Shown here piece by piece: positions 1-56,222 of a stretch of 56,222 nucleotides of DNA. The DNA is from Hydrogenophaga sp. (GTDB taxonomy: Bacteria > Pseudomonadota > Gammaproteobacteria > Burkholderiales > Burkholderiaceae_C), in assembly GCA_018993155.1 (NCBI GenBank), contig JAGKSX010000090.1:1-56222 (forward strand), read 5' to 3'. Position 1 is the stretch's first letter, and each line of letters opens with the position of its first letter. The position numbers and the translations under genes were made by a program. The notes beneath the pieces are model-generated. The model made no database searches, was not told where the DNA came from, and saw only the letters and a program-made list of their open reading frames with translations.

Positions 1-529
1 GGCCCAGCGCCGCCGGGCCGAGTGTCTGGCCTTGGCGCAAGGCCGCTTCGCCGGCCATGAGGTCTTCGCCCAGCAGGCGGCGGTTGTCGCCCGCGCTCAC
101 CACGTCGGGTGGCACCACGACGCGATCACCTTCTGCTTTCACGAATTCGAGCGGCACCACGGTGTCCAGCCCGGGCGGCATGATGGCGCCGGTCATGATC
201 TTCAGGCACTCGCCCACGCCCACGGTGCCGGCCCAGGCCTTGCCTGCGAAGGCCGTGCCCGCCACGCGCAGGCCCAGCGGCTCGCCCGGGCGCAGCTGCC
301 CGCTGTCGAAGGCGAAGCCGTCCATGGCGGAGTTGTCGTGCGGCGGCACGCTGATGGGTGAGACCACGTCCTGCGCCAGCACGCGACCCAGCGCGTCGAA
401 CACGCCCAGGTCTTCGGTGGCCGTGACTGGCTCGACAAGGCGGGAGAGGAAGTCGTTGACGCGTTCGGCGCTGATGGCCTGCGGGTCGTAGCCCTGCAGT
501 TCGGCCGCGATCTGCTCGATGGATTTCAT
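1..529 (-). CDS. moeA: Molybdopterin molybdenumtransferase MoeA (3' part missing)
   Basis: MoeA inserts molybdate into adenylylated molybdopterin, the last step of Mo-cofactor synthesis in the cytoplasm. About 176 residues from the N-terminus are present, starting MKSIEQIAAELQGYDPQ, and the C-terminal half lies beyond the left edge. Family landmarks are DNSAMDGFAF near residue 65 (the conserved substrate-site region) and IMTGAIMPPG near 110. The ATG at 529 is the only sensible start. It is the last visible gene of the moaA-mobA-moeA operon, 26 bp after mobA. Identification is firm; length and integrity of the rest cannot be judged. Confidence 0.93.
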   Translation of the reverse strand, partial: MKSIEQIAAELQGYDPQAISAERVNDFLSRLVEPVTATEDLGVFDALGRVLAQDVVSPISVPPHDNSAMDGFAFDSGQLRPGEPLGLRVAGTAFAGKAWAGTVGVGECLKIMTGAIMPPGLDTVVPLEFVKAEGDRVVVPPDVVSAGDNRRLLGEDLMAGEAALRQGQTLGPAALG

Positions 530-555
530 GGACAAACGAACGAAGGGCCGGGCGC

Positions 556-1179
556 TCAGCCCTTTTCGAGGGCGTGCAGTTCGGCCAGGGTGTTGGTGTT
601 GAAGAAGGCCTTGGGGTCGTCGCCCGGGCGGTCAAAGGGCACGATCACCGTGCGGTGCTGGTCGGTCCAGCGGTCGATCTTGCGCCCCCCGGCCTGGGTG
701 AAGACCAGCAGGCTTTCCATGAGCTCCACCCGAATGAGGCAGAACACCGGCTGGGGCCGCAGCTGGCCGTCTTCTTCCAGGGCGCCGGCCATGGCAATTT
801 CGGTGGTCTCGTCCTCGAACGCCTGGGCCAGGCGCTGGGCGAGGTCGAGCGGGAAGAGGGGCGTATCGCAGGGCACCGTGAGCAGGTAGGGCGTTTCGCA
901 GCGCTCCAGGCCGGTCATGAAGCCGGCCAGGGGACCCGCGTAGCCGTCCAGGGTGTCGGGCCACACCGGCACGCCGAAGGCCTCGTAGGCCGCCAGATTG
1001 CGGTTGGCGTTGACCATCTGACCGCCAACCAGCCCGCCTTCCTGCATCTGCAGGCGCAGCAAGGCGTGCAGCGCCAGCGGCGTGCCGTTGAAGTTCTGCA
1101 GGCCCTTGTCGACGCCGCCCATGCGCGAGCCACGGCCGCCGGCGAGCACGAGGCCCGTGATTTGATGGGAATGGATCAT
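556..1179 (-). CDS. mobA: Molybdenum cofactor guanylyltransferase MobA
   Basis: MobA transfers GMP from GTP to Mo-molybdopterin to give the guanine dinucleotide form of the cofactor. The 207-residue protein has the nucleotidyltransferase signature [18 protein letters not shown] at residues 10-27 (GTP-binding loop), a DxxxGYAGPL stretch and the metal-binding TVPCDTP motif. The length is normal for MobA. The ATG at 1179 was chosen because it lies 8 bp after the moaA stop and just before the GGRGSRMGG loop. An open frame continues upstream into moaA, but that part is only a shadow frame. Cotranscription with moaA and moeA is inferred from the spacing. Confidence 0.94.
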
Positions 1180-1187
1180 TTGGTTGC

Positions 1188-2303
1188 TCAGCCGCCGATG
1201 TAGCTCATTTCGACCCGCCGGGTGCCGGTGCTGGCTTCCGGCGGCAGGCTGGCGCGCAGTTCGGAGTACCGGTCGCTGCGGCCTTGCCAGATCGCCGCGA
1301 TCGCGCTGGCGAGCTGCTCGTCGGTGGCATTGCCGCGGATCAGGTGGCGCAGGTCGTGGCCCTGGCTGGCGAAGAGGCAGAGGTAGAGCTGGCCTTCGGT
1401 GGACAGGCGGGCGCGGTTGCAGTCGCTGCAGAAGGCCTGCGTCACGCTGCTGATCACACCGATCTCGCCCGAGCCGTCGGCGTAGGCCCAGCGCTCGGCG
1501 GTTTCGCCGGGGGCCGATGCGCCGAGCTGCACCAGCGGCAGTTCGCGGTGGATGCGTTGCACCACCTCGGCGCTGGGCAGCACCTCGTCCATGCGCCAGC
1601 CGTTGGTGGCGCCCACGTCCATGTACTCGATGAAGCGCAGCACGATGCCCGTGCCCTGGAAGTGGCGCGCCATGGGCAGGATCTCGTGGTCGTTGGTGCC
1701 GCGCTTGACCACCATGTTGACCTTGATCGGCCCCAGGCCCGCGGCCTGCGCGGCGGCAATGCCGTCGAGCACATCGGCCACGGGGAAGTCCACGTCGTTC
1801 ATGGCGCGGAAGATGGTGTCGTCCAGCCCGTCCAGGCTGACCGTGACACGCTGCAGGCCGGCGGCCTTGAGGGCGTGCGCCTTGCGCGCGAGCAGCGAGC
1901 CGTTGGTGGTCAGCGTGATGTCCAGCGGCTGGCCTTCCACCGTGCGCAGCGCGGCCAGCTGTTCGATGAGGATTTCGAGGTTCTTGCGCAGCAGCGGCTC
2001 GCCGCCGGTGAGGCGGATCTTCTGCACCCCGTGCGCGACGAACTGGCGCGCCACGCGCGTGATTTCCTCGAAGGTCAGCAGCGAGCTGTGCGGCAGGTAG
2101 GGGTAGTCCTTGTCGAAGATGTCCTTCGGCATGCAATAGCTGCAGCGGAAGTTGCAACGGTCGGTCACGCTGATGCGCAGATCGCGCAGCGGGCGGCCCA
2201 GCGCGTCGCCGAGCAGGCCGGTCGGGGCTGTGCCGACCTGAGGGACGCGCGCGGCCACGGAGACCAGGCGCTGGTCGATCAGGGGAATGACGCGTTCGGA
2301 CAT
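1188..2303 (-). CDS. moaA: GTP 3',8-cyclase MoaA
   Basis: Radical SAM enzyme that, with MoaC, turns GTP into cyclic pyranopterin monophosphate, the first step of molybdopterin synthesis. The 371-residue protein carries CNFRCSYC near residue 50, the CxxxCxxC ligands of the SAM-binding 4Fe-4S cluster, followed by [10 protein letters not shown]. The C-terminal part has [18 protein letters not shown], which supplies the second cluster, and ends in the family-typical YIGG. The start at 2303 ([10 protein letters not shown]) sits just upstream of the first conserved block; the frame stays open upstream without family similarity. It is first in a minus-strand moaA-mobA-moeA operon. Confidence 0.96.
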
Positions 2304-2395
2304 GGACCGATTATGGGCGAGTGACCGCCGGGCCGCACGGGAACACCCGGGGGTACCGGTGTTGCCGCGAGGGCATTCCGCCTGAGCGGCCCAGG

Positions 2396-3226
2396 TCAGG
2401 CCGGCTCGGCGCGGCCCACCCGGGTGTATTGCGTGGCGTTGTCGCGCAGCCAGTGGGCGGAGAGCTCGCTGGATTGCTGATCCGGGTGGAAGTCGCGGCG
2501 GAAGTAGGCGCGCCAGGGTTTGAAGGTCTGGCGCAGCAGGCCGTCGCGGCCAAGCATATGGCGGGCCGCGCTGCGCCAGGTGCTCCAGCGCCAGAGCGTG
2601 CCGTCGCGTTTGAGGTTGTTCACCGTCTGGCGCAAGGTGTCGGTGAGAAAGACCAGCGTGATGCGGCGCATCCAGGTCGTGCGCCAGGTGTGGCTGCCGC
2701 CCAGTGCCTGGTACAGGTCGAAGGCGGTGCACTTGTGCTCGGCCTCTTCGGCGCTGTGCCAGAGCCAAAGGGTTTTCAATCGCGGCTCGCTGCCGTCCAG
2801 CAGCTGGGGATGAGACAGCATCCACTCGGCAAAGAGGGCGGTGAAATGTTCGTTGGCGGCGGTGATGGCCAGGCCGTGGCGCGGGTCCGCGCCCTCCAGC
2901 AATTGGAGGCGGTCACGTGCACGGGGTTCCCAGTCGTTCACCAGGCCGTGTTTCTCGATCTGCGCGTTGAACAGCGCGTGGATGCGCCGGTGGGTGGCTT
3001 CCTGGCCCACGAAACCCTGGACCTCGGCCTGCAGCTCGGCCTGGCGCTCGGGCGGCAGGGCCTTGAAGCCGTTGCGCACCGAGTCGATGAAGAACTGCTC
3101 GCCGATGGGAAAGCTCATCGACAGCGCGTTGAACCACGCGGTCAGAAAGGCGTCGCCGCCGCACCAGTGGCGGGCCACCGGTTGTTCCAGATCGATCAGC
3201 AGGCGACGGACAACGAGTTCGGTCAT
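2396..3226 (-). CDS. Predicted metal-dependent hydrolase (PF10118-type)
   Basis: A 276-residue cytoplasmic protein that I assign to the COG3687/PF10118 predicted metal-dependent hydrolase family from its pattern of conserved acidic and histidine residues: GEQFF near 37, GQEATHR near 68, NEHFTALF near 120 and HSAEEAEHK near 150. These E/H-rich helices resemble a di-iron, ferritin-like arrangement. Substrate is unknown. The start at 3226 ([10 protein letters not shown]) is favoured over an upstream ATG at 3271, which would fall inside the operator palindrome. It is divergent from a TetR gene 120 bp away, so that regulator probably controls it. The family call rests on pattern only. Confidence 0.75.
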
Positions 3227-3239
3227 GGTAGGGCGTGGG

Positions 3240-3271
3240 TTGACAAACGGATTGGTACCGCATCGTACCAA
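3240..3271. promoter_or_regulatory. TetR operator-like palindrome between divergent genes
   Basis: Perfect inverted repeat TTGGTAC (3252-3258), 6-bp spacer, GTACCAA (3265-3271), in the 119-bp gap between the hydrolase and the TetR gene. A consensus -35 box TTGACA lies at 3240-3245 on the plus strand, so the palindrome falls where the -10 region of a promoter for the TetR gene would be; no good -10 is visible there. The position and symmetry suit a TetR dimer acting on both genes. This is an inference from layout. Confidence 0.6.
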
Positions 3272-3345
3272 GTCACGATGGTGCGTGTTTCGATTCGGCC
3301 TGTCAAGCGGAGAAGAATGGAGTGCAGGCCCTAAGATGCCCGTCC

Positions 3346-3969
3346 ATGAAGCCGAAAAACACCCGCAGCGCCGACGCCACCGTGCCGAATGAACACCGCG
3401 GTCGCCTGCTGCAGGCCATGGCCACGGTCGCGGCGGCCCAGGGTCTGGCGGCCACGTCGATCGCGGCCGTGGTGGCCGAGGCGGGGGTGTCCAAACGCAC
3501 GTTCTACGAGCATTTCGCGGACAAGGATGCCTGCTTTCTCGAGCTGTACCGGGCGGCCAGCGCCTCCGCGCTGCGCACCCTGCGCGAGGCCGTGCAGCCC
3601 GAACGCCCCTGGCAGGACCAGGTCGAACATGCCTTGGGCGCGTACCTGGCGCACCTGGCCAGCGGGCCGCAGCTGATCCGCATGCTGTTCGTGGAAATCC
3701 ACCACCTCGGGCCGGCCGGTGCCCTGGTGCGCCGCGAGGTGATGCAGCACCTGGCCGACTTCATGCTCGAGACCATCAACGCCGAGCGTGAGGTGCTTAT
3801 CCCCACCATGGCGGTGGCGGCCGTGGGTGGCATCCAGGAACTGGTGCTGCAAGCGATCGAGCGGGGCGAAGCGGCCCAGCTCGATCGCCTCACCCCGAGT
3901 GCCAGCGCGGTGGTCCGCCTGCTGGCGGGGGCCAGCCAGAAAAAAGGCCCGCCGAAGCGGGCCCCTTGA
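3346..3969 (+). CDS. TetR/AcrR family transcriptional regulator
   Basis: A 207-residue one-component regulator. The N-terminal helix-turn-helix is clear: a first helix around residues 22-38 and then TSIAAVVAEAGVSKRTFYEHF at about 43-63, the standard TetR DNA-binding signature, followed by the DKDACFLELY linker helix. The C-terminal ligand domain is not specific enough to name a ligand. The ATG at 3346 gives a typical TetR N-terminus. The gene is divergent from the metal-dependent hydrolase, with a palindrome between them, so local autoregulation and control of the neighbour are likely. Its last codons (KKGPPKRAP) overlap the terminator of the convergent hppA gene. Confidence 0.9.
   Translation: MKPKNTRSADATVPNEHRGRLLQAMATVAAAQGLAATSIAAVVAEAGVSKRTFYEHFADKDACFLELYRAASASALRTLREAVQPERPWQDQVEHALGAYLAHLASGPQLIRMLFVEIHHLGPAGALVRREVMQHLADFMLETINAEREVLIPTMAVAAVGGIQELVLQAIERGEAAQLDRLTPSASAVVRLLAGASQKKGPPKRAP
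3940..3963 (-). terminator. Rho-independent terminator of hppA, inside the TetR gene end
   Basis: Read on the minus strand, a 7-bp GC stem (GGCCCGC and GCGGGCC, 3946-3952 with 3957-3963) closes a TTCG loop and is followed by six T (3940-3945). It lies 23-46 bp downstream of the hppA stop, within the last codons of the convergent TetR gene. Confidence 0.8.
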
Positions 3970-3985
3970 ACCTTCGAGAGCGGGA

Positions 3986-6049
3986 TCAGGCCGCCAGCGG
4001 CAGCAGCGGCACGATCAGCAGCGCCACGATGTTGATGATCTTGATCAGCGGGTTGACGGCAGGGCCTGCCGTGTCCTTGTAGGGGTCGCCCACGGTGTCG
4101 CCGGTCACGGCGGCCTTGTGCGCCTCGCTGCCCTTGCCGCCGTGGTGGCCGTCTTCGATGTACTTCTTGGCGTTGTCCCAGGCCCCACCGCCGGTGCACA
4201 TGGAGATGGCCACGAACAGGCCGGTGACGATGGTGCCCATCAGCAGGCCGCCCAGCGCTTTCGGGCCCAGGAACACGCCCACCAGGATGGGGACCACCAC
4301 CGGCAGCAGCGAGGGGATCACCATCTCCTTGATGGCTGCCGTGGTCAGCATGTCGACCGCCTTGCCGTACTCGGGCTTGGCCGTGCCTTCCATGATGCCG
4401 GGGATCTCCTTGAACTGCCGGCGCACCTCCACCACCACCGAACCGGCGGCGCGGCCCACCGCCTCCATCGCCATGGCACCGAAGAGGTAGGGGATCATGC
4501 CGCCGATGAACAGGCCGATGATCACCATCGGGTCGCTCAGGTCGAACTTGATCTGGTGGCCGTAGGTTTCCAGCTTGTGGGTGTAGTCGGCGAACAGCAC
4601 CAGCGCGGCCAGGCCGGCGGAGCCGATGGCGTAGCCCTTGGTCACGGCCTTGGTGGTGTTGCCCACCGCGTCCAGCGGGTCGGTGATGTCGCGCACGCTG
4701 CTGGGCAGCTCGGCCATTTCGGCGATGCCGCCGGCGTTGTCGGTGATGGGGCCGTAGGCGTCCAGCGCGACCACGATGCCGGCCATGCTCAGCATGGCGG
4801 TGGCGGCGATGGCGATGCCGTACAGGCCCGCCAGCGTGTAGGAGGCCACGATGCCGACGCAGACGAACAGCACCGGCCAGGCGGTGGAACGCATGGACAC
4901 GCCCAGGCCGGCAATGATGTTGGTGCCGTGGCCGGTGGTCGAGGCTTGCGCGATGTGCTTGACCGGCGAGTACTGCGTGCCGGTGTAGAACTCGGTGATC
5001 CAGACCAGCGCGGCGGTCAGCACCAGGCCCACGGCGCAGGCCCCGAACAGGCGCAGCTGGCTGCCGGTGGCGGTGATGGCGTTGTCCGGCATGATCCAGG
5101 CGGTCACGAACCAGAAGGCGATCAGCGAGAGCACGCCCGCGATCGCCAGGCCCTTGTACAGCGCGGGCATCACGTTCTTCATGCCCGGGCTGGCCTTCAC
5201 GAAGAAGCAGCCGACGATGGACGCCAGGATCGACACGCCACCCAGCACCAGCGGGTAGAGCACGGCCTGCATGGGGGCGGCCGCGACCATGAGGGCGCCG
5301 AGCACCATGGTGGCGATCAGCGTCACCGCGTAGGTCTCGAACAGGTCGGCTGCCATGCCGGCGCAGTCGCCCACGTTGTCGCCCACGTTGTCGGCGATCA
5401 CCGCCGGGTTGCGCGGGTCGTCCTCCGGAATGCCGGCCTCGACCTTGCCCACCAGGTCGGCGCCCACGTCGGCGCCCTTGGTGAAGATGCCGCCGCCCAG
5501 GCGCGCGAAGATGGAAATCAGCGAGGAGCCGAAGGCAAAGCCGATCAGCGGGTTCAGCAGCTTGGCCAGGTTGGCCGCTGGCGTGAGGTTGCCGTTGCCG
5601 ACCAGGAACCAGAAGAAACCGGACACGCCCAGCAGGCCCAGGCCCACCACCAGCATGCCGGTGATGGCGCCGCCGCGGAAGGCCACGTCCAGCGCCGGGC
5701 CGATGCCCTTGGTGGCCGCTTGCGCGGTGCGCACGTTGGCGCGCACCGAGATGTTCATGCCGATGAAGCCGCAGGCGCCCGAGAGCACGGCACCGAGCAC
5801 GAAGCCGATGGCGGTGGGGCCGTCGAGGAAGACGCCGATGAGGATGGCCAGCACCACCCCGACGATGCCGATCGTCTTGTACTGCCGCGCGAGGTAGGCC
5901 GCGGCGCCGGTCTGAATGGCCCCGGCGATTTCCTGCATGCGGGCGTTGCCCGCGTCCTGAGAAAGAATCCAGCTGCGGGACCAGAAGCCGTAGATGACGG
6001 CCACCAGCCCGCAGACCAACGCAAAGATCAGCGCAGATTGTCCAACCAT
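3986..6049 (-). CDS. hppA: K+-insensitive membrane pyrophosphatase, H+ pump
   Basis: An integral membrane pump of 687 residues and about 16 helices that couples pyrophosphate hydrolysis to proton export. The catalytic loop [11 protein letters not shown] is at residues 194-204 and [18 protein letters not shown] at 221-238. The ion-specificity region reads [10 protein letters not shown] at 463-472; Lys at 467 with Thr at 470 is the signature of the K+-independent class (K+-dependent enzymes have Ala and Gly or Ala there). AGGAG precedes the ATG at 6049. It is divergent from the soluble pyrophosphatase ppa and convergent with the TetR gene, in which its terminator lies. A hairpin at 6080-6106 (GGGGGCA with TGCCCCC) would be in its 5' leader. 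Confidence 0.97.
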
Positions 6050-6242
6050 GAGAATTACTCCTGCTTGTTTCGACTTGGAGGGGGCAACGCCTCCGGGGCT
6101 GCCCCCGCTGCGTTGCTTCCTCGCTGCCGGTTTGCGCTGCGTTGCACAGCGTTGAAACAGGGCGATTGGCCAACCCCTTGAATTTAGCGGGGAAATGCCA
6201 CTTGGCGATCCTTTGTGGTCGGGTTTGTCAGCGTGGAGTCGG

Positions 6243-6314
6243 TAAAATCAGGGTAAATCCTAGGCGCGCCGGGCCGAATCCAGGCGCGCCTTTGTTCGCC
6301 GGCACGCTTGCCGG
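6243..6314 (+). promoter_or_regulatory. ppa promoter box and structured 5' leader
   Basis: The 304-bp gap between hppA and ppa contains a -10-like TAAAAT at 6243-6248 with no convincing -35 box. Downstream there are two hairpins before the ppa start at 6354. The first pairs AGGCGCGCC (6262-6270) with GGCGCGCCT (6283-6291) around a 12-nt loop and is followed by TTG. The second pairs CCGGCA (6299-6304) with TGCCGG (6309-6314) around CGCT. I recognise no riboswitch class. The leader may only stabilise the message or may modulate ppa. The hppA-proximal part of the gap holds one further hairpin and nothing else I can name. Confidence 0.45.
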
Positions 6315-6353
6315 GTCGAAAACGCCCCTTTTCCAAACCACGACCTCATCAAC

Positions 6354-6893
6354 ATGGCTCTTGACAACGTCACCCCTGGCAAAAATGTTCCCGAATCGTT
6401 CAACGTGATCATCGAGATCCCGATGAACGCCGACCCGATCAAGTACGAGGTGGACAAGGAAACCGGCGCCATCTTCGTGGACCGCTTCATGAGCACGGCC
6501 ATGCACTACCCGACCAACTACGGGTATGTGCCGCAGACGATTTCTGGCGACGGCGACCCGGTCGACGTGCTCGTGATCACGCCCGTGCCCCTCATCCCCG
6601 GCGTGGTCGTGCCCTGCCGCGCGATCGGCATCCTGAAGATGCAGGACGAGGCCGGCGAAGACGGCAAGGTGCTGGCCGTGCCGACCGACAAGATCCTGTC
6701 GATCTACACCCAGTGGCAGAGGCCGGAAGACCTGAACCCGATGCGCCTGAACACCATCCAGCACTTCTTCGAGCACTACAAGGACCTGGAGCCCGGCAAG
6801 TGGGTGAAGGTGATCGGCTGGGAAGGCAAGGACGCCGCCCACAAGGAAATCCTGGACGGCATCGCCAACTACAACAAGGCCAACAAGGCCTGA
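6354..6893 (+). CDS. ppa: Inorganic pyrophosphatase, family I
   Basis: Cytoplasmic enzyme of 179 residues that hydrolyses pyrophosphate to two phosphates and so pulls biosynthetic reactions forward. Family I features are [19 protein letters not shown] near 20-38, the [11 protein letters not shown] stretch and the Mg2+-binding signature DGDPVDVL near 65. The length is normal. It stands alone on the plus strand, divergent from hppA. Hydrolysis by Ppa releases the energy as heat while HppA stores it as a proton gradient, so the two probably serve different growth conditions. The 3' end is followed closely by the convergent acyltransferase gene. Confidence 0.97.
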
Positions 6894-6904
6894 TCAACCC
6901 CGGC

Positions 6905-8074
6905 TCAGGGCGCTGCCTTGAGCGGATTTCGCAGGGCCAGGTGATCGAGGTACTCCCCGATCCCCTGGCCTTCGCGTTCCAGGAAGCGCTCCACCGCGTC
7001 GGCGAACGCGGGATGGGCCAGCCAATGGGCGCTGGTCGTCTTCACCGGGAGCAGGGCGCGCGCCATCTTGTGCTCGCCCTGGGCGCCGCCCTCGAAGCGG
7101 ACGAAGCCGTGGGCCATGCACCAGGCCAGCGGCTGGTAGTAGCAGGCCTCGAAGTGCAGGCAGTCCACCCGCTCCAGGGCCCCCCAGTAGCGCCCGTAGG
7201 CCACGCGGGTCTTTTCATCGATCCCGATCAGGCTGCAGGCCATGGGCCGGCCTTCGCGTTCGGCGATGAACAGCAGCCAGTGCTGCGGCATGGTCCTGGC
7301 CATGCGGTGAAAAAAATCCCGGTTCAGGTAGGGCGCGTTGCCGTGCTCAAGGTAGGTGCGCTCATAGCAGCGGTAGAAAAAGTCCCAATCGGCGTCCGAA
7401 ATGTCGGCGCCGCGCGACCAGCGGAACTGCACGCCCGCGTCCACCACCTTCCGCCGTTCCTGCCGGATCTTCTTGCGCTTCTCCTGCTGCAGGCTGGCCA
7501 GGAAATGCTCGAAATCGTCAAATGGCTGGCCCCTCGCATCGTGGTTGGTCCAATGGAACTGGACGGTGTGCCTGAGCATCAGGCCAGCGGCATGGCATGC
7601 GTCGATGTCCTGGGGCTGCGCGAAGAGCAGGTGCAGGGACGACAGCTGTTCCTCGCGGGTGCGTTCGATCAGCGCTTTCACCAGGGCTGCGCGCGATGCC
7701 TCGTCGCGGGCCAGGAGGCGGGCACCCGGCACCGGCGTGAAGGGCACGGCCACGAGCGCCTTGGGGTAGTAGTCCAGCCCATGCTGGGCGTACGCGTTGG
7801 CCCAGGCCCAGTCGAACACGTACTCGCCGTAGGAGTGATTCTTCAGGTACATCGGGCAGGCCGCGCGCAGCACGTCGTCGCGCCACAGGGTCACGAACTG
7901 GGCTTGCCATCCGGTGGCCCCGCGCGCGCTGCCGCTTTCGTGCAGCGCGGACAGGTACTCGTGGCGCATGAAGGGGCTGGGGTCGGGCTCGTGGTCGAGC
8001 AGGGCGTTCCAGGCCCCGGCATCGACCGCCTGCGGTGAGGCGAAGACCCGGGTGACATAATCGATTTCAGACAA
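6905..8074 (-). CDS. FemAB/GNAT-like acyltransferase family protein (COG3146 type)
   Basis: A protein of about 389 residues in the peptidogalycan-biosynthesis/FemAB-like group (PF04339, formerly DUF482), placed there by SPFMRHEYLSALHESGS near residue 30, the basic helix QQEKRKKIRQERRKV near 195, and EGGAQGEHKMARALLP near 338, which is strongly conserved in this family. The reaction is unknown. The start is uncertain: an ATG at 8137 would overlap nadE, the next in-frame ATG lies inside the conserved domain, and TTG at 8074 (LSEIDYVTRVF) gives the expected N-terminus. I chose TTG. It is divergent from nadE with a 56-bp gap. Confidence 0.75.
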   Translation of the reverse strand: MSEIDYVTRVFASPQAVDAGAWNALLDHEPDPSPFMRHEYLSALHESGSARGATGWQAQFVTLWRDDVLRAACPMYLKNHSYGEYVFDWAWANAYAQHGLDYYPKALVAVPFTPVPGARLLARDEASRAALVKALIERTREEQLSSLHLLFAQPQDIDACHAAGLMLRHTVQFHWTNHDARGQPFDDFEHFLASLQQEKRKKIRQERRKVVDAGVQFRWSRGADISDADWDFFYRCYERTYLEHGNAPYLNRDFFHRMARTMPQHWLLFIAEREGRPMACSLIGIDEKTRVAYGRYWGALERVDCLHFEACYYQPLAWCMAHGFVRFEGGAQGEHKMARALLPVKTTSAHWLAHPAFADAVERFLEREGQGIGEYLDHLALRNPLKAAP

Positions 8075-8130
8075 ACACGGCTCCCGCCCACCGCGTTTTC
8101 GCGGCCTTTCCTGCAAGGTTTCCAGACCCC

Positions 8131-9810
8131 ATGACACTCTCCATTTGCGTGGCCCAGCTCAATTTCGTGGTGGGCGACATGGTGGGCAACGCCCGGAAAA
8201 TCGTCGATGCCGCCACCCAGGCCCATGCCTGCGGCGCGCGCCTGCTGCTCACGCCCGAACTGGCCCTCTGCGGTTACGCGGCCGAGGACCTTTTTCTGCG
8301 GCCAGCGTTCATCGATGCGTGTGATGATGCCCTCAAAATCATCGCGGCCGGGACGGCCCACCTCAAAGGCCTGCACATCGTGGTGGGACATCCGGCGCGG
8401 GCCCCCGGGGCGGTGATCGAGCGGCGCGAACGCAGCGTGGCCGTGGCCTTCCTGCACAACGCGGCGAGCGTGTTGTGCGAAGGCCGGGTGACCCACACCT
8501 ATGCCAAGCGCGAGCTGCCCAACTACCAGGTGTTCGATGAGCGCCGTTACTTCGTGCCGGGCCACGCGCCTTGCGTGATCGAGGTGGAAGGCGTGCGCGT
8601 GGGCCTGCTGATCTGTGAAGACGCCTGGTTCGACGCCCCCGCTGCCGACGCCCGGGCCGCCGGCGCCGACCTGCTGGCCGTCATCAATGCTTCGCCTTTC
8701 CATGCTGGCAAAGGCGGCGAGCGCGAAGCCACCATGCGCGAGCGGGTGCGCTCCACCGGCCTGCCGCTGGTCTACGCGCACCTGGTGGGCGGGCAGGACG
8801 AGATCGTCTTCGAGGGGCGCAGCTTCGTGCTCGGTGCCGACGGCGCTCTGGCTGGTCGCGCGGTGAGCTTCGAGGAGACGCTGTTCGATGTGGCCTTCAC
8901 GCGCCAGGGCGCCGGCTGGCAGATCGCTGCCGAGACCGACCGCGCCCACAGCCCGGAGGCCGACCTGTGGCATGCGCTGGTGCTGGGCGTGCGCGACTAC
9001 CTGGGCAAGAACGGATTCCCAGGCGCCATCCTGGGCCTGTCGGGCGGTATCGACTCGGCGCTGGTGCTGGCCATCGCGGTCGACGCGCTGGGCAAGGACC
9101 GCGTTCGCACCGTGATGATGCCGTCGCCCTACACGGCCGACATTTCCTGGATCGATGCGCGCGACATGGCCGCGCGCATGGGCGTGCGCTACGACGAGAT
9201 CGCCATCGCGCCGCAGTTCGAGGCCTTCAAGGCCAGCCTCGCGAGCGAGTTCGCCGGTCTGCCCGAGGACGCGACGGAGGAGAACCTGCAGGCGCGCATC
9301 CGCGGCACCTTGCTCATGGCGCTGTCCAACAAGTTCGGCAGCATCGTGCTGACCACCGGCAACAAGAGCGAGATGGCCACGGGCTATTGCACGCTGTACG
9401 GTGACATGGCCGGCGGTTTCGCCGTCATCAAGGACGTGGCCAAGACCATGGTCTTCAAGCTGGCCCGCTGGCGCAACGCGCACGATCCCTATGGAACGGG
9501 CGCCAACCCGATCCCGGAGCGCATCATCACGCGCCCGCCCAGCGCCGAGCTGCGACCCGATCAGAAGGACCAGGACAGCCTGCCGGAATACCCCGTGCTG
9601 GACGCGATCATCGAGCGCTACATGGAAAACGACCAGAGCCCCGAGAGCATCGTGGCCGCTGGCTTCGAGCGGGCCGACGTGGACAAGGTGGTGCGCCTGA
9701 TCCGCATCAACGAATACAAGCGCCGCCAGGCACCTGTGGGCATCCGCGTGACCCACCGCAGCTTCGGCAAGGACTGGCGCTACCCGATCACCAGCAAATA
9801 CCGGGCTTAA
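8131..9810 (+). CDS. nadE: Glutamine-dependent NAD+ synthetase
   Basis: Converts deamido-NAD+ to NAD+ using ammonia released from glutamine. Of 559 residues, the N-terminal half is a nitrilase-fold glutaminase with the triad Glu43 (TPELALCGY), Lys126 (HTYAKRELPN) and Cys162 (LLICEDAWF). The C-terminal half is the ATP-pyrophosphatase synthetase with LSGGIDSALVLA at 303-314. Two-domain architecture and length match glutamine-dependent NadE. ATG at 8131 is preceded by an AAGG-type ribosome site. It is followed at 214 bp by glnB, an association common in proteobacteria, and coordination of NAD synthesis with nitrogen status is plausible. Confidence 0.97.
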   Translation: MTLSICVAQLNFVVGDMVGNARKIVDAATQAHACGARLLLTPELALCGYAAEDLFLRPAFIDACDDALKIIAAGTAHLKGLHIVVGHPARAPGAVIERRERSVAVAFLHNAASVLCEGRVTHTYAKRELPNYQVFDERRYFVPGHAPCVIEVEGVRVGLLICEDAWFDAPAADARAAGADLLAVINASPFHAGKGGEREATMRERVRSTGLPLVYAHLVGGQDEIVFEGRSFVLGADGALAGRAVSFEETLFDVAFTRQGAGWQIAAETDRAHSPEADLWHALVLGVRDYLGKNGFPGAILGLSGGIDSALVLAIAVDALGKDRVRTVMMPSPYTADISWIDARDMAARMGVRYDEIAIAPQFEAFKASLASEFAGLPEDATEENLQARIRGTLLMALSNKFGSIVLTTGNKSEMATGYCTLYGDMAGGFAVIKDVAKTMVFKLARWRNAHDPYGTGANPIPERIITRPPSAELRPDQKDQDSLPEYPVLDAIIERYMENDQSPESIVAAGFERADVDKVVRLIRINEYKRRQAPVGIRVTHRSFGKDWRYPITSKYRA

Positions 9811-9904
9811 GGCTTGCGCAGTTCCGTTACAGCACGCATCTCGCCCACCTCGATGCCCGCCGCGTTCGTGCGGGGGGATCGGCTGGATAGGCAGCCCGAC
9901 TTGA

Positions 9905-10363
<459 letters not shown>

Positions 10364-10382
10364 GCGCCGGGTTTCGCGACGC

Positions 10383-10970
10383 TCAGATGGCCTCGATGCG
10401 CGGCGCGGGCGCCAGCCCGGCGGATTGCACCAGCTCTGGCAACAGGCTGGCCGGATCGCGGCCCACGCGGATCAGGTCCATCTGCCAGGCATTCATGAAC
10501 TGCTGCTCCACGCCGGTGCGCAAAAAGGTTTCCAGGCCGTCGTAGTAGCCACCCACGTTGAGCAGGCCCACGGGCTTGTCGTGGTAACCCAGCTGGCGCC
10601 AGGTCCAGACCTCGAAGAATTCCTCGAACGTGCCGATGCCGCCCGGCAAGGCCACGAAAGCATCGGCGCGCTCGGCCATCATGCGTTTGCGCTCGTGCAT
10701 GGTGTCCACCACGTGCAGTTCGGTGCAGCCGTGGTGTGCCCACTCCTTTTCCACCAGGGCCTTCGGGATGATGCCCACCACGCGGCCCCCGGCGGCGAGC
10801 GTGGCTTCGGCGACCACGCCCATCAGGCCGTTGCGGCCACCCCCGTAGACGAGTTGGCCACCCCGGCTGCCGATCCATTCGCCCACGGCGCGGGCGGTGT
10901 CGATGAAGGCTGGGTGTGCGCCGGGGCGCGAGCCGCAGTAGACGCAGAGGGAGAAGGTGGGAGAAGTCAT
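10383..10970 (-). CDS. LOG family phosphoribohydrolase (TIGR00730)
   Basis: A 195-residue Rossmann-type protein of the LOG family, whose studied members hydrolyse cytokinin riboside 5'-monophosphates or other nucleoside monophosphates. Visible motifs are CVYCGSRPG near 9-17, YGGGRNGLMG near 42-51, MHERKRMM near 90 and the PGGIGTFEEFFE catalytic signature near 108. Those motifs place it in the family; the bacterial substrate is generally unproven. It converges on glnB, with the stops about 20 bp apart, and its start is 20 bp from the dgkA stop, so it is probably cotranscribed with dgkA and the RDD gene. Confidence 0.88.
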   Translation of the reverse strand: MTSPTFSLCVYCGSRPGAHPAFIDTARAVGEWIGSRGGQLVYGGGRNGLMGVVAEATLAAGGRVVGIIPKALVEKEWAHHGCTELHVVDTMHERKRMMAERADAFVALPGGIGTFEEFFEVWTWRQLGYHDKPVGLLNVGGYYDGLETFLRTGVEQQFMNAWQMDLIRVGRDPASLLPELVQSAGLAPAPRIEAI

Positions 10971-10990
10971 GAAGGTGAGGGGAAAAATGG

Positions 10991-11380
10991 TCAGGACCAG
11001 CGGGTCCACAGGGCGGCGATCCAGATGCCGGCGCACAGCAGCAGGCTCAGCAGCACGGCCGCGCTGCCCATGTCCTTGGCGCGCTTGGACAGATCGTGCC
11101 ATTCGGGACCTATGCGGTCGATGGCGGTTTCGATGCCGGTGTTGAGCAGTTCGACCACCATCACCAGCAACACTGAGGCGGCCAGCAGGGCCGTCTCGAC
11201 CCAGCTTCGGCCGAGCCAGAACGCCGCCGGGATCATCACCAGCGCGGCCAGCGTCTCTTGCCGGAAAGCCGTTTCGCCCCAGCCGGCGCGCAAGCCGGCC
11301 AGGGAATAGCGAAACGCATGCGCCATGCGCGTGAGGCCGGTGCGGCGCTTCTGCGCGTCAACGGGTTCTTGGTTGTTCAT
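10991..11380 (-). CDS. dgkA: Diacylglycerol kinase
   Basis: Inner-membrane enzyme that phosphorylates diacylglycerol to phosphatidic acid, recycling lipid released by membrane-derived oligosaccharide and LPS modification. The 129-residue protein has three predicted membrane helices (about residues 43-58, 61-80 and 103-122) and the family signature ELLNTGIETAIDRIG in the cytoplasmic helix region. Length matches the approximately 120-residue bacterial DgkA plus a short polar N-terminus. It lies between the LOG gene and the RDD gene on the minus strand with gaps of 20 and 13 bp, indicating one operon. Confidence 0.93.
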   Translation of the reverse strand: MNNQEPVDAQKRRTGLTRMAHAFRYSLAGLRAGWGETAFRQETLAALVMIPAAFWLGRSWVETALLAASVLLVMVVELLNTGIETAIDRIGPEWHDLSKRAKDMGSAAVLLSLLLCAGIWIAALWTRWS

Positions 11381-11393
11381 CGGAAACTGCTTT

Positions 11394-11948
11394 TCAGCGC
11401 TTGGCACGAGGCGGTGTAGGGGGCGGGGCCTGGTGCACGAGGCGGGTGCCGGCGAGCGCATCGTGCAGAAACTGGCGCTGCGGATGGAAGCGCGAGAGCA
11501 GGGCCCAGACGACGATCCAGCCGCACAGCAGCACCGCCAACTCGCCCCCAGGCAAGCCCATGAGGCCGGAGACCGCCAGCGGTGGCAGCAGCCACAGCCA
11601 GGACAGCAGGTAGCGCAGCAGGGCGCGAGCCTGGGTGAGCGCGCGCCCATGGCGGTCCACGACGCGGATGTGCCAGGTCTTCATGGCCAGCGTCTGGCCC
11701 TTGGCCCAGAACCAGGCGAAGTAGATGCCGAACACCACGAACAGGAAAGCCTGCTGGGCATGCCTGTTGTCCAGCGCGTGCCGGGTCTGGGTGAGCGTGG
11801 AAAACAGGTAGCCAGCGAGGAACACGACGCCGAACATCAGCATGCCCTCATACAGCCAGCAGGCCATGCGGCGGCGCAGCGAGGGCGCCATCAGGTTGGG
11901 TTCGGCGCTGGAAGGGGGCGTCGTCGAGGCAGGCAGGGAAGCGGGCAT
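11394..11948 (-). CDS. RDD family membrane protein
   Basis: A 184-residue membrane protein. The start of the domain reads APSLRRRMACWLYEG (the RDD-type Arg plus acidic pattern in helix 1), followed by helices around 36-56, 72-90 and 113-150, and KGQTLAMKTWHIRVVD, the conserved loop of the family. RDD proteins are poorly characterised; some have been linked to ion exchange, so no function is assigned. The ATG at 11948 was chosen because upstream codons in the same frame run into the ilvI promoter region and have no membrane character. It is probably first in the RDD-dgkA-LOG operon. Confidence 0.85.
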   Translation of the reverse strand: MPASLPASTTPPSSAEPNLMAPSLRRRMACWLYEGMLMFGVVFLAGYLFSTLTQTRHALDNRHAQQAFLFVVFGIYFAWFWAKGQTLAMKTWHIRVVDRHGRALTQARALLRYLLSWLWLLPPLAVSGLMGLPGGELAVLLCGWIVVWALLSRFHPQRQFLHDALAGTRLVHQAPPPTPPRAKR

Positions 11949-12057
11949 GAGGCGGGCGCGAAGGCGGCAAGGAAGACAGGAATTGTCGCATTGCGGCACA
12001 TGCGGGCGCCTTTTTGGGGCGGCTTCTGACGCCCCGGCTGGAAAAACCTTGTTGCAG

Positions 12058-12066
12058 TGCGATAAT
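12058..12066 (+). promoter_or_regulatory. Extended -10 promoter candidate for ilvI
   Basis: TGCGATAAT, an extended -10 element, 155 bp upstream of the ilvI start in the 272-bp gap between the divergent RDD gene and ilvI. The -35 region is weak (CTGGAA 17 bp upstream). A long untranslated leader would follow. I looked there for a leader peptide rich in Ile, Val or Leu codons and found none. Confidence 0.45.
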
Positions 12067-12220
12067 GCCGGCTGCAATTCAAAACAAGGCAAACGGATCA
12101 GGGTCCGGCGGGGTATGTGCCCGCTCATGGCCATTGGTCTCAAGTCTCGAAACCGCTCCACAAGAGTGGGTCAAGAGGCACCCAAGGTTTTTCGTCAGAG
12201 AAATTCTCGAAAGGTTCATC

Positions 12221-13996
12221 ATGGAAATCAGCAAGGCCGAACTGGCCTCGGCTGCCGCCGCTAAAGGCGCAGCCCCTCAAGACCTCCGCGGCGCAGAAAT
12301 CCTCATCAAGGCCCTCCAGGCCGAAGGTGTGAAGTACGTCTGGGGCTACCCCGGCGGTGCTGTGCTGCACATCTACGACGCTTTCTACAAGCAGAACACG
12401 ATCCAGCACGTGCTGGTGCGCCATGAGCAGGCCGCCGTGCACGCGGCCGACGGCTACGCGCGCGCCACCGGTGACGTGGGCGTGGCCCTGGTCACCTCCG
12501 GCCCGGGCGTGACCAATGCCATCACAGGCATCGCCACGGCTTACATGGACAGCATCCCCATGGTCATCGTGACCGGTCAGGTGCCCACCGCCGCGATCGG
12601 CCTGGACGCCTTCCAGGAGTGCGACACCGTGGGCATCACCCGCCCCATCGTCAAGCACAACTTCCTGGTCAAGGATGCGCGCGACATGGCGATGGTCATG
12701 AAGAAGGCCTTCCACATCGCCCGCAGCGGCCGGCCCGGCCCGGTGGTGGTGGACATCCCGAAGGACGTGTCCTTCAACAAGGTGCCCTACAACGGCTACC
12801 CCGACTCGGTGGAGATGCGTTCCTACAACCCGGTGCGCAAGGGCCATGGCGGCCAGATCCGCAAGGCGCTTCAACTGCTGATGACGGCCAAGCGGCCCTA
12901 CATCTACACCGGTGGCGGCGTGCTGCTGGGCAACGCCACCAACGAGCTGCGCACGCTGGTAGACATGCTGGGCTACCCGGTCACCAACACGCTGATGGGC
13001 CTGGGCGCCTACCCGGCTTCCGACCGCAAGTTCCTGGGCATGCTGGGCATGCACGGCACGATCGAGGCCAACAACGCCATGCAGAACTGCGACGTGCTGT
13101 TGGCCGTGGGTGCGCGTTTCGACGACCGCGTGATCGGCAACCCCAAGCACTTTGCGCAGAACGAACGCAAGATCATTCACATCGACATCGACCCGTCGAG
13201 CATCTCCAAGCGCGTGAAGGTCGACATTCCCATCGTGGGCGACGTCAAGGACGTGCTGACCGAGCTGATCAGCATGGTGCGCGAGAGCACCGCGAGGCCC
13301 GATGACAAGGCCCTGGCCGAGTGGTGGAAGACCATCGAGGCCTGGCGTTCGCGCGACTGCCTGAAGTACGACCGTGGCAACAAGGACGTGATCAAGCCGC
13401 AGTACGTGCTGGAAACGCTGTGGAACATGACCAAGGATGCCGACACCTACATCACGTCGGACGTGGGGCAGCACCAGATGTGGGCGGCCCAGTACTACCG
13501 CTTCGACGAGCCGCGCCGCTGGATCAACTCCGGTGGCCTGGGCACCATGGGCGTGGGCATTCCCTATGCCATGGGCATCAAGCTGGCCAAGCCCGACAGC
13601 GAGGTGTTCTGCGTGACCGGTGAAGGCTCGGTGCAGATGTGCATCCAGGAACTGTCCACCTGCCTGCAATACAACACGCCCATCAAGGTCGTGGCCTTGA
13701 ACAACCGCTACCTGGGCATGGTCCGGCAGTGGCAGGAGATCGACTACGAAGGTCGCTACAGCCACAGCTACATGGACGCGTTGCCGAACTTCGTCAAGCT
13801 TGCCGAGGCCTATGGCCACGTGGGCATGCTGATCGAACGTCCCGAGGACGTCGAACCGGCGTTGCGCGAAGCGCGCAAGCTCAAGGACCGCACGGTCTTC
13901 ATGGACTTCCGCACCGACCCCACCGAGAACGTGTTCCCGATGGTTCAGGCCGGCAAGGGCATCACCGAGATGCTGCTGGGTTCCGAAGACCTGTAA
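12221..13996 (+). CDS. ilvI: Acetolactate synthase, catalytic subunit
   Basis: Thiamine-diphosphate enzyme that joins pyruvate to pyruvate or 2-oxobutyrate, the first common step to valine, leucine and isoleucine. The 591-residue protein has the catalytic Glu in VRHEQAAVHAADGYAR near residue 60, VTSGPGVTNAITG near 88, and the ThDP motif from GEGSVQ to ALNN near 468-496. It pairs with the regulatory subunit ilvH 117 bp downstream. The frame is open far upstream, but the ATG at 12221 (MEISKAELAS) follows a GAAAGG ribosome site and gives the usual N-terminus. ilvB would be an equally valid name. Confidence 0.96.
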   Translation: MEISKAELASAAAAKGAAPQDLRGAEILIKALQAEGVKYVWGYPGGAVLHIYDAFYKQNTIQHVLVRHEQAAVHAADGYARATGDVGVALVTSGPGVTNAITGIATAYMDSIPMVIVTGQVPTAAIGLDAFQECDTVGITRPIVKHNFLVKDARDMAMVMKKAFHIARSGRPGPVVVDIPKDVSFNKVPYNGYPDSVEMRSYNPVRKGHGGQIRKALQLLMTAKRPYIYTGGGVLLGNATNELRTLVDMLGYPVTNTLMGLGAYPASDRKFLGMLGMHGTIEANNAMQNCDVLLAVGARFDDRVIGNPKHFAQNERKIIHIDIDPSSISKRVKVDIPIVGDVKDVLTELISMVRESTARPDDKALAEWWKTIEAWRSRDCLKYDRGNKDVIKPQYVLETLWNMTKDADTYITSDVGQHQMWAAQYYRFDEPRRWINSGGLGTMGVGIPYAMGIKLAKPDSEVFCVTGEGSVQMCIQELSTCLQYNTPIKVVALNNRYLGMVRQWQEIDYEGRYSHSYMDALPNFVKLAEAYGHVGMLIERPEDVEPALREARKLKDRTVFMDFRTDPTENVFPMVQAGKGITEMLLGSEDL

Positions 13997-14009
13997 TCCC
14001 CGAAGCGAG

Positions 14010-14030
14010 GCGGCGAAAAGCCTTCGCCGC
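14010..14030 (+). other. Intercistronic hairpin between ilvI and ilvH
   Basis: GCGGCGAA (14010-14017) pairs perfectly with TTCGCCGC (14023-14030) around a 5-nt loop, 13 bp after the ilvI stop. No T-tract follows, so it is more likely an mRNA-stabilising or attenuating hairpin than a terminator. Confidence 0.55.
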
Positions 14031-14113
14031 TTCATCCCCTCAGACGAATCTATTGTCCGCCAAGTCTGCGCATTACCGTGCGCAGGGGAGGGCGGCGAAA
14101 AGAGGAATCGCAC

Positions 14114-14605
14114 ATGAAACACATCATCGCTGTCCTGCTGGAAAACGAACCCGGCGCCCTGTCGCGCGTGGTGGGGCTGTTCTCGGCCCGTGGCTACAAC
14201 ATCGAATCGCTCACGGTGGCGCCCACCGAGGACCCCAGCCTCTCGCGCATGACGATCCAGACCACAGGGTCGGACGACGTCATCGAGCAAATCACCAAGC
14301 ACCTGAACCGCCTCATCGAGGTCGTCAAGGTGGTCGACCTCACCGAGGGGGCCTACACCGAGCGCGAGCTCATGATGGTGAAGGTCCGCGCGGTGGGCAA
14401 GGAGCGCGAGGAAATGAAGCGCATGGCCGACATCTTCCGCGGCCGCATCATCGATGTGACCGAGAAGAGCTACACCATCGAACTCACCGGCGACCAAGGC
14501 AAGAACGACGCCTTCCTCGAGGCGATCGATCGCTCGTCCATTCTGGAGACCGTGCGCACGGGCGCCAGCGGCATCGGCCGGGGTGAGAGAATCCTGCGCG
14601 TCTGA
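14114..14605 (+). CDS. ilvH: Acetolactate synthase, small regulatory subunit
   Basis: Regulatory partner of IlvI that stimulates the enzyme and confers valine feedback inhibition. The 163-residue protein begins MKHIIAVLLENEPGALSRVVGLF, the ACT domain that forms the valine site, with NIESLTVAPTEDPSLSRMT near 29-47, and then the ALS_ss C-terminal domain (ELMMVKVRAVG, DQGKNDAFLEAID). Length is typical. The ATG at 14114 is the standard start for the family. The downstream gap to ilvC carries a composite palindromic repeat. Confidence 0.96.
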   Translation: MKHIIAVLLENEPGALSRVVGLFSARGYNIESLTVAPTEDPSLSRMTIQTTGSDDVIEQITKHLNRLIEVVKVVDLTEGAYTERELMMVKVRAVGKEREEMKRMADIFRGRIIDVTEKSYTIELTGDQGKNDAFLEAIDRSSILETVRTGASGIGRGERILRV

Positions 14606-14629
14606 CAGTTTCGGGGCTCAGCCATTTGC

Positions 14630-15764
<1,135 letters not shown>

Positions 15765-15796
15765 TGGGCAGCGTGCGCCGCGACGCGGCGCACATC

Positions 15797-15834
15797 GACG
15801 ACAAAGGCCACTTCGGTGGCCTTTGTCGTCTTTT
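15797..15834 (+). terminator. Rho-independent terminator after ilvC
   Basis: A perfect 15-bp stem, GACGACAAAGGCCAC (15797-15811) with GTGGCCTTTGTCGTC (15816-15830), caps a TTCG tetraloop and is followed by TTTT. It ends the ilvIHC transcript 32 bp after the ilvC stop. Confidence 0.93.
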
Positions 15835-15930
15835 CCTACAGACACACTGCTTTACACTGCGGCATTCTGTGCAAGAGTGCTGCATCAGGTGCCGACGGCT
15901 CCTGCGCTGCCGCGACGCACGGAGGCCCGA

Positions 15931-16743
15931 ATGCACGACGGAACCGAAACCACTATGACGCCCAGCGACGAACGCCCCAGGCGCCCCAAGGGCATCTACA
16001 TGGTGCCCAACATGATCACGCTTGCCGCCCTGTTCGGCGGCTTCTATTCGGTCGTCATGGCCATGAACGGTCGTTACGACCTGGCCACCGTGGGCATCTT
16101 CGTGGCCATGGTGCTCGACAGCCTGGACGGCCGTGTGGCGCGCCTCACCAACACGCAGAGCGCGTTCGGCGAGCAGATGGACTCGCTGTCCGACATGGTG
16201 TCCTTCGGTGCGGCGCCCGCGCTCATCGCCTACGAATGGACCCTGCGCGACATCGGCCGCTGGGGCTGGATCGCCGCGTTCGTGTACTGCGCGTGCGCGG
16301 CTCTGCGGCTCGCCCGTTTCAACGTCAACACGGCCGTGGTGGACAAGCGCTACTTCCAGGGCCTGCCGTCGCCTGCGGCCGCCGCGCTGGTGGCCGGTTT
16401 CATCTGGCTCATGACCGAGCTGGAAGTGCCCGCGCAGGACGTGACCTGGCCCATGTTCGTCATCACGCTCTACACGGGCCTGACCATGGTGACCAATGTG
16501 CCGTTCTACAGCTTCAAGGACCTGAGCCTGAAGAAGAGCGTGCCGTTCGCGGCCATCGTGCTCGTGGCCCTGGGCATCGCTGTCATCAACATCCATCCGC
16601 CCACCGTGCTGTTTGCGCTCTTCGTCGTTTACGGGCTGTCCGGCTATGCGGTGTACTTCTGGCGCAAGGCCAAAGGCCGCCCGACCAGCGTGATCAGCAC
16701 CTCCACCGACGAGCCCGACGAGCGTGGTCTGCACGACGATTGA
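15931..16743 (+). CDS. pssA: CDP-diacylglycerol-serine O-phosphatidyltransferase
   Basis: Membrane enzyme that makes phosphatidylserine, the precursor of phosphatidylethanolamine. The 270-residue protein has the CDP-alcohol phosphotransferase signature in residues 60-85: D-x2-DG-x2-AR-x8-G-x3-D-x3-D, read directly as DSLDGRVAR then [10 protein letters not shown]. About eight hydrophobic segments follow, so this is the type II integral-membrane PssA. The ATG at 15931 has GGAGG just upstream. An earlier in-frame ATG at 15823 lies inside the ilvC terminator and is rejected. It sits between the ilv and leu blocks, as in related genomes. Confidence 0.93.
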
Positions 16744-16765
16744 GCTTTGTGATACAGTTTGAGCC

Positions 16766-16822
16766 ATGATTCTTCGCGCTTTCGCCCTACTACTGGATGT
16801 CCGACACGGGCAGGCTTGGTAG
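16766..16822 (+). CDS. leu operon leader peptide (18 residues)
   Basis: A short reading frame, MILRAFALLLDVRHGQAW and stop, lies 154 bp before leuA. Four of its 18 residues are Leu, three of them in tandem (codons 8-10 read CTA CTA CTG, 16787-16795), and CTA is rare in this GC-rich genome. The peptide ends 22 bp before a terminator hairpin at 16845-16877. This is the textbook layout of a transcription attenuator in which ribosome stalling on scarce Leu-tRNA lets leuA be transcribed. The ribosome site is weak (TTTGAG). The gene is too short for automatic ORF calling. Confidence 0.8.
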   Translation: MILRAFALLLDVRHGQAW

Positions 16823-16884
16823 CAGCGCGCGCGCATTCCATTCAAAACGGCCCGTTTGCACCCGCAGCGGGCCGTTTGCATTTT
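16806..16884 (+). terminator. leuA attenuator: terminator with competing antiterminator
   Basis: Terminator stem AAACGGCCCG (16845-16854) pairs with CGGGCCGTTT (16868-16877) around a 13-nt loop and is followed by GCATTTT. ACGGGC at 16806-16811, inside the leader peptide codons for His-Gly-Gln, is exactly complementary to GCCCGT at 16850-16855, which overlaps the 5' arm of the terminator. A ribosome stalled on the Leu codons at 16787-16795 would leave 16806-16811 free to form this antiterminator; a ribosome that reaches the stop codon would cover it. Pairings are seen; the mechanism is inferred from known leader attenuators. Confidence 0.75.
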
Positions 16885-16919
16885 GGGGCTGTGGGTTTCA
16901 GTAACATCGAAAGAGCACC

Positions 16920-18608
16920 ATGTTGAAACACCCTGCCAGCAAGTACCCCGCCTTCCAGCCGATCGGTCTCAAGGACCGCACCTGGCCCGATGCCGTTATC
17001 ACCCAGGCTCCCATCTGGCTGAGCACCGATCTGCGTGACGGCAACCAGGCCCTGATCGAGCCGATGGACGTGGAGCGCAAACTGCGCATGTTCAAGCTGC
17101 TGGTGCAGATCGGGTTCAAGGAGATCGAGGTCGGTTTCCCGTCGGCTTCGCAGACCGAATTCGATTTCCTGCGCCGCCTCATCGATGAAAACCTCATCCC
17201 GGACGACGTCACCATCCAGGTGCTCACCCAGGCCCGCGAGCCGCTGATCCGGCGCACTTTCGAGTCCCTGCAGGGCGCCCCGCGCGCCATCGTGCACCTC
17301 TACAACGCCGTGGCTCCCGTCATGCGGCGCGTGGTGCTGGGCATGGACGAGGACGAGATCGTCGAGCTCGCCACGCCGCAGGCGCGTCTGTTCAGCGAGC
17401 TGGCCGCCTCGCAGCCCGCCACGCAGTGGACCTTCCAGTATTCACCGGAGATGTTCTCGGGCACCGAGCTCGCCTTCTCCAAGCGGGTGGTGGACGCCGT
17501 GACCGAGGTCTGGCAACCCACCCCCGAGCGCAAGTGCATCATCAACCTGCCGTCCACGGTGGAGCACAGCACGCCGAACATCTTTGCTGACATGATCGAA
17601 TGGATGCACCGCCACCTCGCGCGGCGCGATGCGATCGTGCTGTCGGTGCATCCGCACAACGACCGCGGCACGGGCACCGCCGCGGGCGAGTTCGCGTTGA
17701 TGGCCGGTGCCGACCGCATCGAAGGCTGCCTGTTCGGCAACGGCGAGCGCACCGGCAACCTCGATCTGGTCAACGTCGCGCTCAATCTCTACACGCAAGG
17801 CGTGTCGCCCGGCCTGGACTTCTCCGACATCGACGAGATCCGCCGCACCGTCGAGCATTGCAACCAGTTGCCGGTGCACCCGCGCCATCCGTACGTGGGC
17901 GATCTGGTCTACACCTCGTTCTCCGGCTCGCACCAGGACGCGATCCGCAAGGCGTTCGCGGCACGTCGGGAGGACGACCCCTGGAACATCCCCTACCTGC
18001 CCGTGGACCCCAAGGACCTGGGGCGCAGCTACGAGGCGGTGATCCGCGTCAACAGCCAGTCGGGCAAGGGCGGCATTGCCTATCTGCTGGAAAACGAATA
18101 CGGTCTTGAGTTGCCGCGCCGCCTGCAGATCGAGTTCAGCCAGGTGGTGCAGGCGGTGATGGACGCCAACGGCAAGGAACTGGCCGCCGCCGACCTGTGG
18201 GACATCTTCGACCGCGAGTATGGGCTGTCCCAGGTCGCCGCGCCGCTGCAACCTGTCATGGAAGACGTCACGGGGCAGCGCGTGCGCGTGGCCGCACAGG
18301 TGGAGATGGCCGGTCAGCCGGTTTCGGTGGACGGGCAGGGCAACGGGCCCATCGATGCCTTCGTCAACGGGCTGCAGACGGTGATGGGCCGCCAGCTGCG
18401 CGTGCTGGACTACCACGAGCACGCGATCGGCTCTGGCGCCCAGGCGCGTGCCGTGGCCTATGTGGAAATGCGCATCGACGAGCAACGCACGGTGTTCGGG
18501 GTGGGGATCGACGCCAACATCGTCTCGGCGTCCTTCAAGGCCATTCTGTCCGGTCTGAACCGGGTGACGCGACCGCACACAAATACATCTGAAGCCCAGA
18601 CGGTGTGA
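16920..18608 (+). CDS. leuA: 2-isopropylmalate synthase, long type (LeuA type 2)
   Basis: Condenses acetyl-CoA with 2-oxoisovalerate, the committed step of leucine synthesis. The 562-residue protein is of the long type (TIGR00970-like): it starts [17 protein letters not shown], has [15 protein letters not shown] near 36-50 where other LeuA proteins have [12 protein letters not shown], the metal motif SVHPHNDRG near 240, [12 protein letters not shown], and a C-terminal LeuA regulatory domain with the Leu feedback site. It lies directly behind the leu attenuator and 41 bp before a second, short-type isopropylmalate synthase, so both are likely under the same leader. Confidence 0.95.
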
Positions 18609-18649
18609 TGCCGATCGGGCCGACCAATACAACTTCAACGGAGTTCCCC

Positions 18650-20191
18650 ATGAGCGACAAACTGATCATTTTCGACACCACCCTGCGCGACGGTGAGCAA
18701 TCGCCCGGTGCGTCCATGACCAAGGACGAGAAGCTGCGCATCGCGCGCCAGCTGGAACGCCTGAAAGTCGACGTGATCGAGGCCGGTTTTGCGGCCAGCT
18801 CGAACGGGGACTTCGACTGTGTGCAGGCCATCGCCAACACCATCAAGGACTCCACGGTGTGCTCGCTGGCGCGGGCCAACGACAGGGACATTTCGCGCGC
18901 GGCGGAAGCCCTCAAGGGCGCTCATCGGGCACGCATCCACACCTTCATCGCCACCAGCGCCCTGCACATGGAGAAGAAGCTGCGCATGACGCCGGAGCAG
19001 GTGCTGGAGCAGGCGGTGCAGTCGGTGCGCTTCGCCCGCAACCTGGTGGACGACATCGAGTTCAGCCCGGAAGACGGCTACCGCAGCGATGTCGATTTCC
19101 TCTGCCGCGTGCTGGAGGCCGTGATCAAGGAGGGCGCGACGACCCTCAACATCCCGGACACCGTGGGGTATGCGATCCCGGAGCTCTACGGCGATTTCAT
19201 CCGCACCTTGCGCGAGCGCGTGCCCAACTCCGACAAGGCCATCTGGTCGGTGCATTGCCACAACGACCTCGGCATGGCCGTGGCGAACTCGCTGGCCGGC
19301 GTGAAGATCGGTGGCGCGCGCCAGGTGGAGTGCACCATCAACGGCCTGGGCGAGCGCGCGGGCAACTGCTCGCTCGAAGAGATCGTGATGGCGGTGCGCA
19401 CGCGGCGTGACTACTTCGGCCTGGACGTGGGCGTGGACGCCACGCAGATCGTGCCGGCCAGCCGCATGGTGAGCCAGACCACCGGGTTCGTGGTGCAGCC
19501 CAACAAGGCGGTGGTGGGCGCCAACGCGTTTGCCCATGCCAGCGGGATTCACCAGGACGGCGTTCTCAAGGCACGCGACACTTATGAAATCATGCGCGCA
19601 GAGGACGTGGGCTGGAGTGCCAACAAGATCGTGCTGGGCAAGCTCAGTGGCCGCAATGCGTTCAAGCAGCGCCTGCAGGACCTGGGCATCGAAATGGAGT
19701 CCGAGAGCGAGATCAACACCGCCTTTGCGGCGTTCAAGGAACTGGCCGACCGCAAGAGCGAGATCTTCGACGAGGACATCCTGGCCCTGTGCAGCGACGA
19801 GAGCGTGACCGCCGAGAAGGAGCAGTACGGCCTGGTCTCGCTGAAACAGCGCAGCGAGACCGGCGAGCGCCCGCACGCCAGCGTGGTGTTCACCGTGGAC
19901 GGCAAGGAAATCCAGGGCGAGAGCGACGGCAACGGCCCCGTGGACGCCTCGCTCAAAGCGATCGAGAACCACGTGAAGAGCGGCGCCGAGTTGCTGCTGT
20001 ACTCGGTCAATGCCATCACCAGCGGTTCCACCGAGAGCCAGGGTGAGGTGACGGTGCGCCTTCAACACGGTGGCCGCGTCGTCAACGGCGTGGGTGCCGA
20101 CCCTGACATCGTCGTGGCCTCGGCAAAGGCGTACCTGAGTGCGCTGAACAAGCTGCACAGCAAATCGGACCGCGTCGCCGCACAGGGATAA
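18650..20191 (+). CDS. leuA: 2-isopropylmalate synthase, short type (LeuA type 1)
   Basis: A second synthase of 513 residues, of the bacterial LeuA type 1 (TIGR00973-like). It has [15 protein letters not shown] at 9-23, the [15 protein letters not shown] metal motif near 200, [19 protein letters not shown] and a C-terminal LeuA dimer domain from about residue 375. It shares only the core TIM-barrel motifs with the upstream long-type enzyme, so this is not a recent duplication. A citramalate or homocitrate synthase role cannot be ruled out by eye, but the motifs fit isopropylmalate synthase. CGGAG precedes the ATG at 18650. Confidence 0.92.
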
Positions 20192-20303
20192 AACCCAATG
20201 AAATCAAAGGCTTGATGAATTGTGTTTCGTGAGGCGAAGAAAAGACACCAAAAGTAGCACTTGTTCTACCGATCACTGAAGACAATTTCCCAAGCTTTTG
20301 ATA

Positions 20304-20332
20304 TTGCTAGTTTTTTTCCGATTGCCTATACT
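20304..20332 (+). promoter_or_regulatory. Sigma-70 promoter of the D,D-endopeptidase gene
   Basis: TTGCTA (20304-20309), 17-bp spacer, TATACT (20327-20332) lie 36 bp before the start at 20369. The 177-bp gap is noticeably AT-richer than its surroundings. Apart from this promoter I see nothing else in it. Confidence 0.75.
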
Positions 20333-20368
20333 TCACCCCTGCGCAGTTCCTGTTGCTGGAGTGGAGTC

Positions 20369-21529
20369 ATGGTCATCGGCGTCGATCGTTTTCGCAAAAT
20401 TTTGCTGGTTGCGGCTGTTGCCGGTTGGGTAGCGCTTTCTTTCGCGCCCTTGCAAGCCCAGGCTGCCAGCAACGCGAAGACCGCCAAGAAGACGGTGACG
20501 GCCAAGGCGACTCCCAAGCGCACGGTGACCACCTCCAAGAAGGCCCAACCCAAGGTGGCGCAGGCCCCGGCACGCAAGACCGTTCGCGTGGCCAGCAAGC
20601 CCCAGGGCCGTGTGAAGGTTCAGATGGCGGCGGGCAAGACGACTTCGCTGCACAAGGTGGCCGTTCAACGCAAACCCGCAGCCACCCAGGCGGTGATGCG
20701 CGCGGCCGTGGCGCCCCGTCTTTCCGAAGGCTCGCGCCTGGGCCTGCGCTCGATGGACGATCCGCTCGAACTCAATTCCAGCGTGGCCCTGGTGATCGAT
20801 CAGGAAACCAATGAAGTGCTGTTCAGCAAGAATGACGCGGCTGTGCTGCCGATCGCCTCGCTGACCAAGCTCATGACCGGCCTGGTGGTGGCAGACGCCC
20901 ACCTGAACATGCAGGAAATGATCACCATCACGCAGGACGATGTGGACACCTACAAGGGCAGCAGTTCGCGCCTGGCCGTGGGTACCACGCTCAGCCGTGG
21001 CGAGCTGATGCACCTGGCGCTGATGTCCAGCGAAAACCGGGCCGCCCATGCACTCGGTCGCACCTACCCCGGCGGTCTTGCCGAGTTCGTGCGCCTGATG
21101 AACAAGAAGGCGCTGGAACTGGGCATGGCAGACACCCGTTACGTCGAGCCCACCGGTCTGTCCAGCTCCAACCAGTCGAGCGCGCGCGATCTCGCGACCC
21201 TGGTGTCCGTGGCCTACCAGCGCCCCATCCTGCGCGATTTGTCCACGTCGCCCAGCTACGAGGTCGACCTCGGTCGTCGCACGCTGCACTACAACAACTC
21301 GAACGGCCTGATCAAGAACCCGTCATGGGACATCGGTCTTCAGAAGACCGGCTACATCTCCGAAGCCGGCCGCTGCCTCGTCATGCAGGCCAAGGTGGCC
21401 GGGCGCCAGTTGATCATGGTGTTTCTGGACGCCACCGGCAAGGTCGGGCGCATGCAGGACGCCGAACGCGTGCGGCGCTGGGTCGAAGTGCAGACCGATG
21501 CGCGCGTGATGCCCCGTCCTCAAGGCTGA
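20369..21529 (+). CDS. pbpG: D-alanyl-D-alanine endopeptidase, PBP7/PbpG type
   Basis: Periplasmic penicillin-binding serine hydrolase (S11 family) that cleaves peptidoglycan cross-links. Of 386 residues, 1-32 form a signal peptide (hydrophobic core LLVAAVAGWVALSF, cut after AQA). Residues 33-105 are a Lys/Thr/Ala-rich basic linker. The catalytic domain then shows SLTK, SSENR (SxN) and LQKTGY (KTG), all three active-site motifs. Length fits PbpG rather than the larger DacA, and I see no C-terminal amphipathic anchor. The ATG at 20369 has GGAG 6 bp before it and sits behind a good promoter. A hairpin terminator follows. Confidence 0.9.
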   Translation: MVIGVDRFRKILLVAAVAGWVALSFAPLQAQAASNAKTAKKTVTAKATPKRTVTTSKKAQPKVAQAPARKTVRVASKPQGRVKVQMAAGKTTSLHKVAVQRKPAATQAVMRAAVAPRLSEGSRLGLRSMDDPLELNSSVALVIDQETNEVLFSKNDAAVLPIASLTKLMTGLVVADAHLNMQEMITITQDDVDTYKGSSSRLAVGTTLSRGELMHLALMSSENRAAHALGRTYPGGLAEFVRLMNKKALELGMADTRYVEPTGLSSSNQSSARDLATLVSVAYQRPILRDLSTSPSYEVDLGRRTLHYNNSNGLIKNPSWDIGLQKTGYISEAGRCLVMQAKVAGRQLIMVFLDATGKVGRMQDAERVRRWVEVQTDARVMPRPQG

Positions 21530-21545
21530 CCCTTCTTCCAGCTTC

Positions 21546-21577
21546 ATGAGAAACGGCCCGTCAGGGCCGTTTCTCAT
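21546..21577. terminator. Hairpin between convergent pbpG and IclR genes
   Basis: A perfect 14-bp stem, ATGAGAAACGGCCC (21546-21559) with GGGCCGTTTCTCAT (21564-21577), around GTCA. It has no long T-tract, but it sits between the two convergent stops and probably ends both transcripts. Confidence 0.75.
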
Positions 21578-21590
21578 GGGAGCGACGTGC

Positions 21591-22391
21591 TCAGCGGGCG
21601 GATGCCGGCGTCGGCACCTTGGGGCAGCCCAGCGCGGATGAAATCTCGGCGGCGGTGGAGCGCAGCTTGGGCACCCAGCTTTCGTCGATCCGGTCCGCAG
21701 GGGCGGAGATCGACAGCCCTGCCACCAGCTTGCTCTGGTCGTCGTAGATGCCGGCGGCCATGCACCTCACGCCCAGTTCCAGTTCCTCGTTGTCCCGTGC
21801 GAGGCCGGCTTGCCGGCACTGCGCCAGTTCGCGTTCCAGGGTGGCGAGCTGGGTCAGGCTGTTGCGCGTGTTGCCGGCCAGCCCGGTTCGGGTGGCGTAG
21901 GCGCGAACCCGTTGCGGCTCGTCATCGGCCAGGAAGAGCTTGCCCACCGAGGTGAGGTGCAGGGGCGCGCGGCCACCGATGGCGCGCACCACCTGCATGC
22001 CGGAACGTTCGCTGTACGCCCGCTCCACATAGACGATTTCATCGCCCTGGCGCACGCTCAGGTTGACCGGCTGCTGGATCATCTTGTGCAGCTCGCGCAT
22101 GGGCAGCAGGGCGGCATCCCGCACGCTCAGCCGTGCCTTGACCAGATTGCCCAGCTCCAGCAACCGCATGCCGAGCCGGTAGCTGCCTGCCTCGGGCCGA
22201 TCGACAAACCGGCCGATGGTCAGGTCGTTGAGGATGCGGTGCGCGGTCGAGGGATGCAGGCCGGTCTTCTCGCTGATTTCCTTCAGCGACACCGGTTCCT
22301 CGCGCGATGCCAGCACTTCCAGCAGGTTGAACATGCGTTCGATCACCTGGACTGTGGGCGTGCTGGGAAGGGTCTCGGAGCGTTTGGTCAT
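21591..22391 (-). CDS. IclR family transcriptional regulator
   Basis: A 266-residue regulator. The N-terminal winged helix-turn-helix is visible as PVSLKEISEKTGLHPSTAHRIL at about 33-54, the typical IclR recognition region. The C-terminal effector-binding domain follows with YRLGMRLLELG, LTSVGKLFLAD and LELGVRCMAAGIYD. The ligand is not predictable. There is no catabolic operon beside it, only the N-end-rule transferases downstream on the same strand after about 100 bp, so its target is probably elsewhere. Start MTKRSETLPST at 22391. Confidence 0.9.
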   Translation of the reverse strand: MTKRSETLPSTPTVQVIERMFNLLEVLASREEPVSLKEISEKTGLHPSTAHRILNDLTIGRFVDRPEAGSYRLGMRLLELGNLVKARLSVRDAALLPMRELHKMIQQPVNLSVRQGDEIVYVERAYSERSGMQVVRAIGGRAPLHLTSVGKLFLADDEPQRVRAYATRTGLAGNTRNSLTQLATLERELAQCRQAGLARDNEELELGVRCMAAGIYDDQSKLVAGLSISAPADRIDESWVPKLRSTAAEISSALGCPKVPTPASAR

Positions 22392-22493
22392 GAGAGGTCA
22401 GAGGTTGTTCTTGATTTTACAAGATGAAATCCACTTCCTCCAACCGGTGCCGCAATACGGTGCGGCGAGCGCCACCCTCGGTCAGGCCACGCC

Positions 22494-23231
22494 TCAAGGC
22501 GGCGTGATCCAGCGACCCTCGAGCAGCAACTCGTGCGGCTGGAAGCCCGCCTTGTAGTTCATCTTGCTGCTCTGCCCGATCCAGTAGCCCAAGTACACAT
22601 GGGGCAACTCCAGCGCGCGGGCCTGATCGATCTGCCAGAGCACGCTGTACGTGCCGTAGCTGGCCTTCTCATCGGGTTCGTAGAAGGTGTAGACCGCCGA
22701 GAGGCCATCGTTCAGCACGTCGACGATCGAGACCATCTTCAGCCGGGAAGGGCCGCCGTCGGTGCCGGGCTGATGGAACTCCACCAGCCGCGAATTGACC
22801 CGGCTCTGCAGAAGGAACTGCGTGTATTGGTCGATGCTGTCGTGGTCCATGCCGCCGCCGGCGTGGCGGCTGTTCTGGTAGCGCAGGTAAAGCTGGTAGT
22901 GCTCGGGGATGAAGCAGAGCTTGAGCACGCGCGTCTGCAGCATGCCGTGCTGCTTCGCCGATCGCCGCTGGCTCCGGTTGGGTGTGAACGAGGCGACCGG
23001 CACGCGCAGCGGTACGCAGGCCTGGCAGCCATCGCAATACGGGCGGTAGGTGAACATGCCGCTGCGGCGGAAGCCATGCGTGACCAGATCCGAGTACGCG
23101 TCGTTGTGAATGAGGTGGCTGGGGGTGGCGACTTGCGAACGCGCCTGACGGTCCGGCAGGTAGCTGCACGGGTAAGGTGCCGTGGCGTAAAACTGCAGCG
23201 CCTGAAGCGGGAGTTCTTTGAGGTGGGTCAC
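22494..23231 (-). CDS. bpt: Aspartate/glutamate leucyltransferase (Bpt)
   Basis: Transfers Leu from Leu-tRNA to proteins with N-terminal Asp or Glu, marking them for ClpS-ClpAP degradation. The 245-residue protein has the N-terminal cysteine region [12 protein letters not shown] near 22 and [17 protein letters not shown] near 63-79 (C-x2-C-x2-C pattern of the arginyltransferase family), and the C-terminal domain [20 protein letters not shown]. It overlaps the end of the upstream aat gene by 4 bp, so the two are translated from one message. This pairing is characteristic of bacteria that carry both branches of the N-end rule. Confidence 0.93.
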
Positions 23232-23998
23232 GCGCGAGGACCGTCGTCAGAGAGGATGTGCTGCCAGTATACGGGCTCGAATTCCCAGTGTGGGGCAGGG
23301 TGGGGCAGGGCCATTCGAACGTGCCGGCAGAACTCGTCGCGGGCCATGAGCTGGCCGCCCAGCGATGCCAGGTGCGTGGTGTTCTGCTGGCAGTCGATCA
23401 GCGGCATGGCGTGGGCGCGGCAAAAAGCGATCAGCGCCGCCAGCGCGATCTTGGAGGCATCGCTGCGGCGGCTGAACATCGACTCGCCGTACACCATGGC
23501 GCCGAGATTGACGCAATACAGCCCACCAGCCAACTCTCCGTCCAACCAGGTCTCCACACTGTGTGCGAGGCCTGCGTGATGGAGCCGGACGTAGGCTTCC
23601 ACCATGGCGGGCAGGATCCAGGTGCCGGTCTGGCCGTCGCGCGGCGTGTGCGCGCAGGCGCGGATGACGCGTTCGAAGTCGTGGTCGAAGCGCACTTCCA
23701 GCCGCTGCTCGCGCAGCAGCCGGGTGAGTGTCTTGCGCAGCGAGCGGTGCAGGCGGAACTGGCGGGTCTCCAGCACCATGCGAGGGTCGGTGCTCCACCA
23801 CAGTATGGGCTGGCCCGCGCTGTACCAGGGGAAGATGCCACGGGAGTACGCGGCGACCAGCGTCGGCACATCCAGCACCCCGCCTGCGGCGAGCAGACCG
23901 GGCGCGGGGTCCGTGGCACTCCACGCCGTTTCCACGGATGGAAACGCTTGGCCGGGCTCAAGCCACGGCAATGCTCGGTTGGGCGGGGTGTGTGACAT
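23228..23998 (-). CDS. aat: Leucyl/phenylalanyl-tRNA-protein transferase
   Basis: Adds Leu or Phe from charged tRNA to N-terminal Lys or Arg of proteins, producing a destabilising residue for the ClpS pathway. The 256-residue protein has [11 protein letters not shown] near 49-59, [10 protein letters not shown] near 67-76 and [21 protein letters not shown] near 150, ending with the [14 protein letters not shown] block. All are conserved in Aat. It overlaps bpt by 4 bp. A 10-bp tandem duplication (23291-23310) is present near its 3' end without breaking the frame. Confidence 0.95.
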
Positions 23999-24028
23999 GC
24001 CACTATTGTGCGCGGCGGCCCCGCGGTT

Positions 24029-24385
24029 TCAAGCGGCGGGGCGGGCGATCCGACGAAGAAGCCACCAGGCCAGGGCGCCCAGCAGGATGCCCACGCCATC
24101 GGCCGCGAGATCCGACCATTCGCCGTAGCGCCACCCCGTGGCCGCCTGGGCCAGTTCGATGGCGCCGCCATAGACCAGCAGAGACGCAGCCACCGCATTG
24201 GGCCAACGCGGATACGCGAGCAAGCCGAGGAATGCCAGCCAGGCGAATCCGAACGCGTGCTGGGCCTTGTCCCATATGTCGAGGCTCTGGGGTGGAAGCA
24301 GGACCACGGGCACGAGCGAGGCGACGGTGAGCACCGCGACACTGAGCCAGAAAAGCGGTTTGATGATGAAGATGAAGCGGGTCAT
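24029..24385 (-). CDS. VanZ-like membrane protein
   Basis: A 118-residue protein with four predicted membrane helices (about 7-28, 41-58, 62-78 and 92-110). The pattern DKAQHAFGFAWLAFLGL near 38-54 and GAIELAQAATGWRYGEWSDLAADGVGI near 74 (split here: ELAQ, then R-x-x-E-x-x-D-x-x-AD-x-x-G) is that of the VanZ-like family. Named after a teicoplanin-resistance protein, the family is mostly of unknown role. The start at 24385 is only 38 bp from the divergent tRNA gene, so their promoters overlap. Confidence 0.82.
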   Translation of the reverse strand: MTRFIFIIKPLFWLSVAVLTVASLVPVVLLPPQSLDIWDKAQHAFGFAWLAFLGLLAYPRWPNAVAASLLVYGGAIELAQAATGWRYGEWSDLAADGVGILLGALAWWLLRRIARPAA

Positions 24386-24413
24386 AGAAAAACGCGAAAA
24401 ACGACGCTATAAT
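24385..24413 (+). promoter_or_regulatory. Promoter of the tRNA-Asn gene
   Basis: TAGAAA (24385-24390), 17-bp spacer, consensus TATAAT (24408-24413), with the mature tRNA starting 10 bp further on. It overlaps the start codon region of the divergent VanZ-like gene. Confidence 0.72.
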
Positions 24414-24423
24414 TCGAGGCTGT

Positions 24424-24499
24424 TCCCTGATAGCTCAGTCGGTAGAGCGACGGACTGTTAATCCGCAGGTCCCTGGTTCGAGTCCAGGTCGGGGAGCCA
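24424..24499 (+). tRNA. tRNA-Asn (anticodon GTT)
   Basis: A 76-nt cloverleaf with encoded CCA. The acceptor stem TCCCTGA pairs with TCGGGGA with one G-T wobble, followed by discriminator G and CCA at 24497-24499. The anticodon GTT is at 24457-24459, position 34-36 of the molecule, and the T-loop reads GGTTCGAGTCC. It reads AAC and AAU codons. It is a single-gene unit with its own promoter and terminator. No integrated element is attached to its 3' end here. Confidence 0.98.
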
Positions 24500-24506
24500 G
24501 ACAGAC

Positions 24507-24544
24507 AAAAGACAAAGGCCTTCTTCGGAAGGCCTTTGTCTTTT
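24507..24544. terminator. Bidirectional terminator between tRNA-Asn and FNR gene
   Basis: A perfect 17-bp stem, AAAAGACAAAGGCCTTC (24507-24523) with GAAGGCCTTTGTCTTTT (24528-24544), around a TTCG loop. A- and T-rich flanks let it work in both directions. The ACAAAGGCC core and TTCG loop are shared with the ilvC terminator. Confidence 0.93.
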
Positions 24545-24579
24545 CTGCGTCTTGTCATTGCGCACAACACGCCCTGGGC

Positions 24580-25653
24580 TCAATCCAACGCGGGCGAGTC
24601 CACGCCCAGCACTTTGTGCAGCTTGGTGCTGCTGGTGGTGTACTGGAGCGTTACCTTCCTGTCGGGGAAGATGAAGGGCGCGGCGCCGAAGGCGGCCAGG
24701 GCGCACTCATGGAAACCGGAGAGGATGAGCTTCTTCTTGCCCGGGTAGGTGTTGATGTCACCCACCGCGAAGATGCCTGGCACGCTGGTGGAGAACCTTT
24801 CGGTGTCGACCACCAGTTGCTTGCGTTCGATGTCCAGGCCCCAGTCTGCGATCGGGCCGAGCTTGGGCGAGAGACCGAAGAACACCAGCAAGGCGTCCAG
24901 AGGCACGACGCGGGTCACAGCGTCGGGGCCGGTGACTTTCAGGCCTGTGAGGCGGCCATCGCTTTCCTCGAAGCCGGTGGTCTGGCCGACGATGAACTGC
25001 ATCTCATGGCGCTCGCAGAGTTCGCGCATCTTCGCCACGTTCGCGGGCGCCGCCTGAAAGCCGTCGCGGCGGTGGATGAGGATCACGCTGGCGGCACGGT
25101 GCGGGCTTTCGGCCGCGAAGTTCAGGGCCCAGTCGAGCGCCGAATCACCGCCCCCGATGATGACCAGGTGCCTGCCCGCGAAATCGGCCGGGCTCCTGAC
25201 CCGGTAGAACAGCTGGGTGTCCTCGAATCGGTCCAGCCCCTCCACATTGAGCTTGCGCGGCTGGAAAGCACCCACGCCAGCGGCGATGAACAAGGTCTTG
25301 GTGAGGAACCGCGCGCCCTTGGAGGTGGCGACGAAGAAGCGGCCATCTTCCTGCCGCTGCACGCTGGTGACTTCCTGGCCGAGGTGGAAGCTGGCGCCGA
25401 AGGGCTTGATCTGCGAGAGCAGGCGATCCACGAGCTCCTGCCCGGTGCACACCGGGATGGCCGGGATGTCGTAGATGGGCTTGTCGGGGTACAGCTCGAC
25501 CGGCTGGCCGCCGGGGTAGGCGAGTGAGTCGATCACGTGCGCCTTGATCTCCAGCAGGCCGAGTTCAAAAACCTGAAAGAGGCCGACCGGGCCCGCGCCC
25601 ACGATGACGGCATCGGTTTCGATGAGGCCGTCGGGCGTGTTGGCAAAGGTCAT
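24580..25653 (-). CDS. Ferredoxin-NADP+ reductase, thioredoxin-reductase-like
   Basis: FAD enzyme of 357 residues that moves electrons between NADPH and ferredoxin or flavodoxin. It has a [17 protein letters not shown] loop at 19-32, the ATG-like [13 protein letters not shown] stretch, a second Rossmann loop [13 protein letters not shown] near 167, and [19 protein letters not shown] near 290. The redox CxxC of thioredoxin reductase is absent, which separates this type-2 FNR group from TrxB. It begins 7 bp after fdxA on the same strand and is almost certainly the reductase for that ferredoxin. A second, unrelated FNR (fpr) is present at 34882. Confidence 0.92.
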
Positions 25654-25660
25654 GCCAAGT

Positions 25661-25990
25661 TCAGCGAATCAGCTCCGACAACTTGCCGCTGCGGTCTTTC
25701 CACTCGTCGTGGTCGGGCAAGGGGTCCTTGCGCTTGGTGATGCTCTTCCAGCCCGGCAGGCGGGCGAGCTCGGCGTTGAGCTCGGTCATGTGCTGCTGGT
25801 CCTTGGGCAAGTCTTCCTCGGCGTAGATCGCGCTCACCGGGCATTCGGGAATGCACACCGCGCAGTCGATGCATTCATCCGGGTCGATCGTCAGGAAGTT
25901 CGGGCCTTCGCGGAAACAGTCCACGGGACAGACGTCCACACAATCGGTGTATTTGCAGCGGATGCAGGCTTCGGTGACAACGTGGGTCAT
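25661..25990 (-). CDS. fdxA: 7Fe ferredoxin FdxA
   Basis: A 109-residue ferredoxin with one 3Fe-4S and one 4Fe-4S cluster. Cysteines are at 9, 12, 17, 21 and 25, then 40, 43, 46 and 50. By analogy with Azotobacter ferredoxin I, Cys9, Cys17 and Cys50 hold the 3Fe cluster and Cys21, Cys40, Cys43 and Cys46 the 4Fe cluster. The C-terminal extension of about 50 residues ([11 protein letters not shown] onward) is typical of FdxA in beta- and gammaproteobacteria. It is followed at 7 bp by a ferredoxin-NADP reductase, and lies next to the sulfate assimilation operon, which needs low-potential electrons. Confidence 0.95.
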
Positions 25991-26092
25991 GGTGATGATG
26001 GGAATCGGTAGAACCCCGGATTTTAGGGTTTCCCTGAACCCCAGGCAGGCGCAAGCCCCTTGCCTGGGTACGCGTTAAGGACGGAGGGTCTT

Positions 26093-27403
26093 TCAGAGCA
26101 CCAGCAAGGCACCCGAGGTGCGGTGGCTGGCGGTGTCCACCAGCACCAGGGACCCGAGGGTGCGCGAGCGCTCGAACGGCAGGGTGGCCAGCGGTTCCTG
26201 CAGCGCCAGCTCGATGTGGCCGATGGCGTTGGGCTCGAGCTGGCTGGCCTCTTCCTCGGCCAATGTGTGGATGTCCAGGCGGTGCACGATGCGCTTGATC
26301 TTGGCCTTGACCCAGCGGTGGCCATGCAGCGCCCAGTACACGCGGCCGGGCACCAGGGTCTCGTCGTCGAGCCAGGCCACGGTGGCGCGGATCTCGCGGC
26401 TGCCGGTCAGCGTGTCCTGCGCTTCGCCGTTCTCCTCGGCCAGCAGCCAGTCGCCCCGCGACACGTCGACCTCGCGGTCCAGCACGATGCCGGCGCTGTG
26501 GCCGGCCGCCACGGCCTGCGGTTGGCGCACGTGGTTGAGCACCTGCGCGACGACCGCAGTCTGGCCGTTGGGCATGATGCGCACCGCCTGGCCCGGCTGC
26601 ACGCCACCGGTGGCCACACGGCCCCAGAAGACGCGGCGGCCTTGCGAGGTGTCGGACGAGCTGCTGAATTTTTCCACCCATTGCACGGCGAAGGCGAAGG
26701 GCAGCGTGTTGTCGGCCGGCGTGACGGGCAGGCCTTCGAGGATCTCCAGCAGCGTCGGGCCGCTGTAGCCGCACCAGCCGGCCTGCTCGCTGGCATCCAC
26801 CACGTTCCAGCCCTTGAGGGCCGACACCGGCACGATGGCCGTGACCGGGATGCCGGCCTGCGCGGCGAACTGCCGCAGCGCCGCGGCGATGTGGGCGAAG
26901 GCTGTGCGGCTGTCCTCGACGGCGTCGAGCTTGTTGATGGCGAACACCACCGAGGGCACGCGCAGCAGCTTGAGCAGCAGGCTGTGGCGGCGCGTCTGGG
27001 GCAGCAGCTGCAGCGCGGCGTCGGCCCAGTTCAGCTTGGTGGCGTCCACCAGCACCACGGCCGCGTCGGCGCTGGAGGCCGCCGTGACCATGTTGCGCGT
27101 GTACTGCTCGTGGCCGGGGGCGTCGCCGATGATGAACTTGCGCGCCTCGGTGCTGAAGTAGCGGTAGGCCACGTCGATGGTGATGCCTTGTTCGCGCTCG
27201 GCCGACAGGCCGTCGGTCAGCAGGGCGAGGTCGGTCTGGCCGTGGCGCTGCACGCCGGCCAGGTGGTCCTGCAGGACGGCCTTGCTGTCGACCAGCAGGC
27301 GGCCGATCAGCGTGCTCTTGCCGTCGTCCACGCTGCCGCAGGTGATGAGGCGCAGGGCGGAGCGGGTGTCCTGGGCGGTGGGTGTGAGTTCAGCGGTGGT
27401 CAT
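26093..27403 (-). CDS. cysN: Sulfate adenylyltransferase, GTPase subunit
   Basis: Larger subunit of ATP sulfurylase; GTP hydrolysis drives formation of adenosine 5'-phosphosulfate. The 436-residue protein is an EF-Tu-like GTPase with GSVDDGKSTLIG near 23-34 (P-loop), GITIDVAYRYF, DAPGHEQYTRNM and NKLDAVED. No APS kinase domain is fused at the C-terminus, so this is CysN alone rather than CysNC. It is the last gene of the operon, 44 bp after cysD. A hairpin (26040-26047 with 26061-26068, CCCAGGCA and TGCCTGGG) follows and may end the transcript. Confidence 0.96.
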   Translation of the reverse strand: MTTAELTPTAQDTRSALRLITCGSVDDGKSTLIGRLLVDSKAVLQDHLAGVQRHGQTDLALLTDGLSAEREQGITIDVAYRYFSTEARKFIIGDAPGHEQYTRNMVTAASSADAAVVLVDATKLNWADAALQLLPQTRRHSLLLKLLRVPSVVFAINKLDAVEDSRTAFAHIAAALRQFAAQAGIPVTAIVPVSALKGWNVVDASEQAGWCGYSGPTLLEILEGLPVTPADNTLPFAFAVQWVEKFSSSSDTSQGRRVFWGRVATGGVQPGQAVRIMPNGQTAVVAQVLNHVRQPQAVAAGHSAGIVLDREVDVSRGDWLLAEENGEAQDTLTGSREIRATVAWLDDETLVPGRVYWALHGHRWVKAKIKRIVHRLDIHTLAEEEASQLEPNAIGHIELALQEPLATLPFERSRTLGSLVLVDTASHRTSGALLVL

Positions 27404-27447
27404 GGCAATCTTTCTGCGAGAGATCTCTGTTCAAGGGCGCGTGGGGG

Positions 27448-28407
27448 TCAGAAGTACCCGTCTTTCTTGCGCTTTTCCATCGAGGCGTCGGACGTCTTGT
27501 CGTCCATGCGCGTGGCGCCGCGTTCGCTGACCTCGGCGGCCAGCGTCTCGATCACGATGTCGTCGGCCGTGGCGGCCAGGCTCTCCACCGGGCAGGTGCA
27601 GGTGATGTCGCCCACGGTGCGGAAGCGCACGTCGCGCACTTCCACGGTTTCGCCGTCGCGCGGCGGCGTGAGTTCGGTCACCGGCACGAGCAGGCCGCGG
27701 CGGTCGATCACTTCGCGCTGGTGCGTGTAGTAGATCGAGGGCAGGGCGATGTTTTCGCGCGCGATGTACTGCCACACGTCGAGCTCGGTCCAGTTGCTGA
27801 TGGGGAACACGCGGAAGTGCTCGCCGGGCTGGATCCGGGTGTTGAACAGCGTCCAGAGTTCGGGGCGTTGCGCCTTGGGTTGCCACTGGCCGAAGCTGTC
27901 GCGGTGGCTGAAGATGCGCTCCTTGGCGCGGGCTTTCTCCTCGTCGCGCCGCGCGCCGCCGATCAGCGCATCGAAGCGGAATTCCTCGATGGCTTCCAGC
28001 AGCGTGACCGACTGGTGCACGTTGCGGCTCTCGCCCGGGTGGGCCAGGCGCACGGTGCCGCGTGCCATGGAATCCTCGACGCTGCGCACAATCAGTTCGG
28101 CGCCGAGCTCCTTGGCGCGCAGGTCGCGGAAATCGGTCACTTCGGGGAAGTTGTGGCCGGTGTCGATCATCAGCAAGGGGTAGGGGATGCGGCCGGCGCC
28201 GAAGGCCTTCTCGGCGCACTTGAGCATCACCAGCGAGTCCTTGCCACCCGAGAACAGCAGGGCGGGGCGCTCGAAGGCGGCAGCGACCTCGCGCAGGATG
28301 AAGATGGTTTCCTCTTCCAGGGCATCCAGGTGGGCGTTGCTCAGGTGGTGATCGCTGGCGTGTTGCAGCGCGGTCTGGATCACGGCGGTTTCGGTGCGGG
28401 CGGTCAT
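27448..28407 (-). CDS. cysD: Sulfate adenylyltransferase, catalytic subunit
   Basis: Small subunit of ATP sulfurylase, forming APS from ATP and sulfate. The 319-residue protein has the PP-loop FSGGKDSLVMLK near 53, IDTGHNFPEV near 82, GARRDEEKARAKERIFS near 158, and the C-terminal tail MEKRKKDGYF, which is near-invariant in CysD. The ATG at 28407 overlaps the cysH stop by 4 bp, showing translational coupling. The frame is open upstream inside cysH but has no CysD similarity there. Confidence 0.96.
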   Translation of the reverse strand: MTARTETAVIQTALQHASDHHLSNAHLDALEEETIFILREVAAAFERPALLFSGGKDSLVMLKCAEKAFGAGRIPYPLLMIDTGHNFPEVTDFRDLRAKELGAELIVRSVEDSMARGTVRLAHPGESRNVHQSVTLLEAIEEFRFDALIGGARRDEEKARAKERIFSHRDSFGQWQPKAQRPELWTLFNTRIQPGEHFRVFPISNWTELDVWQYIARENIALPSIYYTHQREVIDRRGLLVPVTELTPPRDGETVEVRDVRFRTVGDITCTCPVESLAATADDIVIETLAAEVSERGATRMDDKTSDASMEKRKKDGYF

Positions 28408-29153
28408 GCGGGGGGCCGTTCGAGAGACGATACGAGGGGTTCGGCGGCGGGTTGCACATGCAGGCCGCATTCCTTGGCGCTTTCCTGCTCCCACCACCAG
28501 CGGCCGGCGCGGAAGTCCTCGCCGACGCTGATGGCGCGCGTGCAAGGCGCGCAACCGATGCTGGGGAAGAACTGGTCGTGCAGTTCGTTGTAGTCGAGCT
28601 GTTGCTCGGCGATGAAGTGCCAGACGTCGCCCCAGGTCCACTCGACGATGGGGCTGACCTTGATGCGCTCGGGCTCCTGCACGATCTCGCCGACCTCGGC
28701 GCGTGCGTTGGACTGCTCGCGGCGCAGGCCGGTGATCCAGCCGTCCTGGCCGGCCAGGGCGCGTGCCAGCGGTTCCATCTTGCGGATGTCGCAGCAGGCC
28801 TTGCGCAGTTCGATGCTCTGGTACATCGCTTCTTCGCCGTTCTTGCGCACGAAGTGGATGACCGATTCCTGCCTGGGTCGGAACACCTGCACGCTGATGC
28901 CGTAACGCTGCTCGATCTTCGGGATCAGCGCGAGCGTCTCCGCGTGCAGCTTGCCGGTCTCCAGCACGAAGACGCTGGCCTCGATGCTGGCCAGGTGCAG
29001 CAGGTGCGTGACCACCATGTCTTCCGCGCCCAGGCTGGAGGCCTGGGTGAGCTTGGGGTGGTTGGCGGCCGTCTCGCGCAGCAGCGCGATGCTGCGCTCG
29101 ACCTTGGCGGCAAAGTCGGCCGAGGGGCGGTTGTAGAGGGCGATGGCGGTCAT
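28404..29153 (-). CDS. cysH: Adenylyl-sulfate (APS) reductase
   Basis: Reduces activated sulfate to sulfite. The 249-residue protein has the PAPS/APS reductase fold with SSLGAEDMVVTHLL near 39 and the C-terminal ECGLH, whose Cys229 is the catalytic residue. It also carries Cys120-Cys121 (ACCDIRK) and Cys201-Cys204 (IGCAPCTR), the four ligands of a 4Fe-4S cluster. This CC..CxxC set marks enzymes that use APS directly; classical PAPS reductases lack it. The lack of a cysC kinase in the operon agrees. Start MTAIALYNRP at 29153. It overlaps cysD by 4 bp and lies 19 bp after the DUF934 gene. Confidence 0.94.
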   Translation of the reverse strand: MTAIALYNRPSADFAAKVERSIALLRETAANHPKLTQASSLGAEDMVVTHLLHLASIEASVFVLETGKLHAETLALIPKIEQRYGISVQVFRPRQESVIHFVRKNGEEAMYQSIELRKACCDIRKMEPLARALAGQDGWITGLRREQSNARAEVGEIVQEPERIKVSPIVEWTWGDVWHFIAEQQLDYNELHDQFFPSIGCAPCTRAISVGEDFRAGRWWWEQESAKECGLHVQPAAEPLVSSLERPPA

Positions 29154-29172
29154 GGCGGCGGCTTTGGAACGC

Positions 29173-29565
29173 TCAGGCGGTGGCGGCGAAATGCGGCGCG
29201 GTATGCACCGCGTCGCCCTGGTAGAAGGCCGGGTAGTGCTGCAGCAGCGCTTCACCATGGGCGAGGTTCTGGTCCGCGCGCAGCACGGCCTGGCTGAAGC
29301 CGCTGCGCTGCATCTGCACCAGCTGGTCGATCAGCACGTCGCCGGTGGCGCGGATCTCGCCGGTGAAGCCCAGGCGGCGGCGCAGCAGAAAGGCCTGGCT
29401 GAAGGCGCGGCCATCGCTGAACTTGGGGAAGTGCAGCTCCACGACGCGCACGCCGCTCAGGTCGGCTTCGCGCGGATCGGCGTCGTTGGCGATCGAGAGG
29501 CGTTGCGACTCGGCTTCGGTGGCGGTGAAGGTGTCGGCGCTGAAGAGTTGAAGGTTCTGGCTCAT
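29173..29565 (-). CDS. DUF934 family protein, sulfite reductase-associated
   Basis: A 130-residue protein of the DUF934 family (PF06073), recognised by VVELHFPKFSDGRAFSQAFLLR near 40-61 and GEIRATGDVLIDQLVQM near 70-86. Members are annotated as putative oxidoreductases, but no activity is established that I know of. It is consistently found between cysI and cysH in betaproteobacteria, as here (11 bp after cysI, 19 bp before cysH), so it probably assists sulfite reduction, for instance as an electron-transfer or assembly partner. There are no cysteines or cofactor motifs in the sequence. Confidence 0.85.
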   Translation of the reverse strand: MSQNLQLFSADTFTATEAESQRLSIANDADPREADLSGVRVVELHFPKFSDGRAFSQAFLLRRRLGFTGEIRATGDVLIDQLVQMQRSGFSQAVLRADQNLAHGEALLQHYPAFYQGDAVHTAPHFAATA

Positions 29566-29576
29566 GCGGTCTCTCC

Positions 29577-31352
29577 TCAGGCGGCGGCGCGGGCCGTGCT
29601 CGTGCGCACCGCGTTGGCGGCGGTCTTGAACGGGTCGGCGCCGGTGCGGCGCAGGGTGTTCACGAAGGTCTCCTGGCCCGTGCGCTGAGCGCGGTAGGTG
29701 TCGAGCAGGGCCTCGATCACGTCGGGCACTTCGCTGGCGGCGAAGGACGGGCCGATCACCTTGCCCGGCGTGGCGTCGCCCGAGAGGCGCGTGCCGTCCG
29801 AGCCGCCGAGCGTGACCTGGTACCACTCCTGGCCGTCCTTGTCGACGCCCAGGATGCCGATGTGGCCGCTGTGGTGGTGGCCGCAGGAGTTGATGCAGCC
29901 GCTGATGTGCAGGTCGATCTCGCCCAGGTCGTGCAGCTCGTCGAGGTCCTTGTAGCGACCCAGGATGGCCTGTGCCAGCGGCAGCGAGCGCGCGTTGGCG
30001 AGGTCGCAGAAGTCGCCGCCAGGGCAGGCGATCATGTCGGTGAGCAGGCCGATGTTGGGCTTGGCCAGGCCCAGGCGGCGCGCTTCGCGCCACAGTTCGG
30101 GCAACTGGTCGCAGCGCACCCAGGGCAGCAGCAGATTCTGTTCGTGCGTCACGCGGGCTTCGCCGGCCGAGAAGCGCTCGGCCAGTTCGGCGGCGCGCTC
30201 CAGTTGCTCGGCCGTGGCGTCGCCAGGGGCCTGGCCAAAGCGCTTGAACGACAGCGTGACGGCGCGCAGGTCCGGGTTCTGGTGCGGCTTCACGTTCTGC
30301 TGCAGCCAGCGACTGAACTCCAGGTCGTCCTCGGCCGCGGCCTTGAGGATGTGCGCGATCTTGGCGTCGGCGCTCTTGCGGTCGCAGTTGAGCTGCGGCG
30401 GCACGAAGAAGGCGCTCACGCGGTCCAGCTCGGCCTGGCTGATGGTGTGCGGCGCGCCGTCTTTTTCAATGATGTCGAGGTACTCGGCTTCCACCTGGTC
30501 GGTGAAGGCCTGGCCTTCGGCCTTCACGAGGATCTTGATGCGGGCCTTGTAGATGTTGTCGCGGCGGCCGAAGCGGTTGTAGGCGCGCACCACGGCTTCG
30601 AGGTAGTTGAGGATCTGGTTCCAGGGCAGGAACTCGCGGATCACGCTGCCGATGATGGGCGTGCGGCCCATGCCACCGCCCACGCGCACCTGGAAACCCA
30701 GGTCGCCGTCGACGTTGCGCAGCAGGCGCAGGCCCACGTCGTGCCAGGGGGTGGCCGCGCGGTCTTCGCGCGCGCCGGTGATCGCCACCTTGAACTTGCG
30801 CGGCAGGAAAGCGAACTCGGGGTGCAGCGTGCTCCACTGGCGCAGGATCTCGGCGAAGGGGCGCGGGTCGGCGACCTCATCGACCGCGATGCCGGCGAGC
30901 GCGTCGGTGGTGATGTTGCGGATGCAGTTGCCGCTGGTCTGGATGCCGTGCAAGCCCACGCTGGCCAGCAGGTCCATCACATCGGCCGAGCGCGAGAGCG
31001 GGATCCAGTTGTACTGCACGTTCTGGCGCGTGGTGAAGTGGCCGCAGCGGTCGGGCAGCGTGGGCACTTCGGACAGGCCCGCATTGGCCTTGGAGACGTC
31101 GTGATCTTCCTTGTGATCGAAGTCGCGCGCGATCTTCGCCAGCACACGCAGCTGCGGGCTGGAGATCTCGCCGTAGGGCACCGCCACGCGCAGCATGGGC
31201 GCGAAGCGCTGCACGTACCAGCCGTTCTGCAGGCGCAGCGGCTTGAACTCGTCGTCGCCCAGCGTGCCGGCTTGCCAGCGGGTCAGCTGGTCCCGGTACT
31301 GGGCGGCGCGCAGGTGCACGAACTGGCGGTCAAAGTCGGAATATTGGTACAT
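29577..31352 (-). CDS. cysI: Assimilatory sulfite reductase hemoprotein
   Basis: Siroheme enzyme reducing sulfite to sulfide by six electrons. The 591-residue protein has two nitrite/sulfite reductase half-domains with the ferredoxin-like RCGHFTTRQNVQYNW near 102-116, and the siroheme/4Fe-4S ligands Cys443, Cys449, Cys486 and Cys490 (CPGGDFC, then CINSC). It could be called a nitrite/sulfite reductase, but operon context with cysH, cysD and cysN settles sulfite. There is no cysJ flavoprotein in the operon, so electrons may come from ferredoxin. It follows the TSUP permease gene by 22 bp. Confidence 0.94.
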   Translation of the reverse strand: MYQYSDFDRQFVHLRAAQYRDQLTRWQAGTLGDDEFKPLRLQNGWYVQRFAPMLRVAVPYGEISSPQLRVLAKIARDFDHKEDHDVSKANAGLSEVPTLPDRCGHFTTRQNVQYNWIPLSRSADVMDLLASVGLHGIQTSGNCIRNITTDALAGIAVDEVADPRPFAEILRQWSTLHPEFAFLPRKFKVAITGAREDRAATPWHDVGLRLLRNVDGDLGFQVRVGGGMGRTPIIGSVIREFLPWNQILNYLEAVVRAYNRFGRRDNIYKARIKILVKAEGQAFTDQVEAEYLDIIEKDGAPHTISQAELDRVSAFFVPPQLNCDRKSADAKIAHILKAAAEDDLEFSRWLQQNVKPHQNPDLRAVTLSFKRFGQAPGDATAEQLERAAELAERFSAGEARVTHEQNLLLPWVRCDQLPELWREARRLGLAKPNIGLLTDMIACPGGDFCDLANARSLPLAQAILGRYKDLDELHDLGEIDLHISGCINSCGHHHSGHIGILGVDKDGQEWYQVTLGGSDGTRLSGDATPGKVIGPSFAASEVPDVIEALLDTYRAQRTGQETFVNTLRRTGADPFKTAANAVRTSTARAAA

Positions 31353-31374
31353 CGTCTTCGTGGGTCTTCAGGAA

Positions 31375-32166
31375 TCAAAAAACGAACAGCTTGGTGCCGG
31401 CGTAAGCCAGCAGCAGCGACAGCGCCGAGCGCACCAGGCGTTCGGGGGTGTGGCGCATCAGCCGCGTGCCCAGCCAGATGCCGGGCAGCGAGCCGGCGAG
31501 CAGCTTGGCCAGCAGCGGCCAGTCGACCGAGCCCAGGCTCGCGTGGCCCAGGCCGGCGACCAGCGTGAGCGGCACGGCGTAAGCGATGTCGGCGGCCACG
31601 ATGCGGGGCAGCGGCAACAGGGGAAACAGCAACAGCAGCACGGAAACGCCGATGGCGCCTGCACCGACCGAGGTGAGCGTGACGATGGTGCCGATCACCG
31701 CACCGAACAGCACCGGCAGGCTCCAGTGGCGCGCATGCGTGGCCTGGGCCAGCTGGCTTTCGGGCAATTGGCGGGGCAGCTGTTTGCCGCGCGCCGCCTT
31801 GTAGAGCATGGCCACCGCCGTCAGCAGCAGCGCCACGCCCAGGGTGTTCGTCATCAGCGATTGCACCGCAGCGCTCGTGGGGCCGAGCTGGCGCAGCACC
31901 AGCAGGGTCAACAGGGCCGCCGGCAGGCTGCCGGCGCTCAACTGGCCGACCACGCGCCAGGGCACCAGCTTCTGCCGCGCCAGGCTGACCGTGCCGCCCA
32001 TCTTGGTGAAGGCGGCGAACAGCAGGTCGGTGCCGACCGCGAGGTACGGTTTGACGCCGAAAAAGAAGATCAGGATGGGCGTCATGAGCGAGCCGCCGCC
32101 CACCCCCGTGAGACCCACGATGAGTCCCACGGCAAATCCGGCCAGAATGATGGCGATGTCAGGCAT
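31375..32166 (-). CDS. TSUP/TauE-SafE family membrane transporter
   Basis: A 263-residue inner-membrane protein with about eight helices and the family hallmark GLTGVGGGSLMTPILI near 18-33, repeated in weaker form in the second half (TLTSVGAGAIGVSVLL). TSUP proteins move sulfur compounds such as sulfite, sulfoacetate or sulfate. As first gene of the cys operon it probably imports sulfate or exports excess sulfite. The ATG at 32166 (MPDIAIILAGF) begins right at helix 1; the upstream open frame crosses the promoter and is not used. Confidence 0.88.
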   Translation of the reverse strand: MPDIAIILAGFAVGLIVGLTGVGGGSLMTPILIFFFGVKPYLAVGTDLLFAAFTKMGGTVSLARQKLVPWRVVGQLSAGSLPAALLTLLVLRQLGPTSAAVQSLMTNTLGVALLLTAVAMLYKAARGKQLPRQLPESQLAQATHARHWSLPVLFGAVIGTIVTLTSVGAGAIGVSVLLLLFPLLPLPRIVAADIAYAVPLTLVAGLGHASLGSVDWPLLAKLLAGSLPGIWLGTRLMRHTPERLVRSALSLLLAYAGTKLFVF

Positions 32167-32190
32167 GGGCGAGACTGTAGAGAGACATCG

Positions 32191-32240
32191 ATATATCCCA
32201 AACGATTTTTTGTTCATGGGTATATGCCACTCGGGAATAA
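32191..32240 (-). promoter_or_regulatory. Control region of the cys operon, candidate CysB site
   Basis: The 166-bp gap between the TSUP gene and the divergent receiver-like gene contains an AT-rich stretch unlike its surroundings. An imperfect dyad pairs ATATATCCCA (32191-32200) with TGGGTATAT (32217-32225), and TTATTCCCG lies further upstream on the minus strand (near 32232-32240). LysR-type CysB binds long, weakly conserved AT-rich sites just upstream of cys promoters, so this is the natural target for the cysB gene at 44746. No clear -35/-10 pair could be fixed. Confidence 0.45.
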
Positions 32241-32332
32241 ACAAATGAGCGATGTGCCGAATCGCACACGAGATGGCCGCTCGTCGTACAACTCCGACCG
32301 CACATCGGTCTGCTGGGCGTAACATCCGCGCC

Positions 32333-33145
32333 ATGCAAAAGCAGCGCATCCTGGTCAGCGTGGTCGGTTTCTCCGACGTGGAACGCCATGCGCTCAACAC
32401 CGTGTTCCGCCTGTCGCAGGAACGCGAGCTGTCCTATGCCCCCTGGGTGCCCCTGGCCCCGCCGGGCGCGGTCATCCCTTCCGGCGTGGCCCAGGTGGCC
32501 TTGGTGGATGGCGAAAGCCTGGAGGCCGTGCTGTCGCACGCCAAGGAGATGCCACCCGGGCAGCGCCTGATCTGGGTCGGCCCGGACGCCCCCGAGCACG
32601 CCTGGCGGGTGCTGGACCGGCCGATCGAATGGGCTGCCGTGCTGCACGACCTGGATCTGGTGTTCGCCGCCCGGCAGGCCGATTCGGGCCTGCTCGACCT
32701 GGACGTGACCGCACCGGCACCGCTGGACATCGACCTCGAGATGGACACCGCCGAAGCCACCGACATGACCCGGCGCGCCCTGGTGGTGGGGGCCGAGGAT
32801 CAGGAAGGCACCTACCTGCGCACCCGCCTGGCCCTGGCGGGCGTGGGCCATGTGGACGAAGTGGTCGACACCGAGACCGCGCTGGAACTCATGGAGCGCA
32901 ACCGCTATGTGTGCGGCGTGTTCAATCTGGACGACCACCGCATCGACGTGTGGGCGCTGATGCGCCACTTCGTCGCCCGCAATCCCCAGGCGCTGACCCT
33001 GGCCACCACCGAACTGGCCGGCCCGCTGGCGGGCTGGTGGCGCCGCCGCCGGGTGCGGCGCGACGCGCACCGCGTGGGCATCACGGCCCTGCTGGAGCGG
33101 CCGTTCCAGCCGCGCCAGGTGTCCGAGTGGCTGGACCTGATCTGA
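32333..33145 (+). CDS. Protein with two degenerate receiver-like halves
   Basis: A 270-residue soluble protein I could not assign to a named family. Residues 148-270 follow the response-regulator receiver pattern, but the phosphorylated Asp is replaced by Asn198 (VFNLDD) and the conserved Lys by Arg256 (ERPFQP). Residues 5-112 repeat the same layout more weakly, with LVDG near 58 and LDRPIEW near 94 at the corresponding strand ends. Between them is an Asp/Ala-rich linker. A phosphorylation-independent scaffold or sensor role is possible. It is divergent from the cys operon and convergent with the oxidase gene, with only 1 bp between the stops. Confidence 0.7.
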   Translation: MQKQRILVSVVGFSDVERHALNTVFRLSQERELSYAPWVPLAPPGAVIPSGVAQVALVDGESLEAVLSHAKEMPPGQRLIWVGPDAPEHAWRVLDRPIEWAAVLHDLDLVFAARQADSGLLDLDVTAPAPLDIDLEMDTAEATDMTRRALVVGAEDQEGTYLRTRLALAGVGHVDEVVDTETALELMERNRYVCGVFNLDDHRIDVWALMRHFVARNPQALTLATTELAGPLAGWWRRRRVRRDAHRVGITALLERPFQPRQVSEWLDLI

Positions 33146-33146
33146 G

Positions 33147-34307
33147 CTACTGACGGCGCGCCTGTTTCCAGGCGAAGCGCGAGGGATCGATCGCCCGCAG
33201 CAGGTCCTCCTCCACGTTGGGCATGGGCTCACCCTCCATCTGGGCGGCCAACTGGTTCGCGCACCAGGCGGCCAAGGTGATGCCGCGCGAGCCCAGCGCG
33301 GTCAGCAGGTAGAGCCCGGGCTGGCGAGGGGTGTCTGCCGGGGGCACACGGGCCCGCCGGGCGCCGGCCGCCTCCATGTGGGCCTTCAGGGCGTCCCCGT
33401 CGGGCACCGCACCCACCAGCGGCAGGCGGTCCAGCGAGGCGCAGCGCACCTGCGCCCAACCCAGCAACTGGCCTTGCTGCCAGGCCTGGCGCAGGCCCAG
33501 CGCCGCCGGCGGGCAGATGGCCTCCAGGCTCTCGGCGTTGCGCTCGTGCGCCTGCTCGCTCAGCTGCGTGCTGTTCTCGCCGCGCTCGTAGGTGGAGCCC
33601 ATGGCCCAGACGCGCGCCGGCCAGGCGGGCGGCAACCCGGTGTCTTCATAGAGGGGCACGTACACGCCGTTGTCGCGTTGCGGGCGCTCGGCCAGCGGGT
33701 CGCCGCTCTGGGCGGCCAGGCTCATCTGGCCCTTGACGGGGCGCAGGGGCAGGGCGCCGAGGTCCATCCAGCCGGCGGGCCCTGTCAGCAGGGCATGGCT
33801 GCCAAAGGCCGCGGTGACCACGGCCACGGGGGCTTCAGCCACGCAGCGGCCCTGGGCATCCAGCGCCTGCCAGCCCCGGGCGGAGCGGGCCAGCGTCTGC
33901 ACCGGGGTTTGCCACACGCACGCCAACGTGCACAGGTTCGCGGCTTCATCGAGCCAGGCCCGCACCAGCGCGGCCGGGCGCACCAGCGCGGCGGGCCCGC
34001 GGCCCGGATCGTGTCCCAGGTTGTCCACCTCACAGGCTTGCCAGCCCTGGCCTGGTGGAACCAGCCGCTGCAGTTCGGCCAGGGTGGTCGCCACGCCCAG
34101 CGCGGACAGCCGCGACAGCGGGGTGGGCGAGCGGGTGACGTGGGGGCTCAGCATGCCCACCGGCAGGGCCGAGGCGCCTTGCGCCGGGCCGCTGGCGGCA
34201 TCGACCAGCGTGAGCCGCCAACCGCGCCGCGCCAGCGCCGCGCAGACGGCGGCGCCCGCCAGGCCGGCGCCGATCACCAGGGCATGGCGGGCTTGGGGTG
34301 GGGGCAC
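33147..34307 (-). CDS. FAD oxidoreductase, stand-alone MnmC C-terminal (oxidase) type
   Basis: About 386 residues with an N-terminal FAD loop VIGAGLAGAAVCAALARRG, a GASALPVGMLSPH stretch, RPVKGQMSL, and a C-terminal TALGSRGITLAAWCANQLA followed by EEDLLRAIDPSRFAWK. These blocks match the oxidase half of bifunctional MnmC, which converts carboxymethylaminomethyl-uridine at the tRNA wobble position. The N-terminal methyltransferase half is absent: upstream is yggX. Glycine oxidase or D-amino-acid dehydrogenase would be alternatives. The start is uncertain; GTG at 34307 lies 15 bp after yggX and just before the FAD loop. Confidence 0.72.
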   Translation of the reverse strand: MPPPQARHALVIGAGLAGAAVCAALARRGWRLTLVDAASGPAQGASALPVGMLSPHVTRSPTPLSRLSALGVATTLAELQRLVPPGQGWQACEVDNLGHDPGRGPAALVRPAALVRAWLDEAANLCTLACVWQTPVQTLARSARGWQALDAQGRCVAEAPVAVVTAAFGSHALLTGPAGWMDLGALPLRPVKGQMSLAAQSGDPLAERPQRDNGVYVPLYEDTGLPPAWPARVWAMGSTYERGENSTQLSEQAHERNAESLEAICPPAALGLRQAWQQGQLLGWAQVRCASLDRLPLVGAVPDGDALKAHMEAAGARRARVPPADTPRQPGLYLLTALGSRGITLAAWCANQLAAQMEGEPMPNVEEDLLRAIDPSRFAWKQARRQ

Positions 34308-34321
34308 GGCCCGGGCGGCGG

Positions 34322-34603
34322 TCAGTTGCCTTCGGGCGGCGGCGGCACGAAACCAGCGGCGGCGTCGGCACCCTCGCCGAAGAAGTGCTTTTCCATCTGG
34401 CGCGCGAGGTACTGGCGCGCGCGCGCGTCGGCCAGGTTCAGGCGGTTTTCGTTGAGCAGCATGGTCTGGTGCTTGAGCCAGGCGGCCCAGGCTTCCTTGC
34501 TCACGTTCTCGTACAGGCGCTTGCCCATTTCGCCCGGGTAGGGCGGAAAGTCCAGGCCTTCGGCTTCCTTGCCGAGCTTGATGCAATGAACGGTGCGTGC
34601 CAT
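34322..34603 (-). CDS. yggX: Probable Fe(2+)-trafficking protein YggX
   Basis: A 93-residue protein linked to iron-sulfur cluster protection under oxidative stress. It has the conserved start [16 protein letters not shown] with Cys7, then [20 protein letters not shown] and [13 protein letters not shown], all typical of the family. The final Pro-rich tail FVPPPPEGN is longer than in E. coli. AGGA precedes the ATG at 34603. The MnmC-like gene follows at 14 bp, so the two are probably cotranscribed. A dyad-containing AT-rich region lies upstream. Confidence 0.95.
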
Positions 34604-34644
34604 GAGAAACGTCCTAGGAGGTGTGGGTTAGATGGATTGGTTAT

Positions 34645-34668
34645 AACGAACTGAAGAAATAATTCGTT
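34645..34668. promoter_or_regulatory. Dyad in the yggX-fpr intergenic region
   Basis: AACGAA (34645-34650), 12-nt AT-rich spacer, TTCGTT (34663-34668), 42 bp upstream of yggX in the 278-bp gap to the divergent fpr gene. TATAAC on the minus strand (34641-34646) may be a -10 box. Size and spacing suit a LysR- or SoxR-like site, but I cannot name the factor. Near fpr, TACAAT at 34848-34853 is a -10 candidate without a good -35. The rest of the gap shows nothing I recognise. Confidence 0.4.
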
Positions 34669-34881
34669 CCCGGACAGGCCGATCGTCGGCATGATCCGGG
34701 ACTCTTTGTTCGTCGGCGCAGTTCGCCGTGGTGGGCGCAAGGCCCCGGGTATCCCGGGCAGCCCGTCACTGTAGCAAGGTTTCGGTGCCCGTCCTGTGAG
34801 TGGGGCTGGCCGATCACCCCGCCAGCCGCACGGCCGGCCCGACTTTTTACAATACGGGGTTCGACCCCATCAGGATCTCTC

Positions 34882-35652
34882 ATGAGTGCATTTCTGGAAG
34901 AGCGCGTGCTCAGCGTTCACCATTGGACCGATCGGCTGTTCAGCTTCACCACCACGCGCGACACCTCGCTGCGGTTTTCCAACGGCCACTTCACCATGAT
35001 CGGCCTGCGGGTGAACGACAAGCCCCTGCTGCGCGCCTACAGCATCGTCAGCCCGAACTGGGCCGACCACCTCGAGTTCCTCAGCATCAAGGTGCAGGAC
35101 GGCCCGCTGACCTCGCGCCTGCAGCATATCCAGGTGGGCGACAGCATCGTCGTCGGCCGCAAGCCCACCGGCACCCTGCTGATCGACTACCTGTTGCCGG
35201 CCAAGCGCCTGTACCTGCTGGGCACGGGCACCGGCCTGGCACCCTTCATGAGCGTCATCCGCGATCCGGAAACCTACGAGCGCTTCGAGCAGGTCGTGCT
35301 GGTGCACGGCGTGCGCCAGGTCAAGGAGCTGGCCTACCGAGAACTGATCACCGAGCAGCTCAAGCAGGACGAGTTCCTGGGCGAGGCCGTGCAGCAGAAG
35401 CTGCTGTACTACCCCACCGTCACGCGCGAGCCCTTCATGCACCAGGGCCGCATTCCCCAACTGCTGGGGGATGGCGTGATTGCCAAGGACCTGGGTATTC
35501 CGCCCCTGAACCCGGCCGAAGACCGGGTGATGATCTGCGGCAGCCCCGAGATGCTGCGCGACCTCAAGGCCCTGTGCGAGAAGCGCGGCTTCAAGGAAGG
35601 CAACACCACGACGCCGGGCGATTTCGTCATCGAACGCGCCTTCGTGAGCTGA
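34882..35652 (+). CDS. fpr: Ferredoxin/flavodoxin-NADP+ reductase, plant-type fold
   Basis: FAD enzyme of 256 residues that transfers electrons between NADPH and ferredoxin or flavodoxin, often in oxidative stress defence. The FAD motif RAYSIVS is at about 52-58, the NADP loop LLGTGTGLAPFMSVI near 112-126, and CGSPEML near 220. The C-terminus ends ERAFVS rather than in the aromatic-Glu pattern of some Fpr proteins, and bacterial subclass I enzymes vary there. It is unrelated in fold to the FNR at 24580. It is divergent from yggX, and both are commonly oxidative-stress genes. Confidence 0.93.
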   Translation: MSAFLEERVLSVHHWTDRLFSFTTTRDTSLRFSNGHFTMIGLRVNDKPLLRAYSIVSPNWADHLEFLSIKVQDGPLTSRLQHIQVGDSIVVGRKPTGTLLIDYLLPAKRLYLLGTGTGLAPFMSVIRDPETYERFEQVVLVHGVRQVKELAYRELITEQLKQDEFLGEAVQQKLLYYPTVTREPFMHQGRIPQLLGDGVIAKDLGIPPLNPAEDRVMICGSPEMLRDLKALCEKRGFKEGNTTTPGDFVIERAFVS

Positions 35653-35734
35653 AGCGGGGGAACTTGCGGGGGATCGCCGGGCTCAGTGATCTGTCCCGCC
35701 CGGCGGCCGCTTTCTCCCAACTTCAGGACTTCCC

Positions 35735-36259
35735 TTGATCGCCATCCTTTCCCCTGGCCAACCGTCTCCCCTGACCCAGCACCCGCGCCGCATCCTGGGT
35801 TTGGTGGCCGCCGCCTGCGCCGCCATGCTGGCCTTCGGCCTGTACCTGCAGCACGTCGTGGGTCTGGAGCCTTGCCCCATGTGCATCGTGCAGCGCTACG
35901 CCCTGGTGGCGGTGGCACTGGTGGCCGGCATCTCGGCCCTGTTGAAGGGCCGCGTGGCCCGGCAGGCCGGCATCGCGCTGATGGGCCTGCTCGCGCTCTT
36001 CGGTGCTTTCACGGCCGCGCGCCAGAGCTGGCTGCAATGGAACCCGCCCGAGATCATGAGCTGCGGGCGCGACTTCTTCGGCATGATCGAAGCCTTCCCG
36101 CTGCGCCGGGCCATTCCCATGATCTTTCGCGGCAGCGGCGACTGCTCGGTGATCGACTGGACCTTCCTCGGTCTGTCGATCGCGAACTGGTCCTTCCTGT
36201 GCTTCTCGGCCATCATCGCGCTGGCTGTGGCCCTCTGGGTGAAGCGCCCGGCCGCCTGA
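35735..36259 (+). CDS. dsbB: Disulfide bond formation protein B
   Basis: Inner-membrane protein that reoxidises DsbA and passes electrons to quinone. The 174-residue protein has four helices (about 20-38, 53-70, 78-95 and 148-167) and the two redox pairs Cys47-Cys50 (CPMC) and Cys110-Cys137 in the second periplasmic loop. The start at 35735 (MIAILSPGQP) is the annotation of choice; the N-terminal 15 residues are not conserved and a later start is possible. It is 82 bp downstream of fpr and convergent with argA. Confidence 0.93.
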   Translation: MIAILSPGQPSPLTQHPRRILGLVAAACAAMLAFGLYLQHVVGLEPCPMCIVQRYALVAVALVAGISALLKGRVARQAGIALMGLLALFGAFTAARQSWLQWNPPEIMSCGRDFFGMIEAFPLRRAIPMIFRGSGDCSVIDWTFLGLSIANWSFLCFSAIIALAVALWVKRPAA

Positions 36260-36283
36260 GGCCGTCCGGGCTGGCGCGGGCCC

Positions 36284-37624
36284 TCAGCTCAACTTCTTCA
36301 CCAGCACCTGGCTCTTGCGGTCCCAGTTGTACTTGCGCTTGCGCGCCTCGGGCAGCCAGTCCGCGCTGACCTGCACGAAGCCGCGCTTAACGAACCAGTG
36401 CATGGTGCGCGTGGTGAGCACGAAGATGCTTTGAAGGCCCTGGGCCTTCGCCCGGGTCTCGATGCGCTTGAGCAGCCGTTCGCCGTCACCCTGGCTCTGC
36501 GTCTGGGGTGAGACGGTGAGCGCGGCCATTTCGCCGGTGCGCTCTTCCGGGTAGGGGTAGAGCGCGGCGCAGCCGAAGATCACGCCGTCGTGCTCGATGA
36601 TGGTGTAGTTGCCCGCGTCGCGTTCGATCTCGGTGCGGTCGCGCTTGACCAGGGTGCCGTCCTTCTCGAACGGCTCGATCAGCGCCACGATGCCGCTCAC
36701 GTCGTCCATGGTGGCCTCGCGCACGCTCTCCAGCTTTTCATCCACCACCATGGTGCCGATGCCGTCGTGGGTGTAGATCTCCAGCAGCAGCGCCCCGTCC
36801 ACCGAGAACGGCAGGATGTGGCTGCGGTCCACGCCGCCTTCGCAGGCGCGGATGCAGTGCTGCAGGTAGAAGGCGGTGTCGGTGGGCTGGGTGGCCGGGG
36901 GCAGGGCGGCCAGCATCTTCTTCGCGTCGGCCAGCGGCAGTTCGGTGTCGATGTCGCTTTCCGGGTTGGCCTGGTCCACGCGGATGCCTGGCACCTCGGT
37001 CAGGAACATCAGCTTGTCGGCCTGCAGCGCCACGGCCACCGAGGTCGCCACGTCTTCCATGGTGAGGTTGAAGGCCTCGCCCGTGGGCGAGAAGCCGAAG
37101 GGCGAGAGCAGCACCATCGCGCCCATGTCGAGCGTGCGCTGGATGCCGTCGGTGTCCACCTTGCGCACCAGGCCCGAGTGGATGAAGTCCACACCGTCGA
37201 TCAGGCCCACGGGCCGCGCGGTGATGAAGTTGCCGGAGATCACGCGCACCGTGGCGCCCGCCATCGGCGTGTTGGGCAGGCCCTGGCTGAAGGCGGCCTC
37301 GATCTCGTAGCGCAGCTGGCCGGCGGCTTCCTGGGCGCAGTCCAGCGCCACCTCGTCGGTGATGCGCATGCCGTGCGAGTACTTCGCCTCATGGCCCTTG
37401 AGCCGCAGCTGCTCGTTCACCTGCGGCCGGAAGCCGTGCACCAGCACGATGTCCACGCCCATGCTCTGGATCAGCGCCAGGTCCTGCGCCAGCTTCTCCA
37501 GCTTGCCGGCCGCGATGGCCTCGCCCGCGATGCCGACCACGATGGTGTTGCCTCGGTGCTTGTGGATGTAGGGCGCGACCGAGCGGAACCAGGGGACGAA
37601 GGTGAAGTTGAAGACAGTGGACAT
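36284..37624 (-). CDS. argA: Amino-acid N-acetyltransferase (N-acetylglutamate synthase)
   Basis: First step of arginine synthesis, acetylating glutamate with acetyl-CoA. The 446-residue protein joins an N-terminal amino-acid-kinase-like domain (TIVVGIAGEAIAAGK near 27, LVHGFRPQVNEQL near 61, which binds arginine for feedback inhibition) to a C-terminal GNAT domain (MAALTVSPQTQSQGDGERLL near 370). This two-domain layout is classical ArgA. The ATG at 37624 lies 74 bp from the hrpA start proposed here on the opposite strand. There are no other arg genes nearby. Confidence 0.95.
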   Translation of the reverse strand: MSTVFNFTFVPWFRSVAPYIHKHRGNTIVVGIAGEAIAAGKLEKLAQDLALIQSMGVDIVLVHGFRPQVNEQLRLKGHEAKYSHGMRITDEVALDCAQEAAGQLRYEIEAAFSQGLPNTPMAGATVRVISGNFITARPVGLIDGVDFIHSGLVRKVDTDGIQRTLDMGAMVLLSPFGFSPTGEAFNLTMEDVATSVAVALQADKLMFLTEVPGIRVDQANPESDIDTELPLADAKKMLAALPPATQPTDTAFYLQHCIRACEGGVDRSHILPFSVDGALLLEIYTHDGIGTMVVDEKLESVREATMDDVSGIVALIEPFEKDGTLVKRDRTEIERDAGNYTIIEHDGVIFGCAALYPYPEERTGEMAALTVSPQTQSQGDGERLLKRIETRAKAQGLQSIFVLTTRTMHWFVKRGFVQVSADWLPEARKRKYNWDRKSQVLVKKLS

Positions 37625-37698
37625 GGGGCGGTGGTCAGGCGGGCATGGGGCCGGGCGCGGATAATGGCCGGTTGCCCGATTTTGACCGAAGTTCCCAC

Positions 37699-40600
37699 TT
37701 GTCCTCCACGCCGCTGCACATCGAATTCCCGGAAAGCCTGCCCGTCTCTGCGCGCCGCCATGAGATCGAGGCCGCGATGCGCGACCACCAGGTCGTCATC
37801 GTCTGCGGCGAAACAGGCTCGGGCAAGACCACGCAGCTGCCCAAGATCGCGCTGGCCATGGGGCGGGGCAAGTGCAACGCGAAACCGGGCCAGCGCGGCC
37901 AGCTGATCGGCCACACCCAGCCGCGGCGCATCGCCGCCTCCAGCGTGGCCAAGCGCATCGCCGAAGAGCTCAAGACACCGCTGGGCGATGTGGTGGGCTA
38001 CAAGGTGCGCTTCCAGGACCGCCTGTCCAAGGACGCCTCCGTCAAGCTGATGACCGACGGCATCCTGCTCGCCGAAACGCAGACCGATCCCGACCTGCGC
38101 GCCTACGACACCATCATCATCGACGAGGCGCACGAGCGCAGCCTCAACATCGACTTCCTGCTCGGTTACCTGCGCCAGCTGCTGCCGCGCCGGCCCGACC
38201 TCAAGGTGGTCGTGACCTCGGCCACCATCGACGCCGACCGTTTCGCGCGCTACTTCGCCTCGGCCAAGGGGCCGGCACCGGTGCTCATGGTCTCGGGCCG
38301 CACCTTTCCGGTGGAGGTGCGCTGGCGCCCGTTCGAGGAAAGCCGCGACTACGACCTGAACAACGCCATCGCCGATGCCGTGGACGAGCTCTGGCGCGGT
38401 CCGGCCGGCGGCGACATCCTGGTGTTCCTGCCCGGCGAGCGCGAGATCCGCGAGGCGGCCGACCACCTGCGCAAACACCTGAGCCACATCCCCACGCTGC
38501 GCAACGCCGAGGTGCTGCCGCTGTTCGCGCGCCTGTCGCAGGCCGAGCAGGACCGCATCTTCCAGGACCACAGCGGGCGGCGCATCGTGCTCTCCACCAA
38601 CGTGGCAGAGACCTCGCTCACCGTGCCCGGCATCCGGTTCGTGATCGATGCCGGCACCGCCCGCGTCAAGCGCTACAGCTTCCGCCAGAAGGTGGAGCAG
38701 CTCATGGTGGAGCCCATCAGCCAGGCCGCGGCCAACCAGCGCGCCGGCCGCTGCGGCCGTGTGGCCGACGGCATCGCGATCCGGCTCTACGACGAGGCGG
38801 GCTTCGGCGCGCGCCCGGCGTTCACCGACCCCGAGATCCTGCGCAGTTCGCTCGCGGGCGTGATCCTGCGCATGAAGGCCTTGCGCCTGGGCGCGGTGGA
38901 AGACTTCGCCTTCATCGAGGCGCCGCAGAAGCGCGCCATCGTCGACGGCTACCAGTTGCTGGCCGAACTCAACGCGGTGGACGAGGCCAACGAACTCACG
39001 CCCATCGGCCAGACGCTCTCGCGCCTGCCACTGGACCCGCGCGTGGGTCGCATGATTCTGGAGGCGCAGCAGCGCGGCGCGCTCGACGAGGTGCTGGTGA
39101 TCGCCTCGGCCCTGAGCGTGCAGGACGTGCGCGACCGCCCGCTGGACAAACAGGCGCAGGCCGACCAGGCGCACGCCAAGTTCGACGACGAGAAGAGCGA
39201 ATTCAGCGGCACGCTCAAGCTCTGGAAATGGCTGGAAGACACCAAGGGTGGCCACGGCAAGGACCACAAGCTCAGCCACCGGCAATACGAAAGCGTGCTG
39301 CGCGAGAACTTCGTCAATGTGCGGCGCGTGCGCGAGTGGCGCGACATCCACAGCCAGCTGCACACCGTGGTGGCCGAGCACCAGTGGAGGCTCAACGACA
39401 AACCCGCCAGCTACGAGCAACTGCACCTGGCCATGCTGGCCGGGCTGCTGGGCAACGTGGGCCAGAAGCACGAAACCGAAGACTGGTACCTGGGCGCGCG
39501 CGGCATCAAGTTCCACCGCCACCCGGGTGCGAACCTGAGCAAGCGCCCCGGTCGCTGGATCGTCTGCGCCGAGCTGGTGGAGACCACGCGCCTGTTCGGG
39601 CGCGGCATCGCCGGCATCGAGCCGCTGTGGCTGGAGCAGGTGGGTGGGCATCTGATCAAGAAGCAGCTGCTCGACCCGCACTGGGAGAAGAAGGCCGCGC
39701 AGGTCACGGCGCTGGAGCGCGCCACGCTGTATGGCCTTGTGATCTACAGCAACCGCCGCACCGACTACGGCAAGGTGGACCCGGCCGGCGCGCGCGAGAT
39801 CTTCATCCGCGAGGCGCTGGTGGCCGGCGAGTGGGAGACGCGCCTGCCGTTCCTGGCCGCGAACCAGAAGCTGGTGCGCCAGGTGGCCGAGCTGGAACAC
39901 AAGTCGCGCCGGCAGGACGTGCTGGTCGACGACGAGCTGATCTACGCCTTCTACGACCAGCAACTGCCCGCGCACATCTGCAACGGCGCCGCCATGGAGC
40001 GCTGGTACCGCGACGCCGTGCGCGAGAACCCCAAGCTCCTGCTGCTCACGCGCGAGGAGCTGATGCGGCACGAGGCCGCCGGCATCACCACGCAGACCTT
40101 CCCCAAGACGCTGCGCCTGGGCGGCGTGGACTGCGCCTGCAGCTACTTGCACGAACCCGGCGACCCGCGCGACGGCCTGTCGGTCACGCTGCCGATCTTC
40201 GCGCTCAACCAGGCCAGCGAAGACCGCTGCGACTGGCTGGTGCCCGGCATGCTCAAGGAGAAGGTGCTGGCCTTGCTCAAGACCCTGCACCAGCGCCCGC
40301 GCTCTCGCCTGGTGCCGCTGCCAGCCACCGCCGAGCGTTTCGCGCAGGCGCTGTGCGAGCCCGCCACCTTCGGCGCCGGCAACCTGATGGACGCGGTGCT
40401 CAAGCTCGTGCGCGAGGCCACGCAGCTTGACATCCAGCGCAACGACATCAAGGTCGACATGCTCAGCGCGCACCACTTCATGCACCTGCGCGTGGTCGAC
40501 GAACACGGTCGCCAGCTGGGCCAGGGCCGCAATCTCGCGGCGCTCAAGGCCGAACTGGGCGCGCAGGCGCGCGGTGCCTTCCAGGCCCTGGCCTCGCTCA

Positions 40601-41577
40601 AGATGGAAGGGCTGCGCGCGGCGCCTGCGCCCGCCGCGCCCGTCAAGGGCGGCCCGGCGCCGGTGGCGGCCAAGGCGGCCGCCACCAAGGCCCCGGCCGT
40701 GAGCGCGGCCCAGCGCCACACCGCCTGGGATTTCGGCGAGCTGCCCGAGCTGATGGAAATCCGCCAGGGCCAGCAGACCCTGATCGGCTTCCCGGCGCTG
40801 GTGGACGACGGCGAGGCGGTGCGCATCGAGGTGTTCGACGAACCCGAGGTGGCCCAGGCGCGCCACCGCGAAGGCCTGCGCCGCCTCTGCGCATTGCAGA
40901 TCCGCGACGCGCTGAAGTACCTGGAGAAGAACCTGCCCGGCCTGCAGGCCATGGGCGTGGCCTACATGCAGGTGGGCAAGGAGGCGGGCGGGGGTGGCAC
41001 GCTGGAAGAGTTGCGCTCGCAGATCCTGGAACTCGCGCTGGACCGGGCCTTTCTCGGCGACCCGCTGCCCACCGACGAAGCCGCCTTCAAGCGGCGCGTG
41101 GAAGAGGGGCGGGGCCGCCTTACGCTGATCGCCAACGAGATCGCCCGCACGGCCGGCACCGTGCTCACCGAGTACGCCGCCGCCGCGCGCAAGCTCAAGG
41201 ACAGCAAACCGCCGGCGGACGTGGCCACCGACATCGCGCAGCAGCTGCAACGCCTGGTGCCCAAGCGCTTTCTCCTGCAGACGCCGTACGCGCAGTTGCA
41301 GCACCTGCCGCGGTATCTCAAGGCGGTGCAGTTGCGGCTGGACAAGGTGCGCGCCGATCCGGCGCGCGACGCCGCCAGGCTGGCCGAGCTGCGGCCGCAG
41401 GATCAGCGCTTCTGGCGGCTGGTGGCCGAGCGCAAGGGCGTGCAGGACGCCCGCCTTCAGGAGCTGCGCTGGCTGCTGGAGGAGCTGCGGGTAAGTTTCT
41501 TCGCGCAGGAACTGCGCACCCCCCAGCCGGTGAGCGTGAAGCGGCTGGAGAAGGCCTGGACCCAGCTCAACGCCTGA
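37699..41577 (+). CDS. hrpA: ATP-dependent RNA helicase HrpA
   Basis: Large DEAH-box helicase of about 1292 residues, implicated in mRNA processing and rescue of stalled ribosomes. Motifs in order: GETGSGKTTQLPK (Walker A), IIIDEAHERSLN (DEAH), VTSATIDADRF, NVAETSLTVPGIRF and QRAGRCGR, followed by the winged-helix/ratchet region, the OB fold and the HrpA-specific C-terminal domain (DUF3418). An Ala/Pro/Lys-rich linker (about residues 972-1005) interrupts the C-terminal part. The start is uncertain: ATG at 37645 is in frame, but a -10-like GATAAT lies at 37660-37665, so TTG at 37699 (then SSTPLHIEF) is preferred. Confidence 0.94.
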   Translation: MSSTPLHIEFPESLPVSARRHEIEAAMRDHQVVIVCGETGSGKTTQLPKIALAMGRGKCNAKPGQRGQLIGHTQPRRIAASSVAKRIAEELKTPLGDVVGYKVRFQDRLSKDASVKLMTDGILLAETQTDPDLRAYDTIIIDEAHERSLNIDFLLGYLRQLLPRRPDLKVVVTSATIDADRFARYFASAKGPAPVLMVSGRTFPVEVRWRPFEESRDYDLNNAIADAVDELWRGPAGGDILVFLPGEREIREAADHLRKHLSHIPTLRNAEVLPLFARLSQAEQDRIFQDHSGRRIVLSTNVAETSLTVPGIRFVIDAGTARVKRYSFRQKVEQLMVEPISQAAANQRAGRCGRVADGIAIRLYDEAGFGARPAFTDPEILRSSLAGVILRMKALRLGAVEDFAFIEAPQKRAIVDGYQLLAELNAVDEANELTPIGQTLSRLPLDPRVGRMILEAQQRGALDEVLVIASALSVQDVRDRPLDKQAQADQAHAKFDDEKSEFSGTLKLWKWLEDTKGGHGKDHKLSHRQYESVLRENFVNVRRVREWRDIHSQLHTVVAEHQWRLNDKPASYEQLHLAMLAGLLGNVGQKHETEDWYLGARGIKFHRHPGANLSKRPGRWIVCAELVETTRLFGRGIAGIEPLWLEQVGGHLIKKQLLDPHWEKKAAQVTALERATLYGLVIYSNRRTDYGKVDPAGAREIFIREALVAGEWETRLPFLAANQKLVRQVAELEHKSRRQDVLVDDELIYAFYDQQLPAHICNGAAMERWYRDAVRENPKLLLLTREELMRHEAAGITTQTFPKTLRLGGVDCACSYLHEPGDPRDGLSVTLPIFALNQASEDRCDWLVPGMLKEKVLALLKTLHQRPRSRLVPLPATAERFAQALCEPATFGAGNLMDAVLKLVREATQLDIQRNDIKVDMLSAHHFMHLRVVDEHGRQLGQGRNLAALKAELGAQARGAFQALASLKMEGLRAAPAPAAPVKGGPAPVAAKAAATKAPAVSAAQRHTAWDFGELPELMEIRQGQQTLIGFPALVDDGEAVRIEVFDEPEVAQARHREGLRRLCALQIRDALKYLEKNLPGLQAMGVAYMQVGKEAGGGGTLEELRSQILELALDRAFLGDPLPTDEAAFKRRVEEGRGRLTLIANEIARTAGTVLTEYAAAARKLKDSKPPADVATDIAQQLQRLVPKRFLLQTPYAQLQHLPRYLKAVQLRLDKVRADPARDAARLAELRPQDQRFWRLVAERKGVQDARLQELRWLLEELRVSFFAQELRTPQPVSVKRLEKAWTQLNA

Positions 41578-41605
41578 GCCTGGGCCCTGGCCTCCGGCGA
41601 GCGGC

Positions 41606-42547
41606 TCAGTTCGCGGTGAGCGCCACGCGGCCTTCGCTCACGCCCAGGGCGGCGTCAGCGCGCAGCCGCTGCAAGACGGCTTCGGCGTCCTCGCGCGTGG
41701 CGAACTGGTTGATGCGCACCTCGTGGCGCCCATCCCTGGCCAGGGTTTGCGCCGGGTAGCCTGCGGTCTGCAGCCGGGTGCGCAGCGCGGCGGCATCGGC
41801 CGCGCTGCTGAAGGTCGCCGCCACGGTGCGCCAGCGCCCGCCTTGCAGCAGCACACCGCTGCCGGGCTGCATTTCGGCCTGGCCGATGAATTTGGCCAAC
41901 TGGGCCGGTGTGGCCTGGTCGGCCGGTTTTTCCGGCTGGCCCGTGAACACCACCCAGAACGCCCCGGGTTTGTCGAGCTCGATGCCCGGCTTGGCCTCGC
42001 GCACCACCTCGACCTTGCCCTCGAACACGCACACGGCGTCGTGGGCCGCATCGGTCATGGTCCAGAAGTCGGTGCCGCGCACGCCCACCGTGGCCGTGGC
42101 CAGCTCGACGTTGAGTTCGCGCTTGTTGCCCAAGGCCTTGCTGGTGTAGTCGGTGGCGTAGCGGAACACGCCGCTCACGAGTTTGAAGGCGCTCTTCTGC
42201 TCGCTGGGCGCGGCGGCGCTGCTGCGGCTGGTGTCCAGCGACTGGATCAGGAACTCGGTCTGCTCCCCCAGCTTGATGGTGCTGCGGTCGTCCATGCGCA
42301 GCAGCATGCGCGAGCCGTTGGCGGTGATGGCCTTGTCGTTGGCGCGCAGTTGTGCCCCGGGCTCGGCCGGGCGGCGCTGGCCGTTGCGCTCCACCCAGGC
42401 GGGCAGTTGAACGGCTTCGACCACGGTGGCGCTGGGCGTGGCGTGGGCCGGGGTGCTCAAGCCCCAGGCGACAGCGGCGCAGGCCTGCCAAAGCACCGCA
42501 CGGCGGCTCAGGTTCTTGAGGCGATGGAAAGGGATGAGGGGGGTCAC
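41606..42547 (-). CDS. Secreted FecR-domain protein with C-terminal SPOR domain
   Basis: About 313 residues. A signal peptide occupies residues 1-36 (hydrophobic VLWQACAAVAWGL, cleavage after AHA). A FecR domain follows, with NGSRMLLRMDDRSTIKLGEQTEF near 80-102 and ATATVGVRGTDFW near 150. The C-terminal 75 residues (RWRTVAATFSSAADAAALRTRL and HEVRINQFATREDAEAV) match a SPOR peptidoglycan-binding fold. It is probably periplasmic or wall-associated and lacks any sigma/anti-sigma transmembrane layout. The start is inferred: GTG at 42547 with AAAGGA upstream. Longer ATG starts would run through a terminator. Confidence 0.78.
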   Translation of the reverse strand: MTPLIPFHRLKNLSRRAVLWQACAAVAWGLSTPAHATPSATVVEAVQLPAWVERNGQRRPAEPGAQLRANDKAITANGSRMLLRMDDRSTIKLGEQTEFLIQSLDTSRSSAAAPSEQKSAFKLVSGVFRYATDYTSKALGNKRELNVELATATVGVRGTDFWTMTDAAHDAVCVFEGKVEVVREAKPGIELDKPGAFWVVFTGQPEKPADQATPAQLAKFIGQAEMQPGSGVLLQGGRWRTVAATFSSAADAAALRTRLQTAGYPAQTLARDGRHEVRINQFATREDAEAVLQRLRADAALGVSEGRVALTAN

Positions 42548-42572
42548 GGGGAAAGGTCCTTTAGCGATGCAC

Positions 42573-42596
42573 AAAAAAAAAGCCTGTCCGACAGGC
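42573..42596 (-). terminator. Strong minus-strand terminator upstream of the FecR gene
   Basis: Read on the minus strand, GCCTGT and ACAGGC form a 6-bp stem (42582-42596) followed by nine T (42573-42581). It is a textbook intrinsic terminator, but it lies 26 bp upstream of the FecR/SPOR gene on the same strand rather than downstream of any gene. It could end a short leader RNA (attenuation) or an antisense transcript from the 5' side of the Rieske gene. Confidence 0.75.
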
Positions 42597-42747
42597 CGCT
42601 CGGTGTCCCAAGTTACGTCCATATCGGCGTGCCGGATGCACTTCTTGACGCCGGCATGTGAGAAAAAACACGGGTTGACACCGGCGGACGCATGCGTTTC
42701 ACTGCCCCAAGGTGGCCGGCGCAACGGCCTTTCATCGGAGATGGGCG

Positions 42748-43464
42748 ATGGATCGACGTGAATTCGTGGAAGTGTGCGCGCTCGGCGGTGGCTCGCTGGC
42801 GGCGGCGTTGACGCAGACCGCCTGGGCCGCGGATGCCAAACCGCGTTCGTATGGCCGGGTTCAATTGCTCGACGATGTGGGCAAACCGCTCAAGGCGTCG
42901 AACCTGAAACCGCAGACCAACTACGTTTTCCACTACCCCTTCGAAGCGACACCCGTGTTCCTGCTCGACCTGGGCAAACCGGCGGCGGCGACCCAGCTGC
43001 AGACCCGCGACAAGCAGAGCTACCAGTGGCCGGGGGGCATCGGCCCGCGCAGGAGTCTGGTCGCGTTCTCGGCCATCTGCGCGCACAAGCTGGTGTACCC
43101 GACCAAGGACCTGAGCTTCATCAGCTTCCGCAAAGGCGCGGCCACGAATCCGCAGACGCCGAGCAAGGGCAACGACCTGATCCACTGCTGCGCGGACCAC
43201 AGCCAGTACGACCCGGCGCGTGGTGCCCAGGTGCTCAACGGCCCGGCCGAGCAACCCCTGTGCGCGGTGCTGATCGAGCACGATGCGAAGAGCGACACGC
43301 TCACCGCCACCGGCACGCTGGGTGGCGAACTGTTCGACGACTTTTTCAAGAAGTACGAGATGAAGCTCAGCCTGGAGGTGGGGCCGAACGCGAAGCAGGC
43401 CGTGGCCCGGCAGGCCACGGTGGTCGAACTGGAGCGCTACTGCCGCAACCCCGTGCGGTGCTGA
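42748..43464 (+). CDS. TAT-exported Rieske 2Fe-2S protein
   Basis: A 238-residue protein. The N-terminus MDRREFVEVCALGGGSLAAAL is a twin-arginine signal (shown here as RREFVEV plus hydrophobic core), cut after AWA near 27. The Rieske ligands are Cys111-x-His113 (CAHK) and Cys148-x2-His151 (CADH), 37 residues apart, wider than in classic Rieske proteins, with an insertion between the boxes and without the usual extra disulfide cysteines. There is no cytochrome b or oxidase gene beside it, so the redox partner is unknown. GGAG precedes the ATG at 42748, and TTGACA at 42675-42680 may be its -35 box. Confidence 0.82.
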   Translation: MDRREFVEVCALGGGSLAAALTQTAWAADAKPRSYGRVQLLDDVGKPLKASNLKPQTNYVFHYPFEATPVFLLDLGKPAAATQLQTRDKQSYQWPGGIGPRRSLVAFSAICAHKLVYPTKDLSFISFRKGAATNPQTPSKGNDLIHCCADHSQYDPARGAQVLNGPAEQPLCAVLIEHDAKSDTLTATGTLGGELFDDFFKKYEMKLSLEVGPNAKQAVARQATVVELERYCRNPVRC

Positions 43465-43469
43465 GGGGT

Positions 43470-43541
43470 TGCCCCCACGCTCCGCCGCTGCGCGGGTCGC
43501 TGCCCCCCGAGGGGGCTGATCCGGCTTGGGGCGGCCCGGCG
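43470..43541. repeat. Comamonadaceae-type intergenic repeat
   Basis: A GC-rich element starting GCCCCCACGCTCC, containing the perfect hairpin GCCCCC-CGA-GGGGGC (43502-43516) and ending GGCTTGGGGCGGCCCGG. I recognise this as a repeat frequently found between genes in Comamonadaceae genomes (from memory, not a search). It separates the convergent Rieske and aminotransferase genes and could act as a two-way terminator. Confidence 0.7.
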
Positions 43542-43561
43542 CCGGATCGAATCTCGACGGG

Positions 43562-44740
43562 TCAGAGTCTGGCGAGCCGCGTGAGGGCTTCACGCAGGGT
43601 GTCGTCCTTCTTCGCGAAGCAGAAGCGCACCACGCGCTGGTCGAAACCGTCGCCATAGAAGGCCGAGAGCGGGATGGCGGCCACGCCGATTTCCTTCGTG
43701 AGCCACTGGCAGAAGTCACCCTCGGGCAGGTCGCGCTCGGGCACGGCCAGGGCCGAAATGTCCACGCACTGGAAGTAGGTGCCTTCACCAGGCAACAGGC
43801 GAAAGCGCGTGGCCGCCAGGCCCTCGCGGAACAGGTCGCGCTTGCGCTGGTAGAACGCCGCCAGCTCCAGGTAGGGCGCCGGATTGCCCATGTAGGTGGC
43901 CAGCGCGTGCTGCACCGGGGTGTTCACGGTGAACACGTTGAACTGGTGCACTTTGCGGAACTCGGCCGTGAGCGCGGCCGGGGCCACCACCGTACCGACC
44001 TTCCAGCCGGTCACGTGGTAGGTCTTGCCGAAGCTGCTGACGATGAAGGCGCGCGCGGCCAGGCCGGGGAAGCGCGCCGCGCTCTGGTGCGCCTGGCCAT
44101 CGAACACCATGTGCTCGTACACCTCGTCACTGATCAGCAGCACGTCGGTGGGCGCGAGCAGCGCCTGCAGGCGCAGCATGTCGGCCTCGCTCCAGACCAT
44201 GCCGCTGGGGTTGTGCGGGCTGTTGATGATCAGGGCGCGCGTGCGCGGCGTGATGGCGGCGGCGATGCGGTCGAAGTCGGGCCGGAATGTGCCGGGCGTG
44301 AGCGGCACGCGCACCGCGACGCCGCCGGCCAGCTCGATGTTGGGCACGTAGCTGTCGTAGCAGGGTTCGAGCACGATCACCTCGTCGCCGGGCTGCACCA
44401 CGGCGAGGATGGCGGTCAGGATGGCCTGCGTGGCGCCCGCCGTCACGGTGATCTCGGTGGCCGGGTCGCAGGCCAGGCCGTAGAGGGCCTGCATCTTGGC
44501 GGCCATGGCCTGGCGCAGCGCGAGCGCGCCGGGCATGGGCGGATACTGGTTGTGGCCGGCCTGCATGGCCCGCGTGACCGCTTCCACCAGGGCTGGGTCG
44601 CAGTCGAAATCGGGGAAGCCCTGGCCCAGGTTCACCGCGCCGTGCTCGGCGGCGAGCGAGGACATGACGGTGAAGATGGTGGTGCCGACCTTGGGCAGGC
44701 GGGAGGCGAGGGCGGGGGTGCGGGGCGGTAGGGAACTCAT
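43562..44740 (-). CDS. PLP-dependent aminotransferase, YbdL/methionine type
   Basis: A 392-residue class I/II aminotransferase. It has AVNLGQGFPDFDCDP near 34, VTAGATQAILTAIL near 99, INSPHNPSGMVW near 170 and the PLP lysine in SSFGKTYHVTGWKVG near 235. The overall pattern fits YbdL, which prefers methionine, histidine and phenylalanine; related kynurenine aminotransferases are the main alternative. It follows the cysB-like regulator gene by 5 bp on the same strand, which supports a sulfur amino acid role. The ATG at 44740 gives MSSLPPRTPAL. Confidence 0.87.
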   Translation of the reverse strand: MSSLPPRTPALASRLPKVGTTIFTVMSSLAAEHGAVNLGQGFPDFDCDPALVEAVTRAMQAGHNQYPPMPGALALRQAMAAKMQALYGLACDPATEITVTAGATQAILTAILAVVQPGDEVIVLEPCYDSYVPNIELAGGVAVRVPLTPGTFRPDFDRIAAAITPRTRALIINSPHNPSGMVWSEADMLRLQALLAPTDVLLISDEVYEHMVFDGQAHQSAARFPGLAARAFIVSSFGKTYHVTGWKVGTVVAPAALTAEFRKVHQFNVFTVNTPVQHALATYMGNPAPYLELAAFYQRKRDLFREGLAATRFRLLPGEGTYFQCVDISALAVPERDLPEGDFCQWLTKEIGVAAIPLSAFYGDGFDQRVVRFCFAKKDDTLREALTRLARL

Positions 44741-44745
44741 GGGGG

Positions 44746-45690
44746 TTACAGCTCGTAGTCGTCCGGGGTGCCGCTCATGGCGCGCAGGATGAGGTCGCGC
44801 GAGAGGCGGTCGCTGAGCAGTTCGGCGAAGCGCAGCACAAAGTGGCGCAGGTAGGTGCCGCGCTTGAAGGCCACGCGCGCGAGGTTGTGGCCGAACAGTT
44901 GCGCGGCGGGGCGGGCCACCAGATCGGGGGTCTGGTTCTCGCCCTGCATGGCCATCTCGGCCACGATGCCCACGCCCATGCCCAGCTTCACGTAGGTCTT
45001 GATCACGTCCGAGTCGATCGCCTCGAGCACGATGTTGGGTTGCAGGTGGCGCAGGGCGAAGGCCTGGTCGATCCGGGTGCGACCGGTGAAGCTGGGGTGG
45101 TAGGTCACCAGCGGCACCTGGGCCAGGTCGTCGAGCGTGATGCGCTCGCGCTCCAGCAAGGGGTGGTCGAACGGCAGCACCAGCACGTGCTGCCACTCGT
45201 AGCAGGGCAGCGTGACCAGCTCGGGGTAGTTCACCAGCGATTCGGTGGCCATGCCGATCTCGGCCACTTCCTCCATCAGCATCTTGGCCACCTGGTCGGG
45301 CGAGCCCTGGTGCAGGCTGATGCCTACCTTGGGGTAGGCCTGGCGCAGCGCGGCCACCGGCCCCGGCAGCACGTAGCGCGCCTGCGTGTGGGTGGTGGCG
45401 ATGGAGAGCGTGCCGCTGTCCTGGGCCGAATACTGTTCGCCGATGCGCTTGAGGTTGTTGACCTCGCGCAGGATGATGTCGATGCTCTTGAGCACCTGCT
45501 GGCCCGGCTCGGTCACGCGTTTGATGCGCTTGCCGTGGCGCGCGAAGATCTCGATGCCGAGCTCGTCCTCCAGCTCGATGATGGCCTTGGAGACGCCGGG
45601 CTGCGAGGTGTGCAAGGCCTTGGCGGCCTCGGTGAGGTTCAGGTTGCGGCGCACCGCCTCCTGCACGAAACGGAACTGGTGCAGGTTCAT
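44746..45690 (-). CDS. cysB: LysR-type regulator CysB
   Basis: Transcriptional activator of sulfur assimilation that responds to N-acetylserine or O-acetylserine and sulfide. The 314-residue protein starts MNLHQFRFVQEAVRRNLNLTEAAKALHTSQPGVSKAI (here noted as NLTEAAKALHTSQPGVSK, residues 17-34, the winged HTH), and has the CysB/Cbl-type ATTHTQARYVLP near 98 in the effector domain, with TYHPSFTGRTRID near 196. These blocks separate CysB/Cbl from other LysR proteins. It overlaps cbiX by 4 bp. The obvious target is the cys operon at 26093-32166. Confidence 0.93.
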   Translation of the reverse strand: MNLHQFRFVQEAVRRNLNLTEAAKALHTSQPGVSKAIIELEDELGIEIFARHGKRIKRVTEPGQQVLKSIDIILREVNNLKRIGEQYSAQDSGTLSIATTHTQARYVLPGPVAALRQAYPKVGISLHQGSPDQVAKMLMEEVAEIGMATESLVNYPELVTLPCYEWQHVLVLPFDHPLLERERITLDDLAQVPLVTYHPSFTGRTRIDQAFALRHLQPNIVLEAIDSDVIKTYVKLGMGVGIVAEMAMQGENQTPDLVARPAAQLFGHNLARVAFKRGTYLRHFVLRFAELLSDRLSRDLILRAMSGTPDDYEL

Positions 45691-46052
45691 GCGGCGGTCT
45701 CCAGCGCGATTTGGGCGAGCAGGGCGGTCAGACGGGGGTCTTCGCCAGCGGCGGGCAATTGTTCGAAGGACACGGTGGGGTGTGCGGCGGCCAGCTGGGC
45801 CATCAGCACCGGCAGGTCTTCACGGGCGTGCTTGCCCATGCCGAAGAAGAGGGGCAGCACCCGCACCCGCGTCACACCCTGGGCCACCAGCTGGCGCGCC
45901 GCCGTGGCGATGTCGGGGTCGCTGAGTTCGAGGTAGGCGCAGGACACCACGGCCGAGGCGTCGCGGCGCGCGATCTGCTGCGCCACCGACTCGACCGGCT
46001 GGCGCCACAGGGGGTCGCGCGACCCATGGGCGAAAACGATCACACCGAGCAT
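45687..46052 (-). CDS. CbiX/SirB-type sirohydrochlorin chelatase
   Basis: A 121-residue single-domain chelatase of the CbiX-short class. The metal-site histidines are seen in VIVFAHGSRDPLW near residue 9 and GMGKHAREDLPVL near 73. In an organism with siroheme sulfite reductase it most likely inserts Fe2+ into sirohydrochlorin; Co2+ insertion for cobalamin is the alternative. It overlaps cysB by 4 bp and follows lptG by 5 bp. Coupling to cysB supports the siroheme role. Start MLGVIVFAHG at 46052. Confidence 0.87.
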   Translation of the reverse strand: MLGVIVFAHGSRDPLWRQPVESVAQQIARRDASAVVSCAYLELSDPDIATAARQLVAQGVTRVRVLPLFFGMGKHAREDLPVLMAQLAAAHPTVSFEQLPAAGEDPRLTALLAQIALETAA

Positions 46053-46057
46053 GGCCG

Positions 46058-47176
46058 CTACCTCCGAAGCACCAGCCACCCGAAGGCGCCGAGCGAGAAC
46101 ACGGAGTAGATCAAGGCCGGTGAGGCCGCGGCCAGCCAGGGCTGCCACTGGTTGAGGTTGCCGATGTAGCCGAACACGTTGTTCAGCAGGAAGAAGCTGA
46201 TGCCGATCATCACGCCGCCGAAGACGTAGCCGGTGATGCTGCCCGAGCGGAAGTGCAGGTAGGCGAAGGGCAGCGCGAGCACCACCATCACCAGGCAGCT
46301 CAAGGGGTAGAACACCTTGCGCCAGAACTCGATCTCGTAGCGCTGTGCCGTCTGACCATTGGCCTCCAGATGGCGGATGTAGCCGAACAGGTCGGCCGTG
46401 CGCATGCGCTCGGGCTTGAGCAGCGCCACGGACACCATCTCGGCGTTGATGCCGCTGGGCCAGCGCAGGGTCTCGAGCGATTCGCGCTGGATGCGGCCGG
46501 AGGCCTGTCCAGCGGTATCGAACTCGCGGCGCTGCACCTGCCGCAGGGTCCAGGAGTCGTCCACCTCGATCTGCCCGGTCTGGGCGTGCAGCGTGGAGAC
46601 CAGGAAACCCTGGTTGTTGAACTCGAAGATGCGCACATTGCCCAGCTCGCCCTGCGGCGACATGGAGCCCACATTGACCGAGAAGTTGCTGTAGGGCTGC
46701 TTTTCCTTGAGCCAGGCGCCGGTCTGGCCCAGGCTGATGTTGCCTTGGTAGCGCGCCTTGAGCAGCTGGGCCGTCTTGTCCGACAGCGGCGCCAGGTAGT
46801 CGCCGATGGCGAAGGTGAGCACCACGAACACCGCGCCCAGCCCCAGCAGCATGCGCAGCGCCCGCCAGGGGCCCAGGCCGCTGGTGCGCAGGATGGTGTA
46901 TTCCGAGCCCTGCGCCAGGCGCGCGAGCACGAAGACGGAGCCGATCAGCACGGCGATGGGCAACAGCTCGTAGATCCGGCTCGGCATGAGCAGCCCCACG
47001 TAGAGCAGGGCATGCGGCACTTCGTAGACCAATGAAGGGTCGAGCGCCGAGGGCTTGCCCAGCGCGGGCAACTCGTCGACAAAGTCGAAGAAGAAGAACA
47101 GCGAGAGGAAGGCCAGCAACACGAAGGTCACTGCCGCGAACACTTCGCCATAGATGAGACGGCGGATGGTTTTCAT
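46058..47176 (-). CDS. lptG: LPS export system permease LptG
   Basis: Inner-membrane subunit of the LptB2FGC transporter that extracts lipopolysaccharide and feeds it to the periplasmic bridge. The 372-residue protein has three helices at the N-terminus (about 12-32, 62-82 and 105-122), a periplasmic jellyroll domain, and three C-terminal helices. YGEVFAAVTFVLLAFLSLFFFFDFVDEL fits the YjgP/YjgQ family (seen around residues 9-36), and LARLAQGSEYTILRTSG near 84 is the coupling region. It overlaps lptF by 4 bp and is translated with it. Confidence 0.94.
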   Translation of the reverse strand: MKTIRRLIYGEVFAAVTFVLLAFLSLFFFFDFVDELPALGKPSALDPSLVYEVPHALLYVGLLMPSRIYELLPIAVLIGSVFVLARLAQGSEYTILRTSGLGPWRALRMLLGLGAVFVVLTFAIGDYLAPLSDKTAQLLKARYQGNISLGQTGAWLKEKQPYSNFSVNVGSMSPQGELGNVRIFEFNNQGFLVSTLHAQTGQIEVDDSWTLRQVQRREFDTAGQASGRIQRESLETLRWPSGINAEMVSVALLKPERMRTADLFGYIRHLEANGQTAQRYEIEFWRKVFYPLSCLVMVVLALPFAYLHFRSGSITGYVFGGVMIGISFFLLNNVFGYIGNLNQWQPWLAAASPALIYSVFSLGAFGWLVLRR

Positions 47177-48294
47177 GCGCCCGCTCCCACGGCGGCGCTG
47201 CGCGCCGTGCGCCGGGCGCTGAGCCAGCCGCGCAGGCTCAGGTTGTAGTGGCGCTTGAAGAACCACAGCACGGTCAGCACGAACACGCCGCCATGCAGGC
47301 CGACCATGTAGCCGCCCAGGCTGAAGAGGCCGCTGGCCACCCAGCTCTGGCCCAGGTTGAGCAAGTTGTAATAGAACACGAAGGCGAACAGGGTGAAGAA
47401 CAGGTTGCCGCCGCGACCGGCGCGCGGGTTGCCGGTGGTGGTGGCCACGGCGATCAGCACGAAGTTCATGGCGGTCAAGGCCATGCCGATGCGCCAGCCC
47501 AGTTCGCCGAGGTTGGCGCGGTTGGGGTCGCGGATCAGGTCCCAGCTGTTGCGGGCCTTCAGGGCTTCGCCGCGCTGGCTGATGGCGGAGGAGCCGATCT
47601 GGGTGCCGTACTCCTCGAATTCGCTCACCTTCAGGCTGCTCTGGTCCGCCGGCGTCTCCAGGCGCTGGCCGTTGTTGAGCATCAGGATCTGCTGCTCGTT
47701 GATCCACTCGATGCGGCCCGAACGCGCCGAGGTCACGGTCTCGCGGCCGTCGTTTTCGGTGCTGGAGATGAAGATGTTGCGGCCCTCGGTGCCGTCCGCC
47801 GTGTCCTTGTCGATGAAGAACACGCGCCGCCCGCTCGACGACTCCTGAAACTGCCCGGGCGCCACGCGCTCCAGGTCACCCCGGCGCTCGAAGCGGTCGC
47901 GCAACTGGTCGGTCTGCGCATTGGCCCAGGGCCAGACGAAGAACACCATCAGCGTGATGACCATCAGGATCGGCCACGAGAAGCGCATCACCGGCCGCAG
48001 AAAGCCCCCGAGCGAGCGGCCGCTGGAGAACCAGATGATCATTTCGCTGTCGCGGTACATGCGCGAGAGCGTGAAGACGATGGCAATGAAGAGCGCCAGC
48101 GTGAGGATCGTGGGCATGCGGCCGATGACGGTGTAGCCCAGCACCAGTGCGATCTCCTGCGGGTCGACGCTGCCTTTCGAGGCCAGTCCCAGCGTGCGGA
48201 TCAGCAGCATCGTCAACACGATGGTGAACAGCACCACCAGCGTGGCCCCGAAGCTGCGTGCCAGCTCTTTGCGGATGGAAGAATGGAATAACAT
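47173..48294 (-). CDS. lptF: LPS export system permease LptF
   Basis: Partner permease of LptG. The 373-residue protein has the same six-helix layout with a periplasmic beta-jellyroll domain. MLFHSSIRKELARSF at the start and LFIAIVFTLSRMYRDSEMIIWFSSG (the coupling helix that contacts LptB, about residues 67-91) are typical. The start at 48294 is only 25 bp from the divergent pepA start, an arrangement also seen in enterobacteria. The gene order pepA/lptF-lptG supports the naming. Confidence 0.94.
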   Translation of the reverse strand: MLFHSSIRKELARSFGATLVVLFTIVLTMLLIRTLGLASKGSVDPQEIALVLGYTVIGRMPTILTLALFIAIVFTLSRMYRDSEMIIWFSSGRSLGGFLRPVMRFSWPILMVITLMVFFVWPWANAQTDQLRDRFERRGDLERVAPGQFQESSSGRRVFFIDKDTADGTEGRNIFISSTENDGRETVTSARSGRIEWINEQQILMLNNGQRLETPADQSSLKVSEFEEYGTQIGSSAISQRGEALKARNSWDLIRDPNRANLGELGWRIGMALTAMNFVLIAVATTTGNPRAGRGGNLFFTLFAFVFYYNLLNLGQSWVASGLFSLGGYMVGLHGGVFVLTVLWFFKRHYNLSLRGWLSARRTARSAAVGAGA

Positions 48295-48319
48295 CGATCG
48301 AGAACAGGAAAACACGATT

Positions 48320-49810
48320 ATGGACTTCGAACTCAAATCCCTTTCGCCTACCCAGGCCGCCCAACTGAACGCCGACGCGCTGCTGGTGCTGGTGCCCGAC
48401 ACCGTCGCCCCCGGCAAGGCTGCCAGCGGCGCCCTGCAGGAGCTCGTGGCCAGCGCCACGAAACTGGGCGACCTGGACGCGGGTGTGGCCAAGCAACTGG
48501 CCTGTTACCGCCCTGTGGGCATCAAGGCCCCGCGGGTGGTGCTGGTGCGGGTGGGCGACGGCTCGGCCGCTTCGGTGCGCAAGGCCGTGGGCGCGGGCAT
48601 GGGCTCGCTCAAGCAGCCCGGCATCAAGAAGCTGGGGCTGGTGCTCAGCCTGTTCGATGCGAACGACGACGCCGTGCGCGCCGCCGTGCAGACCTGTGCG
48701 GACGCGACCTACACCTACACCACCACCAAGCCCTCGGCCAAAGCCCGCACGGTGCAACAGGTGGTCGTGGGTGTGGAGAACGCGGCGGCCGTGCGCAGCG
48801 GTTTCGAGACCGGCCGTGCGCTGGTGACCGGGGTGGAGTTCGCCAAGGAATGGGCCAACCGCCCGGCCAACCACGCCACGCCCAGCATGTTGGCCGAGGC
48901 GGCCCGCAGGCTGGGCCGCAAGCCCGGCCTCAAGGTGGATGTGCTCGGCCCGAAACAGGTCGAAGCCTTGGGCATGGGCTCCTTTCTCGCCGTGGCCAAG
49001 GGCTCGGCCGAACCGCTGCGCTTCATCGTCCTGCACTACAACGGTGCGGCCAAGACCAGCGCCCCCGTGGTGCTGGTGGGCAAGGGCATCACCTTCGACA
49101 CCGGCGGCATCTCCATCAAGCCGGCAGCGGAGATGGACGAAATGAAGTTCGACATGGGCGGCGCGGCCAGCGTGCTCGGCACCTTCGCCGCCCTGGCCGA
49201 GCTCAAGCCCGCCATCAACGTGGTGGGCCTCATCCCCAGCTGCGAGAACATGCCCGATGGCATGGCCGTGAAGCCGGGCGACGTGGTCACCAGCATGAGC
49301 GGGCAGACCATCGAGATCCTCAACACCGATGCGGAAGGCCGCCTGATCCTGTGCGATGCACTCACCTACGCCGCGCGTTTCAAGCCCCACAGCGTGATCG
49401 ACATCGCCACCCTCACCGGTGCTTGCGTGATCGCCCTCGGGGGCGTGCGCTCGGGGCTGTTCTCGACCCGCGACGACCTGGCCCAGGCCCTGCAGAAGGC
49501 CGGCGACACCGCGCAGGATCTGTGCTGGCGCCTGCCGCTGGACGATGAGTACGCCGAAGGCCTCAAATCGAACTTCGCCGACATGGGCAACGTGGCCGGG
49601 CGCGCGGGTGGCGCCATCACCGCCGCCAAGTTCCTGCAGAAGTTCACCGCCGAGCTGCCCTGGGCCCACCTGGACATTGCCGGCACCGCGTGGAAGAGCG
49701 GGGCGGCCAAGGGCTCCACGGGGCGGCCGGTGCCGCTGCTGTTGCAGTACCTGATCGACCAGGCCGCGGCGGTGGCTCCGAAGAAGGCCACCAGAACCCG
49801 CAAGGCCTGA
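48320..49810 (+). CDS. pepA: Leucyl aminopeptidase PepA
   Basis: Dizinc cytosolic exopeptidase (M17 family) removing N-terminal Leu and other residues. The 496-residue protein has an N-terminal macro-like domain and a catalytic domain with VGKGITFDTGGISIKP near 256, MKFDMGGAASVLG near 277 and the signature NTDAEGRLILCDAL near 337. Length is normal. In E. coli PepA also acts as a DNA-binding regulator, which cannot be judged here. It is followed at 14 bp by holC, forming a two-gene unit. Confidence 0.97.
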   Translation: MDFELKSLSPTQAAQLNADALLVLVPDTVAPGKAASGALQELVASATKLGDLDAGVAKQLACYRPVGIKAPRVVLVRVGDGSAASVRKAVGAGMGSLKQPGIKKLGLVLSLFDANDDAVRAAVQTCADATYTYTTTKPSAKARTVQQVVVGVENAAAVRSGFETGRALVTGVEFAKEWANRPANHATPSMLAEAARRLGRKPGLKVDVLGPKQVEALGMGSFLAVAKGSAEPLRFIVLHYNGAAKTSAPVVLVGKGITFDTGGISIKPAAEMDEMKFDMGGAASVLGTFAALAELKPAINVVGLIPSCENMPDGMAVKPGDVVTSMSGQTIEILNTDAEGRLILCDALTYAARFKPHSVIDIATLTGACVIALGGVRSGLFSTRDDLAQALQKAGDTAQDLCWRLPLDDEYAEGLKSNFADMGNVAGRAGGAITAAKFLQKFTAELPWAHLDIAGTAWKSGAAKGSTGRPVPLLLQYLIDQAAAVAPKKATRTRKA

Positions 49811-49824
49811 ACACGGCGCGCAGC

Positions 49825-50259
49825 ATGACCGAGGTGGCCTTCCATTTCAATGCACCCGACAAGCTGGGTTACGCCTGTCGCCTGCTGCGCAAGGCCTACC
49901 TGCGCGGCGCGCGGGTGATGGTGCTCGTGGAAGAGCGGGAGCGGACGGCGCTGGATGCCGCGCTCTGGACCATGGCCAACGGCGAGTTCATCCCCCACAG
50001 CGGGCCGACGGACCCCGCGCATGTGAAGTCCCGCTCGCCCATCCACCTCGCCAGCGAGGTCTCGGCCGCCAACGGGGCCACGGTGCTGGTGAACCTGCGC
50101 CTGGACATGCCGGCCGGTTACGAAGGCTTTGCGCGTGTCATCGAGGTGGTGACCGGGGACCAGGAAGACCGCGGACACGCGCGCGACCGCTGGAAGCTTT
50201 ACAAGGCGAAGGGCATCGAGCCCCAGCGGCACGATCTCCAGCTGGCGCCCCAGGACTGA
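49825..50259 (+). CDS. holC: DNA polymerase III chi subunit
   Basis: Chi links the clamp loader, through psi, to single-stranded DNA-binding protein. The 144-residue protein has VAFHFNAPDKLGYACRLLRKA at the start (residues 4-24), followed by GARVMVLVEE and LDAALWT, the HolC pattern. Position directly behind pepA, 14 bp downstream, is conserved in proteobacteria and supports the call. The ATG at 49825 (MTEVAFHF) is the first suitable start after the pepA stop. Confidence 0.9.
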   Translation: MTEVAFHFNAPDKLGYACRLLRKAYLRGARVMVLVEERERTALDAALWTMANGEFIPHSGPTDPAHVKSRSPIHLASEVSAANGATVLVNLRLDMPAGYEGFARVIEVVTGDQEDRGHARDRWKLYKAKGIEPQRHDLQLAPQD

Positions 50260-50463
50260 CCTGACGCTCGCGCACCTGCGCCGGGCAGCATGCGCCAGCC
50301 TTATGGGCCATTCAATGGCGTGATGCGACTTTGGGAAAACCCTCGTTCCTTCCCACAGGCGCTGCGCGATGCGAAATCCGCTGGTTTTTTGGAGTATCTT
50401 TATGGGCGTGGAGAAAAAAAGTTCCCTCCGCATTCCAACTTCCATCCTTTTCCGAGGAAAACC

Positions 50464-51648
50464 ATGCAACTGAACACCAAACTGGCCGTCATCGCGGCGG
50501 CTGTCGCACTTGCCGCTTGCGGCAAAAAAGAAGAGGCCGCACCCGCAGCCGCTCCTGCCGCAGCCCCCGCTGCCGCCGCTCAGGTCATCAAGATCGGTCA
50601 CGTTGGTCCCACCAGCGGCGCCATCGCCCACCTCGGCAAGGACAACGAGAACGGCGCCCGCATGGCGATCGAGGAGCTCAACGCAGCTGGCCTGACCATC
50701 GGTGGCAACCCGGTCAAGTTCGAACTGCTGGCGGAAGACGACGCAGCGGATCCGAAGCAGGGCACCGCCGCTGCCACCAAGCTGGTGGATGCCAAGGTCG
50801 CTGGCGTGATCGGCCACCTGAACTCCGGCACGACCATCCCGGCCTCGCAGATCTACAACGACGCCGGCATTCCCCAGATCTCCCCCTCCGCCACCAACCC
50901 CAAGTACACCCGCCAGGGTTACGCCGGCGCGTTCCGCGTGGTGGCTGACGACGTGCACCTGGGTGGCACGCTGGGCAAGTACGCCGTGGAAACGCTCAAG
51001 GCCAAGAGCGTGGCCGTGATCGACGACCGCACCGCGTATGGCCAAGGTGTGGCCGACGAGTTCGAAAAGGGCGTGGCTGCTGCGGGCGGCAAGGTGGTGG
51101 GCCGTGAGTTCACCAACGACAAGGCGACCGACTTCAACGCCATCCTGACCACCCTGAAGGCCAAGAAGCCCGACGTGGTGTTCTTCGGCGGCATGGACGC
51201 CGTGGCCGGCCCGATGCTCAAGCAGATGAAGCAGCTCGGCATCAACGCCAAGTTCATGGGTGGCGACGGCATCTGCTCGACCGAGCTGCCGAAGCTGGCC
51301 GCCGATGGCCTGGCCGACGACCAGGTGTTCTGCGCCGAAGCCGGTGGTGTGGAAGGCGAACAGAAGGAAGGCATGGAGAAATTCCGTGCTGACTTCAAGG
51401 CCAAGTTCAACGCCGACGTGCAGGTCTATGCCCCGTACGTGTACGACGCCACGAAGGTGCTGGTCAACGCCATGGTCACCGCCGGCTCGGCCGACCCCAA
51501 GGTCTACCTGCCCGCGCTCAAGGCCACCAACTACAAGGGCGTGACCGGCAACATCGCCTTCGACGAAAAGGGCGACATCAAGAACGGTGCCCTGACGCTC
51601 ATGACCTACAAGGGCGGCAACCGCACCACCCTGGCCGTGATCCGCTGA
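50464..51648 (+). CDS. Branched-chain amino acid ABC substrate-binding lipoprotein
   Basis: A 394-residue LivJ/LivK-type binding protein. It has a lipoprotein signal with the lipobox LAAC at 16-19 followed by a charged and Ala/Pro-rich linker (KKEEAAPAAAPAAAP), and then a type I periplasmic binding fold starting IKIGHVGPTSGAIAHLG near 42. Leu, Ile or Val is the usual ligand in this family, but other amides are possible. There are no livH, livM, livG or livF genes within the window, so its permease is elsewhere. GAGGA precedes the ATG at 50464. A strong terminator follows. Confidence 0.9.
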   Translation: MQLNTKLAVIAAAVALAACGKKEEAAPAAAPAAAPAAAAQVIKIGHVGPTSGAIAHLGKDNENGARMAIEELNAAGLTIGGNPVKFELLAEDDAADPKQGTAAATKLVDAKVAGVIGHLNSGTTIPASQIYNDAGIPQISPSATNPKYTRQGYAGAFRVVADDVHLGGTLGKYAVETLKAKSVAVIDDRTAYGQGVADEFEKGVAAAGGKVVGREFTNDKATDFNAILTTLKAKKPDVVFFGGMDAVAGPMLKQMKQLGINAKFMGGDGICSTELPKLAADGLADDQVFCAEAGGVEGEQKEGMEKFRADFKAKFNADVQVYAPYVYDATKVLVNAMVTAGSADPKVYLPALKATNYKGVTGNIAFDEKGDIKNGALTLMTYKGGNRTTLAVIR

Positions 51649-51671
51649 TCGGCCAGTGCCCCGGACGGGAC

Positions 51672-51727
51672 GGCCTCTTCGGAGGCCTCCTGTGACAAAA
51701 AAGCCACCGCATGCGGTGGCTTTTTTT
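51672..51727 (+). terminator. Terminators after the binding-protein gene
   Basis: A small hairpin GGCCTC-TTCG-GAGGCC (51672-51687) is followed by a strong one: the palindrome GCCACCGC-AT-GCGGTGGC (51703-51720) with six A before it and seven T after it (51721-51727). The second is a classic bidirectional rho-independent terminator. Confidence 0.93.
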
Positions 51728-51860
51728 CGTCTGCGCCCGGCGTGGGTGCAGTCCTACAGGGAAGGGGGGCCTCAGCCGACACCCGGGCCGCACGGGGATT
51801 TTTAGACTGGTTGTGCGTGGCGATCCTGCCCGCAACCCGTTTCTTTTCTGGAGATTTCGC

Positions 51861-52127
51861 ATGAGCAACCAAGGCAAGTCCAACCAGCAGCAACAGCAGA
51901 ACCCGAACCAGCAACAGCCTGGCAGCCAGAACAACCCCAATCAGCAGCAACAGCAGCCGAACCCCAATCAGCAGCAACCCGGCAGCCAGAACAAGCCGGG
52001 CCAGCAGCAACAGGCACAACCCGGCCGCGATGACAACCGCAAGTCGCCGCAGCAAGGCGGCAACCAGGCGGACAACAACGATCCGTCGCGCAAGCAGCAA
52101 GGCAGCAACAACCCGCAACGTGGTTGA
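51861..52127 (+). CDS. Small Gln/Asn-rich low-complexity protein
   Basis: An 88-residue protein of no family I know. Gln makes up 30 residues and Asn 16, together just over half, with Pro, Gly and Ser filling most of the rest; there are no aromatic, Leu, Ile or Val residues. The unit NPNQQQPGSQN occurs twice 20 codons apart (DNA repeats 51902-51934 and 51962-51994) with a shorter copy between. The C-terminal third is charged (GRDDNRK, PSRKQQ). It is hydrophilic and surely disordered, with no signal peptide. GGAG precedes the ATG at 51861, and its own terminator follows, so it looks like a real monocistronic gene. Confidence 0.72.
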   Translation: MSNQGKSNQQQQQNPNQQQPGSQNNPNQQQQQPNPNQQQPGSQNKPGQQQQAQPGRDDNRKSPQQGGNQADNNDPSRKQQGSNNPQRG

Positions 52128-52146
52128 TCGGCTGAGACGAGGAATG

Positions 52147-52168
52147 CCCGGCCTCGGCCGGGTTTTTT
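52147..52168 (+). terminator. Terminator after the Gln/Asn-rich gene
   Basis: CCCGGCC (52147-52153) pairs with GGCCGGG (52156-52162) and is followed by six T (52163-52168), 19 bp after the stop codon. It directly precedes the ribosome site of the hemerythrin gene, so that gene needs either readthrough or a promoter within the hairpin region. Confidence 0.9.
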
Positions 52169-52183
52169 ATGCAGGAGATCCCC

Positions 52184-52633
52184 ATGGACAACATCTACGA
52201 AGCCCTCCGCGAAAGCCACGAGACGCAGCGCACGCTGTGCCGGCGGCTGGTGCGCACCAAGCCCGAGGATCCCCGCGCCCAAGAGATTTTCAAGGCGCTG
52301 CGCATCGAACTGGCCGCCCACGCGGCCGCCGAAGAGCGCTATCTGTACGCCCAGATCCTGTTTGACGACATGGGGCTGGATTCGTCGCGCCACGCTTTGC
52401 ACGAGCACCATGAGATCGATGAATGTGTCGAAGCCCTGGAAGAGGCGCGAAACAAGCCCAAGGCCTGGCCGGAGCTGGCGAAGAAGCTGTCCCACGAAGT
52501 GCACCACCACCTGCGGGAAGAAGAGCGCAAGTTCTTCCAGCTCTCCGGCAAGATCCTGAGCGACAGGCAAAAAGTCAGCCTGGCCGCGCAGTACCGGTCC
52601 GACCTCGACCGGATGCGTGACGTGGTGGCCTGA
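52184..52633 (+). CDS. Hemerythrin HHE-domain protein
   Basis: A 149-residue helical protein with the HHE cation-binding pattern of hemerythrin-like di-iron proteins: His12 in RESHETQ, His46 and Glu50 in LAAHAAAEER, His73, His75 and His76 in LHEHHEIDE, and the C-terminal LSHEVHHHLREEERKFF around 103-118. Such proteins bind oxygen, nitric oxide or iron, or take part in oxidative and nitrosative stress responses. The start at 52184 is preferred to an ATG at 52169 because AGGAG lies between them and the earlier ATG abuts a terminator T-tract. There is no linked sensor or regulator. Confidence 0.85.
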   Translation: MDNIYEALRESHETQRTLCRRLVRTKPEDPRAQEIFKALRIELAAHAAAEERYLYAQILFDDMGLDSSRHALHEHHEIDECVEALEEARNKPKAWPELAKKLSHEVHHHLREEERKFFQLSGKILSDRQKVSLAAQYRSDLDRMRDVVA

Positions 52634-52693
52634 TCCCGAAGGGGTAAAACCCCCAGCCTGCGTGGAATGCTGCGTTGCAGCAAGATCGAGGGA

Positions 52694-53926
52694 ATGTCCG
52701 CCACATCCTCCCAGGCCCCCACGGGCGACCCCGCCACCCATCCTGCTTTCCGTGCCACCGTTTGGGCCCTCGGGCTCGGCGGTTTTGCCATTGGCACCGG
52801 CGAGTTCGTCATCATGGGCCTGCTGCCCGAAGTGGCCACCACGCTGCAGGTCAGCATCCCGCAGGCCGGCCATGTGATCAGCGCCTACGCGCTGGGTGTG
52901 GTTGTCGGGGCGCCTTTGCTGGCCGTGCTCACCGCCCATTGGCCCCGGCGCATGCTGCTCGTCGTGCTGATGGTGCTGTTCGCCCTCGGCAACCTGGCCA
53001 GCGCGGCGGCCCCCGGTTATTGGAGCCTGAACCTGCTGCGCTTCATGGCCGGCATGCCGCACGGCACCTATTTCGGCGTGGCATCCCTCGTGGCCGCCTC
53101 GCTGGTGCCACCGGGCCGCCGGGCCCAGGCCGTGGGCCTGATGATGCTGGGCCTCACGGGCGCCACGCTCATCGGGGTGCCCGTGGCGGCCTGGCTGGGG
53201 CAGCACTGGGGCTGGCGCAGCGCCTTTGTGCTGGTGGGCGTGATCGCCTTGCTGGCCAGCGTGATGATCCACCGTGCGCTGCCGAACCTGCCGGCGCCCG
53301 AAGGGGCGAGCCCCTTGCGGGAACTCGCGGCGCTCACCAACCCCCAGGTCTGGCTCACACTCGGCATCGGCGCCATCGGCTTCGGCGGCATGTTCGCTGT
53401 GTTCAGCTACATCAAGCCGACGCTGATCGAGGTGACTGGCCTCTCGCTCGGTGCCATCCCTCTGGTGCTCGCGCTGTTCGGCGTCGGCATGATCGCCGGC
53501 AACCTCGTGGGCGCGCGACTGGCCGACAAGGCCCTGCTGCCCACCATCGGCGGCACCCTGGTGTGGTCGGCGCTGGTGCTGTTGCTCATGCTCGTGACCG
53601 CGCCATACGCCGCCGCCGTGTCGCTCAACGTGCTGCTGGTGGGCACCGTGGTGGCGCTGGCACCGGCGCTGCAGATCCGCCTGATGGATGTGGCCGGTGA
53701 AGCGCAGGCATTGGCCGCCGCGCTCAACCACTCCGCCTTCAACCTCGCCAACGCCCTGGGTGCCTGGCTGGGCGGTCTGGCGATTGCGAGCGGCCTGGGC
53801 TGGACATCGACAGGCTGGGTGGGCGCGTTGCTCGCCGTGGGCGGGCTGGTGGTGTTTGCCGCCTCGATCTGGCAACAGCGGCGCGGCGGCAAGCCACGCC
53901 TGCCCGTGGCGGCCTCGCAGGCCTGA
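52694..53926 (+). CDS. MFS transporter, DHA1 drug/arabinose efflux type
   Basis: A 410-residue protein with 12 predicted helices. The start of helix 1, ALGLGGFAIGTGEFVIMGLLPEVA (residues 22-45), is the typical DHA1 signature of AraJ/YdhP/Bcr-like exporters, and HWPRRMLLVVLM near 94 is the loop 2-3 motif. The C-terminal half has LNHSAFNLANALGAWLGGL, also characteristic. The substrate is unknown; sugars, purines and drugs are exported by relatives. The ATG at 52694 has GAGGG just before it. It is the last gene before the region with accessory character. Confidence 0.88.
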   Translation: MSATSSQAPTGDPATHPAFRATVWALGLGGFAIGTGEFVIMGLLPEVATTLQVSIPQAGHVISAYALGVVVGAPLLAVLTAHWPRRMLLVVLMVLFALGNLASAAAPGYWSLNLLRFMAGMPHGTYFGVASLVAASLVPPGRRAQAVGLMMLGLTGATLIGVPVAAWLGQHWGWRSAFVLVGVIALLASVMIHRALPNLPAPEGASPLRELAALTNPQVWLTLGIGAIGFGGMFAVFSYIKPTLIEVTGLSLGAIPLVLALFGVGMIAGNLVGARLADKALLPTIGGTLVWSALVLLLMLVTAPYAAAVSLNVLLVGTVVALAPALQIRLMDVAGEAQALAAALNHSAFNLANALGAWLGGLAIASGLGWTSTGWVGALLAVGGLVVFAASIWQQRRGGKPRLPVAASQA

Positions 53927-53933
53927 CCGGCCC

Positions 53934-54281
53934 CTAGACGGGGTCCTCCTCCAGCACGCCGCACGCCGGGTCTCGTTTCGGCCTGTCCTTCCCGGTGGAG
54001 CAGGTCAGGCCGTCGTCGTCGTCCTTCAGCGGCTCCAGGTCTTCGTCCTCGAAAACGCAGTACATCGATGGCGGCAGGGGCTCCAGGGTGTCCGCGTCTC
54101 GAATGTGAAGAGGGCCGCCCAGCGAGATGGTCTTCCATGGGAAGAGACCTGCGACCCACCGCCCTGAGCCACCCCACTCCTCGCTCGGAAAATGCGGGCC
54201 GACGACCAAAACAATGGCGCCCTTGTTCCGGCTTTCGCCAATCACTCTGGCGCGCTGCCCCGGTTTGCAGCGGCGGCTCAT
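53934..54281 (-). CDS. Hypothetical protein, accessory cluster, 115 residues
   Basis: Not recognised. The N-terminal 45 residues (CKPGQRARVIGESRNKGAIV then LVVGPHFP) look like a small KOW/SH3-like beta barrel, followed by a Trp/Gly-rich stretch and an acidic region EDEDLEPLKDDDD. No membrane or signal segment. The ATG at 54281 overlaps the stop of the 231-residue gene by 4 bp, so it is translationally coupled and the last gene of a minus-strand operon. It ends only 7 bp from the MFS gene stop, with no visible terminator between them. Confidence 0.65.
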   Translation of the reverse strand: MSRRCKPGQRARVIGESRNKGAIVLVVGPHFPSEEWGGSGRWVAGLFPWKTISLGGPLHIRDADTLEPLPPSMYCVFEDEDLEPLKDDDDGLTCSTGKDRPKRDPACGVLEEDPV

Positions 54282-54973
54282 GGCGCTTCCCCCGCGAGGA
54301 TGGAGGCATCGGGCGTCGTCAGCTTGTCGAGCTGGGCATAGAAGGCCGGATCGGCCGCGCGGATGACCGCCCGGTGCGCCTCCACGATCTGCGCATGCCG
54401 CTCGGCGTCAAAGATCACCTCGCCCTGCACCAGCGCTTCGACGATCGCGTCCACCGCCGTCAGGGCGGATTCCTTCGTCTCGGTGCTGAACCTGTAGCCG
54501 TGCCCGCCCTTTGCCTGATCCAGCCGCCTGAGGAAAACAAGGTCCGCCAACTCGCGGATGGTGGCGGCGACTTCACACACGAACTGCCGCTCGGAGCCGG
54601 GCATCCGCGCAAGTTCGCGCTGGGCGAGTTCGGCCTTGCATCTGGCGACGCTCTGCGCCCGCTCCCTGCGGCGCTTCTCGCGGGCCTTGGCCCGGCGCTG
54701 AAGGAGTTCGCCACGCGGCAGGCCAACACACACCAACCATGGCATGTCGGCATCGTCGCGCCGGCACACGCGAAGGTAGGTCTCATCCATCCGACAGCGG
54801 CGAGGCATCACCACGCCGCCGAGGTAGGACACGCTCCGTTTGCCCTCAGGCGGGAACTGCTCGGGCCTCACCAGACCCGCCGCCATCAGATCCTCGGCCT
54901 TGCCGATGTACCCGTCGAATTCTTTCTCCTCGATCTTCTGGATGGAGGAGGGGAGTAGTTGGCTGCTTGACAT
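54278..54973 (-). CDS. Hypothetical protein, accessory cluster, 231 residues
   Basis: Not recognised. The protein is soluble and highly charged. Residues 95-125 (RRAKAREKRRRERAQSVA and what follows) form a strongly basic, probably coiled-coil helix, and the flanking parts are mixed alpha/beta. There are two cysteine-containing segments (RRCRMDETYLRVCRRDD) but no clear metal motif. Start MSSSQLLPSS at 54973; an in-frame ATG at 54988 would add five residues and overlap the small gene upstream. It is coupled to the 115-residue gene by a 4-bp overlap. Composition suggests a mobile-element accessory gene. Confidence 0.65.
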   Translation of the reverse strand: MSSSQLLPSSIQKIEEKEFDGYIGKAEDLMAAGLVRPEQFPPEGKRSVSYLGGVVMPRRCRMDETYLRVCRRDDADMPWLVCVGLPRGELLQRRAKAREKRRRERAQSVARCKAELAQRELARMPGSERQFVCEVAATIRELADLVFLRRLDQAKGGHGYRFSTETKESALTAVDAIVEALVQGEVIFDAERHAQIVEAHRAVIRAADPAFYAQLDKLTTPDASILAGEAP

Positions 54974-54984
54974 GTCGCACCCCC

Positions 54985-55122
54985 TCACAGCGCCGCAGGG
55001 GCGGCTTGGCGAGTGGGGGCGCGGCGGATGCAGCGCGCGGGGCGAGCGAGATGGATGCGCGCTGCGCGGGCTTGGGCAATGTCGACGACATTGCTCGCGG
55101 TCTTAGAATCGGTCTTAGCCAT
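54985..55122 (-). CDS. Small basic protein, 45 residues
   Basis: A short frame starting MAKTDSKTASNVVDIAQARAAR and ending QAAPAAL, too short for routine calling. The VVDIAQARAAR stretch followed by an Arg-rich tail is a pattern I have seen in small proteins of phages and integrative elements. It lies 11 bp before the 231-residue gene and on the same strand, so it fits the operon. There is no good ribosome site, and expression is unproven. Confidence 0.4.
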   Translation of the reverse strand: MAKTDSKTASNVVDIAQARAARIHLARPARCIRRAPTRQAAPAAL

Positions 55123-55162
55123 GATGTGCGGTCCTTCCAAGGTTGTTGCACGTTGTGGTTAG

Positions 55163-55194
55163 AACGGCTGCAGGGTTGCCCCCCTGTGGCCGTT
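55163..55194. repeat. Inverted repeat within the accessory cluster
   Basis: AACGGC-TG-CAGGG (55163-55175) pairs with CCCTG-TG-GCCGTT (55182-55194) around a 6-nt loop. With two G-U pairs this is a continuous 13-bp RNA stem. It lies between the 61-residue and 45-residue genes and has no T-tract in the minus direction; CGCTTTTG follows in the plus direction. It may be an attenuator, a processing site or a protein-binding site. Confidence 0.5.
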
Positions 55195-55254
55195 CGCTTT
55201 TGTGTCTCGGATCAACTCCCTGCAATGCAGGAAGTCACGCCCCGAGACGCGGCG

Positions 55255-55440
55255 CTACTCCTTCGGTTCCTTCGCCTTGTCGATCCTCTCGCGCACCCAA
55301 GGGGCACCACCCAGGCGCTTGAGCTTGGCGCGTTGGGGCTCGGTCATCTTGATCATGACGGGGACGGTAGCCACTCCTTCAGCCAGCGGTTTTCGCCCGC
55401 TCCCGGGTCTTGCTCCACCAAGCGGTTTCTTTGTATCCAT
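55255..55440 (-). CDS. Small protein with GGARPGSGRKP motif, 61 residues
   Basis: The 61-residue protein begins MDTKKPLGGARPGSGRKPL. The GARPGSGRK block is an AT-hook-like, DNA-binding motif often seen at the start of phage terminase small subunits and of small accessory proteins of mobile elements. The rest (VPVMIKMTEPQRAKLKRLGG then APWVRERIDKA) resembles a short ribbon-helix-helix-like fold of the type that binds DNA as a dimer. It is the first gene of the minus-strand accessory cluster and so a candidate regulator of it. Its 5' flank, 55441-55629, is AT-rich and non-coding apart from a small palindrome. Confidence 0.6.
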   Translation of the reverse strand: MDTKKPLGGARPGSGRKPLAEGVATVPVMIKMTEPQRAKLKRLGGAPWVRERIDKAKEPKE

Positions 55441-55566
55441 GCGGAAAATAGTAAACCTATTTCAATTGATTGGGTTAACTTTTTCTCGAGGGATAACCCT
55501 TGGTTCATCGTGAGGGTGAGCGTGTAGCGGTCCAAGAAAAAGGTGGTGGGATGGAGAGATGGCGAT

Positions 55567-55583
55567 GCATGCAAGCTTCATGC
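55567..55583. promoter_or_regulatory. Palindrome upstream of the ATPase gene
   Basis: GCATG-C-AAGCTT-CATGC, a nearly perfect dyad with one extra base, 46 bp before the ATPase start. A -10-like TACACT at 55618-55623 lies between them, too close to the ATG for a normal leader. The dyad could be an operator for the ATPase gene or for the divergent small gene. Confidence 0.3.
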
Positions 55584-55629
55584 GCTCGAAGCTCACAAAA
55601 TCTAGGCCATCAGAACGTACACTCGGCAA

Positions 55630-56222
55630 ATGCGAACTCTTTCTGTCGAAAACTTTTCTTGCGTGCTCAACGCTCAAGTTGAGCTCAAGCGGCTCACTGT
55701 GATCATTGGTCCCCAAGCGAGTGGCAAAAGTGTGCTCAGCAAACTTTGCTACTTCCTCTTTGACTGTGCTCACCATCAAGACAACTGCATCCAGCGACGT
55801 CATAGCTTTGATAAGTTTACATTGGGACTGAAGGCGAAATTTATTGAATGGTTTCCGATTGAAGCTTGGGGATCGAAACGTTTCAGAATCGAGCTGAATG
55901 CAGGTGACTACAATATTACGTTGACGCGCAAAACCTATGGCGGAAAAGTATCCGATGATTTTCGCCTAAAGTTCTCAGAAGCGTTTAAGCTTCAATACGA
56001 AAACCTTCTGCAGAGCGTGGAGAAGTCTTCAAAAGACTCGCGAGATGAAATTGCATTTGGGCTTGACTATCGTGTATTTGATCAATCCAGAAAATCGCTA
56101 GCGGTTTTAATGGGCAAAGAAAGGGTGATGCACCAAGCATTTGTGCCGGCGGGACGTTCATTCTTTACGAGTATCGGAAAGGCGATCGCTGCGTTTGAAC
56201 AAGGTCGCGTGCTGGATCCATT
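55630..56222 (+). CDS. P-loop ATPase, AAA/SMC-like, 3' end beyond the window
   Basis: The first 197 residues of a larger ATPase. It starts MRTLSVENFSCVLNAQVELK, the beta-strand pair that opens ABC/SMC-like AAA proteins, followed by the Walker A IIGPQASGKSVLSKL with Lys33 and Ser34. A VPAGRSFF block near 172 resembles one I associate with AAA-type ATPases of bacterial defence loci, but I cannot name the family. The DNA is visibly AT-richer than the rest of the window and uses codons such as TTT, AAA and CTT freely, which signals horizontal transfer. There is no clear ribosome site before the ATG. Walker B and any partner gene lie outside. Confidence 0.75.
   Translation, partial: MRTLSVENFSCVLNAQVELKRLTVIIGPQASGKSVLSKLCYFLFDCAHHQDNCIQRRHSFDKFTLGLKAKFIEWFPIEAWGSKRFRIELNAGDYNITLTRKTYGGKVSDDFRLKFSEAFKLQYENLLQSVEKSSKDSRDEIAFGLDYRVFDQSRKSLAVLMGKERVMHQAFVPAGRSFFTSIGKAIAAFEQGRVLDP

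Follow-up and report, generated by a model that had tools for sequence, protein, structure and literature searches.

What controls the two leuA genes that follow one another in the window (the whole stretch of Hydrogenophaga sp. DNA analyzed here, 56,222 nucleotides long), and how could leucine be sensed there? We read the region in front of them as a ribosome-mediated attenuator of transcription, responsive to charged leucine tRNA and in control of leuA1-leuA2, and we give this reading a probability of roughly 0.92. The evidence consists of the sequences, their conservation, covariation in a helix downstream of the terminator (S2), and computed folds. The genes, the leader, and the adjacent signals are the following.

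16748..16758, + strand: extended -10 promoter element TGTGATACAGT, seven bases 5' of the leader ATG (putative function)
16766..16822, + strand: ORF of the leader peptide MILRAFALLLDVRHGQAW, 18 residues, stop TAG, with an equivalent ORF in 81 of 81 loci
16787..16795, + strand: regulatory Leu codons CTA CTA CTG, identified by codon bias and conservation
16787..16822, + strand: segment 1:2 hairpin, which encloses segment 2; 16787-16792 (CTACTA) pairs with 16817-16822 (last sense codon and TAG)
16909..16915, + strand: Shine-Dalgarno-like GAAAGAG of leuA1 (named from its sequence, putative role)
16920..18608, + strand: leuA1, 2-isopropylmalate synthase of the yeast-like type (NF002991, 887.6 bits; TIGR00970, 787.7 bits; both above cut-off)
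18650..20191, + strand: leuA2, 2-isopropylmalate synthase of the bacterial type (NF002087, 912.4 bits; TIGR00973, 700.4 bits; above cut-off), in an ORF of 18605-20191 whose start ATG we take as 18650

The profile matches bear out an earlier claim of the first-pass annotation, that the locus encodes two different LeuA enzymes. Both genes lie directly 3' of the leader and belong to the cognate pathway, and both are predicted to be under its control. Upstream lie the genes for the acetolactate synthase large subunit and ketol-acid reductoisomerase, followed by pssA. An ilvH RNA (RF02993, 92.4 bits) occupies 14043-14110, between the acetolactate synthase large subunit gene and an ATG at 14114, and a 15-pair hairpin followed by TTTT lies at 15797-15830, 3' of the ketol-acid reductoisomerase gene; transcription of the ilv genes may stop at this hairpin and not feed leuA.

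A scan with LeuA1 returned 507 relatives, of which the best 80 were retained, a set biased to near kin; the top-scoring ones place the genome close to Hydrogenophaga. In all 81 loci (the window and the best 80 of the 507), a Leu-rich leader ORF and a GGCCCG...CGGGCC hairpin precede leuA1, and leuA2 lies downstream of leuA1 in 71 of them. Comparison of these upstream regions showed that the leader ORF, the Leu codons, the antiterminator, and the terminator are conserved across the family, and the 18-residue ORF and the tandem codons CTA CTA CTG, both proposed from the window's sequence at first pass, are present at 16766-16822 and 16787-16795. The consensus leader peptide, read by eye, is MNRISLALLLSPHGRRR. 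A first, stricter leader motif missed 14 of the 80 relatives, mostly those in which the third Leu is replaced (LLI, LLP, LLV, etc.), and in the leader of locus L015 no Leu codon stands next to another. For alignment (A1), 73 of the 81 sequences were used; those omitted for odd length or spacing were L014, L015, L017, L032, L033, L044, L067, and L076.

The codon usage of the leaders is distinctive. CTA makes up 179 of 333 Leu codons (54%) in the 81 leaders versus 4 of 3969 (0.1%) in leuA1 of the same loci, and in a wider set of loci, picked for matching leuA1 or the RNA model, an in-frame CTA is found in every one of 149 distinct leader ORFs. The stop codon is TAG in 81 of 81 leaders versus 1 of 81 leuA1 genes. 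CUA is the reverse complement of UAG, and CTACTA is complementary to TGGTAG at the end of the leader; the resulting segment 1:2 hairpin keeps at least five of its six pairs in 71 of the 73 aligned sequences and is seen in the window's predicted ribosome-free fold. Using the UAG stop as the pairing partner of the regulatory CUA codons makes for an elegantly economical design. Pairing with the stop explains the CTA bias only in part, because all 12 distinct leaders that stop at TAA or TGA keep CTA, and selection seems to act both on rare-codon sensitivity and on the 1:2 hairpin.

The transcript itself is probably leaderless, with a 5' end at or a few bases from the leader ATG. We propose this because an extended -10 element stands close to the ATG and strict Shine-Dalgarno sequences are missing upstream of the leaders: strict 4-mers occur in 0 of 81 leaders and 14 of 81 leuA1 genes, and when GAGA and AGAG are also counted, in 15 of 81 leaders and 62 of 81 leuA1 genes. 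A block TGTGnTAnAnT is almost invariant immediately 5' of the leader, and its core TGnTAnnnT is found in 80 of the 81 sequences (all except L010). In 78 of these 80, the gap from the hexamer to the chosen ATG is 6-10 bases, and the two outliers, with gaps of 12 and 19 (L054 and L062), both have an earlier in-frame ATG. Across the 81 sequences we saw no conserved -35 element, and the columns flanking the -10 element are unconserved.

The proposed switch itself is formed by two mutually exclusive helices.

16806..16855, + strand: antiterminator, segment 2:3; 16806-16811 (ACGGGC) pairs with 16850-16855 (GCCCGT)
16845..16884, + strand: predicted intrinsic terminator; stem 16845-16854/16868-16877, tail GCATTTT at 16878-16884

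An exact 6-bp antiterminator pairing that excludes the terminator stem had been noted at first pass, and we confirmed it on the sequence. The ten-pair terminator stem likewise holds, but TTTT does not follow it directly: the last three bases of the stem are T, GCA intervenes, and TTTT lies at 16881-16884, which leaves the U-run interrupted and weaker than first stated. The seven G-C pairs of the terminator are invariant in 73 of 73 sequences, with variation in the three outer A-T pairs, and 96.6% of antiterminator cells are paired, with no covariation and with changes that are losses only. Since both helices hardly vary, covariation is silent on them, and they rest on conservation and folding; the two alternative partners of segment 3, together with the coding role of segment 2, would freeze both. 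Their placement relative to the leader is also regular: CGGG lies 13 bases ahead of the leader stop in 78 of 81 sequences, and in 66 of 81 it follows the run's first Leu codon at a distance of 17 bases. On its own, the window is unimpressive: the fold of 16740-16920 has a z-score of -1.10 against dinucleotide shuffles (32 of 200 shuffles are as good), and a consensus terminator scan of 11000-22000 gave 10 sites versus 7.3 (sd 3.5) in shuffles, which is near chance. Conservation carries the case. We also observed that a GGG directly past the U-run (16885-16888) is kept in 90% or more of the 73 sequences of the alignment; in some predicted folds, it can pair with C residues 5' of the terminator.

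The first-pass annotation had proposed that a ribosome stalled at the Leu codons just frees 16806-16811, and ribosome-masked folding supports this. The nascent RNA was folded up to the last loop base, before the 3' arm of the terminator, with a ribosome mask reaching 12 bases beyond the first base of the A-site codon; 80 sequences were usable. The predicted probability of the antiterminator exceeds 0.5 in 74 of 80 sequences with a stall at Leu 1, in 78 of 80 at Leu 2, and in 13 of 80 at the third position, compared with 13 of 80 with no ribosome and 0 of 80 with the ribosome at the stop codon (medians of 0.998, 0.998, 0.131, 0.006, and 0, respectively). In the window, the computed probabilities are 0.989, 0.997, and 0.998 at Leu codons 1, 2, and 3, and 0.0 at the stop. 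Constrained folding with a masked ribosome thus gives the antiterminator with Leu stalls and none at the stop, and in these models the pattern is that of classical attenuation, including default termination without translation in most sequences.

Once segment 4 is present, the terminator is favored in 81 of 81 sequences in every ribosome state, stalled ones included. The two pairings are exclusive, as first claimed, but the antiterminator is far weaker than its competitor (0 of 81 sequences prefer it when arm 4 is present). It follows that the switch must be kinetic, and that the antiterminator must hold while the polymerase clears the U-run. In the proposed mechanism, transcription would start at the leader ATG or no more than a few bases from it. 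With plentiful leucine, the ribosome would reach the TAG and cover segment 2 (around 16806-16811), so that segment 3 (16845-16855) would pair with segment 4 (16868-16877) and form the terminator. When leucine is short, the ribosome would stall on the rare CTA codons and leave segment 2 open, which could then capture segment 3 before segment 4 is made and allow read-through into leuA. Without a ribosome, the Leu codons would pair with the stop codon and hide segment 2, giving termination by default.

Several findings count against the attenuator reading: the equilibrium preference for the terminator even with a stalled ribosome (81 of 81), the low yield of third-position stalls (just 13 of 80 with a probability above 0.5), the leader of L015 without adjacent Leu codons, the interrupted U-run of the window, a whole-leader fold that barely beats shuffles, and 55 of 299 family genomes without a match to the RNA model. 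In addition, the main switch helices are beyond the reach of the covariation test.

Covariation does speak for a further helix. The attenuator parts recognized at first pass stand, but that reading overlooked both the probable leaderless start and this conserved helix downstream of the terminator.

16860..16896, + strand: helix S2, downstream of the terminator stem; its 5' arm, 16860-16868, lies in the terminator loop and takes in the first base of the terminator's 3' arm, and pairs with 16888-16896, beyond the U-run

In the 73 aligned sequences, 97.0% of S2 cells are paired, and both sides change in three pairs and 46 cells. The covariation score is 0.172, compared with 0.072 (sd 0.008) for shuffles, none of which reaches 0.172 (0 of 500), and sliding the arms by one to three columns gives a score of at most 0.072. 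At 16867/16889, we found 37 G-C, 35 A-T, and one T-T, so that the pair is kept in 72 of 73 rows, and it changes at least seven times on the leuA1 DNA tree; at 16863/16893, the pair is missing in 8 of 73. A test on the tree yielded three independent contrasts on well-supported branches, all concordant and too few for significance. No significant S2 was found in L014, L017, L032, and L033, four of the eight sequences omitted from A1. These four were included in a wider test against mononucleotide shuffles of the downstream stretch (100 per locus), in which 121 of 149 distinct loci had a helix that outdid the shuffles at p≤0.05 (98 of 117 for leuA1 and 23 of 32 for leuA2), with 10 further loci unscorable. 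The failures include a group with an internal mismatch and some loci with virtually no helix (e.g. L017, L032, L033, L205, and L206).

The 5' arm of S2 ends no more than two bases from the 3' end of the terminator loop in 132 of 149 loci, and in the window this arm abuts the terminator 3' arm with no spare base. The window geometry (loop 1 of 5 bases, a junction of 0, and loop 3 of 11 bases) fits an H-type pseudoknot of S2 and the terminator stem, in which the U-run would be the third loop; coexistence of the two helices is suggested by this geometry. After read-through, the terminator loop could join 16888-16896, the likeliest arrangement being a pseudoknot with the terminator stem. Because its 3' arm is transcribed after the U-run, S2 exists only in read-through RNA and, by the same reasoning, comes too late to affect termination there, which would place its role in the read-through mRNA, in stability (perhaps by protecting the U-run) or in tuning leuA translation. 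The classical model assigns S2 no role, as the termination decision precedes its formation. We tentatively propose a second layer of control, for which we would offer somewhat less than even odds: a pseudoknot built from the terminator's own loop may close only in read-through mRNA, hide the failed terminator and its U-run, and so mark or protect the escaped leuA mRNA, or tune its translation. We know of no described amino-acid attenuator with a read-through pseudoknot on the terminator loop.

A structured 5' UTR whose last helix ends mostly 21-47 bases upstream of the leuA1 start codon could also mean that the leader acts on leuA through translation, by coupling or reinitiation, with the terminator secondary. 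The actinobacterial LEU element, in which a leader peptide and a pseudoknot precede leuA, is thought to be non-classical according to the available text of its description (PMC1262725) and lends this idea some precedent. We nevertheless consider it unlikely, given that the G-C stem of the terminator is invariant in all 73 sequences and that, by reading, the partner of the Leu codons is the leader stop rather than the Shine-Dalgarno sequence of leuA. Improbable, too, is the proposal that S2 serves as a late lock that keeps the antiterminated fold open: S2 can nest with the antiterminator, but the 3' arm of S2 is made past the termination point. When the nested fold of antiterminator and S2 was scored, the terminator fold proved more stable in all 68 sequences scored (by a median of 8.9 kcal/mol), and the nested lock was rejected.

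An inverted repeat not far from a promoter might instead be a DNA operator for a regulator. This is very unlikely for S2, whose terminator-to-3'-arm spacer varies from about 9 to 32 bases among loci with a significant helix, whose 5' arm keeps its place at the end of the loop, and whose pairing is kept in very different letters (L098, L192, and L195). The survival of pairing through letter drift and variable spacing is more in keeping with an RNA helix than with a DNA site.

The attenuator is widespread in the window's family. A covariance model (R1), built from 43 of the 73 aligned sequences, matches 244 of 299 genomes and 108 of 126 genera of the family (Comamonadaceae and kin), with no match in the other 55 genomes. 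Across the order, R1 matches 18 of 399 genomes; 13 of these belong to the window's family and the remaining 5 to a single other family. At least one genome of the window's family, G189, had no match in this order-wide scan. We read 94 R1-matching loci, with some organisms overlapping the earlier set, and found the leader pattern in 90; the best-matching leuA was leuA1 at 53 of these loci and leuA2 at the other 41, which suggests that the attenuator goes with the first leuA of a locus. That the hairpin is merely the ordinary 3' terminator of pssA, with the small ORF incidental, is extremely unlikely: the leader does begin 23 bases past the stop codon of pssA, a gene found no more than 600 bases upstream at 77 of the 81 loci (two others run into a contig end and two have something else), but a conserved Leu-rich ORF, rare CTA codons, TAG, fixed stop spacing, and an extended -10 serve no plain terminator, and the element precedes leuA2 in 41 of the 94 wider loci.

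Among the family genomes listed, G433, G435, G650, and G672 each have two R1 matches; in G435, leuA1 lies downstream of one match (L109) and leuA2 downstream of the other (L166). In most other families read in the order, the leuA upstream regions are unlike that of the window. In 10 of the 30 leuA1 loci read in the order (L131, L133, L135, L136, L138, L139, L143, L144, L146, and L156), we observed a different Leu-rich upstream ORF that stops at TAA and has an LLR- or LLLR-x-(A/G)R-like end; the GGCCCG...CGGGCC hairpin was not seen by eye in these ten. An inverted element, approximately GGTTGCC(N)GGCC with a later GGCAGCC-like arm, was seen by eye near leuA1 in several families (L130, L140, L142, L144, L146, L150, and L151). 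An Rfam search of eight leuA upstream loci from other families gave no match, among them L131, L136, L144, and L146 with the former ORF and L130, L140, L142, L144, L146, and L151 with the latter element.

How, then, does the attenuator compare with known systems? Features that characterize his, leu, trp, and ilv attenuators are found here: a Leu-rich ORF, a predicted terminator, a computed exclusive antiterminator, and cognate genes downstream. The enterobacterial leu attenuator (RF00512 Leu_leader; leuL of E. coli and Salmonella) combines exclusive hairpins and a terminator with a leader peptide whose rare CUA Leu codons stand in tandem, and leuA lies downstream; the window resembles it in all of these. 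The window differs in its peptide, its probable leaderless start, the pairing of Leu codons with UAG, and S2, which is not known to have an enterobacterial counterpart. Rfam gave no match for the leader at gathering score, and a search of 16700-16930 up to an E-value of 10 did not return RF00512, the best hit being Thr_leader at 18.5 bits against a cut-off of 55. An earlier mention of a plain attenuator, or of pseudoknots in attenuators, is possible elsewhere: a comparative analysis of attenuation reportedly appeared in Mol Biol in 2010 (Lopatovskaya), a 2007 conference paper is said to have treated pseudoknots in the classical attenuation model, and Vitreschak 2004 is a further likely source. 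In Rfam 15 and the open literature searched, we found no description of a leucine attenuator in Comamonadaceae and kin, including in the available text of PMC2965389 and PMC3766115.

The leuA attenuator of Shewanella shares with the window a leader peptide, a terminator, an antiterminator, and an anti-antiterminator before leuA; in the accessible part of that report, whose prediction disallowed pseudoknots, the terminator loop is not described as pairing with RNA further downstream (PMC2659441). The nearest pseudoknot in the sources available to us is that of the actinobacterial LEU element, which likewise has, upstream of leuA, a leader ORF rich in Leu codons together with a pseudoknot, and is built otherwise. 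There, as far as the accessible text goes, Leu codons pair with the leuA Shine-Dalgarno sequence and classical attenuation is deemed unlikely, whereas here their partner is the leader stop and the intrinsic terminator supplies one stem of the proposed pseudoknot (PMC1262725); by reading, CTACTACTG does not complement GAAAGAG. For the proposed leaderless start, the available text on Sinorhizobium meliloti offers a parallel in rnTrpL, an RNA derived from attenuation at trpL whose 5' end is the leader ATG and which is a small leaderless mRNA, although it concerns tryptophan rather than leucine and another group of organisms (PMC7298713). In Burkholderia cenocepacia, a TA-rich promoter motif is described directly 5' of leaderless genes in the portion of the source at hand (PMC4603805). 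In summary, the kind of control is already known, ribosome-mediated attenuation, and the S2-bearing form in this family appears to be new. It adds a family-wide leucine attenuator in Comamonadaceae and kin to the known systems, and its 149 distinct leaders form a natural series for attenuator kinetics.
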